A stretch of DNA of 64,000 nt from Acholeplasma granularum ATCC 19168 (GTDB taxonomy: Bacteria > Bacillota_I > Bacilli_A > Acholeplasmatales > Acholeplasmataceae), in assembly GCF_000526235.1 (NCBI RefSeq), contig NZ_JAFR01000006.1:124001-188000 (forward strand), in the 5' to 3' direction. Below are positions 1 through 64,000 of the stretch, one piece after another. The notes under the pieces were generated by a model. The model saw only the letters and a program-made list of their open reading frames with translations, was not told the origin of the DNA and searched no databases. Position 1 is the first letter of the stretch. Each line of letters starts with the position of its first letter. The position numbers and the translations under genes are program-made.

Positions 1-2
1 AA

Positions 3-323
3 GCAGGCTTATTAGCTATGGCTGATATATCAACATATGAAGAAGCGATCTTTGCAGAACAAATCGGATTTGATATGATTTCAACAACACTATCAGGATA
101 CACGCCATACTCAAGACAGCTTGTTGGACCTGATATTGAACTTGTAAGAGATCTTGTAAGAGATTTAAATATACCAGTAATTGCTGAAGGTAGAATATCA
201 ACAGTAGAAGAGATTATAGAAATAAAAAAATATAACCCACACGCAATAGTCATAGGCAGTGCTATTACACGTCCACAAGCTATAACAAAACGATTTGTTG
301 ATGCTTACTTAAATCAAGAATAA
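3..323 (+). CDS. nanE: N-acetylmannosamine-6-phosphate 2-epimerase, C-terminal part
   Basis: The reading frame enters from the left edge and ends at TAA 321-323, so about 106 residues, roughly the C-terminal half of a TIM-barrel protein of about 225 residues, are visible. Recognisable NanE segments are LLAMADIS, FDMISTTLSGYT, PVIAEGRI and the final phosphate-binding strand VIGSAITRP. The enzyme converts ManNAc-6-P to GlcNAc-6-P in cytoplasmic sialic acid / amino-sugar catabolism. The first ATG visible (18) is internal; the true start lies outside the window. It is followed by a separate promoter and RNA-like locus, so it is probably the last gene of its operon. The assignment rests on family motifs and is fairly secure. 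Confidence 0.88.
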   Translation, partial: AGLLAMADISTYEEAIFAEQIGFDMISTTLSGYTPYSRQLVGPDIELVRDLVRDLNIPVIAEGRISTVEEIIEIKKYNPHAIVIGSAITRPQAITKRFVDAYLNQE

Positions 324-366
324 TGAGTAAAAAATATGTAATTTTATACATACTTAAGTGTATAAC

Positions 367-395
367 TTTACACTCAAAACTAAAAGGAATATAAT
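367..395 (+). promoter_or_regulatory. Near-consensus promoter of candidate sRNA
   Basis: TTTACA (367-372), a 17-bp spacer, then perfect TATAAT (390-395). The predicted transcription start falls near 402, exactly where a perfect hairpin begins, and no open reading frame follows before the terminator at 467-503. Confidence 0.65.
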
Positions 396-401
396 GAGAA
401 T

Positions 402-503
402 GCATCCAAACAATTGGGTGCTACTTATCCCCTATTAGTGTACTTAGTACACAAATCCCCTTTAATGACCCCTTGGCCTTTAGTCAAGGGGTCGCTCTTT
501 TTA
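402..503 (+). ncRNA. Candidate structured small RNA, C-rich (RsaE/RoxS-like layout)
   Basis: About 100 nt lie between a near-consensus promoter and an intrinsic terminator, with no coding potential. Hairpin 1 pairs 402-409 with 414-421 around an ACAA loop and starts at the predicted transcript 5' end. Hairpin 2 pairs GTGTAC 438-443 with 447-452. Hairpin 3 is the terminator. Between the hairpins are two unpaired TCCCC segments (428-432 and 456-460). TTATCCCCTAT at 425-435 is perfectly complementary to 2111-2121, the Shine-Dalgarno region of the ABC gene starting at 2127. TCCCCTT at 456-462 matches AAGGGGA 564-570 before the gene starting at 575. C-rich unpaired motifs that bind Shine-Dalgarno sequences are the hallmark of Firmicute sRNAs such as RsaE/RoxS. 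Homology to those RNAs is not shown here; the functional reading is inference. Confidence 0.5.
467..503 (+). terminator. Intrinsic terminator of the sRNA candidate
   Basis: Perfect 9-bp stem GACCCCTTG (467-475) / CAAGGGGTC (485-493), 9-nt loop, then a T-rich tail after GC. Confidence 0.8.
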
Positions 504-529
504 TATTCACATAAATAATATCCTTTTTA

Positions 530-538
530 TGCTACAAT
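530..538 (+). promoter_or_regulatory. Extended -10 promoter for ABC system 575-2030
   Basis: TGCTACAAT is an extended -10 element 36 nt before the start codon at 575. No convincing -35 is visible at the proper distance, as is usual for extended -10 promoters. Confidence 0.4.
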
Positions 539-574
539 ATATATAATAAAACACACAAAATATAAGGGGAAATT

Positions 575-1279
575 ATGATAAAGGTACACAATCTTACAAA
601 AGCATATGATAATTTATTAGTCGTAAAAGATGCTAATTTTGATATAAGTGAAAACCAGATCGTTGGATTATTAGGACCTAATGGTAGTGGTAAAACTACA
701 ATTATCAAACTTATAAATGATTTAATAAAACCTACAACAGGCCATATTGAATTTAAAGGTGAAAAACTTAATTTAAATGCTAAAAATTGTATAAGCTATT
801 TACCAGAACGCAGTGCATTAAATATTAGTCAAACGGTTAAAAGTGCTATTAAAATGTATAGTGATTTTTTTCTAGATTTTAATTCAGAACACGCACTTCA
901 TATATTAAAATTATTAGATATACCAACGAGTAAAAGATTATCACAACTATCCAAAGGACAAAAGGGTAAGGTTCAACTAGCACTTACATTTGGCAGAAAA
1001 GTAGATTTATATATACTTGATGAACCACTAGATGGTATGGATCCTGCATCTAGAGATTTAATCATGAAAATTATTTTAAAATATAAAAAAGAAAACTCAT
1101 CAATACTCATATCAACACACCAAATTACTGATATTGAAGATTACCTAGATTCAGCTATATTACTAAAGAATGGCGAAGTTATTGAATTTGGCTTAGTAAG
1201 TTCCTTAAATCAGTTGCATAATATGAAATTGTCGCAATACTTTAAGGAGGTCTATAAATATGATGAAGAAATTATATAA
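575..1279 (+). CDS. ABC transporter ATP-binding protein
   Basis: A 234-residue ABC ATPase with Walker A GPNGSGKT near residue 34, signature LSKGQKGK, Walker B YILDEPLDG and H-loop STHQ. It overlaps the following membrane gene by 20 nt, so the two are translated together as an ABC-2 type exporter. The fold resembles BcrA/YtrB-type exporter ATPases, but the substrate cannot be told. The ribosome-binding site AAGGGGA (564-570) is G-rich and complementary to a C-rich segment of the RNA candidate just upstream. No regulator gene of the GntR (YtrA) type sits next to it. Confidence 0.85.
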   Translation: MIKVHNLTKAYDNLLVVKDANFDISENQIVGLLGPNGSGKTTIIKLINDLIKPTTGHIEFKGEKLNLNAKNCISYLPERSALNISQTVKSAIKMYSDFFLDFNSEHALHILKLLDIPTSKRLSQLSKGQKGKVQLALTFGRKVDLYILDEPLDGMDPASRDLIMKIILKYKKENSSILISTHQITDIEDYLDSAILLKNGEVIEFGLVSSLNQLHNMKLSQYFKEVYKYDEEII

Positions 1280-2030
1280 GTGGGATTTGATTTCCTATTT
1301 TAATCAACTTAAATGGCTTTTTGTATCAACATTATTTTTAAGTTTAGTTTCATTTATAGCTAAACAATTTATAGATGATAATTTTATTTGGACATTTTTA
1401 TATCAGCCTGTATATATTATGAGTATTGTTGGAATTATAGCTTTATCAGTATATTCATATTTTTCTATTTTTCAACGATATTATCAAACGATGTTTAAAG
1501 ATGAAGCTTATTTTACGCATACACTACCCTTATCTAAAACTAGAATACTTATCTCAAAAATGTTATCTGCTTTTACACTACTTATTATTCTTATCATGAT
1601 TGTAGGTGGACTGCTTATATTATTAGAAATAATTAATATCAAACAGTTTTGGGACTTAAGACTTATTGATCAAAATCTATTTAATATTTCATTATTTAGT
1701 GTATTATCAGCAATACTCATGCTATTTATTACCATATTGGTAATCTATGCAGCAATTTCATTTGGCTTTTCATATAACAAAAGAGAATGGCTTTATACAT
1801 TTTTATATTTCATAATATATTACATGGTCAATCAGTTCTTAAGTCTATTAAGTATGGGTATAAACTTAATATTTAATCCGAACTTATTTGATTCTGAACC
1901 AGATCAAATGTTTAACTCATTAATTGGTATCATTATTGTTCAACTTATATTTTCTATTGGATTAGGAGTTCTTAACTTCTTTATATCCAGACTATTAATT
2001 ACGAAAAAATTAAATTTAAAAAATGGTTAA
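1260..2030 (+). CDS. ABC-2 type transporter permease subunit
   Basis: A 256-residue, strongly hydrophobic protein with about six membrane segments (for example LFVSTLFLSLVSFIA, IMSIVGIIALSVY, LLIILIMIVGGLLIL, IIGIIIVQLIFSIGLGVL) and no signal peptide or ATPase motif. The start at 1260 is preceded by AAGGAGG (1242-1248) inside the end of the ATPase gene. It is the membrane partner of the ATPase encoded just before it. The substrate is unknown; exporter function is inferred from the pairing. A strong terminator follows. Confidence 0.75.
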   Translation: MMKKLYKWDLISYFNQLKWLFVSTLFLSLVSFIAKQFIDDNFIWTFLYQPVYIMSIVGIIALSVYSYFSIFQRYYQTMFKDEAYFTHTLPLSKTRILISKMLSAFTLLIILIMIVGGLLILLEIINIKQFWDLRLIDQNLFNISLFSVLSAILMLFITILVIYAAISFGFSYNKREWLYTFLYFIIYYMVNQFLSLLSMGINLIFNPNLFDSEPDQMFNSLIGIIIVQLIFSIGLGVLNFFISRLLITKKLNLKNG

Positions 2031-2036
2031 TTATTT

Positions 2037-2072
2037 AGGCAATCACAACTATCAGTGATTGCCTTATTTTTA
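2037..2072 (+). terminator. Intrinsic terminator after ABC-2 pair
   Basis: Perfect 10-bp stem AGGCAATCAC (2037-2046) / GTGATTGCCT (2055-2064), 8-nt loop, followed by TATTTTTAT. Confidence 0.85.
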
Positions 2073-2080
2073 TAATAATA

Positions 2081-2089
2081 TGCTATAAT
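2081..2089 (+). promoter_or_regulatory. Extended -10 promoter for the MacB-like ABC gene
   Basis: TGCTATAAT is a perfect extended -10 element 37 nt before the start codon at 2127. The resulting leader would carry the AGGGGATAA ribosome-binding site at 2113-2121. Confidence 0.5.
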
Positions 2090-2126
2090 AATAACATTGA
2101 AAATCTGCACATAGGGGATAAAATGA

Positions 2127-4961
2127 ATGTTAGAATTAAAAAATATATATAAAAAATACGCCACGAAAAAAGGTGTGGAAGTCCATGCTTTAAAAGATGT
2201 AAGCATAGTTTTTGGTCAAACTGGTCTTGTTTTTGTTACAGGAAAATCAGGAAGCGGAAAATCAACCTTACTGAATTTAATTGGTGGTCTTGATATATAT
2301 GATTCAGGCGATATAATCATTAATAATAAATCAAGTAACGACTTTAAACAAAGAGATTTCGATTCATATAGAAACACGATGGTAGGGTTTATTTTTCAAG
2401 AATACAATATACTAGATGAATTTAATGTAGCTCAAAATATTGGTCTAGCACTTGCACTACAAGGTCAAAAAGTTGATGATGAGAGTGTTAACAAATTATT
2501 AAAAGACTTAGATATAGAAGGCTTAGGTCAAAGAAATCCTAATGAACTATCCGGAGGTCAAAAACAAAGAGTTGCTATTGCAAGAGCATTAGTGAAAAAT
2601 CCTAAAATAATTTTAGCAGATGAACCAACTGGAGCACTAGATAGTACAACAGGAACACAACTAATAGAAACATTAAAAAAATTATCTAAAGATCGATTAG
2701 TTATCGTTATCTCACATGACTTAGAATTTGCAAGAAAATATGCTGATAGAATGATTCATTTTATAGATGGTAAAATCGACTACGATATTACCTATACAGG
2801 AAAAACAGTAGAAGAAAATGAACCAATTAAGATTACAAATGAAGGTATCTTAATAAAACCCAAATATCAACTAACGCCCAATGATTTAGAGATTATTAAC
2901 AACTACTTGAAAGATAAAGACAATCTTACAAGTATTAAGTTAAATAAATCAAGTAAATTCCATGATGGTTTTGAATCGACAGATGAATCTTTAATTAATA
3001 AAAGTACTGAAGAATTTGAACTGATTAAATCAAAACTTCCATTAAAAGCTTCTTTTTCAATGGCACTTAATGCCTTATCACATAAAAAGCTAAGATTGAT
3101 ATTTTCTATTATTTTATCTTCAATTGCACTCATTATGTTTGGTGTTGTTGATACCTTTTCAAATTACGATGCTAGAAATAAGTCATACCAATCAGTTATT
3201 GATAATGGTCACGAAACAATTGTATTAGGATATGCAAAAAAATCAGGTGGAGACTGGGTATATTATAATCGTGAGATAATGAATAATAATCAAAAATTAT
3301 TATTAGAATCTAAATATGAAAATCAAACATTTTTACCTATTTATGAAGACATTCGATTGTTTTATAGTTTTTTTATAGATGCAAAACACGATGATATGAC
3401 ATATTATGATTATGATGGTTTAAGACAATATATTGAAGCGGATAAAGAGTTTCTTGATAATACTAATTATGAACTTATAGGTGAATTACCCAGCAATTTA
3501 GAAGAAGTAGTTATCCCGATGTATCTATTTGAACAGTTTAAGACATATGGATATATTGATGAATCAGATAATAAATTTGAAATTGATACACCAGAAGATA
3601 TAATAGGAAAAACAATTTCATCTAGTTATTTTGAATTTACAATTTCCGGTGTCATGGATTATAAATATGACTTATCTAAATATGAAACATTAAAAAATCA
3701 TCCAAGAAACGAAAGTATATCAGGAAATTTATACTGGGAGTTTAGGGAATTTATGGATAAATCACCTGCAGGACTATTTATTTTGGGTAAAGGCATAACA
3801 CAAAAAGTAAATGAATTTCAAAGCAAAAATACATCATCAGTACTCATCCACACGAGTTTAACAAATAACGTATTTTTTAGCTACATAAATAAAATAAGTG
3901 AACTTAATTTAAGTGATATCGTCACATTTAAAGATTTATCAGTAAATGATAAAACACCTTTAGACATTGTAGTTGATCAAAATACTATGGAATACATTGC
4001 AAATCAAATAATGGGTCTTGACATTAAGCATGACATTGGACTAAATTATGTATTAAGTAATTACTATGATGAGGCAACAGCACTTTTAGATATATATTAT
4101 CCGCAATACGCAAATCTTGAATCAATCCCGGTTGAATTCAAACAAGATATAATCTATCTTTCTTTAGGCTCACAAGTTTTAACTCAAGATGATCAAAAGT
4201 TAATTTCTGCCCTATCAATTAAGTATTATTTAGATAATTTCGAACCAATTACATATACAATGAATATTGATATGGTTAATAATGGAAATGATGTTATTTA
4301 TGAAGAATTTAGAGTTATCGGCTATTCTAGTGATGCTAGCAGGTCAACATTTTATGTAAGTGATACCAAATTTGATGAAATAGTAGTTAAGCCAGATGCA
4401 AAATATTTTAGTCTAATAACACCTACAAAAACTTTAACAAAGAAAAACTTTTATCAAATGATTGAAGAAAACATGGATAAGTCACAAGACTACCGTTTTG
4501 AGGTTATGGATGCAGATGTTAACTATTTAGTTTTTTTAAGTGAAAATATATATAGTATGCAAACATTTTTCTTTTACACTGCACTAATAATGGCTTCATT
4601 TGCAGGGCTTTTAATGTTTAGCTTTATGAGTTCTAGTGTAGCCTATAAAAAGCAAGAAATAGGCATATTACGCGCCATTGGTGCAAGTAGTAAAGATGTC
4701 TTAGGTGTCTTTTCTAAAGAAACATTAATGATTTCTTTAATTAATTTAATGATTTCTATTATTGGTACAATAATTGTTTCTGATTTACTAAATAAAACGA
4801 TGATTCAGTCCCTTAATTTAAAAACTACATTATTTGATTTTGGTATAAAACAAATTATATTACTAATGATAATTTCGTTAAGTATTGGATTTATATCAAG
4901 TGCACTACCAGTACTTAAAACAGCAAATAAAAAACCGATCGATGCAATTAAAAATAAATAA
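2127..4961 (+). CDS. Fused ABC ATPase/FtsX-type permease (MacB-like), large ectodomain
   Basis: 944 residues. Residues 1-225 are an ABC ATPase (Walker A GKSGSGKST, signature LSGGQKQR, Walker B ILADEPTGALD, H-loop ISHD), of the LolD/MacB group. A first membrane segment lies at about 321-343, followed by some 465 extracytoplasmic residues and three C-terminal segments (about 813-835, 867-893, 909-931), the FtsX permease pattern. The order ATPase-TM1-ectodomain-TM2-4 is that of MacB-type mechanotransmission transporters, but the ectodomain looks about twice as large as in MacB. Such proteins act as dimers that move or release substrates outside the membrane, and the substrate here is unknown. 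The start at 2127 is chosen over the out-of-frame ATG at 2123. The ribosome-binding site (2111-2121) is exactly complementary to the RNA candidate at 425-435. Confidence 0.8.
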   Translation: MLELKNIYKKYATKKGVEVHALKDVSIVFGQTGLVFVTGKSGSGKSTLLNLIGGLDIYDSGDIIINNKSSNDFKQRDFDSYRNTMVGFIFQEYNILDEFNVAQNIGLALALQGQKVDDESVNKLLKDLDIEGLGQRNPNELSGGQKQRVAIARALVKNPKIILADEPTGALDSTTGTQLIETLKKLSKDRLVIVISHDLEFARKYADRMIHFIDGKIDYDITYTGKTVEENEPIKITNEGILIKPKYQLTPNDLEIINNYLKDKDNLTSIKLNKSSKFHDGFESTDESLINKSTEEFELIKSKLPLKASFSMALNALSHKKLRLIFSIILSSIALIMFGVVDTFSNYDARNKSYQSVIDNGHETIVLGYAKKSGGDWVYYNREIMNNNQKLLLESKYENQTFLPIYEDIRLFYSFFIDAKHDDMTYYDYDGLRQYIEADKEFLDNTNYELIGELPSNLEEVVIPMYLFEQFKTYGYIDESDNKFEIDTPEDIIGKTISSSYFEFTISGVMDYKYDLSKYETLKNHPRNESISGNLYWEFREFMDKSPAGLFILGKGITQKVNEFQSKNTSSVLIHTSLTNNVFFSYINKISELNLSDIVTFKDLSVNDKTPLDIVVDQNTMEYIANQIMGLDIKHDIGLNYVLSNYYDEATALLDIYYPQYANLESIPVEFKQDIIYLSLGSQVLTQDDQKLISALSIKYYLDNFEPITYTMNIDMVNNGNDVIYEEFRVIGYSSDASRSTFYVSDTKFDEIVVKPDAKYFSLITPTKTLTKKNFYQMIEENMDKSQDYRFEVMDADVNYLVFLSENIYSMQTFFFYTALIMASFAGLLMFSFMSSSVAYKKQEIGILRAIGASSKDVLGVFSKETLMISLINLMISIIGTIIVSDLLNKTMIQSLNLKTTLFDFGIKQIILLMIISLSIGFISSALPVLKTANKKPIDAIKNK

Positions 4962-4970
4962 GATTTATAT

Positions 4971-5004
4971 AAAAGGTAATATTATGTTTTTATTACCTTT
5001 TTTT
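4971..5004 (+). terminator. Intrinsic terminator after MacB-like gene
   Basis: Perfect 10-bp stem AAAGGTAATA (4972-4981) / TATTACCTTT (4991-5000), 9-nt loop and T-run. Confidence 0.85.
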
Positions 5005-5025
5005 ATGAGTGAGTTATAACTTTCT

Positions 5026-5054
5026 TTGACTTCAATGATGCATCACTTTATAAT
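5026..5054 (+). promoter_or_regulatory. Promoter of trhP1-trhP2
   Basis: TTGACT (5026-5031), 17-bp spacer, perfect TATAAT (5049-5054), 26 nt before the chosen start codon. Confidence 0.75.
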
Positions 5055-5080
5055 AAAAACATAGAAATTAGAGGATGATT

Positions 5081-5959
5081 ATGAAAATACTGACAACAAT
5101 AAATGATCTAAAAAACCTAGATCAATTACTTAATGTTTCTGATGGCTTAATCTTAGGAGATGAAAGATTTGCTAAAACATTAACCCTTGATTTAGGTTCA
5201 AACATGATTGATACAATCAAACAAATAAATAATGCAAAAAAAGAAGTTTTTATTCTTCTTAATAAAATTTATACAGATAAAGAACTAAGTGAAGTTAAAA
5301 ACTTTATTTTATCTTTGCCTAATGATTTAATTACTGCATATATCGGTGCTGATATAGGCTTATTAGAAACTTTTAAAACTTTAGGTCTACTTGAAAAATT
5401 TGTATATAATCCTGAAACTTTACTAACAAATGACGTTGATTTTAATGATTTGTCTAACCTAAATATTAAAGGTGCATTTGTTTCTAAAGAGATTACTCTA
5501 GATGATATATATGAAATTGGTAAACTAAAAAAATATGAATTATTTTATTTTGGTCATGGACATATGTCAATGTTTTATTCTAAAAGAATGATGCTTCAAA
5601 CATTTAGTGATTATCAAAATAAAACTAACAACCTACACTTTAATAAAAACTTAAGATTAAGTGAAGCAAAAAGACCAAATGAAAGTTATCCAATATTAGA
5701 AGATACATCTGGAACGCATGTATTTAGAGGGTATGTTTTAAATAGTTTTGATGCAATGGATAAACTAAATGAAGTAGTTGATTACTTTATTGTAGATACA
5801 CTATTATTAGATGATGCATATGCATTAGAAGTTATTCCAATGTATAAAAATATAAAATTAGATGAAAATGTAAAAATCAAATTACTAGAAACATATAATC
5901 AAACTTGGCATGAAGGTTTTCTATTTGATGAATCAACAATTAAGGGTGAAAAAAAATGA
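5081..5959 (+). CDS. trhP1: U32 peptidase-family protein, likely tRNA hydroxylation factor 1
   Basis: About 292 residues of the U32 'collagenase-like' family. It matches the shorter partner of a tandem pair (Bacillus YrrN/TrhP1 position), with segments such as LFYFGHGHMSMFYSKRMM and the C-terminal SFDAMDKLNEVVDYFIVDT. In Bacillus the pair YrrN-YrrO (TrhP1-TrhP2) is needed for 5-hydroxyuridine formation at tRNA position 34 from prephenate. The start at 5081 is preferred to ATG 5075 because the ribosome-binding site GAGG (5071-5074) directly abuts the latter. It overlaps the next gene by 4 nt. The family is clear; the specific tRNA role is inferred from the pair. Confidence 0.72.
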   Translation: MKILTTINDLKNLDQLLNVSDGLILGDERFAKTLTLDLGSNMIDTIKQINNAKKEVFILLNKIYTDKELSEVKNFILSLPNDLITAYIGADIGLLETFKTLGLLEKFVYNPETLLTNDVDFNDLSNLNIKGAFVSKEITLDDIYEIGKLKKYELFYFGHGHMSMFYSKRMMLQTFSDYQNKTNNLHFNKNLRLSEAKRPNESYPILEDTSGTHVFRGYVLNSFDAMDKLNEVVDYFIVDTLLLDDAYALEVIPMYKNIKLDENVKIKLLETYNQTWHEGFLFDESTIKGEKK

Positions 5960-7137
5960 CTGAACTACTCGCTCCAGCAGGAGATTTAGATAAATTAAAA
6001 ATAGCAATTATATATGGTGCAGATGCTGTCTTTATTGGTGGTAAGTCTTTTAGCTTGCGTGCTAATGCATCAAATTTTACAAAAGAAGATTTAATTGAAG
6101 GATGTAATTTTGCCCATAAGTTTGGTAAAAAAGTTTATGTAACAACCAATGTTATACCACATCAAAAAGATAAAGAAGGACTAATTGAGTATTTAAAGAC
6201 TTTAGAAGAAGCTAAAGTTGATGCAATTATTGCAGCAAGCCCACTAATTATTAATACAGCACTTGAACATACAAATTTAGAAGTTCATATATCAACCCAG
6301 CAATCAGCACTTAATATTCCAACAGTAAACTATTGGTACAATAAAGGTGCAACACGCGTGGTTTTAGGTAGAGATATTAGTTTAGATGATATAGAACATA
6401 TTACCAAAAATGTGAAATCAGAAATTGAAGTATTTATTCATGGTGGTATGTGTGCTGGTTATAGCGGACGTTGTGCGCTATCTAACCACTTAACTAATAG
6501 AGATGCTAACAGAGGTGGATGTGCACATACTTGTCGCTGGTTTTTTGATTTGAAACAAGATGAAGAATTAACAACAAATATACCATTTAGCATGGGTTCA
6601 AAAGATTTAAGTGCCGTAAAAGAAATTACAAGACTGATGGATATTGGTGTACATTCATTAAAAATAGAAGGACGAATGAAGTCACTTCACTATATTGCAA
6701 CTGTTGTAAATACATATCGCCAAATAATAGATGAATATAAAGAAACAAAAACAATAAAAGACTATCAAAAATATGCAGATATGTTAGCATATGCTGAAAA
6801 TAGAGAAACTTCTCACGGATTCTTTTACGGATTACCTACTAAAGATGAGCAACTCTATGAAAAAAGAAGTGAACGTGTGATGCAAAACTTTGTTGGGTTA
6901 ATTCTTGATTATAATAAAGAAACTAAGTTTGCTACTGTTGAAACTAAAAACGTATTTTTAAATGAAGAATTAGAGATATTTTCTCCAAGTAAAGAACCTA
7001 TCAAGTTTATGAATGAGAAAATGTATAATAAAGATGGCCAATTAATTAACCGTGCAGCCAGAGCTAGAGAACAAATTCAAGTATATATACCATTTGAAGT
7101 CAAACCATTTGATATGCTACGTGCGAAAAGAACATAA
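5956..7137 (+). CDS. trhP2: U32 peptidase-family protein, likely tRNA hydroxylation factor 2
   Basis: 393 residues, beginning with the U32 hallmark LLAPAGDLDKLKIAI and carrying the family core VFIHGGMCAGYSGRCALS, NRGGCAHTCRW, SLKIEGRMKS and the C-terminal beta-barrel-like domain. The cysteines in these motifs are the positions that bind an iron-sulfur cluster in related U32 proteins. It is translationally coupled to its shorter paralogue (ATGA overlap), the arrangement of Bacillus yrrN-yrrO, where the pair hydroxylates tRNA uridine 34. It ends in a hairpin terminator that also contains the promoter and ribosome-binding site of tpx. Confidence 0.8.
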   Translation: MTELLAPAGDLDKLKIAIIYGADAVFIGGKSFSLRANASNFTKEDLIEGCNFAHKFGKKVYVTTNVIPHQKDKEGLIEYLKTLEEAKVDAIIAASPLIINTALEHTNLEVHISTQQSALNIPTVNYWYNKGATRVVLGRDISLDDIEHITKNVKSEIEVFIHGGMCAGYSGRCALSNHLTNRDANRGGCAHTCRWFFDLKQDEELTTNIPFSMGSKDLSAVKEITRLMDIGVHSLKIEGRMKSLHYIATVVNTYRQIIDEYKETKTIKDYQKYADMLAYAENRETSHGFFYGLPTKDEQLYEKRSERVMQNFVGLILDYNKETKFATVETKNVFLNEELEIFSPSKEPIKFMNEKMYNKDGQLINRAARAREQIQVYIPFEVKPFDMLRAKRT

Positions 7138-7141
7138 ATTC

Positions 7142-7187
7142 AAACCTCTTATCCTATAATAGAACTATAAAGGATAGGAGGTTTTTT
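7142..7187 (+). terminator. Terminator hairpin overlapping tpx promoter and ribosome-binding site
   Basis: Stem 7142-7155 pairs with 7171-7184 over 14 positions with one G-T pair, followed by a T-run to 7187. The loop carries TATAAT (7155-7160). The 3' arm carries AGGATAGGAGG, the Shine-Dalgarno of tpx. Transcripts from upstream would fold and terminate, while those starting from the loop would keep the ribosome-binding site free. Confidence 0.75.
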
Positions 7188-7189
7188 AT

Positions 7190-7681
7190 ATGAAAACAAT
7201 GAAACAAAAACCAATTACAGTATTGGGTAAGCAATTAAATGTGGGTGATATGGCACTTGATTTTGTTGCAGTAAATAATGATTTAAAGGATGTATCATTT
7301 TTTCATACATTCAAAAATGATTACGTATTAATTAGTGTTGTTCCAAGTTTAGATACATCTGTATGTGATATACAAACACGTACCATAAATGAGCGACTTG
7401 CAAGTTATAAAAATGTTGATTTTATTACCATTTCTAATGACCTACCTTTTGCTCAAAAAAGATGGTGTGGTGCAAACGGATTAACCATTCATACATTAAG
7501 TGATCATAAAGATTTAGACTTTTCAACCAAATATGGGCTCCTTATTAAAGAACTTAGATTACTTGCTCGTGCTGTGATTTTACTTGATCAAAAAAGAAAA
7601 GTAATATATGTAGAGTACTTAGATGAAATGAGTAATCATCCAAACTACGATAAACTGTTTAATTTCTTAGATTTATTATAA
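7190..7681 (+). CDS. tpx: Thiol peroxidase
   Basis: 163 residues of the atypical 2-Cys peroxiredoxin Tpx family. The peroxidatic cysteine is Cys59 in PSLDTSVCD, and the resolving cysteine is Cys93 in KRWCGANG, matching Cys61/Cys95 of E. coli Tpx. It reduces hydroperoxides in the cytoplasm using thioredoxin. The start at 7190 has AGGAGG 8 nt upstream. That ribosome-binding site lies in the descending arm of the preceding terminator, so expression depends on the promoter inside that hairpin loop. Full length and no missing catalytic residues. Confidence 0.92.
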   Translation: MKTMKQKPITVLGKQLNVGDMALDFVAVNNDLKDVSFFHTFKNDYVLISVVPSLDTSVCDIQTRTINERLASYKNVDFITISNDLPFAQKRWCGANGLTIHTLSDHKDLDFSTKYGLLIKELRLLARAVILLDQKRKVIYVEYLDEMSNHPNYDKLFNFLDLL

Positions 7682-7696
7682 TAATATATTAGAATC

Positions 7697-7722
7697 ATAA
7701 AGGATAGTATACCTTTATTTAA
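7697..7722 (+). terminator. Weak hairpin terminator after tpx
   Basis: 7-bp stem ATAAAGG (7697-7703) / CCTTTAT (7712-7718) with a short T-tail. Confidence 0.45.
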
Positions 7723-7733
7723 GTCCCATTTTA

Positions 7734-7742
7734 TGATAAAAT
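7734..7742 (+). promoter_or_regulatory. Extended -10 promoter of ftsY operon
   Basis: TGATAAAAT is an extended -10 element 30 nt before ftsY. The -35 region is not recognisable. Confidence 0.4.
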
Positions 7743-7771
7743 AACATAGATATAAAAAGGATGTGACTTGA

Positions 7772-8728
7772 ATGGGTTTTTTCGCACGATTATTTAAAAA
7801 GAAACCAAAAAATGATAAATATCAAATGGGCTTACATAAAAGTAAAGAGTCTTTTGATAACTTAAAAAGATTATTAGATGAATCAGATGATATTAATGAT
7901 GATTTGTTTGATTCTATTGAAGATTTATTAATTTCTGCAGATATTGGTGTTGAAACTGTTTTACATTTTACAAATGAATTAAGAAATGAAGTTAAAAATA
8001 AAAAATTTGAATCACCAAGCGATTTAAGTGAAACGATTGTCGACAAGTTATTTGAAATATATTTAAAAGATGAGTTTGTTGATACAACACTTAATTTTGT
8101 TGATGGCAATGTGAATGTCTTTTTATTTGTAGGAGTAAATGGCGTAGGTAAGACTACAACAATTGGTAAATTAGCTAAGCAATATAAAGATCAAGGAAAA
8201 AAAGTATTGATGGTTGCAGGCGATACATTTAGAGCTGGTGCAATAGAGCAACTTCATGAGTGGAGTAAACGTGCTAAGGTGGACTTTTATCAAAAGGATG
8301 CAGGATCTGATCCATCATCAGTAATTTTTGAAGCACTTCAAAAAGCTCAAAAAGAAAAATATGATTTAGTATTAGTTGACACTGCAGGAAGACTTCAAAA
8401 TAAAGTTAATCTAATGAATGAATTATCAAAAATGAAACGAGTTATTGAAAAAGTATTGCCTGAAGGACCACAAGAAACGCTTTTAGTTATTGATGCAACA
8501 ACTGGTCAAAATGGTATGAATCAGGCTAAAGTCTTTAATGAGGCAACAGATTTAACAGGAATTGTACTTACCAAACTTGATGGTACAGCTAAAGGTGGTA
8601 TTGTTCTTGCAATTCGTCATCTATATAATCTTCCAATTAAGTATGTTGGATTAGGTGAAAAAATAGATGATTTAGTACCATTTGATATTGAAGATTATAT
8701 CTATAATTTATTCAAAGGATTTTTCTAA
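7772..8728 (+). CDS. ftsY: Signal recognition particle receptor FtsY
   Basis: 318 residues. A short basic N-terminus (GFFARLFKKKPK) suits membrane binding and replaces the long acidic A domain of proteobacterial FtsY. It is followed by the NG domain: G1 GVNGVGKTTT at about 121-130, GDTFRAGAIEQL, G3 DTAGRLQNK, G4 TKLDGTAKGG and closing GLGEKIDDLVPF. It docks ribosome-SRP complexes to the translocon as a GTPase partner of Ffh. It is the first gene of a tight operon with ylxM and ffh (TAATG junctions), so all SRP protein parts are co-expressed. Confidence 0.95.
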   Translation: MGFFARLFKKKPKNDKYQMGLHKSKESFDNLKRLLDESDDINDDLFDSIEDLLISADIGVETVLHFTNELRNEVKNKKFESPSDLSETIVDKLFEIYLKDEFVDTTLNFVDGNVNVFLFVGVNGVGKTTTIGKLAKQYKDQGKKVLMVAGDTFRAGAIEQLHEWSKRAKVDFYQKDAGSDPSSVIFEALQKAQKEKYDLVLVDTAGRLQNKVNLMNELSKMKRVIEKVLPEGPQETLLVIDATTGQNGMNQAKVFNEATDLTGIVLTKLDGTAKGGIVLAIRHLYNLPIKYVGLGEKIDDLVPFDIEDYIYNLFKGFF

Positions 8729-9042
8729 TGGAAAACTTAGAGAAAATAGAATATTTAAATATTCTTTATAGTTACTATGGTGAACTTTTAACTGATAAAC
8801 AAAAAGAGTATTATACAAATTATTATCATCAAGACCTATCCTTACAAGAAATTTCAGAAATATTTAATGTGTCTAGAAATGCAGTTCATACACAATTAAA
8901 AAATGTTGAAAAACACTTGTATCATTTTGAGGATAAATTAAAATTAGTTGAATTAAATGAAAAAAGAAAATCTATTATTGAAAAATTAGAACAATCAAAA
9001 GATTTCAAATATTTAGATGAATTAAGAAAGTTGGATGAATAA
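8728..9042 (+). CDS. ylxM: SRP-operon helix-turn-helix protein YlxM (UPF0122)
   Basis: 104 residues. The N-terminal part has the sigma-70 region 4-like helix-turn-helix of the YlxM family (QKEYYTNYYHQDLSLQEI, then FNVSRNAVHTQLKNVEKHL), and the tail is charged and helical. It overlaps ftsY and ffh by one base each, the conserved place of ylxM. The family is known to associate with the SRP system in Firmicutes; its exact role is not settled. Confidence 0.85.
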   Translation: MENLEKIEYLNILYSYYGELLTDKQKEYYTNYYHQDLSLQEISEIFNVSRNAVHTQLKNVEKHLYHFEDKLKLVELNEKRKSIIEKLEQSKDFKYLDELRKLDE

Positions 9043-10445
9043 TGGCAAATTCACTCTCTGATCGCCTACAGATGTTTGTAAGACGTGCCACTGGTCGTGG
9101 ACGTTTAACAGAAAAAGATATTGAGGAAATGATGCGTGAAGTACGTTTGTCTTTATTAGAAGCAGACGTAAATTTTAAAATTGTAAAAGAATTTACAAAT
9201 AATGTAAAACAACAAGCACTTGGTGAAAAAATATTAAGTGGATTAAATCCGGGACAACAAGTTGTAAAAATTGTCCATGATGAGTTAAAACGTGTCATGG
9301 GTGAAGAAACTGTTGGACTTATCTATGCTAATACGGGTATGTCGACTATTATGACAATTGGTCTTCAAGGTAGTGGTAAAACTACGGCTATTGGTAAACT
9401 CGGACTACATATTCGTAAAAAAGATAAAAAGAAAGTTATGTTTATTGCAGCAGATGTATATAGACCGGCTGCAATTGATCAACTTGTTACAATTGGTAAA
9501 GGTTTAAGTATTCATGTATATGAAGAAGGTATAAAAGATGCACGCATCATAGTTAAAAATGGTATTAAATATGCCAAAGAAAATAATTATGATGTAGTTA
9601 TTGTTGATACTGCTGGACGTTTAACAATTGATGAAGACATGATGCAAGAATTAAAAGATGTTAAAGATATTTTGAAACCAAATGAAATATTATTAACAGT
9701 TGATGCAATGATGGGGCAAGAAGCTGCTAATGTTGCAAAATCTTTCCATGATCAAATTGGTGCTACAGGTGTTATCTTAACCAAGATGGATGGAGATACA
9801 CGTGGTGGTGCTGCACTATCTATTCGTGAAATCTCTCAAATACCTATTAAGTTTGCAAGTAGCGGAGAAAAAATGGATAGTTTAGAAACTTTCCATCCGG
9901 ACCGTATGGCTTCTCGTATTTTAGGTATGGGTGATGTACTTTCATTAATTGATGAAGTTACAGCAAACATAGATGAAGATGAAGCCAAATCAATGATGGA
10001 AAAGATGATGAGTGATTCTTATAATTACTTAGATCTTCAAAAACAATTTAAAATGATTAAACGTATGGGATCAATTACAAAACTTTTAGGCTTTATTCCT
10101 GGTGCAGGCAAAATGAAAGAAGCTTTATCTCAAGTAGATGACAAGCAATTTGACCGCATTAATGTTATCATACAAAGTATGACAGAAGATGAAAGAAAAT
10201 ATCCGGAACTCATTGATAAATCATCTAAAAGACGTGAAAGAATTGCTAAAGGTGCTGGAGTTGAAGTATCAGATGTTAACCGATTAAGACAATCCTTAGT
10301 ACAACAAAAACAGATGATGAAACAAATGTCTAATATGGATGAAAAACAACTTGAAAGACTACAAAAAAATCCTAGTAGTTTCCAGCCAGTCCAACCTAAA
10401 GCCAAAAAGGGTAAAGGTAAGGGTAAAGGCGGATTTAGATTTTAA
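9042..10445 (+). CDS. ffh: Signal recognition particle protein Ffh (SRP54)
   Basis: 467 residues. N domain, then G domain with P-loop GLQGSGKTT near residue 107, DVYRPAAIDQL, DTAGRLTIDE and TKMDGDTRGGAALS. The methionine-rich M domain from about residue 325 carries MMEKMMSDSYNYLDLQKQF and the RNA-binding SKRRERIAKGAG. A Lys/Gly-rich tail ends in GGFRF. It binds signal sequences on ribosomes and the 4.5S RNA and delivers them to FtsY. The SRP RNA gene itself is not in this window. A hairpin terminator follows. Confidence 0.96.
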   Translation: MANSLSDRLQMFVRRATGRGRLTEKDIEEMMREVRLSLLEADVNFKIVKEFTNNVKQQALGEKILSGLNPGQQVVKIVHDELKRVMGEETVGLIYANTGMSTIMTIGLQGSGKTTAIGKLGLHIRKKDKKKVMFIAADVYRPAAIDQLVTIGKGLSIHVYEEGIKDARIIVKNGIKYAKENNYDVVIVDTAGRLTIDEDMMQELKDVKDILKPNEILLTVDAMMGQEAANVAKSFHDQIGATGVILTKMDGDTRGGAALSIREISQIPIKFASSGEKMDSLETFHPDRMASRILGMGDVLSLIDEVTANIDEDEAKSMMEKMMSDSYNYLDLQKQFKMIKRMGSITKLLGFIPGAGKMKEALSQVDDKQFDRINVIIQSMTEDERKYPELIDKSSKRRERIAKGAGVEVSDVNRLRQSLVQQKQMMKQMSNMDEKQLERLQKNPSSFQPVQPKAKKGKGKGKGGFRF

Positions 10446-10450
10446 AAATT

Positions 10451-10485
10451 ATAAGGTAGAATCCTTTTAGGATACTACCTTTCAT
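10451..10485 (+). terminator. Terminator after ffh
   Basis: AAGGTAG (10453-10459) pairs with CTACCTT (10475-10481), with an inner ATCC/GGAT helix. The tail is only modestly T-rich. Confidence 0.6.
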
Positions 10486-10495
10486 TATAAAATGT

Positions 10496-10528
10496 ATAAG
10501 TTATCCACAAATATTGTGGAAAACTTAT
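10496..10528 (+). promoter_or_regulatory. Inverted pair of DnaA-box-like sites before polA
   Basis: A 14-bp inverted repeat with one mismatch (10496-10509 and 10515-10528, loop AATAT) contains the perfect DnaA box TTATCCACA (10501-10509). Its mirror on the minus strand reads TTTTCCACA. It covers the -35 region of the presumed polA promoter (extended -10 TGTTAAAAT, 10540-10548), so it could act as an operator. Binding by DnaA is inference. Confidence 0.4.
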
Positions 10529-10539
10529 TAGAATAACTG

Positions 10540-10548
10540 TGTTAAAAT
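10540..10548 (+). promoter_or_regulatory. Extended -10 promoter of polA
   Basis: TGTTAAAAT lies 24 nt before the polA start, directly downstream of the DnaA-box inverted repeat. Confidence 0.4.
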
Positions 10549-10572
10549 ACAGTCATAAGAAGGGATAATTAT

Positions 10573-13212
10573 ATGAAAAAATTAACGCTAGTCGACGGTA
10601 ATTCGCTACTTTTTAGAGCTTATTATGCAACTGCATATCCTGGTGCTAAAGTTTTACAAACTTCAACTGGTATTTATACAAATGCCGTTTTTGCATTTAG
10701 TGGTATGATAGATAAAATAATTGAAATATCAAACTCACATATGCTAATAGCATTTGATACAGGAGAGCCTACACATCGTCACCTTGCATATGATGAATAT
10801 AAAGCTGGAAGAAAACAAATGCCTGAGGAATTAGGCATGCAAATACCTTTAATTCATGAACTTATTAAATATCTTGGTATTAAAGATTTTTCTTTAGCTG
10901 GTTATGAAGCAGATGATATAATCGGAACACTTGCAAAACTTGCAGAAAAATCCGGTTATGAAGTAGATGTTTTTTCATCTGATTATGACCTACTTCAACT
11001 TGTAAGTGAAAAAGTAACAGTTCATATGCTTAAAAAAGGTATGAAGGTAGTTGAAACTTATACACCCGAATCACTTTTAAGTACTTATGGTTTAACACAT
11101 GAACAATTTATAGATTTTAAAGCATTAATTGGCGATAAATCAGATAATATACCAGGTGTACCTGGCGTTGGTGAAAAAACAGCTACGAAATTGTTAATTG
11201 AATATGGTACTTTAGAAAATATTTTAGATAAAGCATCCGAAATAAAGGGTAAACTTGGTGAAAATATTAGAAACAATAAAGATCAAGCCTTGTTTTCTAA
11301 AGAATTATGTACAATCCACACTGAAACACCTCTTCCATTTACACTAGATGATATAGTAACGGGTCCTGTTGATGAAGAAAATTTAATTAATTTTTATAAA
11401 AAATTAGAACTTAAACAGTTGGTTATTTCCTATAATAAGAAGAACCCTGAATCAACTCAAACGCCTACAAATGAACCATTTAAATACCAACAATTAGAAA
11501 CTGAAGAAGAAATTCTTTCTATTTTAAATCAAAACTTGGCTATTTATTTTGAATTTTCAGACTTTAACTATCATAAGGCTGAACTTTGGGGTGTGGGTGT
11601 AAGTAATGGAAAAAAGAATTATTTTATTTCTTATGAAACCTTTTATAATTCTACTGTTTTTAAATCATATTTACTTGATAAAACTTATGAAAAATATACA
11701 TATCATTATAAAGGAAGTAAAGTTTTTTTAAGAAAAATAGGTAATGAATTTAATAATGTAACCTATGATTTATTACTTGCAGCTTATTTAATTCAACCAA
11801 GTATTGGCAAACAAGATTTCACATTCATCGCTCAAAGTTTTGATATTACAGACATTCAATATGATGAAGAAATATATGGTAAAGGTGCTAAAAAAGCATT
11901 ACCATTGCTTCCTGATGAATATGAAGCTCATATAGCTAAAAAAGCTCAAATAATCTATAAATTAAAAGATCATACACTTGATATATTAAAAGAAAGAGAA
12001 CAATTAAGTTTACTTAATGATATTGAACTACCGCTTTCTGATGTTTTAGCAGATATGGAATATCAAGGATTAAAGGTAGATCTTGTAGAACTAGATAAGC
12101 AAATTAAAGATTTAAACCAAAGACTAGACACTTTGCGCCAAACAATACTTAAACAAGCAGGTATAGACTTTAATGTTGACAGTCCAAAACAGTTAGGTGA
12201 GGTTTTATTTGATAATTTAGGACTACCAAATGGAAAGAAAACCAAAACCGGATATTCAACAGATATTGACGTCTTAAACAGTCTTATAACGAGACATCCA
12301 ATCATCCAAAACATTATAGATTATCGTCAATTAAATAAACTATATTCAACTTATTTAATAGGTATTAGAGATTCTGTATTTGAGGATAACAAAGTTCATA
12401 CAATCTATAATCAAGCATTAACCCTTACAGGTAGATTATCAAGCTTGGAACCTAACTTACAAAATATACCAATTCGTACTGAAGAAGGTCGACAAATTAG
12501 AAAACTATTTATTCCTAATAATGAAAATCTATTTGTAGGTGCAGACTACTCACAAATTGAATTGCGTGTTTTAGCTGAAATGGCGAATGTAGAAAATTTA
12601 AAAAAATCATTTTTAAATGATGAAGATATTCATACATCAACTGCTCAAAAAGTTTTTCATGTAGAAACAGTAGATAGCGAACAACGTAGACGTGCTAAGG
12701 CTGTTAACTTTGGTATCATTTATGGAATAGGACCATGGAGCCTATCAGAAGATATTAATGTTACAGTTAAAGAAGCAGAATCATTTATCAATAGATATTT
12801 AGAGGTTTATCCTGAAATTAAAGATTACATGACTAATATCGTTACATTTGCTAAAGATAATGGATATGTTAAAACACTATTAAACCGCAGACGTTATATA
12901 CCTGAGATTAATTCAAAAGTATATAACCTAAGAGAATTTGGAAAACGTACAAGTTTAAATGCACCTATTCAAGGTAGTGCTGCAGATATTATTAAAATTG
13001 CGATGATAGATTTATTTAAATATTTAAATGAAAATAACAAAAAATCAAAACTTATCTTACAAGTACATGACGAACTCATACTAGAGGTGGTTCCAGAAGA
13101 ACTTGAAGAAATGAAAAAAATGGTACCAAAAATTATGGAAAATGCTTATCCTTTAAGTGTGAGACTAAAAACCTCATGCGATATAGGTAGCAATTGGTAC
13201 GAACTAAAGTAA
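10573..13212 (+). CDS. polA: DNA polymerase I
   Basis: 879 residues. The N-terminal 5'-3' exonuclease domain (DGNSLLFRAYYA, SDYDLLQL, FKALIGDKSDNIPGVPGVGEKTA) spans about 1-290. The central 3'-5' exonuclease-like region appears inactive: where the proofreading motif DxE is expected the sequence reads IYFEFSDFNY. The polymerase domain has motif A GADYSQIELR (about 656-665), motif B RRAKAVNFGIIYGIG and motif C LQVHDELILEV (His-Asp-Glu near 832). It fills gaps and removes RNA primers during replication and repair. Loss of proofreading is also known in Bacillus and Thermus Pol I. The gene heads a replication/repair cluster. Confidence 0.96.
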   Translation: MKKLTLVDGNSLLFRAYYATAYPGAKVLQTSTGIYTNAVFAFSGMIDKIIEISNSHMLIAFDTGEPTHRHLAYDEYKAGRKQMPEELGMQIPLIHELIKYLGIKDFSLAGYEADDIIGTLAKLAEKSGYEVDVFSSDYDLLQLVSEKVTVHMLKKGMKVVETYTPESLLSTYGLTHEQFIDFKALIGDKSDNIPGVPGVGEKTATKLLIEYGTLENILDKASEIKGKLGENIRNNKDQALFSKELCTIHTETPLPFTLDDIVTGPVDEENLINFYKKLELKQLVISYNKKNPESTQTPTNEPFKYQQLETEEEILSILNQNLAIYFEFSDFNYHKAELWGVGVSNGKKNYFISYETFYNSTVFKSYLLDKTYEKYTYHYKGSKVFLRKIGNEFNNVTYDLLLAAYLIQPSIGKQDFTFIAQSFDITDIQYDEEIYGKGAKKALPLLPDEYEAHIAKKAQIIYKLKDHTLDILKEREQLSLLNDIELPLSDVLADMEYQGLKVDLVELDKQIKDLNQRLDTLRQTILKQAGIDFNVDSPKQLGEVLFDNLGLPNGKKTKTGYSTDIDVLNSLITRHPIIQNIIDYRQLNKLYSTYLIGIRDSVFEDNKVHTIYNQALTLTGRLSSLEPNLQNIPIRTEEGRQIRKLFIPNNENLFVGADYSQIELRVLAEMANVENLKKSFLNDEDIHTSTAQKVFHVETVDSEQRRRAKAVNFGIIYGIGPWSLSEDINVTVKEAESFINRYLEVYPEIKDYMTNIVTFAKDNGYVKTLLNRRRYIPEINSKVYNLREFGKRTSLNAPIQGSAADIIKIAMIDLFKYLNENNKKSKLILQVHDELILEVVPEELEEMKKMVPKIMENAYPLSVRLKTSCDIGSNWYELK

Positions 13213-13224
13213 GGATGTAATAAA

Positions 13225-14589
13225 ATGCCCGAATTACCTGAAGTAGAAACCATTAGAAGAAATTTACATTCAATCATATTAAATGAAGTCATTGATGAGT
13301 GTATTGTTTATTATAGACCTATAGTTTCAAATGATTTAACATTTGAAAAAAAATTAAAGGGTCAAAAAATCAATGATATCCAAAGACAGGCAAAATATTT
13401 AAAATTCATTTTAGATGATTATGTTTTAATCTCACACTTACGTATGGAAGGTAAGTATTTTATGGATGCTTTTAAATCTAAACATATTCATGTAGTTTTT
13501 AAATTTAAAAGTGGGCACACATTAAGTTATGAAGATACTAGAAAGTTTGGTCGATTTGAACTTATAGATATTAAGGATAAAGATACATATTTACATGATG
13601 TAAAAAAACTAGCACCTGATCCTAATAAAATCGATCTAAATACATTCTATTTAAGTATCAAAACTAGAAACAAAACCATTAAAGAAATACTTCTAGATCA
13701 AACAATTATTGGTGGTATCGGTAATATTTATGCAAATGAAATCTTATATTTATCTAAAATACATCCTTCTAAAAAGGGCTTTCTAATCACATATGAGGAA
13801 TCTAAAACACTACTTGACTACTCAAATATAGTGTTAAATAAAGCAATCTTGATGGGTGGATCAACAATTGATACATATGAATCCTTAGGCCATAAGGGCA
13901 TGTTTCAGCAAGAATTAAAAGTGCATGGTAAAAATAATGAAACATGCAAAGTATGTGGTGATAAAATTAAAAAATATCAACTTAAAGGACGCGGTACTTA
14001 TATATGTCCAACGTGTCAAAAATCACATATCATTGCAATTACTGGTGGTATTGCAACGGGAAAAACAACCGCTACAAATTATTTACGTAAAAAAGGTTTT
14101 GTAGTGATTGATGCAGACTTAATCGTGCATGAATTATATAAAAACGAAAGTTTTAGTTATATAATCGGAAAAACATTTAATGCTCTAACAGGTAATATAT
14201 TAGATAAGCAAAAACTTGCATCCGTTATATTTTCAAATAAAAAACATAAAAAGAAGTTAGAAGATATAATACATCCACTCGTTTATAACGAAATAGAAAA
14301 ACAAAAAGCAAGTTTAAACGAACATATATTGTTTTTAGATATACCACTTTTATTTGAATCTAATTATTCAACTTATGATGAATCTATTTTAATTGATACC
14401 TCTTCAACACTACAATTAACTAGGCTAATGGATAGAAACAAATTAAATGAACAAGAAGCAATGAAAAGAATTAAAGCACAAATGCCTTTAAGCAAAAAAA
14501 GGAAATTAGCAACACTTATAATAAAAAATACATCAAGTAAAGAAGCGTTATATAATAAACTTGACCAAATTTTAGAAAGGTATAAATAA
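13225..14589 (+). CDS. mutM-coaE: Fused formamidopyrimidine-DNA glycosylase / dephospho-CoA kinase
   Basis: 454 residues in one uninterrupted frame. Residues 1-266 are a complete MutM/Fpg: N-terminal PELPEVETIRR (catalytic Pro2, Glu3), the core GGIGNIYANEILY and a C-terminal zinc finger with CxxC pairs beginning at Cys241. Directly after it, without linker, residues 267-454 are CoaE: P-loop ITGGIATGKTT near 272-282, VIDADLIVHELY, HPLVYNEIE and FLDIPLLFES. The first half excises 8-oxoguanine and nicks DNA; the second phosphorylates dephospho-CoA in the last step of CoA synthesis. The two genes are separate neighbours in Bacillus. No ribosome-binding site or ATG lies at the junction, so separate translation is unlikely. 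A single-base assembly error could mimic a fusion. Confidence 0.9.
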   Translation: MPELPEVETIRRNLHSIILNEVIDECIVYYRPIVSNDLTFEKKLKGQKINDIQRQAKYLKFILDDYVLISHLRMEGKYFMDAFKSKHIHVVFKFKSGHTLSYEDTRKFGRFELIDIKDKDTYLHDVKKLAPDPNKIDLNTFYLSIKTRNKTIKEILLDQTIIGGIGNIYANEILYLSKIHPSKKGFLITYEESKTLLDYSNIVLNKAILMGGSTIDTYESLGHKGMFQQELKVHGKNNETCKVCGDKIKKYQLKGRGTYICPTCQKSHIIAITGGIATGKTTATNYLRKKGFVVIDADLIVHELYKNESFSYIIGKTFNALTGNILDKQKLASVIFSNKKHKKKLEDIIHPLVYNEIEKQKASLNEHILFLDIPLLFESNYSTYDESILIDTSSTLQLTRLMDRNKLNEQEAMKRIKAQMPLSKKRKLATLIIKNTSSKEALYNKLDQILERYK

Positions 14590-15794
14590 TGAAACCCAAG
14601 CATACTTTTAGTATCATTACACAATCTGGATTATCAAGCGATGAATGGAAAGTTTTAGGACTTTTATATCAACCACTTATTGGTTCGGATGCTTTTTCAC
14701 TATATCATACCTTCTATCATTTGCTGAATCAAAGAAATTATCAATCTGAAGTATTTACAAATCAGTTTCTTATGGATTTATTAAACATTAAAATTGATCA
14801 ATTAACTGAAGCTACACAAAAGTTAGAAGCAATTAATTTACTAAATACTTTTAAACAAAATGAACATACAGTCTATCAATTAAAATCACCATTAACACCA
14901 AGAGGTTTTATACAAGATACTGTATTAGGACAATTTTTACTCACTGAAATGGGTAAAAATATGTATAATCAATTAACCAATATTTTTAAAGTAGAAAAAG
15001 TTGATTTAACAGGATATACTGAGGTAACTAAAAACTTTGATGATGTATTTAACTTCATTGATGGGCATCATTTTTATGACTCAGATGTTTATTTAGGTAA
15101 AAAAAGCAATTTAGGCGTTCAAATTAAAGATCAAATCAATTATGAGGCTTTTGTTGAAAAATTACCAAACCGAGCTAAAAAACCAATATTAATGTCTAGA
15201 CTAACCAAAGATACCATCCAAAAATTGGTCTTTGTCTACGAATTTTCTATTGACGAAATTGTTGATTTATATATAAAAACCGTGTTACCAAATGGCGATA
15301 TTGACTTAGGACAACTAAGTTTTAAAGCTCAAAACTATTATCAAAATAAAAAGAAAGACTTACCAGTTGTTTCAGAAACAAAAGCATTAAATGATACAGA
15401 AACAGCCATTAACTACTTAAAAACTGTTTCACCAATTAGAATTATAGAACTTTATGCTAAAGATGATTATCAAATGATGTCAACAGATACGGTCATGCAA
15501 CTAATGGAACGTAATCAAGTAGAAATTGGTATAATTAATGCATTGTTGTTACATATTCTTAAATTTAAAGAAGGTCATCTACCACATTTAACTTACCTAG
15601 AAAAAGTATTAGAAACTTGGATTAAAAAAGGTATACGTAAAACAGAAGATGCTTATCATGAAGTATTAAATAAATCTAATTTTGATGATAAAACTAAAAA
15701 GAGTACATCAAAAACTAAACAAGTAACTAAAAATCCTCAATGGGTTGATGATTATTTAGAAGAACTTAAAAAAGAATTTGAAGAGGGAAAATAA
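14589..15794 (+). CDS. dnaB: Replication initiation/membrane attachment protein DnaB (Firmicute type)
   Basis: 401 residues. This is the Bacillus-type DnaB primosome protein, not the replicative helicase. The N-terminal part (HTFSIITQSGLSSDEWKVLGLLYQPLIGSDAF) is the winged-helix domain shared with DnaD, and the segment around 270-350 (ETAINYLKTVSPIRIIEL to YLEKVLETWIKKGI) is the DnaB/DnaD helical domain. The basic tail contains KSTSKTKQVTKN. It loads the replicative helicase together with DnaI, encoded next. It starts within the TAATG overlap with the mutM-coaE gene. Assignment is by position and domain pattern. Confidence 0.85.
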   Translation: MKPKHTFSIITQSGLSSDEWKVLGLLYQPLIGSDAFSLYHTFYHLLNQRNYQSEVFTNQFLMDLLNIKIDQLTEATQKLEAINLLNTFKQNEHTVYQLKSPLTPRGFIQDTVLGQFLLTEMGKNMYNQLTNIFKVEKVDLTGYTEVTKNFDDVFNFIDGHHFYDSDVYLGKKSNLGVQIKDQINYEAFVEKLPNRAKKPILMSRLTKDTIQKLVFVYEFSIDEIVDLYIKTVLPNGDIDLGQLSFKAQNYYQNKKKDLPVVSETKALNDTETAINYLKTVSPIRIIELYAKDDYQMMSTDTVMQLMERNQVEIGIINALLLHILKFKEGHLPHLTYLEKVLETWIKKGIRKTEDAYHEVLNKSNFDDKTKKSTSKTKQVTKNPQWVDDYLEELKKEFEEGK

Positions 15795-15795
15795 G

Positions 15796-16593
15796 ATGTT
15801 AGACGATATTAAACGCATCATTAAAAATGATAAAGAAACTAAAAACTTAAAACTTAATGATGACGATTTATTAGTTGTTTACCAGTACATTCTTCAAAGA
15901 GATAGCAACATACACCAAGACTTCATTCCTAAACTTATTTTAAAACCAGATGTTCATATTATCTATGAACCTACTAAAGAGAAAATAAAAAAAGATCTAA
16001 CAAAATCAATTATAAAAAATTTAGAAACATTCGAATCAGATATTTATATTGCTGATACGACATTAGATGATTTTATTATTAGTGATGACCTACAACAACA
16101 AGCAATTGATTATGCAAAACAAATCATAGCTAATAAAGATAAATATATGCCAGGACTATATTTATATGGATCTTATGGAACAGGGAAAAGTTATCTTTTA
16201 AGTGGACTGGCAAATGAATTAACAAAAAACCATATTGATGTAGTTTATGCTTTTGTACCAGATTTAATTAGGACACTAAAAGCAGCAATATCAACAAACC
16301 AACTTGAAAAAAGAATTAATATATTAAAACGAACTAAAGTCTTAATATTAGATGATTTGGGTGGCGAGAATATGTCTATATGGTTTAGAGATGAAGTACT
16401 GCTTCCAATACTACATTACCGTTTAAATGCCAACTTACAAGTGCATATTTCAAGTAATGTAAACTATGTAGATTTGGCTCGTGTAATGACTTTAGGCAAT
16501 GAAAATGATCAAATAAGAGTTGTTCGAATCATTAAAAGAATACAAGATTTAACAAAGACCTTTAAACTTGAAAAAAGATTCAAAAAAGATTGA
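15796..16593 (+). CDS. dnaI: Primosomal helicase loader DnaI
   Basis: 265 residues of the DnaC/DnaI AAA+ family. It has an N-terminal helicase-interacting domain, then Walker A LYGSYGTGKS near 122-131, Walker B KVLILDDLGGENM and an arginine-rich sensor region. It loads the replicative helicase ring at the origin together with DnaB. ATG 15796 with AGAGGG 8 nt upstream is chosen over an in-frame TTG at 15778 inside dnaB. It ends in TGA, one sign that UGA is a stop here. The thrS leader promoter overlaps its last codons. Confidence 0.9.
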   Translation: MLDDIKRIIKNDKETKNLKLNDDDLLVVYQYILQRDSNIHQDFIPKLILKPDVHIIYEPTKEKIKKDLTKSIIKNLETFESDIYIADTTLDDFIISDDLQQQAIDYAKQIIANKDKYMPGLYLYGSYGTGKSYLLSGLANELTKNHIDVVYAFVPDLIRTLKAAISTNQLEKRINILKRTKVLILDDLGGENMSIWFRDEVLLPILHYRLNANLQVHISSNVNYVDLARVMTLGNENDQIRVVRIIKRIQDLTKTFKLEKRFKKD

Positions 16594-16617
16594 TTTTTTA
16601 ATAAATCAGTGTAAAAT
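16590..16617 (+). promoter_or_regulatory. Promoter of the thrS T-box transcript
   Basis: TTGATT (16590-16595), 16-bp spacer, TAAAAT (16612-16617), overlapping the dnaI stop codon. The start would be near 16624. Confidence 0.5.
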
Positions 16618-16623
16618 ATGATA

Positions 16624-16866
16624 GAAGCAATGAAAAGGACATGATTTTAAGTTGACCCGTATTAAAAGCGATGTAAGAATAGGTGAAAGCTTACAAAATA
16701 AACTTAAAAATTACCACCTTGGAGCTAGCTTAAACCAATAAGCTCGTTAATCTAGCGTTAATAGATAAACTTTTAAGTGCATACATAATTAATGTATGAA
16801 TTAAGGTGGTACCGCGGAATTTTATTTCGTCCTTACATGTTTTTTTGTAGGGACTTTTATTTTTAT
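16624..16866 (+). promoter_or_regulatory. T-box leader of thrS (threonyl-tRNA sensing)
   Basis: The T-box core AAGGTGGTACCGCGG is present at 16803-16817, preceded by a Stem III hairpin (CATACAT 16780-16786 / ATGTATG 16792-16798). It is followed by a terminator: GTCCTTACA 16829-16837 pairs with 16846-16854, then a T-rich tail. The CCTT of the terminator arm can instead pair with AAGG of the T-box to form the antiterminator. Uncharged tRNA-Thr should stabilise the antiterminator and turn thrS on. Stem I lies in about 16650-16750. ACC threonine codons occur at 16713-16715 and 16716-16718 in its 3' part, but I cannot fix which is the specifier. Confidence 0.92.
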
Positions 16867-16891
16867 AGATAATCAAAGGAGAAATATAGAT

Positions 16892-18820
16892 ATGATAAAG
16901 ATTACATTTCCAGATGGCAGTCAAAAAGAATTTAATAAAGGTGTAGAAGTTATAGAAATAGCAAAATCTATATCTATTTCACTTGCTAAAAAAGTTATTG
17001 CAGCCAAGTTCAATGATGATTTAATTGAAATTAATAGAAAACTTGATACGGATGGTAGTTTAGTTTTATTAACTGCAAAAGATAAACTTGCATTTAATGT
17101 TTTAAATCATTCTGCAGCACATTTGCTAGCACAATCAATTAGAGCATATTATCCATCAACATATTTTGGTGTTGGACCATCCATTGAAGAAGGTTTTTAT
17201 TATGATGTTGATTTTGGTGATACTGTCTTTTCTGAGAGTGACTTATTAAAAATTGAAAAGAAAATGCATGAGTTAAGTCAAAAAGATTTTCCAATTGTTA
17301 GACATGAAGTTAGCTATGAAAAAGCAAAAGAAATCTTTAAAAACGATCCATATAAACTTGAATTAATTGAAGTTTATAAAGACAGTGGTTTAACGGTCTA
17401 TGAACAAGGAGATTTTATAGATTTATGTCGTGGTGGACATGTACCAAGCACACGTTATATTAAACACTTTAAATTATTGAGTATTGCAGGTGCTTATTGG
17501 CGTGCAGATGCTAAAAATAAGCAATTGGTAAGAATTTATGGTGTTGCGTTTTTTGAAAAAGAAGAACTTGATAAACATCTTATAATGTTAGAAGAAAGAA
17601 AATTAAGAGATCATCGTAAAATTGGTAAAGAATTAGATATTTTTATGACAAGTCAAGAAGTTGGTTCTGGTCTTCCTTTTTGGTTACCAAAAGGTGCAAC
17701 TATTAGACGAATCATCGAGCGTTATATTACAGATAAAGAACTAGAATTAGGTTATCTACATGTATATACTCCGATTATGGCCAACGTTGAGTTTTACAAA
17801 CAAAGTGGACACTGGGATCATTATCATGAAAATATGTACCCACCAATGGATTTAGGTGAAGGTGAAATGTTGGTACTTCGTCCAATGAACTGTCCACACC
17901 ATATGATGATTTATAAAAAAGATATTCACTCATATAGAGAATTACCAATACGATTTGCAGAACTTGGTATGATGCACAGATATGAAAAATCAGGTGCATT
18001 AAGTGGATTACAACGTGTAAGAGAAATGACTTTAAACGATGCACATATTTTTGTAAGACCTGATCAAATTAGAGATGAATTTAAACGTGTAGTGCATTTG
18101 ATTGTAGAGGTATATAAAGACTTTAAAATAACTGATTATTCATTTAGAGTTTCCTTAAGAGATCCAAAAAATACTGAAAAATATTTTGATGATGATCAAA
18201 TGTGGAAAAAGGCTGAATCCGAATTAATTAGTGTCATGGATGAAATGGGCCTACCTTATGTAAAAGCAACCGGAGAAGCAGCCTTTTATGGTCCAAAACT
18301 AGATATTCAAGTTAAAACTGCTATGGGTATGGAAGAAACATTATCAACTGTTCAACTAGACTTCTTACTACCAGAAAGATTTGATTTAACATATGTTGGA
18401 GAAGATGGTAAGAATAACCATAGACCTGTTGTTATACACCGTGGTGTTGTCTCTACAATGGAAAGATTTGTTGCATACCTAATAGAAGAATATAAAGGTA
18501 GTTTCCCATTATGGTTAGCACCTACACAACTTAAATTAATACCGGTAAATTTAGATATTCATAAAGACTATGTCATGAATTTACATGAAAAACTTTCAAA
18601 ACTAGGTTTCAGAGTAGAATCAGACTTTAGAAATGAAAAATTAGGTTATAAAATTAGAGAAGCACAAACACTTAAAATACCGTATCAACTAGTAGTTGGT
18701 GATAATGAACAAAACACACAAACAATTACTTATCGTCCTTATGGAAGTGATTCTCAAATAAACATAAAAATTGATGATTTTATCAAACGTCTACAAGAAA
18801 GACTCATAGATAAAAACTAA
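16892..18820 (+). CDS. thrS: Threonyl-tRNA synthetase
   Basis: 642 residues, full length. TGS domain (1-62), second additional editing domain ([22 protein letters not shown]), class II catalytic core with motif 2 ([40 protein letters not shown]) and motif 3 region ([21 protein letters not shown]), and a C-terminal anticodon-binding domain. It charges tRNA-Thr in the cytoplasm. AAGGAG lies just before ATG 16892. Expression is controlled by the upstream T-box. A terminator follows. Confidence 0.97.
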
Positions 18821-18834
18821 AAATATATGCAATT

Positions 18835-18872
18835 AGCAGATTTTCTAATGTAGTAGAATATCTGCTTTTTTC
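18835..18872 (+). terminator. Terminator after thrS
   Basis: AGCAGAT (18835-18841) pairs with ATCTGCT (18860-18866), followed by a T-run. Confidence 0.75.
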
Positions 18873-18873
18873 T

Positions 18874-18892
18874 AATATCATGTTATGATATT
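18874..18892 (+). promoter_or_regulatory. Perfect inverted repeat, possible operator
   Basis: AATATCAT (18874-18881), spacer GTT, ATGATATT (18885-18892) is a perfect 8-bp dyad. The right arm includes TATGAT (18884-18889), a possible -10 for the ABC genes starting at 18935. It has no T-run, so it is not a terminator. A repressor site is possible; the regulator is unknown. Confidence 0.3.
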
Positions 18893-18934
18893 AATAGGTA
18901 ATAAAACAATACACAAAAAAGAAAGGAAACAATT

Positions 18935-19840
18935 ATGCTTGAAGTAAAAAACGTGACATTAAAATATGGTGACTTTATTGCAGTCGATGATTTATCTTTT
19001 GAAGTACAAAAAGGGGAAATATTTGGGTTATTAGGTACAAATGGAGCAGGTAAAACAACAACATTTAGAACAATTATGGGACTTTTATACCCATCTAGTG
19101 GTTTTGTTAGATATAACAATAAATTCGTATCATATGATACAGTAGATGAAATAGGCTATATGATTGAGGAACGTAGTTTATTAACTAAACTTACAGTTAA
19201 AGACTTAATATTATATTTTGGTCAATTAAAAAATGTTGAAGTGAAAACTATTTTAGAAAGACTAGATTACTGGTTAGATCGTTTTAACATAAAGGATTAT
19301 AAAAATAAAAAAATTAAAGAGTTATCCAAAGGTAATCAACAAAAAATACAATTTATATCAGCACTAATTAATGAACCAAGTTTACTTGTATTAGATGAAC
19401 CATTTAGTGGGCTTGATGTTATAAATATTGAGATGTTTGTTGAAGTCATTAGAGAGTATCAAAAAAAGGGATGTACAATTATCTTTTCATCTCATCAAAT
19501 TGATCATGTTGAAAGTTTTTGTGAGCGACTTGTTGTACTTGAAAAAGGTAAACCAGTCATTACAGGATTAATTAAAGATGTAAAAAATGATTTTAAAAAA
19601 CATAACATTAAAGTTATTGCAGACGGACTTGACCCTGAAAAAGTAATGGCAATACCAGGGGTATTTGAATGTAGAGAAAATGCAAAAGAGTGGGTCATAA
19701 AAATTGAATCTGATGATGTTGCACCTAAAGTTTTTGACTACATAAAGACATTAGAAAACATTCGTAAATACGATGTTGAACAAGCTAGTTTATCAGAAAT
19801 ATTTATTGCTAAGGTAGGTAAAAAGTATGAAGAAGCTTAA
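18935..19840 (+). CDS. ABC transporter ATP-binding protein (NatA/YhaQ-like)
   Basis: 301 residues. ABC ATPase with Walker A GTNGAGKTTT near 37-46, signature ELSKGNQQK, Walker B LVLDEPFSGLD and H-loop SSHQ. The C-terminal 80 residues form the extra domain found in NatA-type exporter ATPases (EKVMAIPGVFECRENAKEWVIKIES). It overlaps the next gene by 14 nt, so the two subunits are coupled. NatAB exports sodium in Bacillus; whether this pair does so cannot be read from the sequence. Confidence 0.85.
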   Translation: MLEVKNVTLKYGDFIAVDDLSFEVQKGEIFGLLGTNGAGKTTTFRTIMGLLYPSSGFVRYNNKFVSYDTVDEIGYMIEERSLLTKLTVKDLILYFGQLKNVEVKTILERLDYWLDRFNIKDYKNKKIKELSKGNQQKIQFISALINEPSLLVLDEPFSGLDVINIEMFVEVIREYQKKGCTIIFSSHQIDHVESFCERLVVLEKGKPVITGLIKDVKNDFKKHNIKVIADGLDPEKVMAIPGVFECRENAKEWVIKIESDDVAPKVFDYIKTLENIRKYDVEQASLSEIFIAKVGKKYEEA

Positions 19841-21161
19841 GTATTTAATTAAATATGGATTAAAAAAACGCTTATTTACTAAAGCATTTTATATTTCTAC
19901 AGCAGTTATTGGATTACTTATAGTTGCAATTACATTACTACCTACAATTATTAATGTATTTACAGGTGAACCAACTGCTGAAAAAGTTGAAGACAAAATA
20001 ACTGTGGTTAATACCACAGGTTATCTAGGATTTAATGATTTAATTGAAGATAACGTTAAATCTCAATTAGCCATACTTGGTTATGAAGATGATACACAAT
20101 TCATTTTCACATCAGATGTACTTGAAATACCTAATAATGACTACTATACAAGTGAATATGATGAATCTGCAAGAGTTTATATTTATTTAGATCTTGAAGC
20201 AGGTATTTTAGTTCAAATATATGATCAAGGATTAAATGTAACTGTAAAAAATCTTATTCTAGGTCAAATAAGAGAACTTAATCGCTATAAGTATTTTATA
20301 GATAATAACACATCCACTGACATCATTTCTGATGTAATCTATGAAGAAATCATCAATCCAAACACTTCTAATAGTGAACTACAAATGATCGTATCTAGCT
20401 TATCAACACTTATAATTATTCCAATATTTATTATCATTACAATTGGACTTCAATTTATTGGAACAGAAATTATGGAAGAAAAATCAACTAAAGCTATTGA
20501 AATTATAATAGCCTCAGTACCACCTAGAACACACTTTTTTGCTAAAATATTATCAATTATGATATTTTTAGTCGTACAGCTATTAACTTATGTCTTATTT
20601 GGTTTAATAGGATATGGGTTAAATGAACTGATTGCTGGTAGTAGTTCAACAAATGCTGGTGCATGGGCATCAATTGTAGGTGAACTTGGAGTAATTATTT
20701 TACCTACACTAATTATTACATTATTTAGTGCAATTTTAGGTGCCCTAATATACTCAGTAATTGGAGCGTTTTTTGCATCCATGGCAGTAAACCAAGAAGA
20801 TTATCAATCCATTCAAACACCTATTATGATGATCCTAATGATTTCTTATATGGGAGGGATTTTTGCAGGTAGTGCAAATATAAAGGAAGTCTTATTATTC
20901 TTTACATACTTCCCATTTAGTGCACCACTTGTATTACCGGTTGCTTATGCAGCAGGATATATAGGATATTTAGAAGTAATTATAAGCTTTTTAATCATGT
21001 TAGCTACAACTTCATTATTACTTCTGGTATTTACACCACTTTATAGAGCAAGTATTTTATCTTATGATCAATCAAAACTAATCAAACGTATTAAAAATAC
21101 TTATCAAACATCAAAAGTTTTAAAAGAAAATCAAAAACAGTATGAGGAGAATCATAATTGA
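19827..21161 (+). CDS. ABC-2 permease (NatB/YhaP-like)
   Basis: 444 residues. N-terminal membrane segment (ISTAVIGLLIVAITLLPTII), an extracytoplasmic region of about 150 residues, then five C-terminal membrane segments (LSTLIIIPIFIIITIGLQF; ILSIMIFLVVQLLTYVLFGLI; LGVIILPTLIITLFSAILGALIYSVIGAFF; MMILMISYMGGIFAG; VIISFLIMLATTSLLLLVF). The motif GTEIMEEKSTKAIEIIIASVPP is typical of ABC-2 NatB/YhaP permeases. It forms the membrane channel for the preceding ATPase and ends in TGA, overlapping the next TTG start. Substrate not determinable. Confidence 0.82.
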   Translation: MKKLKYLIKYGLKKRLFTKAFYISTAVIGLLIVAITLLPTIINVFTGEPTAEKVEDKITVVNTTGYLGFNDLIEDNVKSQLAILGYEDDTQFIFTSDVLEIPNNDYYTSEYDESARVYIYLDLEAGILVQIYDQGLNVTVKNLILGQIRELNRYKYFIDNNTSTDIISDVIYEEIINPNTSNSELQMIVSSLSTLIIIPIFIIITIGLQFIGTEIMEEKSTKAIEIIIASVPPRTHFFAKILSIMIFLVVQLLTYVLFGLIGYGLNELIAGSSSTNAGAWASIVGELGVIILPTLIITLFSAILGALIYSVIGAFFASMAVNQEDYQSIQTPIMMILMISYMGGIFAGSANIKEVLLFFTYFPFSAPLVLPVAYAAGYIGYLEVIISFLIMLATTSLLLLVFTPLYRASILSYDQSKLIKRIKNTYQTSKVLKENQKQYEENHN

Positions 21162-22156
21162 CAAAATTAGAAACACTAATAGAAGAACTTAATAATATCG
21201 TTGATCCATCCTTAAATAAGACATTTAAAGAAGCTCAAAGTATCATCTCTTATCATATGGATGATAATGATGTATTAGAGCTAAAAATCGCATTAAAAAG
21301 CCGTAGAAAAGATGAATCAAATATTAAACTCGAAATTGCAAGATTAGTAAAAATTAAGCACGCTATTCCCGGTTTAAGGGTGGAATTTACGGATTCTAAC
21401 TATAAATTAGAAGATGAAAATACTATCCAATATATAGGCATCATATCTGGCAAAGGCGGTGTTGGTAAATCAAGTGTAGCAGCTAATCTTGCGCTTGCTT
21501 TTGCAAACATGGGATTTAAAGTGGGTATTATTGATACAGATGTATATGGATCGAGTTTACCTAGTATTTTTAAATTACCCATTGAACCGCTTGATACATC
21601 AGAAGATGATGAATTAATACCGGCAAATTACGAAGATAAAGTTCAAGTAATCAGCCCAGAGTTTTTTATGCCTAAAGATCAACCACTGATGTGGCGTGGA
21701 CCTATGCTAGGTAAATTAATTACACATTTTTTTAACAATGTATTATGGGATCCAGAAACAAAATATGTTTTTATGGATTTACCTCCAGGAACAGGAGATA
21801 TTCAATTAGATGTACAAACATTTGTACCTGATGCTAAAATGATTCTAGTAACAACACCGCATCCTAATGCAAGTCATGTTGCATTAAAAGCAGGTTTAGG
21901 TGCTCAAGAAATTGGTCATGAAATATTAGGTGTTGTTGAAAATATGAGTTATTATTTTAATGAAGCAACTGGACAAAACGAATATTTATTTGGTCAAGGT
22001 GGGGGAGAAATAACTGCAAGTAAGTTAAATACAGAACTACTTATACAAATACCAATAAACCAACCTACAAACAAGGAAACATATCTATATAGTTTAGATG
22101 ACATGAATGGTAAACTATATTATGCACTTGCAAAAAAAATACTTGAAAAACTTTAG
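21158..22156 (+). CDS. salA: Mrp/SalA-family P-loop ATPase without cysteines
   Basis: 332 residues. N-terminal MIP18-like domain (about 1-85), then a deviant Walker A ISGKGGVGKSSVAANLA near 96-112, IDTDVYGSSLPS, MWRGPMLGKLI and DLPPGTGDIQL. Mrp/ApbC proteins carry FeS clusters through a C-terminal CxxC after ENMSY. Here that region reads ENMSYYFNEATGQ and the whole protein has no cysteine. The Bacillus homologue SalA, as I recall it, also lacks the CxxC and acts in gene regulation, so cluster transfer is doubtful. A TTG start at 21158 with GAGGAG upstream couples it to the ABC permease gene. Family certain, role open. Confidence 0.8.
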   Translation: MTKLETLIEELNNIVDPSLNKTFKEAQSIISYHMDDNDVLELKIALKSRRKDESNIKLEIARLVKIKHAIPGLRVEFTDSNYKLEDENTIQYIGIISGKGGVGKSSVAANLALAFANMGFKVGIIDTDVYGSSLPSIFKLPIEPLDTSEDDELIPANYEDKVQVISPEFFMPKDQPLMWRGPMLGKLITHFFNNVLWDPETKYVFMDLPPGTGDIQLDVQTFVPDAKMILVTTPHPNASHVALKAGLGAQEIGHEILGVVENMSYYFNEATGQNEYLFGQGGGEITASKLNTELLIQIPINQPTNKETYLYSLDDMNGKLYYALAKKILEKL

Positions 22157-22174
22157 TAAAGGATGTGAACATCT

Positions 22175-23449
22175 GTGGCCAAACTTAGAAAATTTTATGA
22201 TTTAGATAATGCAGCAAAAATATTTCCTGTAGTAGCAAATGAATCACGCAGCTATATGTTTAGACTATCTGTTGTTTTTAAAGAACCAATTAAAATCGAT
22301 ATTTTACAACAGGCACTTAATAAAACAACTAAACGTTTTAGACACTTAAATGTTAGAATTCGTAAAGGATTATTTTGGTATTATTTTGAAGAAAATTTAA
22401 AAGAACCAATTATACAAAAAGAAGATGGAATGATTAACAAATATTTATTTTTTAGAGAAAATAATGACTTTTTATTCAGAACACTTTACTTTAAAGAAAG
22501 ATTATCTGTAGAGTTTTTCCATGCTTTAACCGATGGTAAAGGCGCATTAGAGTTTATAAACTCACTAGCTTTAGAATATTTACTACTAGATGGTAAAAAA
22601 ATAAATCCTGAAGGAATGGTTATTAGTGCAGATGCCGCAGCTACTTATCAAGAAGTAGAAGATGAGTTTAAAAAACTCTATCAGAAGAAAAAATTGCCAA
22701 AAATGAAAGAACCTAAGGCACATCATTTAACCGGTACATTTTATGCAAACAACTATAATGCAGTATTAAATGCATATATTGAAGTCGATGAATTAAAAAA
22801 AGTAAGTGAAAGTTTTAATGCATCAGTATCTGAACTTTTAGTTTCAATCATTATTTTATCAATTAAAAGAACAGGCGGATTAAAAAAATATAAACATCTA
22901 CTAAGGGTATTTATCCCTGTAAATATGCGCCAATTTTATCCTTCTATTACACTAAGAAATTTTGTAAGTTTTATACGAGTCAACTATGATTTAAATGAAC
23001 CGGAAAAAGAACTTAAAGAAATTATAAAGTTTGTTAAAGAAGAGATGAAAAAAGAACTTGATTTAGAAGATATGGTCAATCGTATTATACAAAATGTTAA
23101 ATATGAACAAAATCCACTGCTTAGAATTACTCCACTACATCTAAAAATAATTGCTATGCGAAAAGCATATGATATTATTGGTGAATCACTCAATTCATTT
23201 GATATTTCTAATTTAGGATTAGTTAAATTACCAAAAGATATGGAACCATTTATCTCTCATTATCATTTTTCAATTGCCCCATCTAATGATACACCTAAAG
23301 CAATGGCAGTGGTAAGTTATAAAAATATAGTAAATATTTCATTTATTTCTAAAATAATCGAAAGAGATTTTGAAAAGGAATTTTTCAAAATTTTAAAAGA
23401 AATAAATATTACTTCTCAAATTGAAGGTAATAGTTGGGAGGTTGTTTAA
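22175..23449 (+). CDS. Condensation/acyltransferase-like protein (HxxxDG motif)
   Basis: 424 residues. The motif His116-xxx-Asp120-Gly (FFHALTDGKG) and the overall layout match the chloramphenicol-acetyltransferase/condensation-domain superfamily (the COG4908 'alcohol acetyltransferase-like' group). There is no carrier protein or adenylation domain nearby. Such stand-alone proteins transfer acyl groups to hydroxyl acceptors; the substrate is unknown and lipid modification is only one possibility. The start is GTG 22175 with AAAGGA upstream. It abuts a zinc-ribbon membrane protein gene, with which it probably works. Confidence 0.6.
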   Translation: MAKLRKFYDLDNAAKIFPVVANESRSYMFRLSVVFKEPIKIDILQQALNKTTKRFRHLNVRIRKGLFWYYFEENLKEPIIQKEDGMINKYLFFRENNDFLFRTLYFKERLSVEFFHALTDGKGALEFINSLALEYLLLDGKKINPEGMVISADAAATYQEVEDEFKKLYQKKKLPKMKEPKAHHLTGTFYANNYNAVLNAYIEVDELKKVSESFNASVSELLVSIIILSIKRTGGLKKYKHLLRVFIPVNMRQFYPSITLRNFVSFIRVNYDLNEPEKELKEIIKFVKEEMKKELDLEDMVNRIIQNVKYEQNPLLRITPLHLKIIAMRKAYDIIGESLNSFDISNLGLVKLPKDMEPFISHYHFSIAPSNDTPKAMAVVSYKNIVNISFISKIIERDFEKEFFKILKEINITSQIEGNSWEVV

Positions 23450-24139
23450 ATGAACTACTGTAAGCAATGCAACGCATATTATTTTAAAGAAGAAACATCA
23501 TGTAAGATTTGTGGTAGACCACTGATTACTACAGATCATGAATCAAAGGTTTTAACTCAAGGTTACCCATCATTAAAGGTTAAAAAAAGAAAACGTAAAA
23601 TGGTTTCTAAGATTTTTGGAATCATATCATTATCTGCAATATTAATTACTGGAATCATTAATTTACTAACATATGATTCAAATCCAACCTTATGGAGCCT
23701 ATTAATTATTGGTCCAATAATTTATGGGTGGATATTATTAGTATCTCTTATATTAGCCAAGCATGAGTACCCACAAAAAATTAATAGACAAATCTTAGTA
23801 ACAAGCACGCTTCTTATACTGATAGATATATTAATTGGTTACAAAGCATGGAGTCTTACTTATGTGGTTCCTGCTTTGATATTTGCTGCAACTGTAATCG
23901 TACCACTATTTGTTGCAAGTAAGCCGGAAAAATATTATCTTCATGCTCGTAGTTTACTGTTCTTGATTTTATTAAATATAATCGTTGGAATATTACCATT
24001 TATTTCAAATTTCATGATTGAAGGTGTTTACTGGACAGGTATCACACTGATATTATCAGGAATATTATTACTTTCTAGTATGTTTTTCTTTGCAAGAAAA
24101 GATACGTGGACAGAGTTTATAAAGATATTTAGACTATAA
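23450..24139 (+). CDS. Zinc-ribbon integral membrane protein (DUF6320-like)
   Basis: 229 residues. N-terminal zinc ribbon Cys4-xx-Cys7 and Cys18-xx-Cys21, a basic stretch (VKKRKRKMVSK), then about six membrane segments from residue 54 on. The start codon follows the stop of the condensation-like gene directly, so the two form one transcript. The combination recalls Firmicute gene sets pairing a COG4908 protein with a DUF6320 membrane protein. I do not know a proven function. Cytoplasmic zinc ribbon and membrane location are inferred from composition. Confidence 0.55.
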   Translation: MNYCKQCNAYYFKEETSCKICGRPLITTDHESKVLTQGYPSLKVKKRKRKMVSKIFGIISLSAILITGIINLLTYDSNPTLWSLLIIGPIIYGWILLVSLILAKHEYPQKINRQILVTSTLLILIDILIGYKAWSLTYVVPALIFAATVIVPLFVASKPEKYYLHARSLLFLILLNIIVGILPFISNFMIEGVYWTGITLILSGILLLSSMFFFARKDTWTEFIKIFRL

Positions 24140-24143
24140 ATAA

Positions 24144-24172
24144 AAGACAAAAACATCCTTTATACCTACTAT
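24144..24172 (+). promoter_or_regulatory. radC promoter inside a terminator hairpin
   Basis: AAGACA (24144-24149), 17-bp spacer, TACTAT (24167-24172). The -10 lies in the apical loop of the hairpin 24151-24191. Confidence 0.4.
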
Positions 24173-24196
24173 AGGGTATGAAAGGATGTTTTTTTT
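24151..24196 (+). terminator. Terminator whose 3' arm carries the radC ribosome-binding site
   Basis: 11-bp perfect stem AAACATCCTTT (24151-24161) / AAAGGATGTTT (24181-24191) with an inner ATACC/GGTAT helix, then a T8 run. AAAGGATG in the descending arm is the only ribosome-binding site for radC at 24197. Confidence 0.75.
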
Positions 24197-24850
24197 ATGA
24201 AACCAAGAGAAAAACTAATAAAGTATGGTGCTAAATCACTATTAAATGAAGAGTTAGTTGCTATTTTATTAAGAACCGGTACACAAAACAAACCAGTAAT
24301 ACAATTAGCTAAAGAAGTCTTAGAACTACTAGAAAATATAACGGATCTTAAAGTGTTAAGTGTTGAAGATTTAATGACAATTAAAGGTATATCTAATGCA
24401 AAAGCAACATCAATTATTGCATCAGTTGAACTGATTAGAAGAATTGATGAAAGAAAAGAACCTAAAAAATTAATATTTAAAGAGTCTAAAGATATTTATT
24501 ATTTATTAAAAGAGGATATGACTTATTTAAATCAAGAGCATTTAAAAATTATATGTGTAGATGTTAAAGGAAAACTAATAAAAATAGAAACACTTTATAT
24601 TGGTACAAACAATTATATATCTGTATCAATTAAAGAATTATTTAAGACTGCAATTAAGTTAAGTGCTTATGGTATTATATTAGTTCATAATCACCCTAGT
24701 GGTGATGCAACACCTAGTTTAGCTGATGATGAGTTAACTAGTAGGGTAGAAGAGGCAAGTGAAATATTAAATATTACACTCGTAGATCATATTATTATCG
24801 GTAAAAATCAATTTTACTCATATCGTGGTCAAAGAAGAGTCAAAGTTTGA
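24197..24850 (+). CDS. radC: RadC-family JAB-domain protein
   Basis: 217 residues. N-terminal UPF0758 helix-hairpin-helix region (PREKLIKYGAKSLLNEELVAILLRTGT, MTIKGISNAKATSI), then a JAB/MPN domain with the metal-binding motif HNHPSGDATPS near 164 and a preceding Glu. JAB motifs bind zinc. RadC was once linked to recombination repair, but its activity is not established. The start immediately follows a terminator hairpin that contains its ribosome-binding site. Complete length. Confidence 0.9.
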   Translation: MKPREKLIKYGAKSLLNEELVAILLRTGTQNKPVIQLAKEVLELLENITDLKVLSVEDLMTIKGISNAKATSIIASVELIRRIDERKEPKKLIFKESKDIYYLLKEDMTYLNQEHLKIICVDVKGKLIKIETLYIGTNNYISVSIKELFKTAIKLSAYGIILVHNHPSGDATPSLADDELTSRVEEASEILNITLVDHIIIGKNQFYSYRGQRRVKV

Positions 24851-24879
24851 TATAATTAAATAAAAAAGGTAATAAGTAT

Positions 24880-25833
24880 ATGAAAAAAGGCACAAACAAA
24901 AAATTTTGGTACTTAATGGGTTCAGGTGTTGTTATACTCATTTTGTTGATGATTACTTCATCAGTAATTCAAATAGGTGAACGACTAGTAAACCTACATC
25001 CATATGCCCCATATATTTTTTATGGGTTATCTTTTATACTTCTTTATTTTTTAATTATAAGACCAACTTTAATTATTATATTTTCTCCATCATTTTCAAT
25101 TGATACTACCTTAGATAATAATCCTAAAAGAGAATATAAAGTATTTAAACGAGTATCTAAAAGAATTTTAGAGCAAGAGGATCTACCTGAGGCAATGAGA
25201 CAAAACTTAATTGACTCATATAATGATCCTAAAAAGCTTAGAGATGCATTAAATAATGTGTACAACAAGCACATTAAGAAGAAAATAAATAAAGTTATTA
25301 GAGAACATGCAAAAACTGTCATGGTTTCAACAGCAATATCACAAAATGGTAGATTAGACTTTATTACTGTAATTGTTGTAAATATTAAAATGATAAAAGA
25401 AATTGTTGTATTATGTGGATTTAGACCAAGTTATAGAAACTTAGCAAAATTGATTGTTAATGTATTTGTTACAGCACTGATTGCTGAAGGTTTAGAAAAT
25501 ATAAACATTAATGATGTACTTCCGACATCAACAATGAAAATGTTAGGTGAAATTCCTTTAATTAGACCTATTATGTCAAGTGTTGTTGAGGGCATATCAA
25601 ATGCACTGCTGACACTTAGAATAGGTATAGTAACTAGAAAGTACTTATTTGATGATGCATCAGATTTAACTAAAGAAAAGATACGCTTTGGTGCGTTAGT
25701 TGAGGCTGCAAAACATCTACCTATGGTTATTGCAGATGGTTTATTTTTATTTCCTAAAACGGTTATGAATATCTTCAAACCCAAAAAGACACAGTTAGAT
25801 CAACTAGATGAAGACGTAAATCCCACGAAATAA
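24880..25833 (+). CDS. DUF697/YcjF-family membrane protein
   Basis: 317 residues. Two N-terminal membrane segments (FWYLMGSGVVILILLMITSS and YIFYGLSFILLYFLIIRP), a charged helical linker (about 90-145), then a DUF697-like domain with SQNGRLDFITVIVVNIKMIKEIVVLCGFRPSYRNLAKL and a hydrophobic GEIPLIRPIMSSVVEGISNALLTLRIG. The family (YcjF) has no firm function. It follows radC by 29 nt and is probably transcribed with it. It ends before the L21 promoter. Confidence 0.65.
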   Translation: MKKGTNKKFWYLMGSGVVILILLMITSSVIQIGERLVNLHPYAPYIFYGLSFILLYFLIIRPTLIIIFSPSFSIDTTLDNNPKREYKVFKRVSKRILEQEDLPEAMRQNLIDSYNDPKKLRDALNNVYNKHIKKKINKVIREHAKTVMVSTAISQNGRLDFITVIVVNIKMIKEIVVLCGFRPSYRNLAKLIVNVFVTALIAEGLENININDVLPTSTMKMLGEIPLIRPIMSSVVEGISNALLTLRIGIVTRKYLFDDASDLTKEKIRFGALVEAAKHLPMVIADGLFLFPKTVMNIFKPKKTQLDQLDEDVNPTK

Positions 25834-25873
25834 CTATTTTAATTAAATATAGTAATATTTCGTACGCTTTACC

Positions 25874-25902
25874 TTGACAAAAACAGTAAAATCATATAAA
25901 AT
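25874..25902 (+). promoter_or_regulatory. Promoter of the rplU-prp-rpmA operon
   Basis: Perfect TTGACA (25874-25879), 17-bp spacer, TAAAAT (25897-25902). Confidence 0.75.
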
Positions 25903-25908
25903 AATACT

Positions 25909-25983
25909 CGCGTTGTACCACATAGAAAAGGTTTATAAATGTCTGATTGACTACCTTAATAGTGAGTCTTCAAATTTAAATAT
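25909..25983 (+). promoter_or_regulatory. Ribosomal protein L21 leader RNA
   Basis: The transcribed leader between the promoter and the rplU ribosome-binding site resembles the Firmicute L21 leader in the elements TTGTACC near its start, GTCTGATTGACTACCTT and GTGAGTCTTC. A helix AAGGT (25928-25932) / ACCTT (25953-25957) is visible. The leader class is thought to let L21 repress its own operon. Identified by eye; a covariance-model search (Rfam L21_leader) would settle it. Confidence 0.7.
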
Positions 25984-25998
25984 AAGGAGGGAACACAC

Positions 25999-26298
25999 AT
26001 GTTTGCAATTATCAAAACAGGTGGTAAACAATTAAAAGTTACAGAAGGTCAAGAAATCTATGTTGAAAAACTAGATGTTGAAGCTGGTGATACTTATGAG
26101 TTTACTGAAGTTTTAGCAACTAACGAAAAAGTTGGTCAACCATTAGTTGAAGGCGCTAAAGTTATAGCAGAAGTCATCAAACAAGGTAGACAAAGTAAGA
26201 TTATTGTTTTCAAATATAAAAGACGTAAAAATTATAGAAGAAAACAAGGTCATAGACAAGCTTACACTAAATTAGTTGTAAAATCCATTCAAGGCTAA
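25999..26298 (+). CDS. rplU: 50S ribosomal protein L21
   Basis: 99 residues with the typical opening [24 protein letters not shown] and the basic C-terminus [16 protein letters not shown]. It binds 23S rRNA domain VI in the large subunit. It has a strong ribosome-binding site AAGGAGGG (25984-25991) and is translationally linked to prp by a one-base overlap. The operon L21-Prp-L27 is conserved in Firmicutes. Confidence 0.97.
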
Positions 26299-26612
26299 TG
26301 ATTAAATATCGTTTTACGAAAGAAAATGGATATATCAAGACACTTACAGTCAAAGGACATGCATTATTTGGCGAATATGGCACAGATATTGTATGTAGTG
26401 CAGTATCAACTGCTTTAATTGTTAGTGTAAATGCAATTGAGGTCTTAGGATATAAAGAAAATTTTTATGCCAAGGTCGAAGAAGGAAACTTTGAATTAAC
26501 TATCTATGAAACAAATGAAGTTATCGAAGGATTACTTAAAAATTTAGAATACACATTAAATGAGCTAGAAGCTCAATATAAAACATACATTAAAAACCAT
26601 AAGGAGGGATAA
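26298..26612 (+). CDS. prp: Ribosomal-processing cysteine protease Prp (YsxB)
   Basis: 104 residues. The catalytic pair is His21 ([10 protein letters not shown]) and Cys33 (TDIVCSAVS), matching His22/Cys34 of the Staphylococcus enzyme. Prp removes the short N-terminal extension of L27 before ribosome assembly. It lies between rplU and rpmA as usual, and the L27 encoded next has the matching extension, so the system appears intact. Confidence 0.93.
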
Positions 26613-26613
26613 C

Positions 26614-26892
26614 ATGTTAAAGATTAATATTCAGTTATTCGCATCTAAAAAAGGGGTAGGGTCCACAAGAAACGGTCGTGACTCTAGATCCCAAAGATTA
26701 GGACAAAAATTATCTGACGGACAATTCGCTTCAGCTGGTTCAATTATTTATCGCCAAAGAGGAACTAAAATTCATCCAGGCAATAACGTTGGACGCGGCG
26801 GAGATGATACTTTATTCGCTAAAGTAACAGGAACTGTTAAATATGAGCGTAAAGGTAAAAACCGTACGCAAGTATCAGTTTACGAAGCTTAA
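26614..26892 (+). CDS. rpmA: 50S ribosomal protein L27 with cleavable N-terminal extension
   Basis: 92 residues. It begins [18 protein letters not shown]: the first nine residues are the Firmicute-type extension ending in the Prp site (cleavage expected between Phe9 and Ala10), after which the mature L27 N-terminus reaches the peptidyl-transferase centre. Body motifs [15 protein letters not shown] and GGDDTLFAK are canonical. It is followed by a perfect terminator. Confidence 0.97.
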
Positions 26893-26898
26893 AATATT

Positions 26899-26927
26899 AA
26901 GGGTAATTGCAAATTACCCTTTTTTGT
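26899..26927 (+). terminator. Terminator after rpmA
   Basis: Perfect 10-bp stem AAGGGTAATT (26899-26908) / AATTACCCTT (26912-26921), GCA loop, T-run. Confidence 0.85.
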
Positions 26928-26958
26928 TGTAAAATTTTATTTCAAGGAGTAAAAAAAT

Positions 26959-28218
26959 ATGAGTGTATTTGTTGATGAAGTCACAGTTGAGTTAAAAGCT
27001 GGACGTGGTGGGAATGGAAAAGTTGCATATAGAAGAGAAGCCCATGTATCTATGGGGGGACCATCTGGTGGGAATGGTGGTTTGGGTGGTAACATCTTTT
27101 TTGTAGGTGATTCCGGAAAAAACACATTAATTGATTTAAAATATAATCGTCACATTCGTGCTGCAAATGGTGTACATGGTGGACCAAAGGGTATGCATGG
27201 TGCCAATGGTGAGGATCTTTTTGTTAGAGTCCCATTAGGCACGATTGTATATGATGAAAAAAATAATCTTGTTGGTGAAGTTTTAGAAAATGGTCAAAAA
27301 TTACTTGTAGCTGCTGGAGGCAAAGGTGGACGTGGAAACATGGCATTTGCATCCAATAGAAATAAGGCACCAGACTTTGCTGAACAAGGTGATTTTGGTC
27401 AAACATATTTAGCACGCGTGGAACTTCAAGTGCTGGCGGATGTTGGTTTACTAGGCTATCCATCAGTTGGAAAATCTACCTTAATTTCTGCAATTTCTAA
27501 TGCTAAAGCTAAAATAGCAGATTATCCTTTTACGACTCTTTACCCACAACTGGGTATGGTTCGTGTAGATAATGATGAATTTGTAATGGCTGATTTACCT
27601 GGATTAATAGAGTTTGCGCATTTAGGTGTTGGTTTAGGATTGCAGTTTTTAAAACACGTTGAACGTTGTAGAATATTACTACATATTGTTTCAATGGAAT
27701 CAGAAAATCCATATGATGATTATTTAAAGATTAATAAGGAATTAGTTTTATATGATGAGTCATTAGAAAATCGAACTCAAATAGTTGTGGCGAGTAAAAT
27801 GGATTTAGATGGTTCAAGACAAAAACTAGAGACTTTTAAAAAACAATTAGGTGATATTAAAGTTATAGAAATATCAGCAGTTACTCATCAAGGATTAGAA
27901 ACGTTAAAACATGAAATTATTAAAACCTTAAAAGTAATACCTAAATTTGAACCTAAAGAAATTACTAAAGTATATACATTTGATGAAGTTAAAGAGTCTG
28001 ATTTTATTGTTAAAATTGGTGATGATGGTATTGTTGATCTAAGTGGTGAAAAACTATTTGTATTGTTTAACCGTACTGATTTTAATAATGATTCAGCTGT
28101 TAAACGATTTGCTAGACAATTACGTGGGCTTGGTGTTGATGAAGCACTTAAGGATGCGGGTGTTAAAAATGGTGACATTGTTAGAATCTTTAGCTATGAA
28201 TTTGAATATTTAGAGTAA
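26959..28218 (+). CDS. obg: GTPase Obg/CgtA
   Basis: 419 residues in three parts. The glycine-rich Obg fold (1-158: GRGGNGKVAYRREAHV, GGKGGRGNMAFASNRNKAP) is followed by the G domain with G1 GYPSVGKSTLIS, switch DYPFTTLYP, G3 DLPGLIE and G4 SKMD, then a C-terminal OCT domain (about 345-419). It monitors large-subunit ribosome assembly and the stringent state. Its usual neighbours rplU-rpmA are upstream. The G3 region reads IEFAHLGVGLG where most Obg proteins have IEGAHEGVGLG, a small local deviation. Confidence 0.95.
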   Translation: MSVFVDEVTVELKAGRGGNGKVAYRREAHVSMGGPSGGNGGLGGNIFFVGDSGKNTLIDLKYNRHIRAANGVHGGPKGMHGANGEDLFVRVPLGTIVYDEKNNLVGEVLENGQKLLVAAGGKGGRGNMAFASNRNKAPDFAEQGDFGQTYLARVELQVLADVGLLGYPSVGKSTLISAISNAKAKIADYPFTTLYPQLGMVRVDNDEFVMADLPGLIEFAHLGVGLGLQFLKHVERCRILLHIVSMESENPYDDYLKINKELVLYDESLENRTQIVVASKMDLDGSRQKLETFKKQLGDIKVIEISAVTHQGLETLKHEIIKTLKVIPKFEPKEITKVYTFDEVKESDFIVKIGDDGIVDLSGEKLFVLFNRTDFNNDSAVKRFARQLRGLGVDEALKDAGVKNGDIVRIFSYEFEYLE

Positions 28219-28245
28219 GTTAAGTTTAAATCAATAAAAATGAAG

Positions 28246-28273
28246 AACTAATCCACATGATTAGTTTTTTTTA
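28246..28273 (+). terminator. Terminator after obg
   Basis: 8-bp stem AACTAATC (28246-28253) / GATTAGTT (28259-28266), CACAT loop and T8 run. Confidence 0.8.
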
Positions 28274-28274
28274 T

Positions 28275-28305
28275 AAAAAAACTATAGAAGTTAATCTATA
28301 GTTTT
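28275..28305 (-). terminator. Terminator of the coiled-coil gene, overlapping its stop codon
   Basis: Read on the minus strand, AAAACTATAG / CTATAGTTTT forms a perfect 10-bp stem followed by a U-run. The stop codon (28296-28298) lies in its ascending arm. Confidence 0.7.
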
Positions 28306-31300
28306 AATGTTTTTTGTTTAAAAATGTAACTCTTTTTAGCGTCTTCTAACTCTTTTAAATATAAAACTTTTTCATGATTCTCAACTTTAAGTGTGAATTT
28401 TTGCATTTTCTTGTCATTTTCCTTAATGACTTGGTTTTTCTTATTTAAGATTTCTTTAAGATATTCAACCACTTGAGATCTTTTCTTATCAAACAATTGT
28501 TGTTTTTTGATAATTGACTGCTCTAAATTTGCTAATTTTTGTTTGTTTTGTTCAATCAGTTTATTTTCTGTATGTGTAAATCTAGATGATAGTTGAGTAT
28601 TTTTAGTGCTCGTATTTTCTTGAAGGACCTTTAAATTTTTTTCTTTAACTAAAAGGAGTTCATTAAGTCTTAAAACTGCTTTTTGATTATTTTGATCAAG
28701 TTTTAGAACTTGTTTGTTATATTCTAAATTCATTTGTTCAATGACTGATTTTAAATTCGCATCTATTAACATCATTTCGTTTGTTAAGTTTGATTCTGAT
28801 GACATAATTTGATCTTCTATAATCTTAATAGCTTTTCTTTTTTGTTCGAGTTCTAACTCTTTTTCTTTGAACAAAGAGTTTTTTATATTTAGGATTAATG
28901 AATCTTTTTCCTTGATTAGGTTTTCCAAATGAATATTAAATTCAGATAGAAGTTTTTTCTCACTTGTTTCTAACGCTGTCTTTTCGCTTTGAAGCTGTGA
29001 TTGAACAGATTTTTGCTTTTGAGTAAAAGAGATTTTAAGTAAATTTTGTTTTTGCATTAAACTGTTAGATAATTTTACACTACCTCTTAATAGATCTTGA
29101 TATAAGGAGTTATTTTGTTTTTCAAATAATTCTTCAATGTTAATAAATCCTTTTTGATATTCATTCATTATTTTATCAGTTAGATAAATAGGTTGATCTA
29201 ATTTACTTGTAAGTGCCATTATACGGTCTTCATAGGATTCAAATAATTGTGAAACTTTTTTAATAGAAACAGTATAAAATACTTTTTGTTGTAGATAATT
29301 TTTAGCTTCTTTTTGATTTTTAATTGTAAGTTGACTTTTCTTATGATTTAAATCCTTATTTATATTTTCTAGTTGATTGTATAACTTTTCAATTTGAATT
29401 CCATTTTTAATAATTGTGGCATCTAAAGTAGCTATTTCAGATTCTAAGTTATTTAACTGTTTTGAAAGAAGTAACTTTTCTGCGGATAATTCCTTTTGAC
29501 TTAAGTCTTTTTTCTCAACATTATTAATTAAAGACTGGATACGGTCTATATTAGATGATAATATAATGACTTGATCATCAAGTTGCTGATTCAGATGTTT
29601 TAGGTTTGAAATTTTATCGTCAATCACTCTAATTTTTTCTTGATAATCAGATACTAATATATTAATATCAGTATTTAATTTATCTGATGTTAAATCATTT
29701 ATTTTTTGTTCTTGGAATGTGTTTAAATCAAATAAAAATTGATCTTTTGAATATTCTTGTAGTGTTTTTAGTTCTTTAAATACTTGTAAATAAAGTTGAA
29801 TAAACTGCTTAACATCTTCAGGATGAGCAGGTATTTCATAAAAGTTAATTAAACTTAGCATGAAATGGTGATGTATATTATAAATTAAGTATATTTGATT
29901 AAATAAAAAGTGAACTCTAGAGTGTATAACCTCTAAATCTTTGGTAATCAATTCTTTCTTATTGTTAACTAACTCGAGTTGTTCATAAAAGTATAAGTTA
30001 CTATCCTCTAGTGAGAGTTTAACCTTTAATGTATTATGTTTTAGATGTAGACTATTAGATAAATATTCGCTATAGGCTTGCTCTTGTTTTTTAAAGTGTT
30101 CAAGTTCTATTTCAAAAGCTGTTTTATCCTGCAAATATTTTAACTCATTGGCTTCTACAACGGATTCAAAGGTATGATTGATTAAATCTTTTTTTAATTT
30201 TTGATTAGCCAATTGTTGTTCTTTTAGTACGTTTTCTTTATCAATTTGTAATTGTAAAGTCATATTTAATACATTAGTTTCATGTTCTAATTTTAAGTCA
30301 AGTAATGAGATTTCATGTTTTTTATTTGTTCTAAAAACATTTAATTTATGATTTAGGCTATCTTCCTCATATTGATAGTGACTTAGATGGTAATTGGTAT
30401 CATTTGATAGTAGATTGACATCTTTTTCAGAAATAGAATTGGCTATACTTAACTTTAAATCAAGTGGTGCAATTTGAGATAAGTGGTCATGATCAAGTCT
30501 ATCCATTTCTAATTCGTATAGTTGCTTGATATGTTTTAATTGCTGCTCAATAACTTTTTGCTCATATATGTAGTTTTGTTCATTATTATATATAAGTTGT
30601 TTTTGTTCAATAATAATTTTTTTACCAAGCATGCGCCAATTAGATTTATCTTCAATAAGTTTGTATTCTAATATAGATAATTTATGATAATGCTCTTTCA
30701 TTTTTGATTGAGTTTCTTTTTCGGTGCGAATAATTTGTTTATTAAGTTCGTTTTCTTGATTGCGTAAAAATTTTCTATGTTCTTTATTTAGAGTTTTAAT
30801 TTCATCTTCAGTTGTCGCATCATTTACTAATTTTTTATGTTCTAAAGTTTTATCTTGTCTTTCTGAGGTGATTGCATCTCTAAAAGAACTCAGTTTGGAG
30901 TTTAATAATGAAATTGATTCTCCAGTTTCTTTGATTAGTTTTTCTTTTTCAATATTAAAGTTGTCAATAATTATATTAATATTATTTTTATGAGTCTCAA
31001 CTTTATCTTTATATGTTTTTTCAAGTTCTTTATTATTTAATTGATAATCACTTTTTAATTTATCAAGTGCTGCTTCAAGTGGCTTTTTTTGAGATTCATA
31101 AACATCTTTAATATCTTTTAAAAGATCTGCCTTTTTAATCTTTAGATTATCAATAGATTTATTAAATTCTGTTAAGGCTTGATGATAATCACTTTTTATA
31201 GATAAGTATTTTTTATCTGATTGGTCACGGTAAAAGTTTTTTGTCTCATTAATTGATTTAATTTGAGTAGATATACTTTTTTCATAATCAGAAAGTTCAT

Positions 31301-31847
31301 TATCAATTAAAAGCAAGTTGTTTGCATAAATTTCATTGATATTTGTTATATCTTCATGGTGATTAGATTCTAGTTTTTCAATAGATAATGCACTTTGTTT
31401 TTTAATGTTTATAATATTTCTTTCAATAATTGAAATTTCTTTTGAACGTATATTTTGTGCAGATGATTTAGATTGTAAAAAGACATCATATATTTCTGAT
31501 AAAGAATTATTTATTTTATCAATTTCATGTGCCATTTGATTTTTTAAATTTATTAAATCTAAATTGGATTGTTCATCAAGTACTAATAATTCTTGATCAA
31601 CTTGTTCATGTACAAGTTGAATGTTAGTTTTAAAAGTTTTAATTTTTTCAGAGAAAAGATGATTGAGTTTTTCTTGATTATCATTTGTATCTTTTAATAC
31701 TAATTGATGAGCTTTTTCGAAAGACAAAAATTCTCTCTTGATATTTGAGAGTAAAGTTTTTAGTGGAGCCACTATAGATTTATATTTTTTATCCTTTTTA
31801 GCAAGTTCTTCAAGTGCTAAATTTGATTCTTTTATAAAGTCAAACAA
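28296..31847 (-). CDS. Giant coiled-coil protein of unknown function
   Basis: 1183 residues. Nearly all of it is charged, Lys/Glu/Leu/Ile/Asn/Gln-rich heptad-like helix, with no cysteine, one tryptophan and only about six prolines. Two long coils (about 60-640 and 720-1183) flank a short hydrophobic, aromatic segment with two prolines (about 642-715, containing RVHFLFNQIYLIYN and FYEIPAHPEDV) that could be a hinge. There is no signal peptide, membrane segment or Walker motif, so it is not a complete SMC/Rad50 ATPase. The start is TTG 31847 with AGGTGA six bases upstream, and a TATAAT lies on the minus strand at 31869-31874. It is a lone gene between obg and ruvA. A cytoskeletal or scaffold role is plausible for a wall-less cell but unproven. 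Confidence 0.75.
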   Translation of the reverse strand: MFDFIKESNLALEELAKKDKKYKSIVAPLKTLLSNIKREFLSFEKAHQLVLKDTNDNQEKLNHLFSEKIKTFKTNIQLVHEQVDQELLVLDEQSNLDLINLKNQMAHEIDKINNSLSEIYDVFLQSKSSAQNIRSKEISIIERNIINIKKQSALSIEKLESNHHEDITNINEIYANNLLLIDNELSDYEKSISTQIKSINETKNFYRDQSDKKYLSIKSDYHQALTEFNKSIDNLKIKKADLLKDIKDVYESQKKPLEAALDKLKSDYQLNNKELEKTYKDKVETHKNNINIIIDNFNIEKEKLIKETGESISLLNSKLSSFRDAITSERQDKTLEHKKLVNDATTEDEIKTLNKEHRKFLRNQENELNKQIIRTEKETQSKMKEHYHKLSILEYKLIEDKSNWRMLGKKIIIEQKQLIYNNEQNYIYEQKVIEQQLKHIKQLYELEMDRLDHDHLSQIAPLDLKLSIANSISEKDVNLLSNDTNYHLSHYQYEEDSLNHKLNVFRTNKKHEISLLDLKLEHETNVLNMTLQLQIDKENVLKEQQLANQKLKKDLINHTFESVVEANELKYLQDKTAFEIELEHFKKQEQAYSEYLSNSLHLKHNTLKVKLSLEDSNLYFYEQLELVNNKKELITKDLEVIHSRVHFLFNQIYLIYNIHHHFMLSLINFYEIPAHPEDVKQFIQLYLQVFKELKTLQEYSKDQFLFDLNTFQEQKINDLTSDKLNTDINILVSDYQEKIRVIDDKISNLKHLNQQLDDQVIILSSNIDRIQSLINNVEKKDLSQKELSAEKLLLSKQLNNLESEIATLDATIIKNGIQIEKLYNQLENINKDLNHKKSQLTIKNQKEAKNYLQQKVFYTVSIKKVSQLFESYEDRIMALTSKLDQPIYLTDKIMNEYQKGFINIEELFEKQNNSLYQDLLRGSVKLSNSLMQKQNLLKISFTQKQKSVQSQLQSEKTALETSEKKLLSEFNIHLENLIKEKDSLILNIKNSLFKEKELELEQKRKAIKIIEDQIMSSESNLTNEMMLIDANLKSVIEQMNLEYNKQVLKLDQNNQKAVLRLNELLLVKEKNLKVLQENTSTKNTQLSSRFTHTENKLIEQNKQKLANLEQSIIKKQQLFDKKRSQVVEYLKEILNKKNQVIKENDKKMQKFTLKVENHEKVLYLKELEDAKKSYIFKQKTLKL

Positions 31848-32104
31848 GTATAATCACCTACATACCTAATTATATCATAATGCCTTAGTAGTAACATCTT
31901 AAATATCTATCTAAATATGAACTATAAATCTTTTAATTAAATTTATTATAAAAAAAAGAATGTATATTCTAGATTATGAACATAAAAGATTTGAATTTTA
32001 TTAATATTTGTAAAACACTATAAAGATATAACTAAAAAGATAAAAAATGAGCATAAAATGGTATAATAAACGTTATAAAAGTAATTAAAGATGGGTGATG
32101 AATA
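31848..32104. other. AT-rich divergent promoter region, coiled-coil gene / ruvA
   Basis: A 257-base gap. On the minus strand TATAAT at 31869-31874 serves the coiled-coil gene. On the plus strand TATAAT at 32062-32067 lies 38 nt before ruvA, without a clear -35. I see no further RNA or ORF. Confidence 0.45.
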
Positions 32105-32665
32105 ATGTACAGATATATTAAAGGTGTTGTAACACAAATCACACCTCAACACATTGTAGTTGAAAATAATGGTATTGGATATTTAGTATTAAGTCCAATT
32201 CCTTATCAATATAAAATAGGTGAGGAAACAACACTTGTTACCTATTTACACGTTAGAGAAGATCTTTTTAGTCTCTATGGATTTAAAGATGATGAAACGC
32301 TTCAACTTTTCTTAAAATTAATTAGTGTTTCAGGCATTGGACCAAAATCTGCGATGAGTATTGTAGCATATGATGATAGTACAAAGATTATTACAGCTAT
32401 TGAGCAAGGAGATGCGAAGTATTTAACGAAGTTTCCTGGAATAGGTATGAAATCAGCACAACAAATAATACTAGACTTAAAGGGTAAACTTGTAAGTGAT
32501 GACTTAGATGTAAAACTTATAAGTGATAATTCTAAAGATGTCGCAGCTGCATTAGAAGCACTAGGCTATAACAAGAAAGAGATTGCAAAAGCAATTAAAA
32601 ACGTTGATTTTGATCAAGAATTAGACAAAGCACTAAAAAGTGCATTATCATATCTTTTAAAGTAG
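32105..32665 (+). CDS. ruvA: Holliday junction DNA helicase subunit RuvA
   Basis: 186 residues. N-terminal OB domain (MYRYIKGVVTQITPQHIVVENNGIGY), then helix-hairpin-helix repeats (LISVSGIGPKSAMSIV, FPGIGMKSAQQIILDLKGK) and the C-terminal RuvB-binding domain (ALEALGYNKKEIAKAI). It binds four-way junctions as a tetramer and positions RuvB motors. The gene is 7 nt from ruvB. No ruvC is present here, as in other Firmicutes that use RecU instead. Confidence 0.95.
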   Translation: MYRYIKGVVTQITPQHIVVENNGIGYLVLSPIPYQYKIGEETTLVTYLHVREDLFSLYGFKDDETLQLFLKLISVSGIGPKSAMSIVAYDDSTKIITAIEQGDAKYLTKFPGIGMKSAQQIILDLKGKLVSDDLDVKLISDNSKDVAAALEALGYNKKEIAKAIKNVDFDQELDKALKSALSYLLK

Positions 32666-32672
32666 GTAGTTT

Positions 32673-33686
32673 ATGAGTGAAGAAAAATCAGTATTAAGAG
32701 ATCTTAATTTAAAAAATGATGATGAGTTATTACTACGTCCTCAAACACTTAATCAATACATTGGACAAGATGATATAAAAGAAATGTTAAGTATCTATAT
32801 TCAGGCAGCATTAAAAAGAGAAGAAAGTTTAGATCACGTATTATTATATGGTGCCCCAGGTTTAGGAAAGACTACACTTGCTCAAATTATTGCAAATGAG
32901 TTAGGTGTGGATATTAAGATCACATCAGGACCAGCTATTGAAAAAACTGGTGATTTAGTAGCGCTTTTATCTACATTAAATGCCGGTGATGTCTTATTTA
33001 TTGATGAGATTCACCGAATACCTAGATTTGTTGAAGAAGTTTTATATTCAGCAATGGAAGATTATACACTTGATATTGTCTTAGATAAAGAAAGAGATTC
33101 TAGAAGTATTAGAATTGAATTACCTCCATTTACCTTAATTGGTGCAACTACCAGATTTGGTGATTTAAGTCATCCGTTAAGAGAACGATTCGGTGCTGTT
33201 TTTAGGCTAAGTTATTATAAACTTGAAGAAATTAAGAAAATAGTACGTAGAACATCTTTAGTCTATCAAAATGAAATTGAAGAATCAGCAGTTATCGAAC
33301 TTTCTAAAAGAAGTCGCGGTACACCAAGAATTGCTAACCGTTTATTTAGACGTGTTAGAGACTTTGCTGAAATAATGACGGATACAGTGATTACTTTAGA
33401 AATTACTGAGCTAGCATTATCAAAACTTGGTATCGATCAAAAAGGTCTTGATGCTTCGGACTACTTATATTTAAAAGGTATTGTAGAGCGATTTAATGGT
33501 GGCCCGGTTGGACTTGAGTCACTCGCATCAACAATTGGTGAGGAACCTGGTACAATTGAGGATGTTTATGAACCATATTTACTTCAAGAAGGATACATTA
33601 AAAGAACACCCAGAGGTAGAGTAGCAACTGAACTTGCTTATAACCTTTTAGGTAAAAAATATTATAAAGGATTACTAGAAAATTGA
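32673..33686 (+). CDS. ruvB: Holliday junction branch migration ATPase RuvB
   Basis: 337 residues. AAA+ ATPase with [12 protein letters not shown], Walker [13 protein letters not shown] near 61, Walker B LFIDEIHR, sensor 1 GATTRFG and the arginine finger region LRERFG, plus the C-terminal winged helix ([32 protein letters not shown]). It drives branch migration with RuvA. It ends in TGA overlapping the TTG start of queA. Confidence 0.97.
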
Positions 33687-34702
33687 AATTAGACTTATTT
33701 GACTATGAATTACCTAAAGAACTTATCGCACAACATCCAAAAGATAAAAGAGATCATTCTAAATTGCTTGTTGTTGATAGAAAATTAAATACTACAAAAG
33801 ATCTAATGTTTTATGATTTTTTAGATGAATTATGCGAAAACGATGTTTTGGTCATGAATAACACTAAAGTTATACCTGCCAGACTGATTGGAGAAAAAAC
33901 AGATACCCATGCAGTTATTGAAGTATTATTATTAAAAGACCTAGGTAATAATCATTGGGAAGCATTAACTAAACCTGCAAAAAAAGTTAAAGTAGGTACA
34001 AAAATATCTTTTGGTAATGATAAATTAATCTTAGAATGTATACAAATAAAAGATGAAGGTATACGTATATTTAAAACCATTTATGAGGGTATATTTTTAG
34101 AAGTTTTAGAAAGTTTAGGCACAATGCCTCTACCTCCTTATATAACTGAAAAACTAGAAGATCCAAATAGGTATCAAACTGTTTATGCTAAACTTTCAGG
34201 GTCAGCAGCAGCACCTACTGCAGGACTTCATTTCACAAATGAACTTTTAGATAAAATCAGAAAAAAAGGTGTTTTAGTACTTGAAATTACACTTCATGTT
34301 GGATTAGGCACGTTTAGACCTGTACAAGTAGAGGATATAACAACCCATCAAATGCATCATGAAAGTTATGAAATCTCAGAAGAAGTTGCAATTAAATTAA
34401 ATGATTCCGTAAAAAATAAAAAAAGAATTATTGCTGTTGGAACAACAACAGTTCGTACTTTAGAATCAAATTATAATAATGGTTTTACATCAGGAAATTA
34501 CTCAACAAATATATTTATATATCCGGGTTATAAGTTTAAAGTGGTTGATTCAATATTAACTAACTTTCATTTACCTAAATCTAGTTTAATGATGTTAATT
34601 TCTGCTTTCTATAATAGAGAAAGAATTCTTGAGGTTTATAAAGAAGCTGTAAATAAAAACTATCGCTTCTTTTCATTCGGCGATAGTATGTTTATTAAAT
34701 AA
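33683..34702 (+). CDS. queA: S-adenosylmethionine:tRNA ribosyltransferase-isomerase
   Basis: 339 residues. Typical start [17 protein letters not shown] and motifs [46 protein letters not shown] and [20 protein letters not shown]. It transfers and rearranges the ribosyl group of SAM onto 7-aminomethyl-7-deazaguanine in tRNA, a late step of queuosine formation. It starts with TTG inside the ruvB stop (ruvB-queA order as in other Firmicutes). Its last 8 bases overlap the convergent uppP gene. Confidence 0.96.
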
Positions 34703-35531
34703 AATATAATGTTATTGATAATATTCCAATTAAAAGTGCATATATTGAAAACCAAATAAGATTATTAACCTTTACATATTTACTCATAATGCGAACAGTA
34801 AGTAATGAAAAGATAAAACTAAATACAAAAGCAATCACAAATCCTGGGATATCAATTATTCCAGGATTTTTTATTGAATCATATAACCCAAGTGCTGATA
34901 CAGGAACACTTACAACGATATAACTTAAAAATGAAAACTTTAATACTTTAGAAATTTCTATTTTTTGACTTAAACCACCAACCATAGTTATACCTGAACG
35001 ACTAATACCAGGAAAAACTGCAAACATTTGAAATAATCCTATGAAACTTGCACGCTTAAAACTAATATTATTTTCAAAGTTTTTATTTCTTAAATTGAAA
35101 ACTAGGAATAGTAATAAAGCAGTTAAAATAAGTGAGATTCCTACTGTAAGTAAATTAGTATAATCATTAAGAACTGAATTAAAGAAAAAACCGACAATAC
35201 CTATTGGTATAATAGCAATTATAAGTTTTAGACTATAATTAAAATTTTCTTTAATTAGGTTATCATTTCTTGAATTCCTATTAAAAATAAAACGCCAACT
35301 ATCAACAATCAACGACTTTATATCCTTAAAGTAATACATAAATAGCGCTAAGAATGAACCCATATTAGTAATCATTAAAAATAGTGATAAACTTTCACCT
35401 AAATCCTTACCACCCATAAAAATTTTTGAAAATAGTACTAAATGACCAGAAGATGATACAGGAAAGATTTCAGTTATCCCTTGAATAATACCTAATATCA
35501 TATATATAAATAAATCAATTATGTAACTCAT
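34695..35531 (-). CDS. uppP: Undecaprenyl-diphosphatase UppP (BacA)
   Basis: 278 residues, about eight membrane segments. Signature IQGITEIFPVSSSGH with Gln17 and Glu21 of the (E/Q)xxxE motif, and FPGISRSGITM near 180. It removes a phosphate from undecaprenyl-PP on the outer face of the membrane to recycle the lipid carrier and may confer bacitracin tolerance. The start ATG 35531 has AAAGGA upstream and an extended -10 TGCTATAAT (minus, 35567-35575). Its presence next to a PopT-type gene is notable if the host has no peptidoglycan. Confidence 0.95.
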   Translation of the reverse strand: MSYIIDLFIYMILGIIQGITEIFPVSSSGHLVLFSKIFMGGKDLGESLSLFLMITNMGSFLALFMYYFKDIKSLIVDSWRFIFNRNSRNDNLIKENFNYSLKLIIAIIPIGIVGFFFNSVLNDYTNLLTVGISLILTALLLFLVFNLRNKNFENNISFKRASFIGLFQMFAVFPGISRSGITMVGGLSQKIEISKVLKFSFLSYIVVSVPVSALGLYDSIKNPGIIDIPGFVIAFVFSFIFSLLTVRIMSKYVKVNNLIWFSIYALLIGILSITLYFI

Positions 35532-35566
35532 AGTTAATATGTCCTTTAAAATGTTGTATTATCGCT

Positions 35567-35575
35567 ATTATAGCA
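35567..35575 (-). promoter_or_regulatory. Extended -10 promoter of uppP
   Basis: Minus-strand TGCTATAAT, 36 nt before the uppP start. Confidence 0.45.
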
Positions 35576-35584
35576 TAATAAAGA

Positions 35585-35613
35585 TTGAATTTTCTTGAAA
35601 AAAAACATATAAT
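35585..35613 (+). promoter_or_regulatory. Promoter of the EIIB-like/HPr/popT/trmB operon
   Basis: TTGAAT (35585-35590), 17-bp spacer, perfect TATAAT (35608-35613). Its position rules out the in-frame TTG at 35585 as a start codon. Confidence 0.7.
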
Positions 35614-35635
35614 GATAAGTAAGGAAAGTGATATC

Positions 35636-35995
35636 ATGTTAACAACAAATCAAATAATTACTTTAATCGTATCATTGATTGTTATTGCAGTAGGTATGAC
35701 ATATTTATATTTATACCATAGAAAAAACACTCAAGATTCAAAAAATAAAATGACTATTAATATTAAAACACTACTAGAAGCATTAGGTGGTGCAAATAAT
35801 ATTATAGATACATTTTTGGATCATAAAAGACTTAAAGTAAAATTAGAAAATCCAAAATTAATATCTCAAACCTTGTTAAAATCTCTTGAAATATCTGGGT
35901 TTTTAACAGGCAAAGAAATTAAATTATTAATTAAGGATAACCCAGTTGATGTAAAAAATAAGTTAGATAAGTTAAGAAATGAGGTAAGACAATGA
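35636..35995 (+). CDS. Membrane-anchored PTS EIIB-like protein lacking the phosphorylated Cys
   Basis: 119 residues. One N-terminal membrane segment (about 6-27), a short basic linker, then about 80 residues that follow the glucose-family EIIB pattern: TLLEALGGANNI, a strand ending RLKVKL, and GFLTGKEIKLLIKDN. In active EIIB domains a cysteine sits just before the RLRV-like strand. Here that segment reads DTFLDHKRLKV, and the protein has no cysteine at all, so it cannot carry phosphate in the usual way. ATG 35636 is preceded by AAGGAAAG, and the promoter excludes a longer form. It overlaps the HPr gene by 4 nt, suggesting a sensing or docking role for PTS proteins. The homology is by eye. Confidence 0.55.
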   Translation: MLTTNQIITLIVSLIVIAVGMTYLYLYHRKNTQDSKNKMTINIKTLLEALGGANNIIDTFLDHKRLKVKLENPKLISQTLLKSLEISGFLTGKEIKLLIKDNPVDVKNKLDKLRNEVRQ

Positions 35996-36264
35996 AGCAA
36001 AAATTTGTTATCGTTTCAGAGTATGGACTGCATGCAAGACCAGCTACAAGATTAGTAAATCAGGCAATGAGCTTTCAAAGTGAAATCACTTTGACTGCAT
36101 TTAACCGTACGGTTAATCTAAAAAGTATTATGGGCGTGATGAGCTTAGGAATTTATAATGGAGAAGTTGTTGAAATTTCTGCAGAAGGTGACGATGCTCA
36201 AGAAGCTATTTTAAGTTTAACCGATTTTATGGTAGCTGAAGGACTAGGACAAGTTAGTAAATGA
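35992..36264 (+). CDS. ptsH: Phosphocarrier protein HPr
   Basis: 90 residues. The active-site histidine is His14 in YGLHARPAT. The regulatory serine of HPr kinase is Ser45 in LKSIMGVMSLGI. HPr passes phosphate from enzyme I to sugar EIIA domains and, when Ser-phosphorylated, controls carbon metabolism in Firmicutes. It sits between an EIIB-like gene and popT with ATGA overlaps on both sides, and no ptsI is adjacent. It could be the general HPr or a dedicated paralogue. Confidence 0.92.
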   Translation: MKQKFVIVSEYGLHARPATRLVNQAMSFQSEITLTAFNRTVNLKSIMGVMSLGIYNGEVVEISAEGDDAQEAILSLTDFMVAEGLGQVSK

Positions 36265-37178
36265 TTAAAAAAATACTCCAAGGCTTTCTTGTTGGCGTCG
36301 GAGCAATATTACCTGGAGTAAGTGGCGGTATGATAGCTGCCGCTTTTAATATATATTCAAAACTTATTGAATCTTTAGATCAAATAACTAAAAAACCTAT
36401 CAAAGCTGTTTTAAATATATGGGAATATCTTGTAGGGATTTTATTGGGTATTTTAATTGGTTTTTTAGGTATTGCATATATATTTTATTTAATTCCAATA
36501 CCATTAACATTATTGTTTATTGGTCTTATATTAGGTGGTATTCCAGAAATATATAATTTATCTAAACCTACATCAAAAAAAATCATGCCATATATTATTA
36601 TATTTGTAACAATGATACTCATGTTATCTTTAACAATCTTTGGATCTAATATAACTCAAAAAGATACATTGAATACAAATTATATTTTGTGGTTTGTAGT
36701 GGGTATACTACTTGCTGTAAGTTTAATAGTTCCTGGTTTAAGTGGAACAATGCTAATGCTTATGATTGGTTATTATGGACCACTTATTTTAGTTGGTAAA
36801 AATTTAATTGAGTCAGTTTTGACTATAAATTTTGATCTATTTTATGGTAATGTACTACAAGTCTTATTTGTAGCTTTCGGTGTTGTATTTGCATTTATAG
36901 TTTTAGGAAAAGTATTTAATTATGTACTCAAACGTTTTCCCAAAACGTTTTATCAAATCGTACTTGGAATTGTAACTATTGCACCAATTAACATCATTTT
37001 TAGTTTAAATGATGATTTAAAAACACATGAGAATCCGGTCTATATATTTAATATTCAAGAAAATTGGTATATGTGGTTAATTGGTATCGCATTCATACCA
37101 TTAGGAATTTATGTAGCTAGATTATTTATTAAGGAAGAAAGTAATGAGACAGAAAAAAGTAAAAGAAGCAACACTTGA
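36261..37178 (+). CDS. popT: Polyprenyl-phosphate transporter, DUF368/PopT family
   Basis: 305 residues. It opens with the DUF368 hallmark GVGAILPGVSGGMIAAAFNIYSKLI and has a second, similar re-entrant motif VSLIVPGLSGTMLMLMIGYYG. There are about eight membrane segments. DUF368 proteins have been shown to flip undecaprenyl phosphate back across the membrane. With uppP less than 1 kb away this gives both the dephosphorylation and return steps of the carrier cycle. It overlaps ptsH by 4 nt and trmB by 35 nt. Confidence 0.85.
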   Translation: MIKKILQGFLVGVGAILPGVSGGMIAAAFNIYSKLIESLDQITKKPIKAVLNIWEYLVGILLGILIGFLGIAYIFYLIPIPLTLLFIGLILGGIPEIYNLSKPTSKKIMPYIIIFVTMILMLSLTIFGSNITQKDTLNTNYILWFVVGILLAVSLIVPGLSGTMLMLMIGYYGPLILVGKNLIESVLTINFDLFYGNVLQVLFVAFGVVFAFIVLGKVFNYVLKRFPKTFYQIVLGIVTIAPINIIFSLNDDLKTHENPVYIFNIQENWYMWLIGIAFIPLGIYVARLFIKEESNETEKSKRSNT

Positions 37179-37761
37179 AAATTTAATCAGTTTAGGTGTA
37201 TTAACAAGTCCAGATCAATTTAAGATGAATAAAGCAGATAATGTAACTTTAGAAGTTGGTAGTGGAAAGGGGAAATTCATAACATCATTAGCAAATGATT
37301 TTCCGGATCAAACATTTATTGCAGTTGAAAGAGACATTAATGTTTGTTATAGATTAGCTTTTAAAAGACAAGAATTAAAATTAAATAACCTAATCATCAT
37401 TATGGATGATGCACTTAAACTTTATGAGTATTTAAAAGATATTAAAGTTGATTTGATACAATTAAACTTTTCTGATCCATGGCCAAAGAAAAAACATCAT
37501 AAACGCAGACTAACCTATCCATCAATGCTAAACATTTTTAAGCAGTTCTTAAAAAATAATGGAAAGATTATTTTAAGAACCGATCATGTTGATTTATTTA
37601 ATGATTCATTTCAATATTTTAATGAATCAGGCTTTAAAATCATAGAATGTAATTGGGATTTAGAAGCGTCAAATTATATGACCGAATATGAGGTTAAGAA
37701 AAGACAATTCGGACCAATATATCAATTAGTAGCGGAGCAAATATATGATCAATCACTATAA
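37144..37761 (+). CDS. trmB: tRNA (guanine-N7-)-methyltransferase TrmB
   Basis: 205 residues. SAM-binding motif LEVGSGKGKF near 37-46, AVERD, DDALKL and the family signature FSDPWPKKKHHKRRLTYPS. It makes m7G46 in tRNA. The N-terminus RQKKVKEATLENLISLGVL is family-like. The start at 37144 lies inside popT with AAGGA upstream. It overlaps the peptidase gene by 17 nt. Confidence 0.94.
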   Translation: MRQKKVKEATLENLISLGVLTSPDQFKMNKADNVTLEVGSGKGKFITSLANDFPDQTFIAVERDINVCYRLAFKRQELKLNNLIIIMDDALKLYEYLKDIKVDLIQLNFSDPWPKKKHHKRRLTYPSMLNIFKQFLKNNGKIILRTDHVDLFNDSFQYFNESGFKIIECNWDLEASNYMTEYEVKKRQFGPIYQLVAEQIYDQSL

Positions 37762-38791
37762 AAATTTAAGTCTATTACCAGGAATATCTGGTAATGAAAA
37801 AAAAGTAAGAAACTATTTTAAAGAGCAAATTCAAAAATATCCTAACTATGAAATGATTATTGATAAATTAGGTGGCATTTTTGCTTACAAAAAATCCAGC
37901 AATCCAAATGCTTTAACAGTACTTGTAGCAGGACATTTAGATGAAGTAGGTTTAATGGTTAAAGGTATTAAATCAAACGGTGCAATCGAACTTTTGCCAA
38001 TTGGTGGATTATCAGGAGAGGTATTTATATCTCAAATTATGTATGTTTATACAAAAGATAATAAAAAAATACCTGGAGTTATAGGAAGTATTCCTCCACA
38101 TTTAAAACAAAACAATCAAGTAGATATTAAAAGTTTATTATTAGACATTGGTACTACAAGTAAAGAAGAAACACTCAGTTTAGGAATTAATTTAGGTGAT
38201 ATGGTTTTATTTGATACACCATATATAGAAACAGAAAATAAAAAACGTTGGATATCAAAAGCAATTGATAATCGTTTTGGATGTGGACTAGCACTTGAAG
38301 CGATTGAAAAATTTCATGACAGTTCATTCGACTTTAATTTGGCAATTGGTGCAACTGTTCAAGAAGAGGTTGGTTTAAGAGGTGCTGAAGTAGCAACCAA
38401 TTTATTTAAACCAGATATGTTTATTGCACTTGACTCATCACCGTTAAATGATATACATGATAATAATGCTATTGGAAAACTAGGTGAAGGATATTTATTA
38501 AGAATTTATGACCCTAAAAACATCATGTTATTTAAATTGAAAAACTATATGAAGGAATTAAGTCATAAAAACAATATTAAATATCAAGAATATATATCCA
38601 TGGGTGGAACCGATGCTGCAAAAGCAATTGATATGCATGAAGGTATCATTGCAACAACAATTGGACTTCCAGCAAGATATATTCATAGCAGTGTAGCAAT
38701 GGCTGATTTCTTTGACCTAGAACAAGCAAGAAAAATGTTGTATACTTTAATTGAGGACTTAAATAGTCAAAAGATAAAAGATTTATATTAA
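37745..38791 (+). CDS. M42 family metallopeptidase (glutamyl-aminopeptidase type)
   Basis: 348 residues. Family motifs with metal ligands: AGHLDEVGLM (His near 64), AIDNRFGCG, VQEEVGLRGAEVA with the catalytic Glu pair, and the closing IHSSVAMADFFD. M42 enzymes are large cytoplasmic aminopeptidase complexes that trim short peptides. GGAG lies 8 nt before ATG 37745. Complete length. Confidence 0.9.
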   Translation: MINHYKNLSLLPGISGNEKKVRNYFKEQIQKYPNYEMIIDKLGGIFAYKKSSNPNALTVLVAGHLDEVGLMVKGIKSNGAIELLPIGGLSGEVFISQIMYVYTKDNKKIPGVIGSIPPHLKQNNQVDIKSLLLDIGTTSKEETLSLGINLGDMVLFDTPYIETENKKRWISKAIDNRFGCGLALEAIEKFHDSSFDFNLAIGATVQEEVGLRGAEVATNLFKPDMFIALDSSPLNDIHDNNAIGKLGEGYLLRIYDPKNIMLFKLKNYMKELSHKNNIKYQEYISMGGTDAAKAIDMHEGIIATTIGLPARYIHSSVAMADFFDLEQARKMLYTLIEDLNSQKIKDLY

Positions 38792-38805
38792 AAAGGAGAG
38801 CCAAA

Positions 38806-39645
38806 ATGAAGACATATATATTAAACAATGGTGTTATAATGCCAAGCTTTGGATTAGGCACATTTTTAGTTGAACAAGGTGAATCGGCTTATGAAATTGT
38901 AAAGTCGGCACTAAAAATCGGATATCGACATATAGATACTGCTCAAGCGTATGGTAATGAAGCAGATGTTGGTAGAGCAATAAAAGACTCTAAAATTCCA
39001 AGAAAAGATATTTTTGTTACATCAAAGCTATCTAGAAAATACTTTGGCGATGAAAAAGTTATTCGTGCTGCACTTGATGAGTCGTTAAAAGTACTTGACT
39101 TAGACTATATTGATTTAATGCTCATACATTGGCCAAGTCATGACATAGAACAAAATAGACTGATATGGTCAATTTTTGAAGAATACTATATGGCAGGTAA
39201 ATTTAAAGCAATTGGAGTATCCAATTTTCAAAGACACCATATGGAGGATTTACTTAAAACTGCTAAGGTACGTCCAGTAGTCAATCAAGTTGAATGCCAT
39301 CCTTTATTAAGTCAACAACCACTACATAAATATTTAGAGACAATTGATTGTCAAATGACATCTTATGGACCATTTGCAAAGGGTGAAATATTTAAAGGCA
39401 GACCTTATGAAATATTACTTGAGGTTGCAAAAAAATATGGTGCAACAATTCCCCAAGTAGTCATTGCATGGGGCCTAGAACGTCAGATTGTCATGATTCC
39501 AAAAAGTGTTCATGAGGACCGTTTATTAGAAAACTTTAAAGGTCAAGAACTAGTTTTAAGTAAAGAAGATTTAGAAAAGGTTAATAGTATTAATAGAGGT
39601 CGTAGATTATATACAGATCCTGATAATACACCAGATACTTGGTAA
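38806..39645 (+). CDS. Aldo/keto reductase
   Basis: 279 residues. NAD(P)H-dependent (alpha/beta)8 barrel with YRHIDTAQAYGNEADVGRAI (catalytic Asp and Tyr), VTSKLS (Lys), LIHWPSHD (His), IGVSNFQRHHMEDLL and the cofactor-binding IPKSVHEDRLLENF. Similar to Bacillus YvgN/YtbE, which reduce methylglyoxal and other aldehydes. The physiological substrate is not evident. AAGGAG precedes the start, and a strong terminator follows. Confidence 0.93.
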   Translation: MKTYILNNGVIMPSFGLGTFLVEQGESAYEIVKSALKIGYRHIDTAQAYGNEADVGRAIKDSKIPRKDIFVTSKLSRKYFGDEKVIRAALDESLKVLDLDYIDLMLIHWPSHDIEQNRLIWSIFEEYYMAGKFKAIGVSNFQRHHMEDLLKTAKVRPVVNQVECHPLLSQQPLHKYLETIDCQMTSYGPFAKGEIFKGRPYEILLEVAKKYGATIPQVVIAWGLERQIVMIPKSVHEDRLLENFKGQELVLSKEDLEKVNSINRGRRLYTDPDNTPDTW

Positions 39646-39667
39646 TAACTAAATAAGAAAATAAGTT

Positions 39668-39704
39668 AAAGATAATCATTGATATTTAAATGATTATCTT
39701 TTTC
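39668..39704 (+). terminator. Terminator before parE
   Basis: 12-bp perfect stem 39669-39680 / 39689-39700 (AAGATAATCATT and its complement) followed by TTTTC. TATAAT of the parE promoter follows at 39708-39713, and its -35 spacing falls into the hairpin loop. Confidence 0.8.
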
Positions 39705-39745
39705 ATGTATAATAGAGGTATCATATTAACGAACGGAGTACGATT

Positions 39746-41701
39746 GTGGCAAAGAAAAATTATGATGAAACAAGTATTCAAATACTTGAAGGGTTGGAAG
39801 CCGTTAGAAAAAGACCGGGAATGTATATTGGTTCAACAGATCAAAGAGGATTACATCATCTTGTATGGGAAATTGTTGATAATGCAATGGATGAGGTATT
39901 AGCTGGATTTGGAAATGAAATTAATGTAACGATTAAGTCTGATAATTCGATTAATATATTAGATAATGGCCGAGGCATGCCATATAAAAAACACACATCT
40001 GGGGTACCGACAACCCAGGTTATTTTTACTGTTTTACATGCTGGAGGTAAATTTGGTGGTGATGGTTCGTATAAAGTAGCAGGTGGACTTCACGGTGTTG
40101 GTTCATCAGTGGTTAACGCATTATCTTCAGTTTTAGAAGTTACTGTCTACAAAGATGGTGGGATATTTAGACAACGTTTTGAAAATGGCGGTAAAATAAT
40201 TTACCCATTAGAACAAATTGGAGAATCTAAAAAAACCGGAACAGAAGTTTATTTTAAACCAGATCCTACAATATTTTCAACAACACTATATAATTATGAA
40301 ACAATTAAAGAACGTCTTAAAGAATCTGCATATTTAATTAAGGGTTTAAAGATTAATTTAACTGACGAACGTAGTAATAAAAAAGAAACATTTAAGTTTG
40401 ATGAAGGTATTAAAGCATATGTTGAAATGATGAATCAAGGTAAAAACGTACTGCATGAAGTTACAGATATTGAAGGTAATTTTATAGCTACTAATAAAGC
40501 AGTTATAGAAGTAGAAGTTGCATTACAATACACAGATAGTTACAGTGAAAACATCATTTCATTTGTAAATAATGTACGTACAAAAGATGGTGGTACGCAT
40601 GAAATCGGATTTAAAAGTGCACTTACTAAAGTAATCAATGATTATGCTAGAAAGTATAATCACCTTAAAGAAAAAGATTCAAACATCGATGGTGTTGACA
40701 TAAGAGAAGGCTTAACTGCAATTGTATCCTTAAGAATACCTGAAACCATTTTAGAATTTGAAGGACAAACGAAAGCAAAACTCGGTACACCTGAAGCTAG
40801 AAATGCACTTGAATCAGTTTTCTATGAAAAATTTAATACTTTTTTAGAAGAAAATGCAGATAGTGCTACCCAAATTATTTCTAAAGCACTAGCCGCAGCT
40901 AATGCTAGAGAAGCAGCTAGAAAAGCTAGAGAAGAAGCTAGAGAAGGTAAAAAAAGAAGCAAAAAAGAGGTTATTTTATCAGGCAAACTTACACCTGCAC
41001 AAGGTAAAGATAAAAAAATAAATGAACTTTTTTTAGTCGAAGGTGATTCTGCTGGTGGCTCAGCAAAACAAGGTAGAAATAGAAGATTTCAGGCAATACT
41101 ACCTTTACGTGGGAAAGTAATCAATACTGAAAGAACTAATACTGAAACAATCTTAAAAAATGAAGAAATATCTACAATGATTTATACCATCGGGGCAGAT
41201 TTTGGTGATGATTTTGATATAAATAAATGTAATTATGCAAAAGTTATAATCATGACCGATGCTGATGATGATGGTGCACATATTCAAACCTTATTACTTA
41301 CATTTTTCTTTAGATACATGAGACCACTGATTGAAGATGGTCGTTTATATATTGCTCAACCACCATTTTATAAAGTTTCCTATAAGAAAAATAAAAAAGA
41401 AGAAATTATTTATGCATGGAATGATGAACAATTAAAAGAAATATTAGAAAATGTTGGTTCTAACTACATGATTCAGCGATATAAAGGGTTAGGTGAGATG
41501 AATTTTGGCCAACTTTGGGATACAACAATGAATCCTGAAACACGATCATTAATTCAAGTTACAATTGATGATATGAATGTTAGTGATAAACATATTAGTA
41601 TTTTAATGGGTGATCAAGTTGCACCAAGACGTGAATGGATTGAGTCTAATGTTGATTTTGAAGTGACGGATGAATTTGATATAGAAGGTAAGATAAGATG
41701 A
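39746..41701 (+). CDS. parE: DNA topoisomerase IV subunit B
   Basis: 651 residues. GHKL ATPase domain ([48 protein letters not shown]), transducer domain and TOPRIM ([28 protein letters not shown]). The form [20 protein letters not shown] and pairing with a ParC-type partner point to ParE rather than GyrB. It decatenates daughter chromosomes. The start is GTG 39746 with GGAG upstream. It overlaps parC by 4 nt. Confidence 0.93.
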
Positions 41702-44271
41702 GTAAACTAAATAATAAACTGGATAAATTTTTAGACGAAAAAGTTGAAAAAGTCTTGCTGGAAGATATTATGTCATCACGTTTTGCAAGATATTCAAAAT
41801 ATATTATTCAAGACCGTGCATTACCTGATGCACGTGATGGGTTAAAGCCTGTACAAAGACGTATTTTATATGCAATGGGTCAAATGGGTTTAAATTATAA
41901 TAAATCCTATAAAAAATCTGCAAGAATTGCAGGAGAGGTTATGGGTAAGTATCATCCGCATGGTGACTCTTCAATTTATGAAGCAATGGTGCGTCTTAGC
42001 CAAGACTTTAAAATGCGAATTCCTTTAGTAGACATGCATGGTAATAATGGTTCTATTGATGGTGATAGTGCTGCTGCAATGCGTTATACAGAAGCAAGAT
42101 TATCAAAAGAAGCTGAATATTTACTTAAAGATATCGAAAAAAGAACAGTTAGTTTTGTTCCTAACTTTGATGATGAGGAACAAGAACCTACAGTTTTACC
42201 TGCAAGATTTCCTAACCTTTTAGTCAATGGTGCAATGGGAATCTCTGCTGGTTATGCAACAAAAATTCCACCTCATAATTTAGGAGAGGTAATTGATGCA
42301 ACTGTAGCATTAATAGATAATCCTGATATTACGAATGATGAAATATTAAAATACATTAAAGGACCTGATTTTCCAACTGGCGGTATTGTTCAAGGTAAAG
42401 CAGGTATTAAACAAGCACTTACAACAGGTAGTGGAAAAATAATTATTCGTTCAAAAACAAACATAGAAGAAATCTCTAAATCACAAGATAGAATCGTTGT
42501 TACACAAATACCTTACGAAGTCAATAAAGCAGATTTAGTTCGTCAAATTGATACATTAAGAATAAACAACAATATTGAAGATATTTTAGAAATAAGAGAT
42601 GAAACTGACCAAGAAGGATTAAGAATTGCTATAGATCTTAAAAAAGGTGCAGATTCACAACTTATGCTAAATTATCTGCTTAAAACAAGCGATTTACAAG
42701 TAAGCTACAACTACAATATGGTAGCTATTTTAAAGCATCGTCCTGTATTATCGGGTGTACTTGATTTACTTAAAGTTTATGTTGAACATCAAAAAGAGGT
42801 TGTTACAAACCGTAGTAACTTCGAACTTGAAAAAGCAACAAAAAGAAATCATATTGTTGATGGCCTTATTAAAATGACATCAGTAGTCAGTGAAGTAATA
42901 GAAGAAATTAGAAAATCAAAAAATAAATCAGATTCTAAAGAAAATATACAAAAACATTTCGGCTTCACAGAAATTCAAGCAGAAGCAATAGTTATGCTAC
43001 AACTTTATAGATTATCTACTACTGACATACAAGCACTTATGGATGAAAAAGCAAATCTGGATAATGAAATAGAAGCTTTAGAACGCATACTTTCAAATGA
43101 ACGTTTACTATTAAAAACGATTAAAACAGAATTACTTGAGGTTCAAAAACAATTACAATCTCCAAGAAAAACAGAACTTGAAGCTGAAATTGAAAACATT
43201 AAAATAGATGAAAAAGACCTTATTAGTGATGAGCAAACAATGATTGGTGTAACCAAGGACGGGTATATAAAACGTGCTTCATTACGTTCATATACTGCAT
43301 CAAAAGAAGTAGGGTTAAAAGAAAATGATGCATTTATTTATGAAGGAGAATTAAATACATTAGATACTTTAATTCTATTTACAAATATGGGTCAGTATAT
43401 TTATTTACCGGTTTTCAAAATTGATGAACAAAAATGGCGTGATTTAGGCGTCTTTATTAATAACATTGTTCCAATTCAAAAAGGTGAAATGATTATTAGA
43501 GTACTTGCTGTAAGTAATTTTAGTCAAGATATGAAAATACTTTTAACAACAAAACTTGGACAAATGAAACAAATAAACCTTGCAGATTTAGAAGTAAGTC
43601 GTTATAATAAAACGTTACGCGTAATGAAGTTAAATAAAGATGATCAATTAGTATCAGTAGACTTTAATCAACAAGAAAATATTATTGCAATTTCCAAAGA
43701 AGGATATGTCCTGCGCTTTGATACAGAAGAGCTTCCAATATACGGTTTAACAGCTGGTGGTGTTAAATCAATGGCTCTAAATGAAAAAGATGAGGTGGCG
43801 GTTGCATTTTACGCAAAAGAAACAGATGATTTCTACTTTTTAACTTCTCGTGGTCACGTGATTAAAGATACAGTATTAGAACTTCCAAAATATGCTAGAA
43901 ATCGTCGTGGTATCATCTTAATCGAACGTATTAAAACATCACCACACTTTATAGTTAGCGCGTCTAGATTATCAAAAACACAAGTAAAAGAAGATGTAAA
44001 AGTTCGACTAGTATCTACAAAAGATACGCTTTTAACAACTGTATCTGAACTTAAATATGTAGCAAATAAATTTGGTAAAAAAATGATTGACGATGGTTAC
44101 TATATGGAGATATATCCATCCAATGAACCTGAAGAATTTATAAAGCCTACTCCCCCAAAAGTAGTTAAAAAAGAAGAAGTCACACAAGCAAAAGTAATAG
44201 AAGAAACTATACAAACAAAACAAAATCAAAAGTTAAGGCTTTCAAGGCTTGATTTATTTGATGAAGAATAG
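41698..44271 (+). CDS. parC: DNA topoisomerase IV subunit A
   Basis: 857 residues. [20 protein letters not shown], the quinolone-determining region [20 protein letters not shown] (ParC-type Ser/Glu), and the catalytic tyrosine in [13 protein letters not shown] coiled-coil arm lies around 430-500, and a C-terminal beta-pinwheel starts near 515 without an obvious GyrA box. The tail is Lys/Glu-rich and low complexity. Works with ParE as a heterotetramer. Confidence 0.94.
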
Positions 44272-44280
44272 AGGGTAAAT

Positions 44281-45915
44281 ATGAAATTAGTTGTAAATAA
44301 GAAACAAATTGAAGTTAAAGAACCTGTGAGTCTTGAAGATTTAGCAAGATTAGAAGGCATTGAGGGAGCGATATTCGCAACCGTTAACGGACGTATGCGT
44401 GAACTTGCATATAATGTAGCAAATGATGCAACAATTGAATTTAAGGGGCTATCAAGTGATGTAGGTATGAGAATTTATGAAGCTACATTACGTTATGTGT
44501 TTGCAAAGGCAGTATATGAAATCGATCCAACATTAAAAATTAGATTTAGCTATTCAATTTCAAGATCTATTTTAGTAACCATTGAAAACAAAGAATTAAC
44601 ACCAGAATTATATGAATCAATATTAAATAGAGTGAATGAAATCATTGCTAAAAAAATTGATATTAAAAGAATTTCCGTAACTAAAGAAGAGGCAACAAAA
44701 CTCTACACAAAACAAAATTATTTAGATAAAATTGAAACACTTAAATTAAGAGTTGAAAATCATGTAAACCTTTACCAAACAGATGATTATATAAATTACA
44801 TGTTTTCATACATGCTTCCAAATACAGGTTATCTTACAAAATTTGATACTAAATTTTATAATCCCGGATTTTTAATATTTTTCCCAAGATCAGAACTAAA
44901 AGGTGAACTACCAGTTTTTGTTGATCAAAAAACATTTGGACGTTCCTTGAAAGAAGCATATAAATGGGCAAAAATTATTGGTGGTGACACCATTGCAAAC
45001 ATTAATAAAAATGTTGATACAAGAGATAAAGAAGTAGATTTTGTAAACCTATGCGAAACGAAACATAATAATCAATTATCTGAATTAGGAAATATTATTC
45101 AAGAAAATATTGATGATATTAAATTAATTGCAGTTGCAGGTCCCTCATCATCAGGTAAAACTACATTTACTAATCGATTAAGAATTGAATTATTAGCTAA
45201 AGGTATCAAACCAATGATGATTTCAATGGATAACTACTATAAACCTAAACATGAAGCACCAAAAGATAGTGACGGAAATCCAGATTTAGAGCATGTTGAA
45301 GCGCTTGATGTACAACGTTTTAACAAGGATATGGCTGATTTAGTTATGGGTAAATCTGTTAGCATGCCAATCTTTGACTTTAAACAAGGAAAACGTGTAG
45401 AGGGTCCAAGTGTTAAATTAGAAAAGGGTTCACCTATCTTAATTGAAGGTATTCATGCTTTAAACGAAAAACTTACAGATTTAATACCAAGTCACCAAAA
45501 ATTCAATATATTTATTTCTCCAAATACACAACTACATATTGATAATCACAACCCAATTTCACTCACAGATTTAAGATTAATTAGAAGAATGGTTCGTGAT
45601 CAAAAATATAGAAATACACCAGTAACAATGACCCTTGATATGTGGAGTAGTGTACGTCGTGGTGAATTTAAATGGATTTATCCATATCAAGAAACAGCAA
45701 ACTATGTTTATAATTCAGAATTAACATATGAATTACTGGTTTTAAATAAAATAGCACTACCTCATTTAAATGCTGTACCTCGTGATGACAAACACTTTAT
45801 TGTTGCTAACCGTTTAGTTAAATTCTTAAAATACTTTAAAGAAATCGATTCAAAACTGATTCCATCTAACTCTATATTATTAGAATTTATTGGTGGATCT
45901 CCATTTCATGATTAA
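44281..45915 (+). CDS. TGS-domain nucleoside (uridine) kinase-like protein
   Basis: 544 residues. N-terminal TGS domain and a threonyl-tRNA-synthetase-like second domain (to about 210) joined to a phosphoribulokinase/uridine kinase domain with Walker A VAGPSSSGKTTFTNRL near 284, ISMDNYYK and LIEGIHALNEKL. This composite is a known family annotated as uridine kinase-like; it lacks aminoacylation motifs. Substrate preference is uncertain. GAGGGT precedes ATG 44281, ten bases after parC. Confidence 0.82.
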   Translation: MKLVVNKKQIEVKEPVSLEDLARLEGIEGAIFATVNGRMRELAYNVANDATIEFKGLSSDVGMRIYEATLRYVFAKAVYEIDPTLKIRFSYSISRSILVTIENKELTPELYESILNRVNEIIAKKIDIKRISVTKEEATKLYTKQNYLDKIETLKLRVENHVNLYQTDDYINYMFSYMLPNTGYLTKFDTKFYNPGFLIFFPRSELKGELPVFVDQKTFGRSLKEAYKWAKIIGGDTIANINKNVDTRDKEVDFVNLCETKHNNQLSELGNIIQENIDDIKLIAVAGPSSSGKTTFTNRLRIELLAKGIKPMMISMDNYYKPKHEAPKDSDGNPDLEHVEALDVQRFNKDMADLVMGKSVSMPIFDFKQGKRVEGPSVKLEKGSPILIEGIHALNEKLTDLIPSHQKFNIFISPNTQLHIDNHNPISLTDLRLIRRMVRDQKYRNTPVTMTLDMWSSVRRGEFKWIYPYQETANYVYNSELTYELLVLNKIALPHLNAVPRDDKHFIVANRLVKFLKYFKEIDSKLIPSNSILLEFIGGSPFHD

Positions 45916-45942
45916 AATATAAAAACAAAAGGACGGATTTAA

Positions 45943-47010
45943 ATGATAGCATTATCCAACATGAACAGACTTCAAGTATCTACCGATCTTTTATTATTGC
46001 TGTTAAAAGTTTATGAAGCTAAAGGTAAAGACTTTTACTATGATGAGCTCTTTAGTAAAGATAAAGATGTGTTCTTAAAAAAGACAATTGAAAAGAACGT
46101 ATTTTACTTTGCTAAAATATTAAAGATGCCACTAACTGATGCAAGATTAAAACTAATTTCAACCAAAAAGTTAGTTGCTAAAAACAAAACAGAAAGCTTA
46201 TTAATTAATATTAAAGATGCGCTATCATCGATACAAAAACATCCTAAAGAATTTGAGCTCATGACTAACGAATTTGATAATTTAATTAGAATGTTAAGTA
46301 AGGATTATGAGCCAATTAAATTTAATACAACATTAGTTAAAAAAGATGGGACACTTTTTGCAACAAAAAAAACTAATGGTAAAAAAGATGAACTTGATCA
46401 AATTATAGAAGTCTATAATAAACAAAATAAAACAAAACAATATGAATTAACACAATTGATATCAAATTTTTATGTCGATTTTATTAATAATAACTTATTC
46501 ACCTCAAGTACTGAAATCATTGCATATATAGGATTATATGCAATGATTTTAAGGGACTTTTCAGTGTTTAAATATTTTTCATTTTTTGAATTGTTCTATA
46601 AAAAATTTGAACAATATGAATTAGCAATAAATCAAGCAAATTACTATTACAATACTGGATATCCAAATACAGATATGCTATCAAAGTTCTTATTAGACAT
46701 ATTTGATACAGCTTATGAACAAGTCAATGATTACTCTAGAGAGTATTCATTTGAGATAAAATTAAATAAAAGTGATAATATAGAAGCATCCATTAGAAAT
46801 GGTAAAGAAATATTTTCTAAAGCGGAACTTAGACGCTTACATCCAACCGTTTCTGTAATTACAATTGATCGTACATTAAAAAGATTAAAGGATGAGGGAA
46901 TCATCCAAGTACTTGGAAAAGGCAGAAGTTCAAAGTGGCAACGTGTTGATGAAGATAAAAGACGTGGTGGACGACAACTTGATATTTTCCATTTCACAGA
47001 TGCCTTATAA
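45943..47010 (+). CDS. Fic-like protein with winged helix, catalytic motif missing
   Basis: 355 residues. The central helical part (about 155-260, containing LTQLISNFYVDFINN, TEIIAYIGLYAMILRD, FSFFELFYKKFEQYELAINQANYYYNTG) follows the helix order of Fic-domain proteins. The C-terminus (SKAELRRLHPTVSVITIDRTLKRLKDEGIIQVLGKGRSSKWQRV) is the winged helix-turn-helix often attached to Fic proteins. The AMP-transfer motif HPFxxGNGR is not present. It is therefore probably a non-catalytic regulator; the Fic relationship is my inference. AAAGGACGG precedes the start. Confidence 0.5.
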   Translation: MIALSNMNRLQVSTDLLLLLLKVYEAKGKDFYYDELFSKDKDVFLKKTIEKNVFYFAKILKMPLTDARLKLISTKKLVAKNKTESLLINIKDALSSIQKHPKEFELMTNEFDNLIRMLSKDYEPIKFNTTLVKKDGTLFATKKTNGKKDELDQIIEVYNKQNKTKQYELTQLISNFYVDFINNNLFTSSTEIIAYIGLYAMILRDFSVFKYFSFFELFYKKFEQYELAINQANYYYNTGYPNTDMLSKFLLDIFDTAYEQVNDYSREYSFEIKLNKSDNIEASIRNGKEIFSKAELRRLHPTVSVITIDRTLKRLKDEGIIQVLGKGRSSKWQRVDEDKRRGGRQLDIFHFTDAL

Positions 47011-47022
47011 TAGGAGAATATT

Positions 47023-47892
47023 ATGAAAATAGGATTTACCTCAGATTCATCAAGTGGTTTAGCATACGCACCATTTGATCATCATGCGAAAATCACAAAA
47101 ACAACTATTCACTTTGGAAGTGAAACATTAATAGATGGAGTTGATATTTTAGCAGATGAATTCTATCTTAGACTAGAAAAAGATCCGAGTGTACCTAAAA
47201 CTAGTGCACCAACAACACAAGAAATATTAGATCGAATAACTGAATTGAAAAATGAGGGTTGCACACATGTCATTCATTTTCCGATTTCAACGAATTTATC
47301 TACTTATGGTAAAAACTTAGAGCAAATCATTAAACCTCTAATTAGTGATATCGAGTTTAAAGTTATAGATACGAAGGCTGCAACACTTCTTCAAGGTTAT
47401 ATGGTATATTTCGCACAAAAACTACTAGAAAATGGATACACTTACGACCAAATAGAAAAAGAGGTACTAAACTTAAGAAATCATACAAATGCCTATTTTG
47501 TCGTAGACGACTTAAAATACTTAATTAAAAATGGTAGACTATCAAACATTACTGGAACAATTGGTATTTTAGCTAAAATAAAACCAATACTAAATTTAGA
47601 TAAAAATGGATATATTACAACAAAAGAAAAAGTTAGAGTTCATTCAAAAGCCATTGAAAGAATGTTTGAGATGATTAAAGATGAAGCAAAAGATGCAAAA
47701 AAGGTTACTTATATGGTACTTCATACAAACAGACTAAATGATGCACTAGAATTTAAGAAAAAAATTGAAACAGAACTTTCTAATGTTAAACAAGTACTAG
47801 TTTCAACAATTACTCCAACAGTTGGCGCACATATTGGTTCAAAAATATTAGGTGCGGGCTATGTTATAGAAGATGAGTATGCGTTCCTATAA
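47023..47892 (+). CDS. DegV family fatty-acid-binding protein
   Basis: 289 residues with the DegV opening GFTSDSSSGLA, PKTSAPTTQEI, HFPISTNLSTYGKNLE, KVIDTKAATLLQGY and DDLKYLIKNGRLSNITG. Proteins of this family bind a fatty acid and present it to fatty acid kinase FakA in Gram-positive bacteria. No fakA is adjacent. It overlaps the next small gene by 20 nt. Confidence 0.9.
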   Translation: MKIGFTSDSSSGLAYAPFDHHAKITKTTIHFGSETLIDGVDILADEFYLRLEKDPSVPKTSAPTTQEILDRITELKNEGCTHVIHFPISTNLSTYGKNLEQIIKPLISDIEFKVIDTKAATLLQGYMVYFAQKLLENGYTYDQIEKEVLNLRNHTNAYFVVDDLKYLIKNGRLSNITGTIGILAKIKPILNLDKNGYITTKEKVRVHSKAIERMFEMIKDEAKDAKKVTYMVLHTNRLNDALEFKKKIETELSNVKQVLVSTITPTVGAHIGSKILGAGYVIEDEYAFL

Positions 47893-48241
47893 TAAATACA
47901 TTAATTATTTTAATACTGTACAAAACGAGCTGTTTAATAGTAATGATGAGAATAATGTACGTTATATTATTACTCAACTTATGTTATTTCTTAAAAATAA
48001 TCACCTAATTGATAAAAATTATCTAGATAAAAACCAATTATTTGTTAAGTGTGAAGCCGATAAAAGTTTAATTAAAGAGCAAAGTATAGATGATTTACTA
48101 AGTTTTTTAACAATGATATATAGAATAGATTATATAGACTCAAATAGTGATGCGTATATCATTTACTATAATAACCAAATGATACATGAGATTTTAAATA
48201 ATTTAATTATTAAGCTAAAGAAAATTACGGAGGGTAATTGA
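47873..48241 (+). CDS. Small hypothetical protein
   Basis: 122 residues, soluble, helical and acidic/asparagine-rich (FNTVQNELFNSNDENNVRYIITQLMLFLKN, SIDDLLSFLTMIYRI). I recognise no family. It overlaps degV at ATG 47873 (a second ATG at 47879 is possible) and is followed within 2 bases by the next gene, so it is very likely real and co-transcribed. Confidence 0.55.
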   Translation: MSMRSYNKYINYFNTVQNELFNSNDENNVRYIITQLMLFLKNNHLIDKNYLDKNQLFVKCEADKSLIKEQSIDDLLSFLTMIYRIDYIDSNSDAYIIYYNNQMIHEILNNLIIKLKKITEGN

Positions 48242-48242
48242 T

Positions 48243-48608
48243 ATGTTTCAATATAATTGGCAAAAAAGAATAGTTGCTGCAACACCATTAATTGCTTTAA
48301 TCATCTTTTTAAGCGTTGGATTTTTATATGATGCTTGGCATCCAGGTTGGACAGCATTTTTATTAATTCCAATCGTACCTTTTCTAGTGGGATTAAAACA
48401 AATAAGGATTACTTTTCCACTTATTGTATTTGTAGCTTATATTGCATTAGGTATTTCAGGATATTGGCATCCAGGTTGGATTATATTTTTATTAATACCA
48501 CTACAAAATATTTTATTTCCACCTCAAACAATTTCGAAATATATAAAAAAAGAAGATAAAAACAAGTCTAAACCTAAAGATTATATGGATGCTGAAATAG
48601 ATGAATAA
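48243..48608 (+). CDS. Small membrane protein with duplicated WHPGW hairpin
   Basis: 121 residues. Two similar halves 43 residues apart, each a hydrophobic helix, then WHPGW (32-36 and 75-79), then FLLIP, giving about four membrane segments, with a charged C-terminal tail (KKEDKNKSKPKD). The WHPGW-x-FLLIP unit also occurs as a C-terminal membrane tail in other Firmicute proteins. Here it is duplicated and stands alone. Function unknown. GAGGG lies in the end of the upstream gene. Confidence 0.6.
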   Translation: MFQYNWQKRIVAATPLIALIIFLSVGFLYDAWHPGWTAFLLIPIVPFLVGLKQIRITFPLIVFVAYIALGISGYWHPGWIIFLLIPLQNILFPPQTISKYIKKEDKNKSKPKDYMDAEIDE

Positions 48609-48625
48609 TTAGAGGCAAGAAAACC

Positions 48626-48967
48626 ATGGAAATAACAAAATTTGCAGAAATTATTAGTTTGATACATGAAGCATTTTTTGAAGAAAAACTAACTATTAAA
48701 AAAACTGGAAATATTATTTATCTTACAAACAACAAAGAAACTTTCAGTGTTGATAATATAGTTAAGACACGTATAAGAATCACATTTCCTGACTATGTAG
48801 GTAAAATAGACATATTTAGAGATTTTTTCGGATTTATCATGAAAAATAATGATAATCTTTGTGACACATCAGATTTTATTGATTTATCAATTTCACATGC
48901 GATTAAAATTAGTGGAGTGGTTGATAATATTGATATGTATGAAATTAAAAATTATAAAGATTTATAG
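48626..48967 (+). CDS. Small hypothetical protein
   Basis: 113 residues with alternating short strands (LTIKKTGNIIYLTNNKETFSV, TRIRITFPDYVGKIDIFRD) and no membrane segment. No family recognised. It lies 17 nt after the WHPGW membrane protein with GAGG about 12 nt before ATG, at the end of the degV transcript. Confidence 0.5.
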   Translation: MEITKFAEIISLIHEAFFEEKLTIKKTGNIIYLTNNKETFSVDNIVKTRIRITFPDYVGKIDIFRDFFGFIMKNNDNLCDTSDFIDLSISHAIKISGVVDNIDMYEIKNYKDL

Positions 48968-49008
48968 AAATATAAATCTTTTTTAATACATAAATGTAAG
49001 GGTTTTAC

Positions 49009-49037
49009 TTGTAATATTATTGTAAGTAAAGTATACT
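49009..49037 (+). promoter_or_regulatory. Promoter of bmpA-nupOPQ
   Basis: TTGTAA (49009-49014), 17-bp spacer, TATACT (49032-49037). A small hairpin (AGATGT 49048-49053 / ACATCT 49060-49065) lies in the leader. Confidence 0.55.
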
Positions 49038-49097
49038 TAAAATTAAGAGATGTATGAAGACATCTTAAACTTAAAAAAACTCAAAGGAGAAAAAAGA

Positions 49098-50180
49098 ATG
49101 AAGAAAGTGTTACTCTTATTAATGGTTCTTGTTGCTGGTTTTGCTTTAGTTGCATGTGGACCAAGTTCATACGAAATCGCTATGATTACCGATACTGGTG
49201 ATATCGATGATGGCTCATTTAATCAAGGAACTTGGGAAGGAATTGTTGAATATTCTGAAGAATTCAAGAAGTCCCATAAATATTACAAACCTGCTGGTGA
49301 AGCAACTACAGATTATATGGCTGCTATTGACTTAGCAGTTGCAGGTGGAGCTAAGATTGTTATTACTCCAGGATTCTATTTTGAAACTCCTATTTTCCAA
49401 GCACAAACTAAATATCCAGATGTTAAGTTTGTCCTAATTGACGGATCACCACACAGTGGAGACTTTAATCCGGTTGTTGGAGATAATACATTATCAATAT
49501 TCTTTAAAGAAGAACAAGCTGGATTCTTAGCTGCATATGCAAGTTATAAAGAAGGTTTAACAAATCTAGGATTTATGGGTGGGATTGCTGTTCCAGCCGT
49601 TCAAAGATTTGGTATTGGATGGGTTGCTGGTGCTTACCAAGCTGCAAAAGATGCTGCTAATACAACTTATGCATATAATCCAACTCACTATACATATTTA
49701 GGTACATTTGGTCCAAGTGACTCATACAAAACTGAGGCTGCTACTTGGTATTCAGCTGGTGTACAAGTAATTCATGCTGCTGCAGGTGGTGCTGGTCTAT
49801 CAGTTATGGCTGCTGCACAAGATGCAACTAATAAATGGGTTGTAGGTGTTGACTCTGATCAAGCTGATGACTCAACTAGAGTATTAACCTCAGCAATGAA
49901 GGGTGTTGGTACAGCTGCTTATGATGCACTAGAAGCATTCTATGCTGATGAGTTCCCAGGTGGAGAAACTTGGAATCTTGATGTTTCTGATGATGCAGTT
50001 GGTTTACCAATGACAACTTCAAGATTTACTACTTTTACAGAAGCAAACTATAATACAATTTTAAACACAGTTAAAGCTGGTACAATATCTGTTCCTGCTA
50101 CTGCTGCACAATTAGAAACATTTATTACTGGACTTGGATACACTGTTCCAGCAGGATTAATTGCTGCTATTAACGATTAA
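49098..50180 (+). CDS. bmpA: BmpA-family nucleoside-binding lipoprotein
   Basis: 360 residues. Lipoprotein signal MKKVLLLLMVLVAGFALVAC with the lipidated Cys20, then a BMP/PnrA-type substrate-binding domain (AMITDTGDIDDGSFNQGTWEG, VGDNTLSIFFKEEQAGFLAAY, GGIAVPAVQRFGIGWVAGY-like, VVGVDSDQADDS). It captures purine nucleosides outside the membrane for the NupOPQ transporter encoded next. The start at 49098 with AAAGGAG is chosen because the in-frame ATG 49050 would put 16 charged residues before the signal peptide. An internal terminator follows, so it is probably made in excess of the other subunits. Confidence 0.92.
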   Translation: MKKVLLLLMVLVAGFALVACGPSSYEIAMITDTGDIDDGSFNQGTWEGIVEYSEEFKKSHKYYKPAGEATTDYMAAIDLAVAGGAKIVITPGFYFETPIFQAQTKYPDVKFVLIDGSPHSGDFNPVVGDNTLSIFFKEEQAGFLAAYASYKEGLTNLGFMGGIAVPAVQRFGIGWVAGAYQAAKDAANTTYAYNPTHYTYLGTFGPSDSYKTEAATWYSAGVQVIHAAAGGAGLSVMAAAQDATNKWVVGVDSDQADDSTRVLTSAMKGVGTAAYDALEAFYADEFPGGETWNLDVSDDAVGLPMTTSRFTTFTEANYNTILNTVKAGTISVPATAAQLETFITGLGYTVPAGLIAAIND

Positions 50181-50212
50181 GTAAAATTCAAATAAGGTTT
50201 AAACTTTAAATC

Positions 50213-50245
50213 AAGGGGAACATTTATTTGTTCCCCTTATTTAAA
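50213..50245 (+). terminator. Hairpin attenuator between bmpA and nupO
   Basis: Perfect 10-bp stem AAGGGGAACA (50213-50222) / TGTTCCCCTT (50229-50238), 6-nt loop, with only a short weak T-tail. It likely allows partial read-through or protects the bmpA mRNA 3' end. Confidence 0.65.
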
Positions 50246-50267
50246 ATACAAATTTTGGAGGCAAAAT

Positions 50268-51776
50268 ATGGTAAGAATGCAAGGTATTACCAAAAAATTT
50301 GGTAATTTAGTTGCAAATGATCAAGTAGATTTTGATGTTAAAAAGGGAGAAGTTCATGCTTTATTAGGTGAAAATGGTGCTGGTAAAAGTACCTTAATGT
50401 CAATATTGTTTGGTTTGTATGAGCAAGACGAAGGTGATATATATATTAATGATGAGTTAGTGAATATTAAACATCCAAATGATGCTGCAAGATATAATAT
50501 TGGAATGGTACATCAACACTTTAAATTGGTGGAGATTTTTTCAGTATTGGATAATATTATTTTAGGTTCAGAAGAAACTAAAAATAAAATCTTATATTAT
50601 GATAATGCACGCGAAAAAATCACACAAATCATGAACCAATATAATCTATATGTTGATTTAGATAAAAAAGTTAGTGAACTAACCGTTGGTCAACAACAAA
50701 AAGTAGAAATTATTAAAATGTTATACAGGGACAGCGATATTTTAATTTTTGACGAGCCTACAGCAGTGTTGACTCCACAAGAAATTACAGAGTTAATAGA
50801 AGTTATTAAGAATTTCGCACTAGAAGGTAAGGCTGTTATTTTAATAACACATAAATTAAACGAAATTAAAATGTCCTCTGATCGTTGTACAATACTAAGA
50901 CGTGGTAAAAAAATTGCTACTCTAGATGTAAAAGATGTAAGTGTTGATCAAATGGCTGAAATGATGGTTGGTCGTCCAATACTTCAAAGTTATGATAAGG
51001 CGCCATATAATCCAGGAAATACAATTTTAGAAGTTAAAAACTTATCAGTACATGGGAAAAACAAAAACATATTAAACAATATCAATTTTGAGATTAAAGC
51101 TGGAGAAATTGTTGGAATCGCAGGTATTGATGGTAATGGTCAAACAGAATTAACATATGCTTTAACTGGCCTAATGCCAATTTCATCAGGGCAAATCATT
51201 TTAAATGAAAAAGATATATCTAAATTTTCTATTAGAAAACGTTATGAAGCAGGTTTATCGCATATACCAGAGGATCGTCATAAGTTTGGCTTAGTACTTG
51301 ATTTTAAATTATATGACAATTTCGTCCTTCAAAGTTATTATAAAGAACCGTTTCAAAAGTTTGGGCTGTTGAACTACGATACAATTAAAGACTATAGTCA
51401 AAAATTAATAGATAAATATGACGTAAGAACCTCCAATGGTTTGGAAACCTCTACACGTAGTATGAGTGGTGGAAACCAACAAAAGGCTATTTTAGCGCGA
51501 GAAATAGAACGTAACCATAATTTCTTATTAGCATTTCAACCAACAAGAGGTTTAGATGTTGGTGCAATTGAAAATATTCATAATAATTTAATTAAAGAAC
51601 GTGATAATGGACGTGGTGTCTTACTTGTAAGTTATGAGTTGGAAGAGATTTTTAATGTTTCAGATAGAATATTGGTGATTTATGAAGGTGAGATTACAGG
51701 TTCATTTAAAACTAATGAAGTCACTGCAAATGAATTAGGATTATATATGTCTGGATCAAAAAGGAGTCAAAAATAA
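50268..51776 (+). CDS. nupO: Nucleoside ABC transporter, tandem ATPase subunit
   Basis: 502 residues with two ABC domains. The first has Walker A GENGAGKST near 38-46, LTVGQQQKVEI and IFDEPTAVLTP. The second has GIDGNGQTE in place of Walker A, MSGGNQQKAILARE and the degenerate Walker B FQPTRGLD, as usual for sugar/nucleoside-type tandem ATPases. It powers uptake of nucleosides with the two permeases that follow (Bacillus YufO/NupO). GGAGG precedes the start. Confidence 0.92.
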   Translation: MVRMQGITKKFGNLVANDQVDFDVKKGEVHALLGENGAGKSTLMSILFGLYEQDEGDIYINDELVNIKHPNDAARYNIGMVHQHFKLVEIFSVLDNIILGSEETKNKILYYDNAREKITQIMNQYNLYVDLDKKVSELTVGQQQKVEIIKMLYRDSDILIFDEPTAVLTPQEITELIEVIKNFALEGKAVILITHKLNEIKMSSDRCTILRRGKKIATLDVKDVSVDQMAEMMVGRPILQSYDKAPYNPGNTILEVKNLSVHGKNKNILNNINFEIKAGEIVGIAGIDGNGQTELTYALTGLMPISSGQIILNEKDISKFSIRKRYEAGLSHIPEDRHKFGLVLDFKLYDNFVLQSYYKEPFQKFGLLNYDTIKDYSQKLIDKYDVRTSNGLETSTRSMSGGNQQKAILAREIERNHNFLLAFQPTRGLDVGAIENIHNNLIKERDNGRGVLLVSYELEEIFNVSDRILVIYEGEITGSFKTNEVTANELGLYMSGSKRSQK

Positions 51777-52918
51777 TGCAAACTAATCAAACAAATAAAA
51801 AGACTTTCTTAGGGAAACTACTAAGTGTTTTAAATGTAGTATACAACAAATTAAAACCTAGTTTATTGGCGGTTGGTGTAGGATTAGGAATTGGATTAAT
51901 CATCATGCTTATCTTTAATCCTATAGGAGCATTTCCAGGCTTAATTACGATGTTATCTGGCGGTTTAGGTATTGGAGTAAAAGGCTTAGGTGATTTACTT
52001 TTACATGCTGCACCAATTATTTTAACCGGGGTTGCCTTAGTTGTTGCATTTAAAACAGGTCTATTTAATATAGGTGCATCTGGACAAATGATTGTTGGTG
52101 CATATGTTGCAGTTCATATTGGAGTTTTATGGAATATACCTGCACCACTTCATTGGATGGTCTCACTAATTCTAGGTACCCTAGCTGGTGCTTTATGGGG
52201 AGCTATTCCAGGATTATTAAAAGCCTATACAAATACAAATGAAGTTGTTTCAAGTATTATGCTAAATTATGTTGGTACTTTCTTGGCGGTATATCTAATC
52301 AAACAAAATATATATAATTTAACATATGCTAAATCTTTAAACATTCAACCAAGTGCAGCACTTCCAAGGTTTGGAAACTTATTTAGTAATTCATCTGTCA
52401 ATATTGGTATATTAATTGCTATAGGTGTTGCAGTACTGATGTATTATGTATTTAAGAAAACAACATTTGGTTATGAACTTAAATCATCTGGATTTAACCG
52501 TGATGCGAGTAGATATGCAGGTATGAATGCTAAACGTAATATAGTATTATCTATGCTAATTTCAGGAGCTATAGCAGGTTTGGCTGGTGCTGTTCAGTTC
52601 TTGGTTATTGGTACAAATATGAATACAGACTATAACTTACTTCCACAAGGCTTTGATGGGATTTCAGTAGCACTACTGGGATTAACAGATCCAATCGGTG
52701 CTGCATTTGCAGGAACATTCTTAAGTTATATTAGACAGGGTGGATTCTATATGCAAATAAATGGTTTTCCACAACAAATAATCGACATTGTGACATCTGT
52801 TATAGTTTATACCACATCAATTGCAATGGGTATTCAATTATTCTTAGCAAACCTAAAAGAAAAAAGAATGTTAAGAAAAAGTGCCGAATCTAATTTGGAA
52901 GAAGGTGATTTAAAATGA
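51776..52918 (+). CDS. nupP: Nucleoside ABC transporter permease
   Basis: 380 residues, about nine or ten membrane segments. Motifs of the BPD_transp_2/YufP group: LLHAAPIILTGVALVVAFKTGLFNIGASGQM, EVVSSIMLNYVG, GYELKSSGFNRDASRYAGMN and PQGFDGISVALLGLTDP. Starts on the A of the nupO stop (TAATG) and overlaps nupQ by 4 nt. Confidence 0.92.
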   Translation: MQTNQTNKKTFLGKLLSVLNVVYNKLKPSLLAVGVGLGIGLIIMLIFNPIGAFPGLITMLSGGLGIGVKGLGDLLLHAAPIILTGVALVVAFKTGLFNIGASGQMIVGAYVAVHIGVLWNIPAPLHWMVSLILGTLAGALWGAIPGLLKAYTNTNEVVSSIMLNYVGTFLAVYLIKQNIYNLTYAKSLNIQPSAALPRFGNLFSNSSVNIGILIAIGVAVLMYYVFKKTTFGYELKSSGFNRDASRYAGMNAKRNIVLSMLISGAIAGLAGAVQFLVIGTNMNTDYNLLPQGFDGISVALLGLTDPIGAAFAGTFLSYIRQGGFYMQINGFPQQIIDIVTSVIVYTTSIAMGIQLFLANLKEKRMLRKSAESNLEEGDLK

Positions 52919-53868
52919 TTGAGATTATTCAATTAGCCTTTGTAAGTATTATCCCATTATTAGTTGTCGCTTTGGGTGGATTAATGTCTGAAAAAAGTGG
53001 AGTCACCAATATTGCTTTAGAAGGTCTTATGTTGTTAGGTGCATTTTTTGGGACATGGACAATTAGAATCCTACAATTAGGATCAAACCCACCACCACAA
53101 CAAATCATTTTCTTTATTGGTATTTTAGTTGGTGGAATCACTGGTGGTTTATTTTCTTTAGCACATGCTTTTGCATCAATAAAATTAAATGCTGATCAAA
53201 CAATTAGTGCAACAGCAATCAACTTGTTTGCAACTGCTTTTGCTATATTTACTGCAAGAAGTGTGTTAGGTGGTCAACAAGTTAAATTTAATTCTGTATT
53301 TAGAATTGATAAAGTTCCTTTTTTAGGTGATATACCTTTATTAGGTGAAATATTCTTCCAAAAAACATATATTAGTTTTTATTTAGCAATAGGAATACTC
53401 GTATTTATTTGGGTACTTTTATATAAAACTAAATCAGGTTTAAGAATTAGAGCTGTAGGAGAAAATCCACAAGCTGCAGATGCACAAGGTATAAATATTT
53501 ATAAAATTAGATATTTATCTGTATTAGCATCTGGAATTCTTGCTGGTATTGGTGGTTTAATATTTGTTGTTACAACATCTGAATCGTTTGATGCGACAGT
53601 TGCAGGTATGGGTTTTTTATCTATAGCTGTATTAATATTTGGTAATTGGCATCCAGGTAGAATTCTACTTTCTGCTATTTTCTTTGGTTTATTTAGAACA
53701 ATAGCAAGTGCTTATTCAATTATTCCGTTCTTAAAAGATTTAGTTATTCCTAGAGAATTTTATCAAATGTTGCCATTTGTTATAACTTTAGTAGTGTTGG
53801 CATTTACTTCTAGAAACAGTAGAGCACCTAAATCATTAGGACAAATATATGAGATGGGTAAACGATAA
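52915..53868 (+). CDS. nupQ: Nucleoside ABC transporter permease
   Basis: 317 residues, about eight membrane segments. LVVALGGLMSEKSGVTNIALEGLMLLGAFFG, NADQTISATAINL, LRIRAVGENPQAADAQGINIYK and VAGMGFLSIAVLIFGNWHPGRI match YufQ/NupQ. It is the second permease of the importer and the last gene of the operon; a strong terminator follows. Confidence 0.92.
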   Translation: MIEIIQLAFVSIIPLLVVALGGLMSEKSGVTNIALEGLMLLGAFFGTWTIRILQLGSNPPPQQIIFFIGILVGGITGGLFSLAHAFASIKLNADQTISATAINLFATAFAIFTARSVLGGQQVKFNSVFRIDKVPFLGDIPLLGEIFFQKTYISFYLAIGILVFIWVLLYKTKSGLRIRAVGENPQAADAQGINIYKIRYLSVLASGILAGIGGLIFVVTTSESFDATVAGMGFLSIAVLIFGNWHPGRILLSAIFFGLFRTIASAYSIIPFLKDLVIPREFYQMLPFVITLVVLAFTSRNSRAPKSLGQIYEMGKR

Positions 53869-53879
53869 TAAATAGATTT

Positions 53880-53916
53880 AAAATAGGCAAATTATTTTGC
53901 CTATTTTTTATTTTTA
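53880..53916 (+). terminator. Terminator after nupQ
   Basis: 11-bp perfect stem AAATAGGCAAA (53881-53891) / TTTGCCTATTT (53896-53906), TTAT loop, long T-run. Confidence 0.9.
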
Positions 53917-53956
53917 ACATATATTGAATTGATAGCATTTACACATATTTTCAGCA

Positions 53957-53985
53957 TTGACTTAAAGACTCATAAAACTTACAAT
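53957..53985 (+). promoter_or_regulatory. Promoter of the deoxynucleoside kinase gene
   Basis: TTGACT (53957-53962), 17-bp spacer, TACAAT (53980-53985), 23 nt before the start codon. Confidence 0.7.
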
Positions 53986-54008
53986 AGTTATTGGAAGGAA
54001 GTGAAGAT

Positions 54009-54662
54009 ATGTTAATAGTTATTGGTGGAATGATTGGTTTAGGTAAAACCAGCATTGGAGAAATATTAGCAGAAGAGTTTAAGGGAAAAATGTATTATGA
54101 AAGTGTCGATGATAATCCGATTTTACCTTTATATTATACGGCATCAGAAGAAGAAACTAAGGCTAAAAGATATCCTTTTTTACTTCAACTATGGTTTCTA
54201 AATTCAAGATTTAAAGCTTTAAAAGATGCTGCTAAAAATGCTACGAGTAATTTTTCAGTTGTCGATCGTTCTATTTATGAAGATTGGTATTTTGCAAAAA
54301 CGAACTTTGATTTAGGACGAATGAATCAACTAGAGTTTGATATTTATTCTGAGTTATTGGATAATATGATGGAAGAAATTGAGTCATTACCAAAAAAATC
54401 ACCAGATTTAATGATATATTTAAAAGGTTCATTTGAATCTGTTTTAGATAGAATTAAGAGTCGTGGACGTGCTTTTGAAATAGATGATGATTTAAAAAGT
54501 TATTATAAACGTCTATGGGATGGCTATGACAACTGGCTAGAAGAGCATTATAAGTTTAGTGATTGTTTTATCATTGATACGGATAAATATAATGTTGTAC
54601 ATAATTTGGATGATAGAAAAATTATAATTAACCAAATTAAGGAAAAATTAAAAAATAAGTAA
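54009..54662 (+). CDS. Deoxynucleoside kinase (dGK/dAK/dCK type)
   Basis: 217 residues. P-loop IGGMIGLGKTS at the N-terminus, the ERS-like motif VVDRSIYEDWYFA with the catalytic region, LMIYLKGSFESVLDRIKSRGR and the lid region. It phosphorylates deoxynucleosides taken up by the cell, which fits the nucleoside importer just upstream. The start at ATG 54009 is preferred to the in-frame TTG 53991 because AAGGAAG (53995-54001) lies between them as ribosome-binding site. Base preference cannot be read from the sequence. Confidence 0.87.
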   Translation: MLIVIGGMIGLGKTSIGEILAEEFKGKMYYESVDDNPILPLYYTASEEETKAKRYPFLLQLWFLNSRFKALKDAAKNATSNFSVVDRSIYEDWYFAKTNFDLGRMNQLEFDIYSELLDNMMEEIESLPKKSPDLMIYLKGSFESVLDRIKSRGRAFEIDDDLKSYYKRLWDGYDNWLEEHYKFSDCFIIDTDKYNVVHNLDDRKIIINQIKEKLKNK

Positions 54663-54664
54663 GC

Positions 54665-54703
54665 AAAAAAGGACCTAATCTGATTAATGATAGGTCCTTT
54701 TTA
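54665..54703. terminator. Bidirectional terminator, dNK gene / gcvPB
   Basis: AAAAGGACCTA (54667-54677) pairs with TAGGTCCTTTT (54691-54701), flanked by A- and T-runs so that it works on both strands between the convergent genes. Confidence 0.85.
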
Positions 54704-54707
54704 TATG

Positions 54708-56162
54708 TTAAGTTAACTTTGAGATATCTTTAAATTTTACAATTGGATTTCTAGCTGCTTTTGCCTCATCAAGTCTTCTTACAATAGTATTGTGTGGCGC
54801 ATTTTTAACTATTTGTGGATTATTTATAGAGTCATCAGCAATAATAGACATTGTTTCAATAAAATGATCTAAGGTCTCTAAACTCTCAACCTCGGTTGGT
54901 TCAATCATAAGTGATTGACTAAATGTCAATGGAAAATAAATAGTTGGAGCATGAATACCATAATCTAATAAACGTTTTGCTATATCTAATGTTTTAATAT
55001 TAGTTGATTGATCAATTAGACCATCAAATACAAACTCATGCATCGCATGCGTTTTTATAGGTAATTTAAACAAGTGTTTTAAACTTTCTTTAATATAGTT
55101 TGCATTTAGTGTGGCAAGTGGTCCTATTTTTGAAATGTTTTCCTCACCTAATGTACGAATATAAACATATGCTCTTAAGTAGACAGACGCATTTCCGTAA
55201 AAGGATGATAAAGCACCTATTGTTTCCTTTGGTGTTTCAAAAACATATTTATCACTATATTTATACACTACAGGACCAGGTAAATAGTCTTTTAAAAATC
55301 CTTTTACTCCGACTGGACCAGAACCCGGTCCACCACCTCCATGTGGTGTAGAAAATGTTTTATGTAAGTTTAAATGTGTAATATCAAAGCCCATATCACC
55401 AGGTCTTGCTATACCTAGTAAAGCATTTAAATTAGCACCATCATAATATAACAAGCCACCACATTCATGAATTAAATTACTTACTTCTAAAATATCTTTT
55501 TCAAACATACCTACAGTATTTGGATTTGTTAGCATTAACCCTGCAACAGTATCATCTAAAGCTTCTTTTAAGGCATCAATATTTATCGTACCATCTAAGT
55601 TAGACTTAACTTCTACAATATCAAATCCTGCAACAGTAGCAGATGCTGGATTAGTTCCGTGAGCAGAATCAGGAACTATAATTTTATTACGTTTAAAATC
55701 GTTTCTATCATGATGATATTTCTTAATAATCATTAATCCGGCAAGTTCACCTTGAGCACCAGCGTATGTGTTAAGTGAGTAAGCATCCATACCAGTAATT
55801 TTAGATAAATAGATTGCCAAATCGTGATATATTTTTAAGAATCCTTGAGATACACTATTAGGCTGAAGTGGATGTATATTTGCAAACCCAGGTAGTGTTG
55901 CAAGTTCATCATTAATTTTAGGGTTGTATTTCATTGTACAAGATCCTAGCGGATAAAAACCTGTTTCTACTCCGAAATTTTTTAAAGACACGTTTGTATA
56001 ATGTCTTACTAAATCTAATTCAGTAACCTCAGGTAGGTTTGCATCATCATTTCTTAATAACTTTGAATCTAGTTTTATATCAATAAAATCATTAGTTGGA
56101 AGGTTGTGTCCAACTCTATCTTTCTTGGATAGTTCAAATATTAGTTTATCGTAGTATCTCAT
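54708..56162 (-). CDS. gcvPB: Glycine dehydrogenase (decarboxylating) subunit 2
   Basis: 484 residues. PLP-binding lysine in HLNLHKTFSTPHGGGGPGSGP, N-terminal GFYPLGSCTMKYNPKIN, MIKKYHHDR and LTNPNTVGMFE. It is the C-terminal half of P-protein, which in Firmicutes is split in two subunits. It decarboxylates glycine and passes the aminomethyl group to lipoyl-GcvH. It overlaps gcvPA by 4 nt. Confidence 0.96.
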   Translation of the reverse strand: MRYYDKLIFELSKKDRVGHNLPTNDFIDIKLDSKLLRNDDANLPEVTELDLVRHYTNVSLKNFGVETGFYPLGSCTMKYNPKINDELATLPGFANIHPLQPNSVSQGFLKIYHDLAIYLSKITGMDAYSLNTYAGAQGELAGLMIIKKYHHDRNDFKRNKIIVPDSAHGTNPASATVAGFDIVEVKSNLDGTINIDALKEALDDTVAGLMLTNPNTVGMFEKDILEVSNLIHECGGLLYYDGANLNALLGIARPGDMGFDITHLNLHKTFSTPHGGGGPGSGPVGVKGFLKDYLPGPVVYKYSDKYVFETPKETIGALSSFYGNASVYLRAYVYIRTLGEENISKIGPLATLNANYIKESLKHLFKLPIKTHAMHEFVFDGLIDQSTNIKTLDIAKRLLDYGIHAPTIYFPLTFSQSLMIEPTEVESLETLDHFIETMSIIADDSINNPQIVKNAPHNTIVRRLDEAKAARNPIVKFKDISKLT

Positions 56163-57472
56163 TTGAATTCACCTATAACTTTTACAAATTCATTAATTTC
56201 TTTTTTTGTTCGTTTTTCTGTTACTGCAAATGTCAGTAGATTGTCACCTAAATGAATTGGCCCTAAATATCCTTTAGATATTAGATACTCATCAAATTTA
56301 TTGACATCGCCATTAAATTTGAGTGTGAATTCTTTGTAGTGAGGTTGATCAAATACTTTATTAAAAAGGTTTGTTTCTAATAATTTAGATTCTAAATAAT
56401 AAGCACCATTTAAACTAAGTTTTGCAACATCTTTAAATCCGTTTTTACCTAGACTTGATAAATAAATAGCAACAGACAGAGCCATTAAAGATTGATTTGA
56501 ACAAATATTTGAGTTTGCTTTAGCGCGTTTAATATGCTGTTCCCTTGCCTGTAATGTTAAAACAAAAGCACGTTTCCCATCTAAGTCAGTTGTCACACCA
56601 CAGATTCTACCAGGCATTTTTCTTATGAGTTTATTTGTAGTAGCTAAATAACCTGCATAAGCACCACCATATGAAAGTGGTATACCAAAACTTTGAAGAT
56701 CTCCGGTTGCTATATCAACACCAAGTTCACCCGGAGTTTTTAAAAGTGCTAAACTTTGAGGATCTTGATTTGTAATAAATAGTGCACCATGCTCGTGAAT
56801 TAAATTACTAATACCATCAAGATTTTCAATGTTGCCATAATGATTTGGATTTTGAAATATTACTCCAGCACTATCTTTTAATAAATCAGCAAGTTTTGAT
56901 AAGTCACTAACACCATTTAATTCAGGTAATAGTACAAACTCTAGATCTCTATACTTACCATAAGTTTTTATAATATCTATCGTTCTTGGATTGATTGTTT
57001 CAGAATAAATGATTTTTTTTCTTTTTGTTTCTGCTACGGCCATAAACATTGCCTCAGCAGTTGCACTTGGACCATCATACATACTTGCATTTGTAATATC
57101 CATTCCAGTTATTTCACAAATTAGTGACTGGAACTCAAAAATATATTGTAGTGTACCTTGACTTACTTCAGGTTGATAGGGTGTATATGAGGTTAAAAAT
57201 TCTTGTCTAGAAGTAAGTGATTTAACAATAGAAGGTGTATAAACGTCATATGCACCATAACCTCTAAATATAGTTAACTGTTTATTTAGATTTGATAAAT
57301 TCAATAATTCTTTAGTTAATTCCAAATCAGATAACTGATTTGGAATGCCATATGGTTTATTATATTTTAAATCATTAGGTATATACATGGTTAAATCATC
57401 GATATGTTGAATACCGATTTTTTTTAACATATGTTCTATATCTACTTTTGTATGTGGTAAATATTTATGCAT
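56159..57472 (-). CDS. gcvPA: Glycine dehydrogenase (decarboxylating) subunit 1
   Basis: 437 residues. FRGYGAYDVYTPSIVKSL, YTPYQPEVSQGTLQYIFEFQ, MYDGPSATAEAMFMA and FQNPNHYGNIE are typical of the N-terminal P-protein half. It forms the heterotetramer with GcvPB. AGGAAC (minus) overlaps the gcvH stop codon and serves as ribosome-binding site. It ends in TGA overlapping the gcvPB start. Confidence 0.95.
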   Translation of the reverse strand: MHKYLPHTKVDIEHMLKKIGIQHIDDLTMYIPNDLKYNKPYGIPNQLSDLELTKELLNLSNLNKQLTIFRGYGAYDVYTPSIVKSLTSRQEFLTSYTPYQPEVSQGTLQYIFEFQSLICEITGMDITNASMYDGPSATAEAMFMAVAETKRKKIIYSETINPRTIDIIKTYGKYRDLEFVLLPELNGVSDLSKLADLLKDSAGVIFQNPNHYGNIENLDGISNLIHEHGALFITNQDPQSLALLKTPGELGVDIATGDLQSFGIPLSYGGAYAGYLATTNKLIRKMPGRICGVTTDLDGKRAFVLTLQAREQHIKRAKANSNICSNQSLMALSVAIYLSSLGKNGFKDVAKLSLNGAYYLESKLLETNLFNKVFDQPHYKEFTLKFNGDVNKFDEYLISKGYLGPIHLGDNLLTFAVTEKRTKKEINEFVKVIGEFK

Positions 57473-57484
57473 TATTAAATGTTC

Positions 57485-57853
57485 CTATAAAGCAGCTTCA
57501 TAATCTGCAACATTAAGAAGTTCTGCGGATTCTGAAGGGTTTGTTAGTTCAATTTCAACAATAAAATTCCCGAATGGGTCTTCATTTACAAGTTGTGGTT
57601 CGTCACTAAGTTTTGTATTAACTGAAACTATTTTTCCTGATAAAGGCAAGTATAAATCAGATGCGCTTTTTACAGATTCAACAGCAGCAAAAACTTCACC
57701 CTTTTTAAATGATTGTCCAACCTCAGGTAAATCAAAGAATACGATGTCACCTAAATGCATTGCTGCATAAGATGTAATACCAATTTTTGCAATATTTCCT
57801 TCGATAAATGCCCATTCATGTGTTTCTAAATATAGTAAATTATTTTTATTCAT
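57485..57853 (-). CDS. gcvH: Glycine cleavage system H protein
   Basis: 122 residues. The lipoylated lysine is in AAVESVKSASDLYLPLSG near residue 62, with HEWAFIEGN and GDIVFFDLPEVG. It shuttles the aminomethyl and reduced lipoyl group among the P, T and L proteins. AAAGGAGC precedes ATG 57853. No lipoate ligase or L-protein gene is in the window. Confidence 0.96.
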   Translation of the reverse strand: MNKNNLLYLETHEWAFIEGNIAKIGITSYAAMHLGDIVFFDLPEVGQSFKKGEVFAAVESVKSASDLYLPLSGKIVSVNTKLSDEPQLVNEDPFGNFIVEIELTNPSESAELLNVADYEAAL

Positions 57854-57867
57854 AATAATTGCTCCTT

Positions 57868-58950
57868 TTAAATTTTATTATTTTTATTAATGAATTTCTT
57901 ATTTCTAATAATAGCCTTATAATACTTATTTCGAATCATTATATCAACTGTTGAGCCTAACTTTGCATAATTAATGTCGATTAAAGCAAAAGCCAATGCT
58001 TTTTTTGTAGTAGGAGATAAATAACCTGTTGTTATAAATCCTATTTTAGTACCTTCGAAAAAAACTTCATAGCCAGAACGTGCTATATTTTTATCAATCA
58101 ATTCAAGTGCTACACTTTTTCTAGTCAAAGTATCTTTTTGATTAATCAAAATATTTCTGGCAAAAAAATCAGTTTTAGTAAAATCAACAGCAAAACCTAA
58201 ACCTGCTTCAAATGGATTGATTGTCTCATCCATTTCGTTACCATATAAAGGCATTGCTGCTTCAAAGCGAAGTGTATCTCTTGCACCTAAACCAATAGGT
58301 TTGACACCGTCATCATAAAGCTTATCCCATATTTGATTAATATAAGAATCATGAGCATAAACTTCAAATCCGTCTTCTCCAGTATAACCAGATCTTGATA
58401 TGAGTAGTGGACCATTTTCATCATTAAAATACATATAATCAGATGAATGGAGTGGAAGATTTTTAAATATTTTTGACATTTTATTAAAACTTTCGGGACC
58501 TTGTATTGCTATACATCCAAAGCTATCACTTATATTTCTTATAACAACATCAAACTTTTCTTTATTGTTAAGTAAATGATCATAATCTTTTTCTATATTT
58601 GAAGCATTTACTACAAGTAAAATTTGATCTTCACTAAATGGATAAACCATTAAATCATCAACGATATTTCCTTTATCATTAACAAGTAGTGCATATTGGA
58701 TTTTCCGTGAAACCTCAATTTTAGCTGTTAAAATATAATTTGAAAAATTTAAAGCATCTTCACCACTAATTACAATTTGACCCATATGTGAAACATCAAA
58801 TATACCACAGTTATTTCGAACAAAGTGATGCTCTTCAGCAATTGATGTGTAGTATAAAGGCATATCAAATCCACCAAAATTAATTAGATTGGCACCTAAT
58901 GAAACATGTTTTGAATGTAAAAATGTTTTTCTTAAATTGTTCATAGGCAT
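57868..58950 (-). CDS. gcvT: Aminomethyltransferase (glycine cleavage T protein)
   Basis: 360 residues. RKTFLHSKHVSLGANLINFGGFDMPLYY, FDVSHMGQI, SRSGYTGEDGFEVY and LGARDTLRFEAAMPLYGNEMDE are canonical. It transfers the one-carbon unit to tetrahydrofolate and releases ammonia. It is the first gene of the gcv operon, with AAGGAG seven bases before ATG 58950 and a TATAAT on the minus strand about 40 bases upstream. No glycine riboswitch fits in the 105-base leader region. Confidence 0.96.
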   Translation of the reverse strand: MPMNNLRKTFLHSKHVSLGANLINFGGFDMPLYYTSIAEEHHFVRNNCGIFDVSHMGQIVISGEDALNFSNYILTAKIEVSRKIQYALLVNDKGNIVDDLMVYPFSEDQILLVVNASNIEKDYDHLLNNKEKFDVVIRNISDSFGCIAIQGPESFNKMSKIFKNLPLHSSDYMYFNDENGPLLISRSGYTGEDGFEVYAHDSYINQIWDKLYDDGVKPIGLGARDTLRFEAAMPLYGNEMDETINPFEAGLGFAVDFTKTDFFARNILINQKDTLTRKSVALELIDKNIARSGYEVFFEGTKIGFITTGYLSPTTKKALAFALIDINYAKLGSTVDIMIRNKYYKAIIRNKKFINKNNKI

Positions 58951-59027
58951 ACAAACACTCCTTATAGTTTTTGTTATATCTATTATAAACTAAAATGGAC
59001 TTTTATGAGGGCTAAGAGTTTATAAAA

Positions 59028-59036
59028 TGTTAAAAT
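59028..59036 (+). promoter_or_regulatory. Extended -10 promoter of the phosphoesterase gene
   Basis: TGTTAAAAT, the same element as in front of polA, lies 19 nt before the start codon at 59056. Confidence 0.35.
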
Positions 59037-59055
59037 ACATATATGAGGTAAAGTT

Positions 59056-59748
59056 ATGAAAAAATATTTTGTATTTTCTGATATTCATGGGAATTTAAAA
59101 CCTTTAGTTGAAGCTTTAGATGAGGCTGGTTTTAATATGGATGATGATAATCATATTTTATTATCTTTAGGAGATCATTTTGATAGAGGTACTCAAAACC
59201 TTCAAGTTTTAGCCTATCTTATGCATTTTGATAAATTAAATAGAATTATCATGATTCGAGGAAATCATGATGATTTTTTACTAAAGTTTTTAAAAAACGA
59301 AAGTGATGGTATTTTTAATATTCAAAAAAACGGATTTGGTAACACTTTAATTGAACTAGCCTCAAAAGATAGTGTAACGATTCCTATGATGAGAGATTCA
59401 ATTAATAAAAGGTTTCCTAACTTGATAACATTACTTGAAAAAATGATTGATAAATTTGAACTAGGTGATTATGTATTCACACATGCAGGATATGCATATG
59501 ATAAGAAACGAGGGTGGTATATATATAATTTTGCATCCACACCTTATTTTTTAAAACATTTTGATACAAAAGATAAATATTACGTATTCGGCCATGCGCA
59601 TGCTAGTGCTATGAATTATTATGAATTGGGTATAGAAAGTAATGATATATTTGAAATGGGAAACTTTATTGGTATTGATGCCAATACAGTTTTAAATAAA
59701 AAGGTTCACATATTGATATTTGATGAATTTGGTAATAAATTAATATAA
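59056..59748 (+). CDS. Calcineurin-like metallophosphoesterase (PPP/ApaH-like)
   Basis: 230 residues. Metal-binding motifs FSDIHGN, GDHFDRG and RGNHDDF near the N-terminus, with THAGY and GHAHA later, the order of PPP-type serine/threonine phosphatases and symmetric diadenosine tetraphosphatases. The substrate, whether phosphoprotein or dinucleotide, is undetermined. It is divergent from gcvT and followed by a terminator. Confidence 0.85.
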   Translation: MKKYFVFSDIHGNLKPLVEALDEAGFNMDDDNHILLSLGDHFDRGTQNLQVLAYLMHFDKLNRIIMIRGNHDDFLLKFLKNESDGIFNIQKNGFGNTLIELASKDSVTIPMMRDSINKRFPNLITLLEKMIDKFELGDYVFTHAGYAYDKKRGWYIYNFASTPYFLKHFDTKDKYYVFGHAHASAMNYYELGIESNDIFEMGNFIGIDANTVLNKKVHILIFDEFGNKLI

Positions 59749-59775
59749 AAATACTATCTAAATAAATTATTAATT

Positions 59776-59816
59776 AAAACATTGTTTATTAATGAAAATA
59801 AATGATGTTTTTTTAT
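59776..59816 (+). terminator. Imperfect terminator after the phosphoesterase gene
   Basis: 13-position inverted repeat 59778-59790 / 59797-59809 with two mismatched positions, followed by a T7 run. Confidence 0.55.
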
Positions 59817-59827
59817 TATTAATATTG

Positions 59828-59856
59828 TTGACAACATAAAATAAAAAATATATAAT
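59828..59856 (+). promoter_or_regulatory. Consensus promoter of the PadR operon
   Basis: Perfect TTGACA (59828-59833), 17-bp spacer, perfect TATAAT (59851-59856), the strongest promoter in the window. It suggests that repression by the encoded PadR protein is needed. Confidence 0.8.
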
Positions 59857-59889
59857 TTCAGTATATTGCAATACAAGGAACTGATAATT

Positions 59890-60213
59890 ATGATACAAAC
59901 TCAAATGATAAAAGGATTTATTGAGGGCTTTATATTAAAAGTCTTATTAAATAATACCTTTTCAAGTATCGAAATAATTACATATCTTAGACAAAAATCA
60001 AATTTAGAAATTTCTGAAGGAACAATTTATCCTTTGATGTTACGTTTAGAAAGGGATCAGTATGTGACATCAGAACAATTTTATAATCCAAATGGACCAA
60101 AGATCAAAAAATATAGTATAACAAAACGAGGTATTATTGAACTAAATTTGATTAAAGAATACTGGAATGAATTTAAAGAAATTGCCACTACACTATTGGA
60201 GGATAAGGAATGA
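59890..60213 (+). CDS. PadR-family transcriptional regulator
   Basis: 107 residues. Winged helix with KGFIEGFILKVLLN, SSIEIITYLRQ, the family motif ISEGTIYPLMLRLERDQYV and KKYSITKRGIIELN; the C-terminus is short. PadR proteins repress nearby genes until an effector binds. The start ATG 59890 with AAGGAA is used; the in-frame TTG 59866 lies at the predicted transcription start. It overlaps the next membrane gene (ATGA), so it probably controls its own operon. Confidence 0.85.
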   Translation: MIQTQMIKGFIEGFILKVLLNNTFSSIEIITYLRQKSNLEISEGTIYPLMLRLERDQYVTSEQFYNPNGPKIKKYSITKRGIIELNLIKEYWNEFKEIATTLLEDKE

Positions 60214-61646
60214 AAATAAAATTAAAGGGTGTATATAAGTATACATATAAGTGTATTAAAAAAGAACTACGCCGTATTGTTAAAAATAATAAATTATACA
60301 AACAATCAACTGAAGATTTAAAAGATATGTTTATTAATATGCAAGCAAATAATTTAGAAATAACGCCTGAACTTATAGATACATCTAACTATGCAAAATC
60401 TATTGCAGATAGTCTAATATTAAAGAAGTATCCAAATCTCATTAGATATAGTTTAATACTTAGCTCATTTATAATGTCTATCATACTTATATTTTTTATT
60501 ACAGCTCTTATACTAAATATTCAAACATTCATCGAAAGACCTCTTATTAGTATGAATGATATGATAATTGAGTGGGATGAAATACCAAATGCGGACAAAT
60601 ATTATGTAGTGGTAAATGGAACAGATATTCACGAAACTAAAGACACACATTTTGAGTTTACACCATTAAGGTATGGAGTAAATGAAGTTTATGTATATGC
60701 TGAAAATAATACTAGATTCTTTGTTCGATCAAAGTCTTCTAATGTTATAACTTATGAAGTTAAAGAGTTTATATTTGATGGTATTTCACAAATAAATACA
60801 CATCAATTGTATCAATTAAAAATAAATGAACTAGGTGAGGCCAAATTTTTATTTAGATTAGTATATAGTGGTAATTATAAATTTAACTTTAATAATATTG
60901 TTAATAAAGATGAGTTCGTTTTTAAAATATTGGATGCGGATAATAATACATACTTAACCCCCGATCAATATGGACGTTATTATTTAGAAAATTATTCTAA
61001 TTATTATATTGAAGTATCATATATTGCCAATGAAGAAATAGGTTATTATGTAGAACCACAACAAGTCACCTTAAATTCTAATATTACATTAGAGCCACAT
61101 AAAAATTATATATATGAAGTAAATACAACATTTAATGATTATGAGTTTATTACACATAAAGATTATCAAAAAAGTGTTCAGTTAATGCACATTGAAGATA
61201 TTTTTGGTTATCCTGGCATTCCACCGGGTACACTTAGTTTCCAAAGACAAATATTTGCAGTACTTAATCAAACTAATGCACCTAGATCCTTTAACCTTAT
61301 AAAAAAATCACCTAAAATATTAAATTTAAATCAGACACTATCAGTAACTGAAATAAATCAGGTTGAGGTATTAAAATTTAGTAGACAAATAAACTGGTGG
61401 ACATTATTCATCAATTATAATAGTTCCTATTATGATATTCATTTTATGGATAACTATTTAAGAAAAATTGATGTTTACAAAGCACAAAGTGGCACAAATC
61501 AATATATTACAATACCTTTAGTTGAAAAAAGTAATATTACCCATGTCTTTGCTATTTTAGTTCCAAAAGACAATAAATCAGAATCAGCAACAACTATAGA
61601 TGTATCACTTATTAGACCAAGTGAAGGAAATTATTATCCGAATTAA
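60210..61646 (+). CDS. Membrane protein with FnIII-like extracellular region, PadR partner
   Basis: 478 residues. Residues 1-75 are charged, helical and cytoplasmic, resembling the small N-terminal domains often paired with PadR (DUF1700/HAAS-like, uncertain). One membrane segment lies at about 80-105. The outside part begins with a fibronectin type III-like domain (about 112-190: MIIEWDEIPNADKYYVVVNGT, NEVYVYAENN), followed by about 280 residues of beta-rich, aromatic, asparagine-rich sequence without known motif. A surface or envelope-stress role is possible but not shown. A terminator follows. Confidence 0.6.
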   Translation: MKIKLKGVYKYTYKCIKKELRRIVKNNKLYKQSTEDLKDMFINMQANNLEITPELIDTSNYAKSIADSLILKKYPNLIRYSLILSSFIMSIILIFFITALILNIQTFIERPLISMNDMIIEWDEIPNADKYYVVVNGTDIHETKDTHFEFTPLRYGVNEVYVYAENNTRFFVRSKSSNVITYEVKEFIFDGISQINTHQLYQLKINELGEAKFLFRLVYSGNYKFNFNNIVNKDEFVFKILDADNNTYLTPDQYGRYYLENYSNYYIEVSYIANEEIGYYVEPQQVTLNSNITLEPHKNYIYEVNTTFNDYEFITHKDYQKSVQLMHIEDIFGYPGIPPGTLSFQRQIFAVLNQTNAPRSFNLIKKSPKILNLNQTLSVTEINQVEVLKFSRQINWWTLFINYNSSYYDIHFMDNYLRKIDVYKAQSGTNQYITIPLVEKSNITHVFAILVPKDNKSESATTIDVSLIRPSEGNYYPN

Positions 61647-61692
61647 AAAAAAAGCTTATCCGGTATCAATTGATATGGGATAAGCTTTTTTA
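61646..61692. terminator. Bidirectional terminator, PadR operon / gpmI
   Basis: AAAGCTTATCC (61651-61661) pairs with GGATAAGCTTT (61678-61688), with an inner TATCAATTGATA palindrome and A/T runs on both sides. Confidence 0.85.
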
Positions 61693-61708
61693 TATAGGTT
61701 ATGTTTAA

Positions 61709-63241
61709 TTAACGAACGATTAGTGATTTACCAGTCATTGCTTTAGGTTTATCAATACCAAGTAAATCAAGTAGAGTAGGTGCAACATCACAAAGTGCAC
61801 CACTATTTACTTTAATACCTTTTTTAGTAATTACAACAGGTACTAGGTTAGTTGTATGCGCAGTGTGTGGATTACCAAATTCATCACGCATTTTTTCTGC
61901 ATTACCATGGTCAGCTAAAATAATAGCAACACCACCTAACTCTTTTGTAATAACATCTGTAACTTTACCAACGCATTCAACAGTTACTTCAACTGATTTT
62001 TTAGTTGCTTCAATATTTCCAGTATGACCAACCATATCAGGGTTTGCAAAGTTTAGGATCATTGTTTGATATTTATTTGTTCTTAGTTCTGCAATGACTT
62101 TATCAGTTAGTTCATAAGCAGACATTTCAGGTTTCAAATCATATGTTGCAACCTTAGGTGATTCTGCTAAAATTCTAGTAGAATTTTTTAAAGGAACTTC
62201 CTTACCGCCATCAAAGAAGAATGTAACGTGTGCGTATTTTTCAGTTTCTGCTGCTCTAATTTGGTTCAGACCGTTTTTCTCAATTACCTCACCATATAAA
62301 TCATCAAATGTTTGTAGTTCAAATGCAAGTGGTCCTTTTACAGTTTCTTTATAGTGCATCATAGATACAAAGAAGATGTTTTTAGGTGCTTTAGAAACAT
62401 TTAATAATGGTTTACCATCAGTGTATAAAGTTTTAGCTTCAGCTGGATTTGATAAAGCTGTTGCCATACGAATTGCTCTATCAGGTCTGAAGTTTGCAAA
62501 AATAATGGCATCATTATTTTCAACTAAGCCTTTATCGTTTACAACAAACGGAATAATAAATTCATCTTGGATGCCATTTTTATAACTTGATTCAATACCA
62601 TCAAGTGCACTGTTAAAGTGTGGACCATCGCCAAGTGTAATTGCATCATATGCAAGTTGGATACGGTCCCAGTTATTGTCTCTATCCATAGAATAATATC
62701 TACCAGAAACTGTTGCCACATTAAATCCATAATCAACTAATGTTTTGACAAAACCATAAGCTGATTCTTGTGGGGTATCTCTACCATCAGTGAATACATG
62801 TAAATATGTATTTTCTAAAATGTTTTGGGATTTTGAAAAATCATATAATGCTTTAAAATGCTCAACATGTGAGTGTACACCACCATCAGATACTAATCCC
62901 ATAATATGTAATTTAGAATTATGTTTTTTTGCATATGCGACAGCATCTAAAAATGCTTGATTCTTAAAAAAAGAACCATCTTTAATCGCAACATTAATTC
63001 TTGATAATGATTGCCAAACAATACGACCAGCTCCTAAGTTTAAGTGGCCTACTTCACTATTACCCATTTGACCATCAGGTAAACCAACTGCTTCACCTGA
63101 TGTTACTAATGTGTTATTTGGATACTCTTTTAATAAATTATCTAAGTATGATGTATCAGCAAGTGTAACTGAGTTTGAGTCACTAGCCGGTGCTAATCCT
63201 AAACCATCCATGATGATAAGTGCTGCAAATTTTTCTTTCAT
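61709..63241 (-). CDS. gpmI: 2,3-bisphosphoglycerate-independent phosphoglycerate mutase
   Basis: 510 residues, complete. The phospho-accepting Ser62 is in GQMGNSEVGH. Metal-binding and domain motifs include IIMDGLG, HSHVEH, HVFTDGRDTPQ, SGRYYSMDRDNNWDR and ILADHGNAEKM. It interconverts 3- and 2-phosphoglycerate in glycolysis using two manganese ions. GAGGT precedes ATG 63241. It is monocistronic and convergent with the PadR operon. Confidence 0.97.
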   Translation of the reverse strand: MKEKFAALIIMDGLGLAPASDSNSVTLADTSYLDNLLKEYPNNTLVTSGEAVGLPDGQMGNSEVGHLNLGAGRIVWQSLSRINVAIKDGSFFKNQAFLDAVAYAKKHNSKLHIMGLVSDGGVHSHVEHFKALYDFSKSQNILENTYLHVFTDGRDTPQESAYGFVKTLVDYGFNVATVSGRYYSMDRDNNWDRIQLAYDAITLGDGPHFNSALDGIESSYKNGIQDEFIIPFVVNDKGLVENNDAIIFANFRPDRAIRMATALSNPAEAKTLYTDGKPLLNVSKAPKNIFFVSMMHYKETVKGPLAFELQTFDDLYGEVIEKNGLNQIRAAETEKYAHVTFFFDGGKEVPLKNSTRILAESPKVATYDLKPEMSAYELTDKVIAELRTNKYQTMILNFANPDMVGHTGNIEATKKSVEVTVECVGKVTDVITKELGGVAIILADHGNAEKMRDEFGNPHTAHTTNLVPVVITKKGIKVNSGALCDVAPTLLDLLGIDKPKAMTGKSLIVR

Positions 63242-63465
63242 TTATATTTACCTCGTTTCTTTTCATAAATATTATACTATATTATAATTTTTGATTATAA
63301 TAATATTATTATGAAAGGGTATACATTTCTTAGTTTGGATTATAAAAGATATAAAGAAACAAAATAAGTCTTAAATAATCGATAAATTATGTAAAATATG
63401 GATTAATTATCATATCTTTTGAATTTATTTTATGTAAGTGCTAGAATATGGTTGCACAATTAAAT
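63242..63465. other. AT-rich spacer, gpmI / FMN riboswitch
   Basis: Contains minus-strand TATAAT-like elements for gpmI near 63270-63300, and the plus-strand riboswitch promoter TTGAAT (63419-63424), 17-bp spacer, TAGAAT (63442-63447) with an upstream TGC. An 18-codon ATG frame at 63311 has no ribosome-binding site and is not annotated. Nothing else seen. Confidence 0.5.
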
Positions 63466-63580
63466 CATCTTCGGGGCGAGGTGTAATTCCTCACCGGCAG
63501 TTAAAGTCTGCGAGCAAATTCTACATTTGCAGGATCCTGTGTAATTCAGGTACCGACAGTATAGTCTGGATGAGAGAAGA
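63466..63580 (+). promoter_or_regulatory. FMN riboswitch (RFN element)
   Basis: Canonical conserved blocks in order: CTTCGGGGCGAGGTGTAATTCC-type start split at 63468 onward, CCTCACCGGCAG, AGTCTGCGAGC, AGGATCCTG TGTAATTCAGGTACCGACAGT and AGTCTGGATGAGAGAAGA. FMN binding should favour the terminator at 63608-63641 and switch the riboflavin transporter gene off. Confidence 0.96.
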
Positions 63581-63607
63581 ATAAGTAATCTTTTTTTAAC
63601 TTTTTTT

Positions 63608-63641
63608 AGTTACCCGATTTTGTTTTTTTGGGTAACTTTTT
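63608..63641 (+). terminator. Riboswitch-controlled terminator
   Basis: Perfect 8-bp stem AGTTACCC (63608-63615) / GGGTAACT (63630-63637), followed by T-run. It is the expression platform between the RFN element and ribU. Confidence 0.8.
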
Positions 63642-63663
63642 ATATTTAAAGGAGAATATTTAT

Positions 63664-64000
63664 ATGGATCAAATTGTTCAGTTTTTAAAGAGTAATATGA
63701 AAGTTATAGAAGCAAGTTTAATGATAACATTTATTATTGCTTTAGTAATTCTATTTATTTTTGCATGGCGCACAGAAGAAAATATTGAAAGTAAACCTAA
63801 AAAAATTAAGAAAATGGTTACAATCTCTTTATTGTCAGCATTATCTGTTGTATTATACTATTTTATTAAGTTTCCAATTCAATTAATCTTACCCTTTATT
63901 CCTGGTTTTTTAGATATTCATTTTTCTGCGGTACCAATTTATATAGGTGGTTATTTATTTGGACCAATTAGTGGAAGTATTATTGCAATTATAAGGTTTT
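63664..64000 (+). CDS. ribU: Riboflavin ECF transporter S component, N-terminal part
   Basis: 112 residues are visible before the window ends. An N-terminal hydrophobic segment (VIEASLMITFIIALVILFIFAW) and a basic linker precede the usual RibU start (MVTISLLSALSVVLYYFIKFPIQ, then FIPGFLDIHFSAVPIYIGGYLFGPISGSIIAIIRF). The S component binds riboflavin and works with the shared EcfAA'T energy module, not in this window. The FMN riboswitch supports the substrate. The start ATG 63664 has AAAGGAG upstream. The extra N-terminal membrane helix is unusual for RibU. Confidence 0.88.
   Translation, partial: MDQIVQFLKSNMKVIEASLMITFIIALVILFIFAWRTEENIESKPKKIKKMVTISLLSALSVVLYYFIKFPIQLILPFIPGFLDIHFSAVPIYIGGYLFGPISGSIIAIIRF

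Follow-up and report, generated by a model that had tools for sequence, protein, structure and literature searches.

Base-pairing small RNAs (sRNAs) of mollicutes and their relatives are, to our knowledge, little known. In EutX/Rli55 and SreA, a metabolite aptamer is joined to an RNA with effects outside its own gene; such RNAs regulate an mRNA or titrate a protein. The RsaE/RoxS family is characterised by ResD/Rex-dependent induction and by repression of metabolic mRNAs. The RsaE/RoxS sRNAs are about 100 nt long and have their own promoter, several UCCCC-type C-rich regions, a strong terminator, and a presumed anti-Shine-Dalgarno action (PMC4409812). In RoxS, the first C-rich region lies inside a 5' stem-loop and CCCCUUUGUU is duplicated (PMC4409812, PMC8216469). 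The B. subtilis RNA RosA pairs with RoxS and destabilises it (PMC8216469).

In the present work, we describe an sRNA element at positions 402-503 of a 64,000-nt stretch of the Acholeplasma granularum ATCC 19168 genome (contig NZ_JAFR01000006.1, positions 124,001 to 188,000; hereinafter, the window). This element is very probably a real regulatory RNA gene, present in many bacteria without a cell wall and in related lineages. The relevant features of the window are as follows:

18-323: nanE (Pfam NanE)
367-395, + strand: promoter, with -35 box TTTACA at 367-372, a 17-nt spacer, and -10 box TATAAT at 390-395
402: predicted transcription start (G), 6 nt after the -10 box
402-503, + strand: local sRNA copy, between nanE and the ABC ATPase gene 575-1279
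402-421, + strand: 5' hairpin GCATCCAA-acaa-TTGGGTGC of the minimum free energy (MFE) fold, beginning at the predicted transcription start
422-436, + strand: C-rich core 1, TACTTATCCCCTATT, single-stranded and near invariant
438-452, + strand: hairpin 2 of the MFE fold, GTGTAC-tta-GTACAC
453-466, + strand: C-rich core 2, AAATCCCCTTTAAT, single-stranded
467-503, + strand: intrinsic terminator, with the stem at 467-493 and a U-rich tail to about 503
564-570, + strand: AAGGGGA before the ABC gene 575-1279
2111-2121, + strand: candidate pairing site ATAGGGGATAA in the Shine-Dalgarno region of the MacB-like ABC/FtsX gene 2127-4961
7190: tpx (Pfam Redoxin)
7772: ftsY (Pfam SRP54)

The first-pass annotation of the window had proposed an sRNA with a promoter, a hairpin at the transcription start, a second hairpin, a terminator, and no open reading frame, and all these features were recovered in place. 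The promoter matches the consensus at 11 of 12 positions and heads the list of 42 promoter-like sites in the segment 1-5000, its score being tied with two others; such sites are not over-represented in this segment (42 versus 37.7 expected). With its 6-nt spacer and G start, it fits the form of the mapped A. laidlawii promoters (-10 box TAWAAT, 6-nt spacer, G or A initiator; PMC5138195). Each sRNA homologue likewise has its own promoter just upstream. The terminator (466-494) is one of the two found by a terminator scan. The MFE of the sRNA is -38.4 kcal/mol (z = -5.3), and none of 200 shuffled sequences is equally stable. The two TCCCC motifs (428-432 and 456-460), earlier described as unpaired, are conserved and indeed left single-stranded by the fold, and they are open across the family as well: the mean unpaired probability of CCCC in 93 members is 0.985 in core 1 and 0.934 in core 2. 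The possibility of an encoded peptide was rejected: MHPNNWVLLIPY forms an open frame in the window, yet neither this frame nor its start and stop are kept among the homologues. There is no conserved open reading frame, since the phase between the transcription start and the core varies among homologues and many readings stop early or lack a start codon. In several members of the genus (L010, L016, L017), a ACATACTTAAGTAAA-like partial palindrome is located just 5' of the -35 box, that is, upstream of position 367, and is a possible regulator site. Elsewhere in the window, a T-box leader (16621-16837, + strand) and an FMN riboswitch (63463-63585, + strand) both score above the Rfam cut-offs.

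The predicted structure is supported by covariation in an alignment of 30 sequences (A1). In this alignment, 15 of 20 stem pairs changed on both sides, and 96.5% of stem cells are paired, compared with 83.0% in shuffled alignments and 37-50% in slid-partner controls. Double-sided cells number 88 versus 21.7 in the shuffles, and none of 500 shuffles reaches the observed values. The 5' hairpin is paired in 99.4% of cells, and double-sided changes occur within the family at 4 of its 6 pairs and at all 10 counted pairs of the terminator stem. Over 93 sequences, the first hairpin is wholly rewritten while the architecture stays: it reads GCATCC/GGATGC or GCGCC/GGCGT, and at the same place in Izemoplasma other pairing sequences are found, namely GCGAC/GTCGC, GCAATC/GATTGC, and GTAGC/GCTAC. 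Hairpin 2 is swapped for different pairing sequences in relatives (GTGAATAAT/ATTATTCAC, TGTGTG/CACACA). The invariant columns of core 1 in A1 read TTATCCCCTA; in core 2, CCC is invariant in A1 and ATCCCCTT is retained in other orders. Thus, in the alignment of Acholeplasma relatives, which the first-pass annotation had named as a check, the stems covary and the C-rich strands are kept.

Blastn detected homologues of the sRNA in each of the eight genus genomes and in 35 of the 88 family genomes. In G004, the sRNA maps to C1:352881 (+ strand). A covariance model identified the sRNA in 48 of 160 genomes of the order and in further families of the class, and a second covariance model identified it in 59 of 390 genomes of the class. 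The second model was built mainly from Izemoplasma-type sequences and includes none of the 30 sequences of A1; it works mainly by sequence, as it has just 5 pairs owing to alignment shifts between the subfamilies, and it recovers the window copy weakly (23.0 bits, E 0.007). In total, about 93 distinct sRNA sequences were collected across Acholeplasmatales, Izemoplasma, and other orders of the class. The sRNA is present in the culturable Acholeplasma laidlawii (record L197), and a scan of named genomes revealed it in Acholeplasma oculi, A. equifetale, Haploplasma modicum, the strains MO-XQ, zrk7, and zrk2, and many Candidatus Izemoplasma genomes. A minority of scan matches in unrelated phyla were rejected as chance matches that lack the hairpins. 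The covariation of the stems, together with recovery in dozens of genomes, places the element far beyond chance.

The gene order in the family is topA-sRNA-tpx-ftsY, and the Izemoplasma-type genomes have topA-sRNA-ftsY-ylxM in more than 30 loci (topA, ftsY, and ylxM outside the window were identified from translations). The ancestral sRNA locus is topA-sRNA-(tpx)-ftsY. In the window, nanE takes the place of topA, and tpx and ftsY lie at a greater distance downstream, on the strand of the sRNA. At this locus, the sRNA has been lost in five relatives with different remnants: (i) in G024 (genus g9), the promoter, the GCATTC start, and the terminator persist, (ii) G036 (genus g10) retains core 2 together with the terminator, and (iii) only the terminator is left in G026, G039, and G040 (all of genus g10). 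As the core is lost in these genomes and promoter or terminator remnants are still in place, the sRNA is dispensable there. The relic loci upstream of tpx (L438, L437, L435, L436, L439) represent natural knock-outs. G024 carries an Izemoplasma-type sRNA copy of the mobile kind elsewhere (L480).

Several Izemoplasma-type genomes have two to four sRNA loci, and near-identical copies are found on the plasmid CP017949 of MO-XQ and on IMG/VR contigs. In L450 (9504-12960), the sRNA copy directly adjoins two tandem large serine recombinases, as identified by Pfam and PHROGs, and open reading frames of similar size occupy the same place in L448 (7882-11430) and L451 (2730-6205). In these contexts, the sRNA may be a cargo or may sit at an attachment site. 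L141 was grouped with viral or plasmid contigs that have the sRNA beside serine recombinases. Both cores are retained in the copies outside the ancestral locus, which argues for action in trans. The Izemoplasma-type paralogues L135, L190, L176, and L430 adjoin genes resembling those for glutathione peroxidase or small heat-shock proteins. Together with the location of the main copy near the thiol peroxidase gene tpx in Acholeplasmataceae, these neighbours make a link to stress possible.

The best-supported partner of the sRNA was predicted in other genera, and it is a purine-aptamer transcript adjacent to ppa rather than a neighbouring transporter gene. A search of 32 genomes for the 15-nt complement of core 1 (at most 2 mismatches) turned up the exact sequence in G027 and a close variant in G028, and further core 1 complements in G031, G037, and G041 belong to the same kind of aptamer RNA. 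In zrk7 (G087), a member of another genus, an arbitrary 200-kb sample contains one strong complement, compared with no match for the reversed query; it is located between folD and ppa, behind an RF00167 aptamer of 64.5 bits. The RF00167 cut-off of 37 bits is exceeded in all six partner RNAs (53.1-64.5 bits; 57.7 in G027, 55.2 in G028, and 53.1-60.8 over the five apart from zrk7). Here, ppa was identified from its translation (MNIWHDI...) and folD by sequence. The partner RNAs at the ppa side are as follows:

L365, 1343-1580: partner RNA
L366, 1346-1583: partner RNA
L466, - strand: partner RNA
L467, - strand: partner RNA
L468: partner RNA
L418, 510-700, - strand: partner RNA

All of them contain the aptamer, the G-rich segment, and an intrinsic terminator; in the five apart from zrk7, the layout is a promoter, the aptamer, about 130 nt, the terminator, and then ppa. 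The J3/1 segment of the aptamers reads GACTACG in five cases and ATCTACG in G037, with C at the specificity position. Purine aptamers with C at this position are of the guanine type, and the partner aptamers are predicted to be of that type. The predicted duplex with the sRNA comprises 17-21 contiguous pairs, including G-U, in six relatives of two genera, and besides core 1 it takes in the 3' arm of the 5' hairpin. The pairing energies range from -23 to -33 kcal/mol, with z-scores against shuffled partner RNAs from -4.1 (zrk7, the weakest) to -8.4. The sRNA of zrk7 reads GAUGUUAC, whereas GAUGCUAC or GAUGCUAU predominates in the other genus; correspondingly, the zrk7 partner has GUAACAU, and the other partners have GUAGCAUC or GUAGUAUC. 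Thus, in zrk7 a C-to-U change in the sRNA is met by a G-to-A change in the partner, the sole clear compensatory change for this pairing. The zrk7 partner pairs with its own sRNA at -23.1 kcal/mol versus -16.5 to -18.8 kcal/mol with the sRNAs of the others.

The partner is noncoding and bears a G-rich segment complementary to the C-rich region of the sRNA, as sponge RNAs of the RosA/RsaI kind do. Thus, the ppa-side transcript is a candidate riboswitch-controlled sponge. Such a sponge would not be general, as searches in the genus of the window did not detect the partner RNA: ppa is not preceded by a riboswitch in G002 and G005, the two genus-mates examined, and 464 kb of the window's own genome contain no second extended complement.

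The roles in this pair might also be reversed, the aptamer RNA being the target, so that the sRNA would pair with a riboswitch leader and modulate read-through into ppa. The pairing segment does lie between the aptamer and the terminator, directly upstream of ppa. However, a -10-like TGATAAAAT located 3' of the terminator is conserved in the five genus-g10 sequences (zrk7 has GCTAAAAT), suggesting that ppa may have its own promoter, and ppa and the sRNA are both present in relatives that lack the riboswitch. We therefore regard a role as a leader target as possible, though rather doubtful, and retain the candidate sponge as the preferred reading of this transcript.

The relation of the sRNA to known families was assessed with Rfam 15, in which no family reaches the gathering level for the window sRNA or for representatives from other orders; no description of this sRNA was found among the papers searched. 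The best sub-threshold matches of the window are LhrC (20.2 bits, cut-off 110) and RsaE (18.7 bits, cut-off 79). Thus, the covariance search against RF01820 and all other Rfam families, proposed in the first-pass annotation, stayed below every cut-off, and the annotation's view of an undescribed sRNA with RsaE/RoxS-type C-rich strands is borne out by the two open UCCCC-type regions. A highly diverged but true member of RsaE/RoxS (RF01820), inherited from a common ancestor with Bacillus and Staphylococcus, would account for the recurrence of RsaE among the best sub-threshold matches, as it is also the best such match of one Izemoplasma copy (21.9 bits) and its match in G444 (25.1 bits) coincides in place with the match of the family model; in addition, hairpin 2 with CAUCCCCUU can be aligned with the RsaE stem and UCCCAUCCCCUUU. 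Common descent is nevertheless unlikely: the RsaE cut-off is exceeded in none of 390 genomes of the class (maximum 29.6 bits), with the B. subtilis control positive, the C-rich region of RoxS lies in the 5' stem-loop whereas core 1 is flanked by a hairpin on either side, RoxS has a CCCCUUUGUU duplication that is missing here, and short C-rich motifs converge easily. As it fails both the score cut-off and the topology, the new sRNA was not placed in RsaE/RoxS. The weak recurring similarity near hairpin 2 and CAUCCCCUU may reflect convergence or very deep homology.

Action of the C-rich cores as anti-Shine-Dalgarno sequences is plausible given the anatomy of the sRNA and its parallel with RsaE/RoxS (PMC4409812). 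Targets in the own genome were sought among 401 start regions within a 464-kb sample. Across the eight genomes of the genus, AGGGGATAA start sites fall on non-orthologous genes, none of which recurs. In five genomes, start regions are not significantly enriched for pairing with core 1 relative to cores with shuffled flanks, and start-region pairing with core 2 is slightly in excess in part of the genomes, which any anti-Shine-Dalgarno sequence would be expected to show. A single extended antisense target shared by every genome was rejected, since the 15-nt complement (at most 2 mismatches) occurs at the control level in most of them. A NERD-domain gene of the own genome carries, in its 5' UTR (G000:C13:68133-68147; L002:1530-1544), a segment that can form 13 contiguous pairs with core 1 (-21.3 kcal/mol); this candidate was set aside, as it was not found in relatives and similar single-mismatch matches are sporadic in other genomes. 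Given that no conserved mRNA target was found in these tests, and that the fifteen near-invariant nucleotides of core 1 exceed what anti-Shine-Dalgarno action needs, the cores could instead bind a protein, for example, one specific for C-rich RNA, the sRNA being a protein decoy with incidental complementarity to GGGG. A decoy is improbable, however, as it would leave unexpected a complement of 17-21 nt that recurs in six genomes, reaches into the hairpin arm, and tracks the change in zrk7.

The first-pass annotation had read the sRNA as controlling the two ABC exporters downstream through built-in complementarity. The underlying complementarities are exact: TTATCCCCTAT (425-435) is the reverse complement of 2111-2121 over 11 nt, and TCCCCTT (456-462) is complementary to AAGGGGA (564-570) over 7 nt. 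The product of the MacB-like gene has ABC_tran and FtsX domains. The annotation had also singled out these two genes by their GGGGA-type sites; this holds in the window, where GGGG occurs in the Shine-Dalgarno region of only 2 of 58 genes (those at 575 and 2126/2127), but not in the genome sample, where the ribosome-binding region contains AGGGG in 28 of 401 genes. Among the start regions of the sample, the MacB start ranks 4th of 401 with core 1 (5th of 401 with the better core; -16.6 kcal/mol), whereas the start at 575 ranks 43rd of 401 by pairing energy, and overall enrichment for core 1 is lacking. Among the other 575 orthologues beside the sRNA, 3 of 4 have a GGAGG rather than a GGGGA ribosome-binding site, and the ABC pair (575/1260) is located downstream of the sRNA in 5 of 8 genomes of the genus. 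As the conserved neighbours are topA and tpx/ftsY, the ABC transporters appear to be recent, accidental neighbours that cannot account for core invariance over several orders. Thus, a dedicated role in controlling the adjacent exporters is very unlikely and this part of the annotation is not upheld; the MacB start remains a plausible lineage-specific candidate target, and the 575 site is probably not a conserved one. The reading of the element as merely a terminator with transcriptional noise between genes, for which one may cite the abundance of promoter-like sites in AT-rich genomes and the persistence of the terminator after topA in relatives without the core, can be dismissed in view of the covarying stems, the unpaired cores invariant across several orders, and the extra copies elsewhere.

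The family itself, its structure, conservation, locus, and complementarities are read directly from the compared genomes. Taken together, they probably represent an old family of trans-acting, C-rich sRNAs of about 100 nt that pair with G-rich RNA and, in some relatives, with a candidate aptamer-RNA sponge. The proposed mechanism includes the following steps: (i) the strong promoter would start an RNA of about 100 nt at the base of the 5' hairpin, which probably protects the 5' end, (ii) the hairpins would keep the two near-invariant C-rich strands open, (iii) by analogy, the cores would pair with GGGG-type ribosome-binding sites of mRNA targets and block translation, and (iv) in some relatives, core 1 and the 3' arm of the 5' hairpin are predicted to pair over 17-21 nt with the ppa-side aptamer transcript, which may act as a sponge and, depending on purine supply, titrate or destabilise the sRNA, as RosA does with RoxS. 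More tentatively, a guanine-aptamer sponge might couple purine supply to the sRNA regulon, with the plasmid and viral sRNA copies acting on the same regulon. If a guanine aptamer is indeed fused with an sRNA-binding segment, this would link metabolite sensing to sRNA control; no such arrangement was found in a literature search. Since the family can be traced at one locus over several orders, occurs in the culturable A. laidlawii, has natural losses, and offers a concrete partner, sRNA action in reduced bacteria becomes directly testable.

Comparison with the known systems reveals several characteristic features of the new sRNA. It resembles RsaE/RoxS in the length of about 100 nt, the promoter, the UCCCC-type regions, and the terminator, and differs from it in that (i) the two C-rich strands lie between three hairpins, core 1 being outside any stem-loop, (ii) the cores read CCCCUAUU and CCCCUUUA instead of duplicating CCCCUUUGUU, and (iii) the gene is found at topA-ftsY in Acholeplasmatales and Izemoplasma, with an aptamer-bearing RNA as the partner. 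The Listeria LhrC sRNAs (RF00616) are likewise multicopy with exposed C-rich motifs, whereas their structure and motifs are unlike those of the new sRNA, in line with the score of 20.2 bits against the cut-off of 110. The partner RNA is similar to RosA of B. subtilis and RsaI of S. aureus, the G-rich noncoding sponges of RoxS/RsaE, whose GGGG stretches complement the C-rich regions of those sRNAs, the likeness being one of complementarity alone; unlike them, it starts with an RF00167 aptamer and may respond to a metabolite rather than to CcpA. From EutX/Rli55 and SreA it differs in that its predicted partner is another sRNA. Thus, we propose for the new sRNA a mode of action like that of RoxS/RosA, yet in a separate family.
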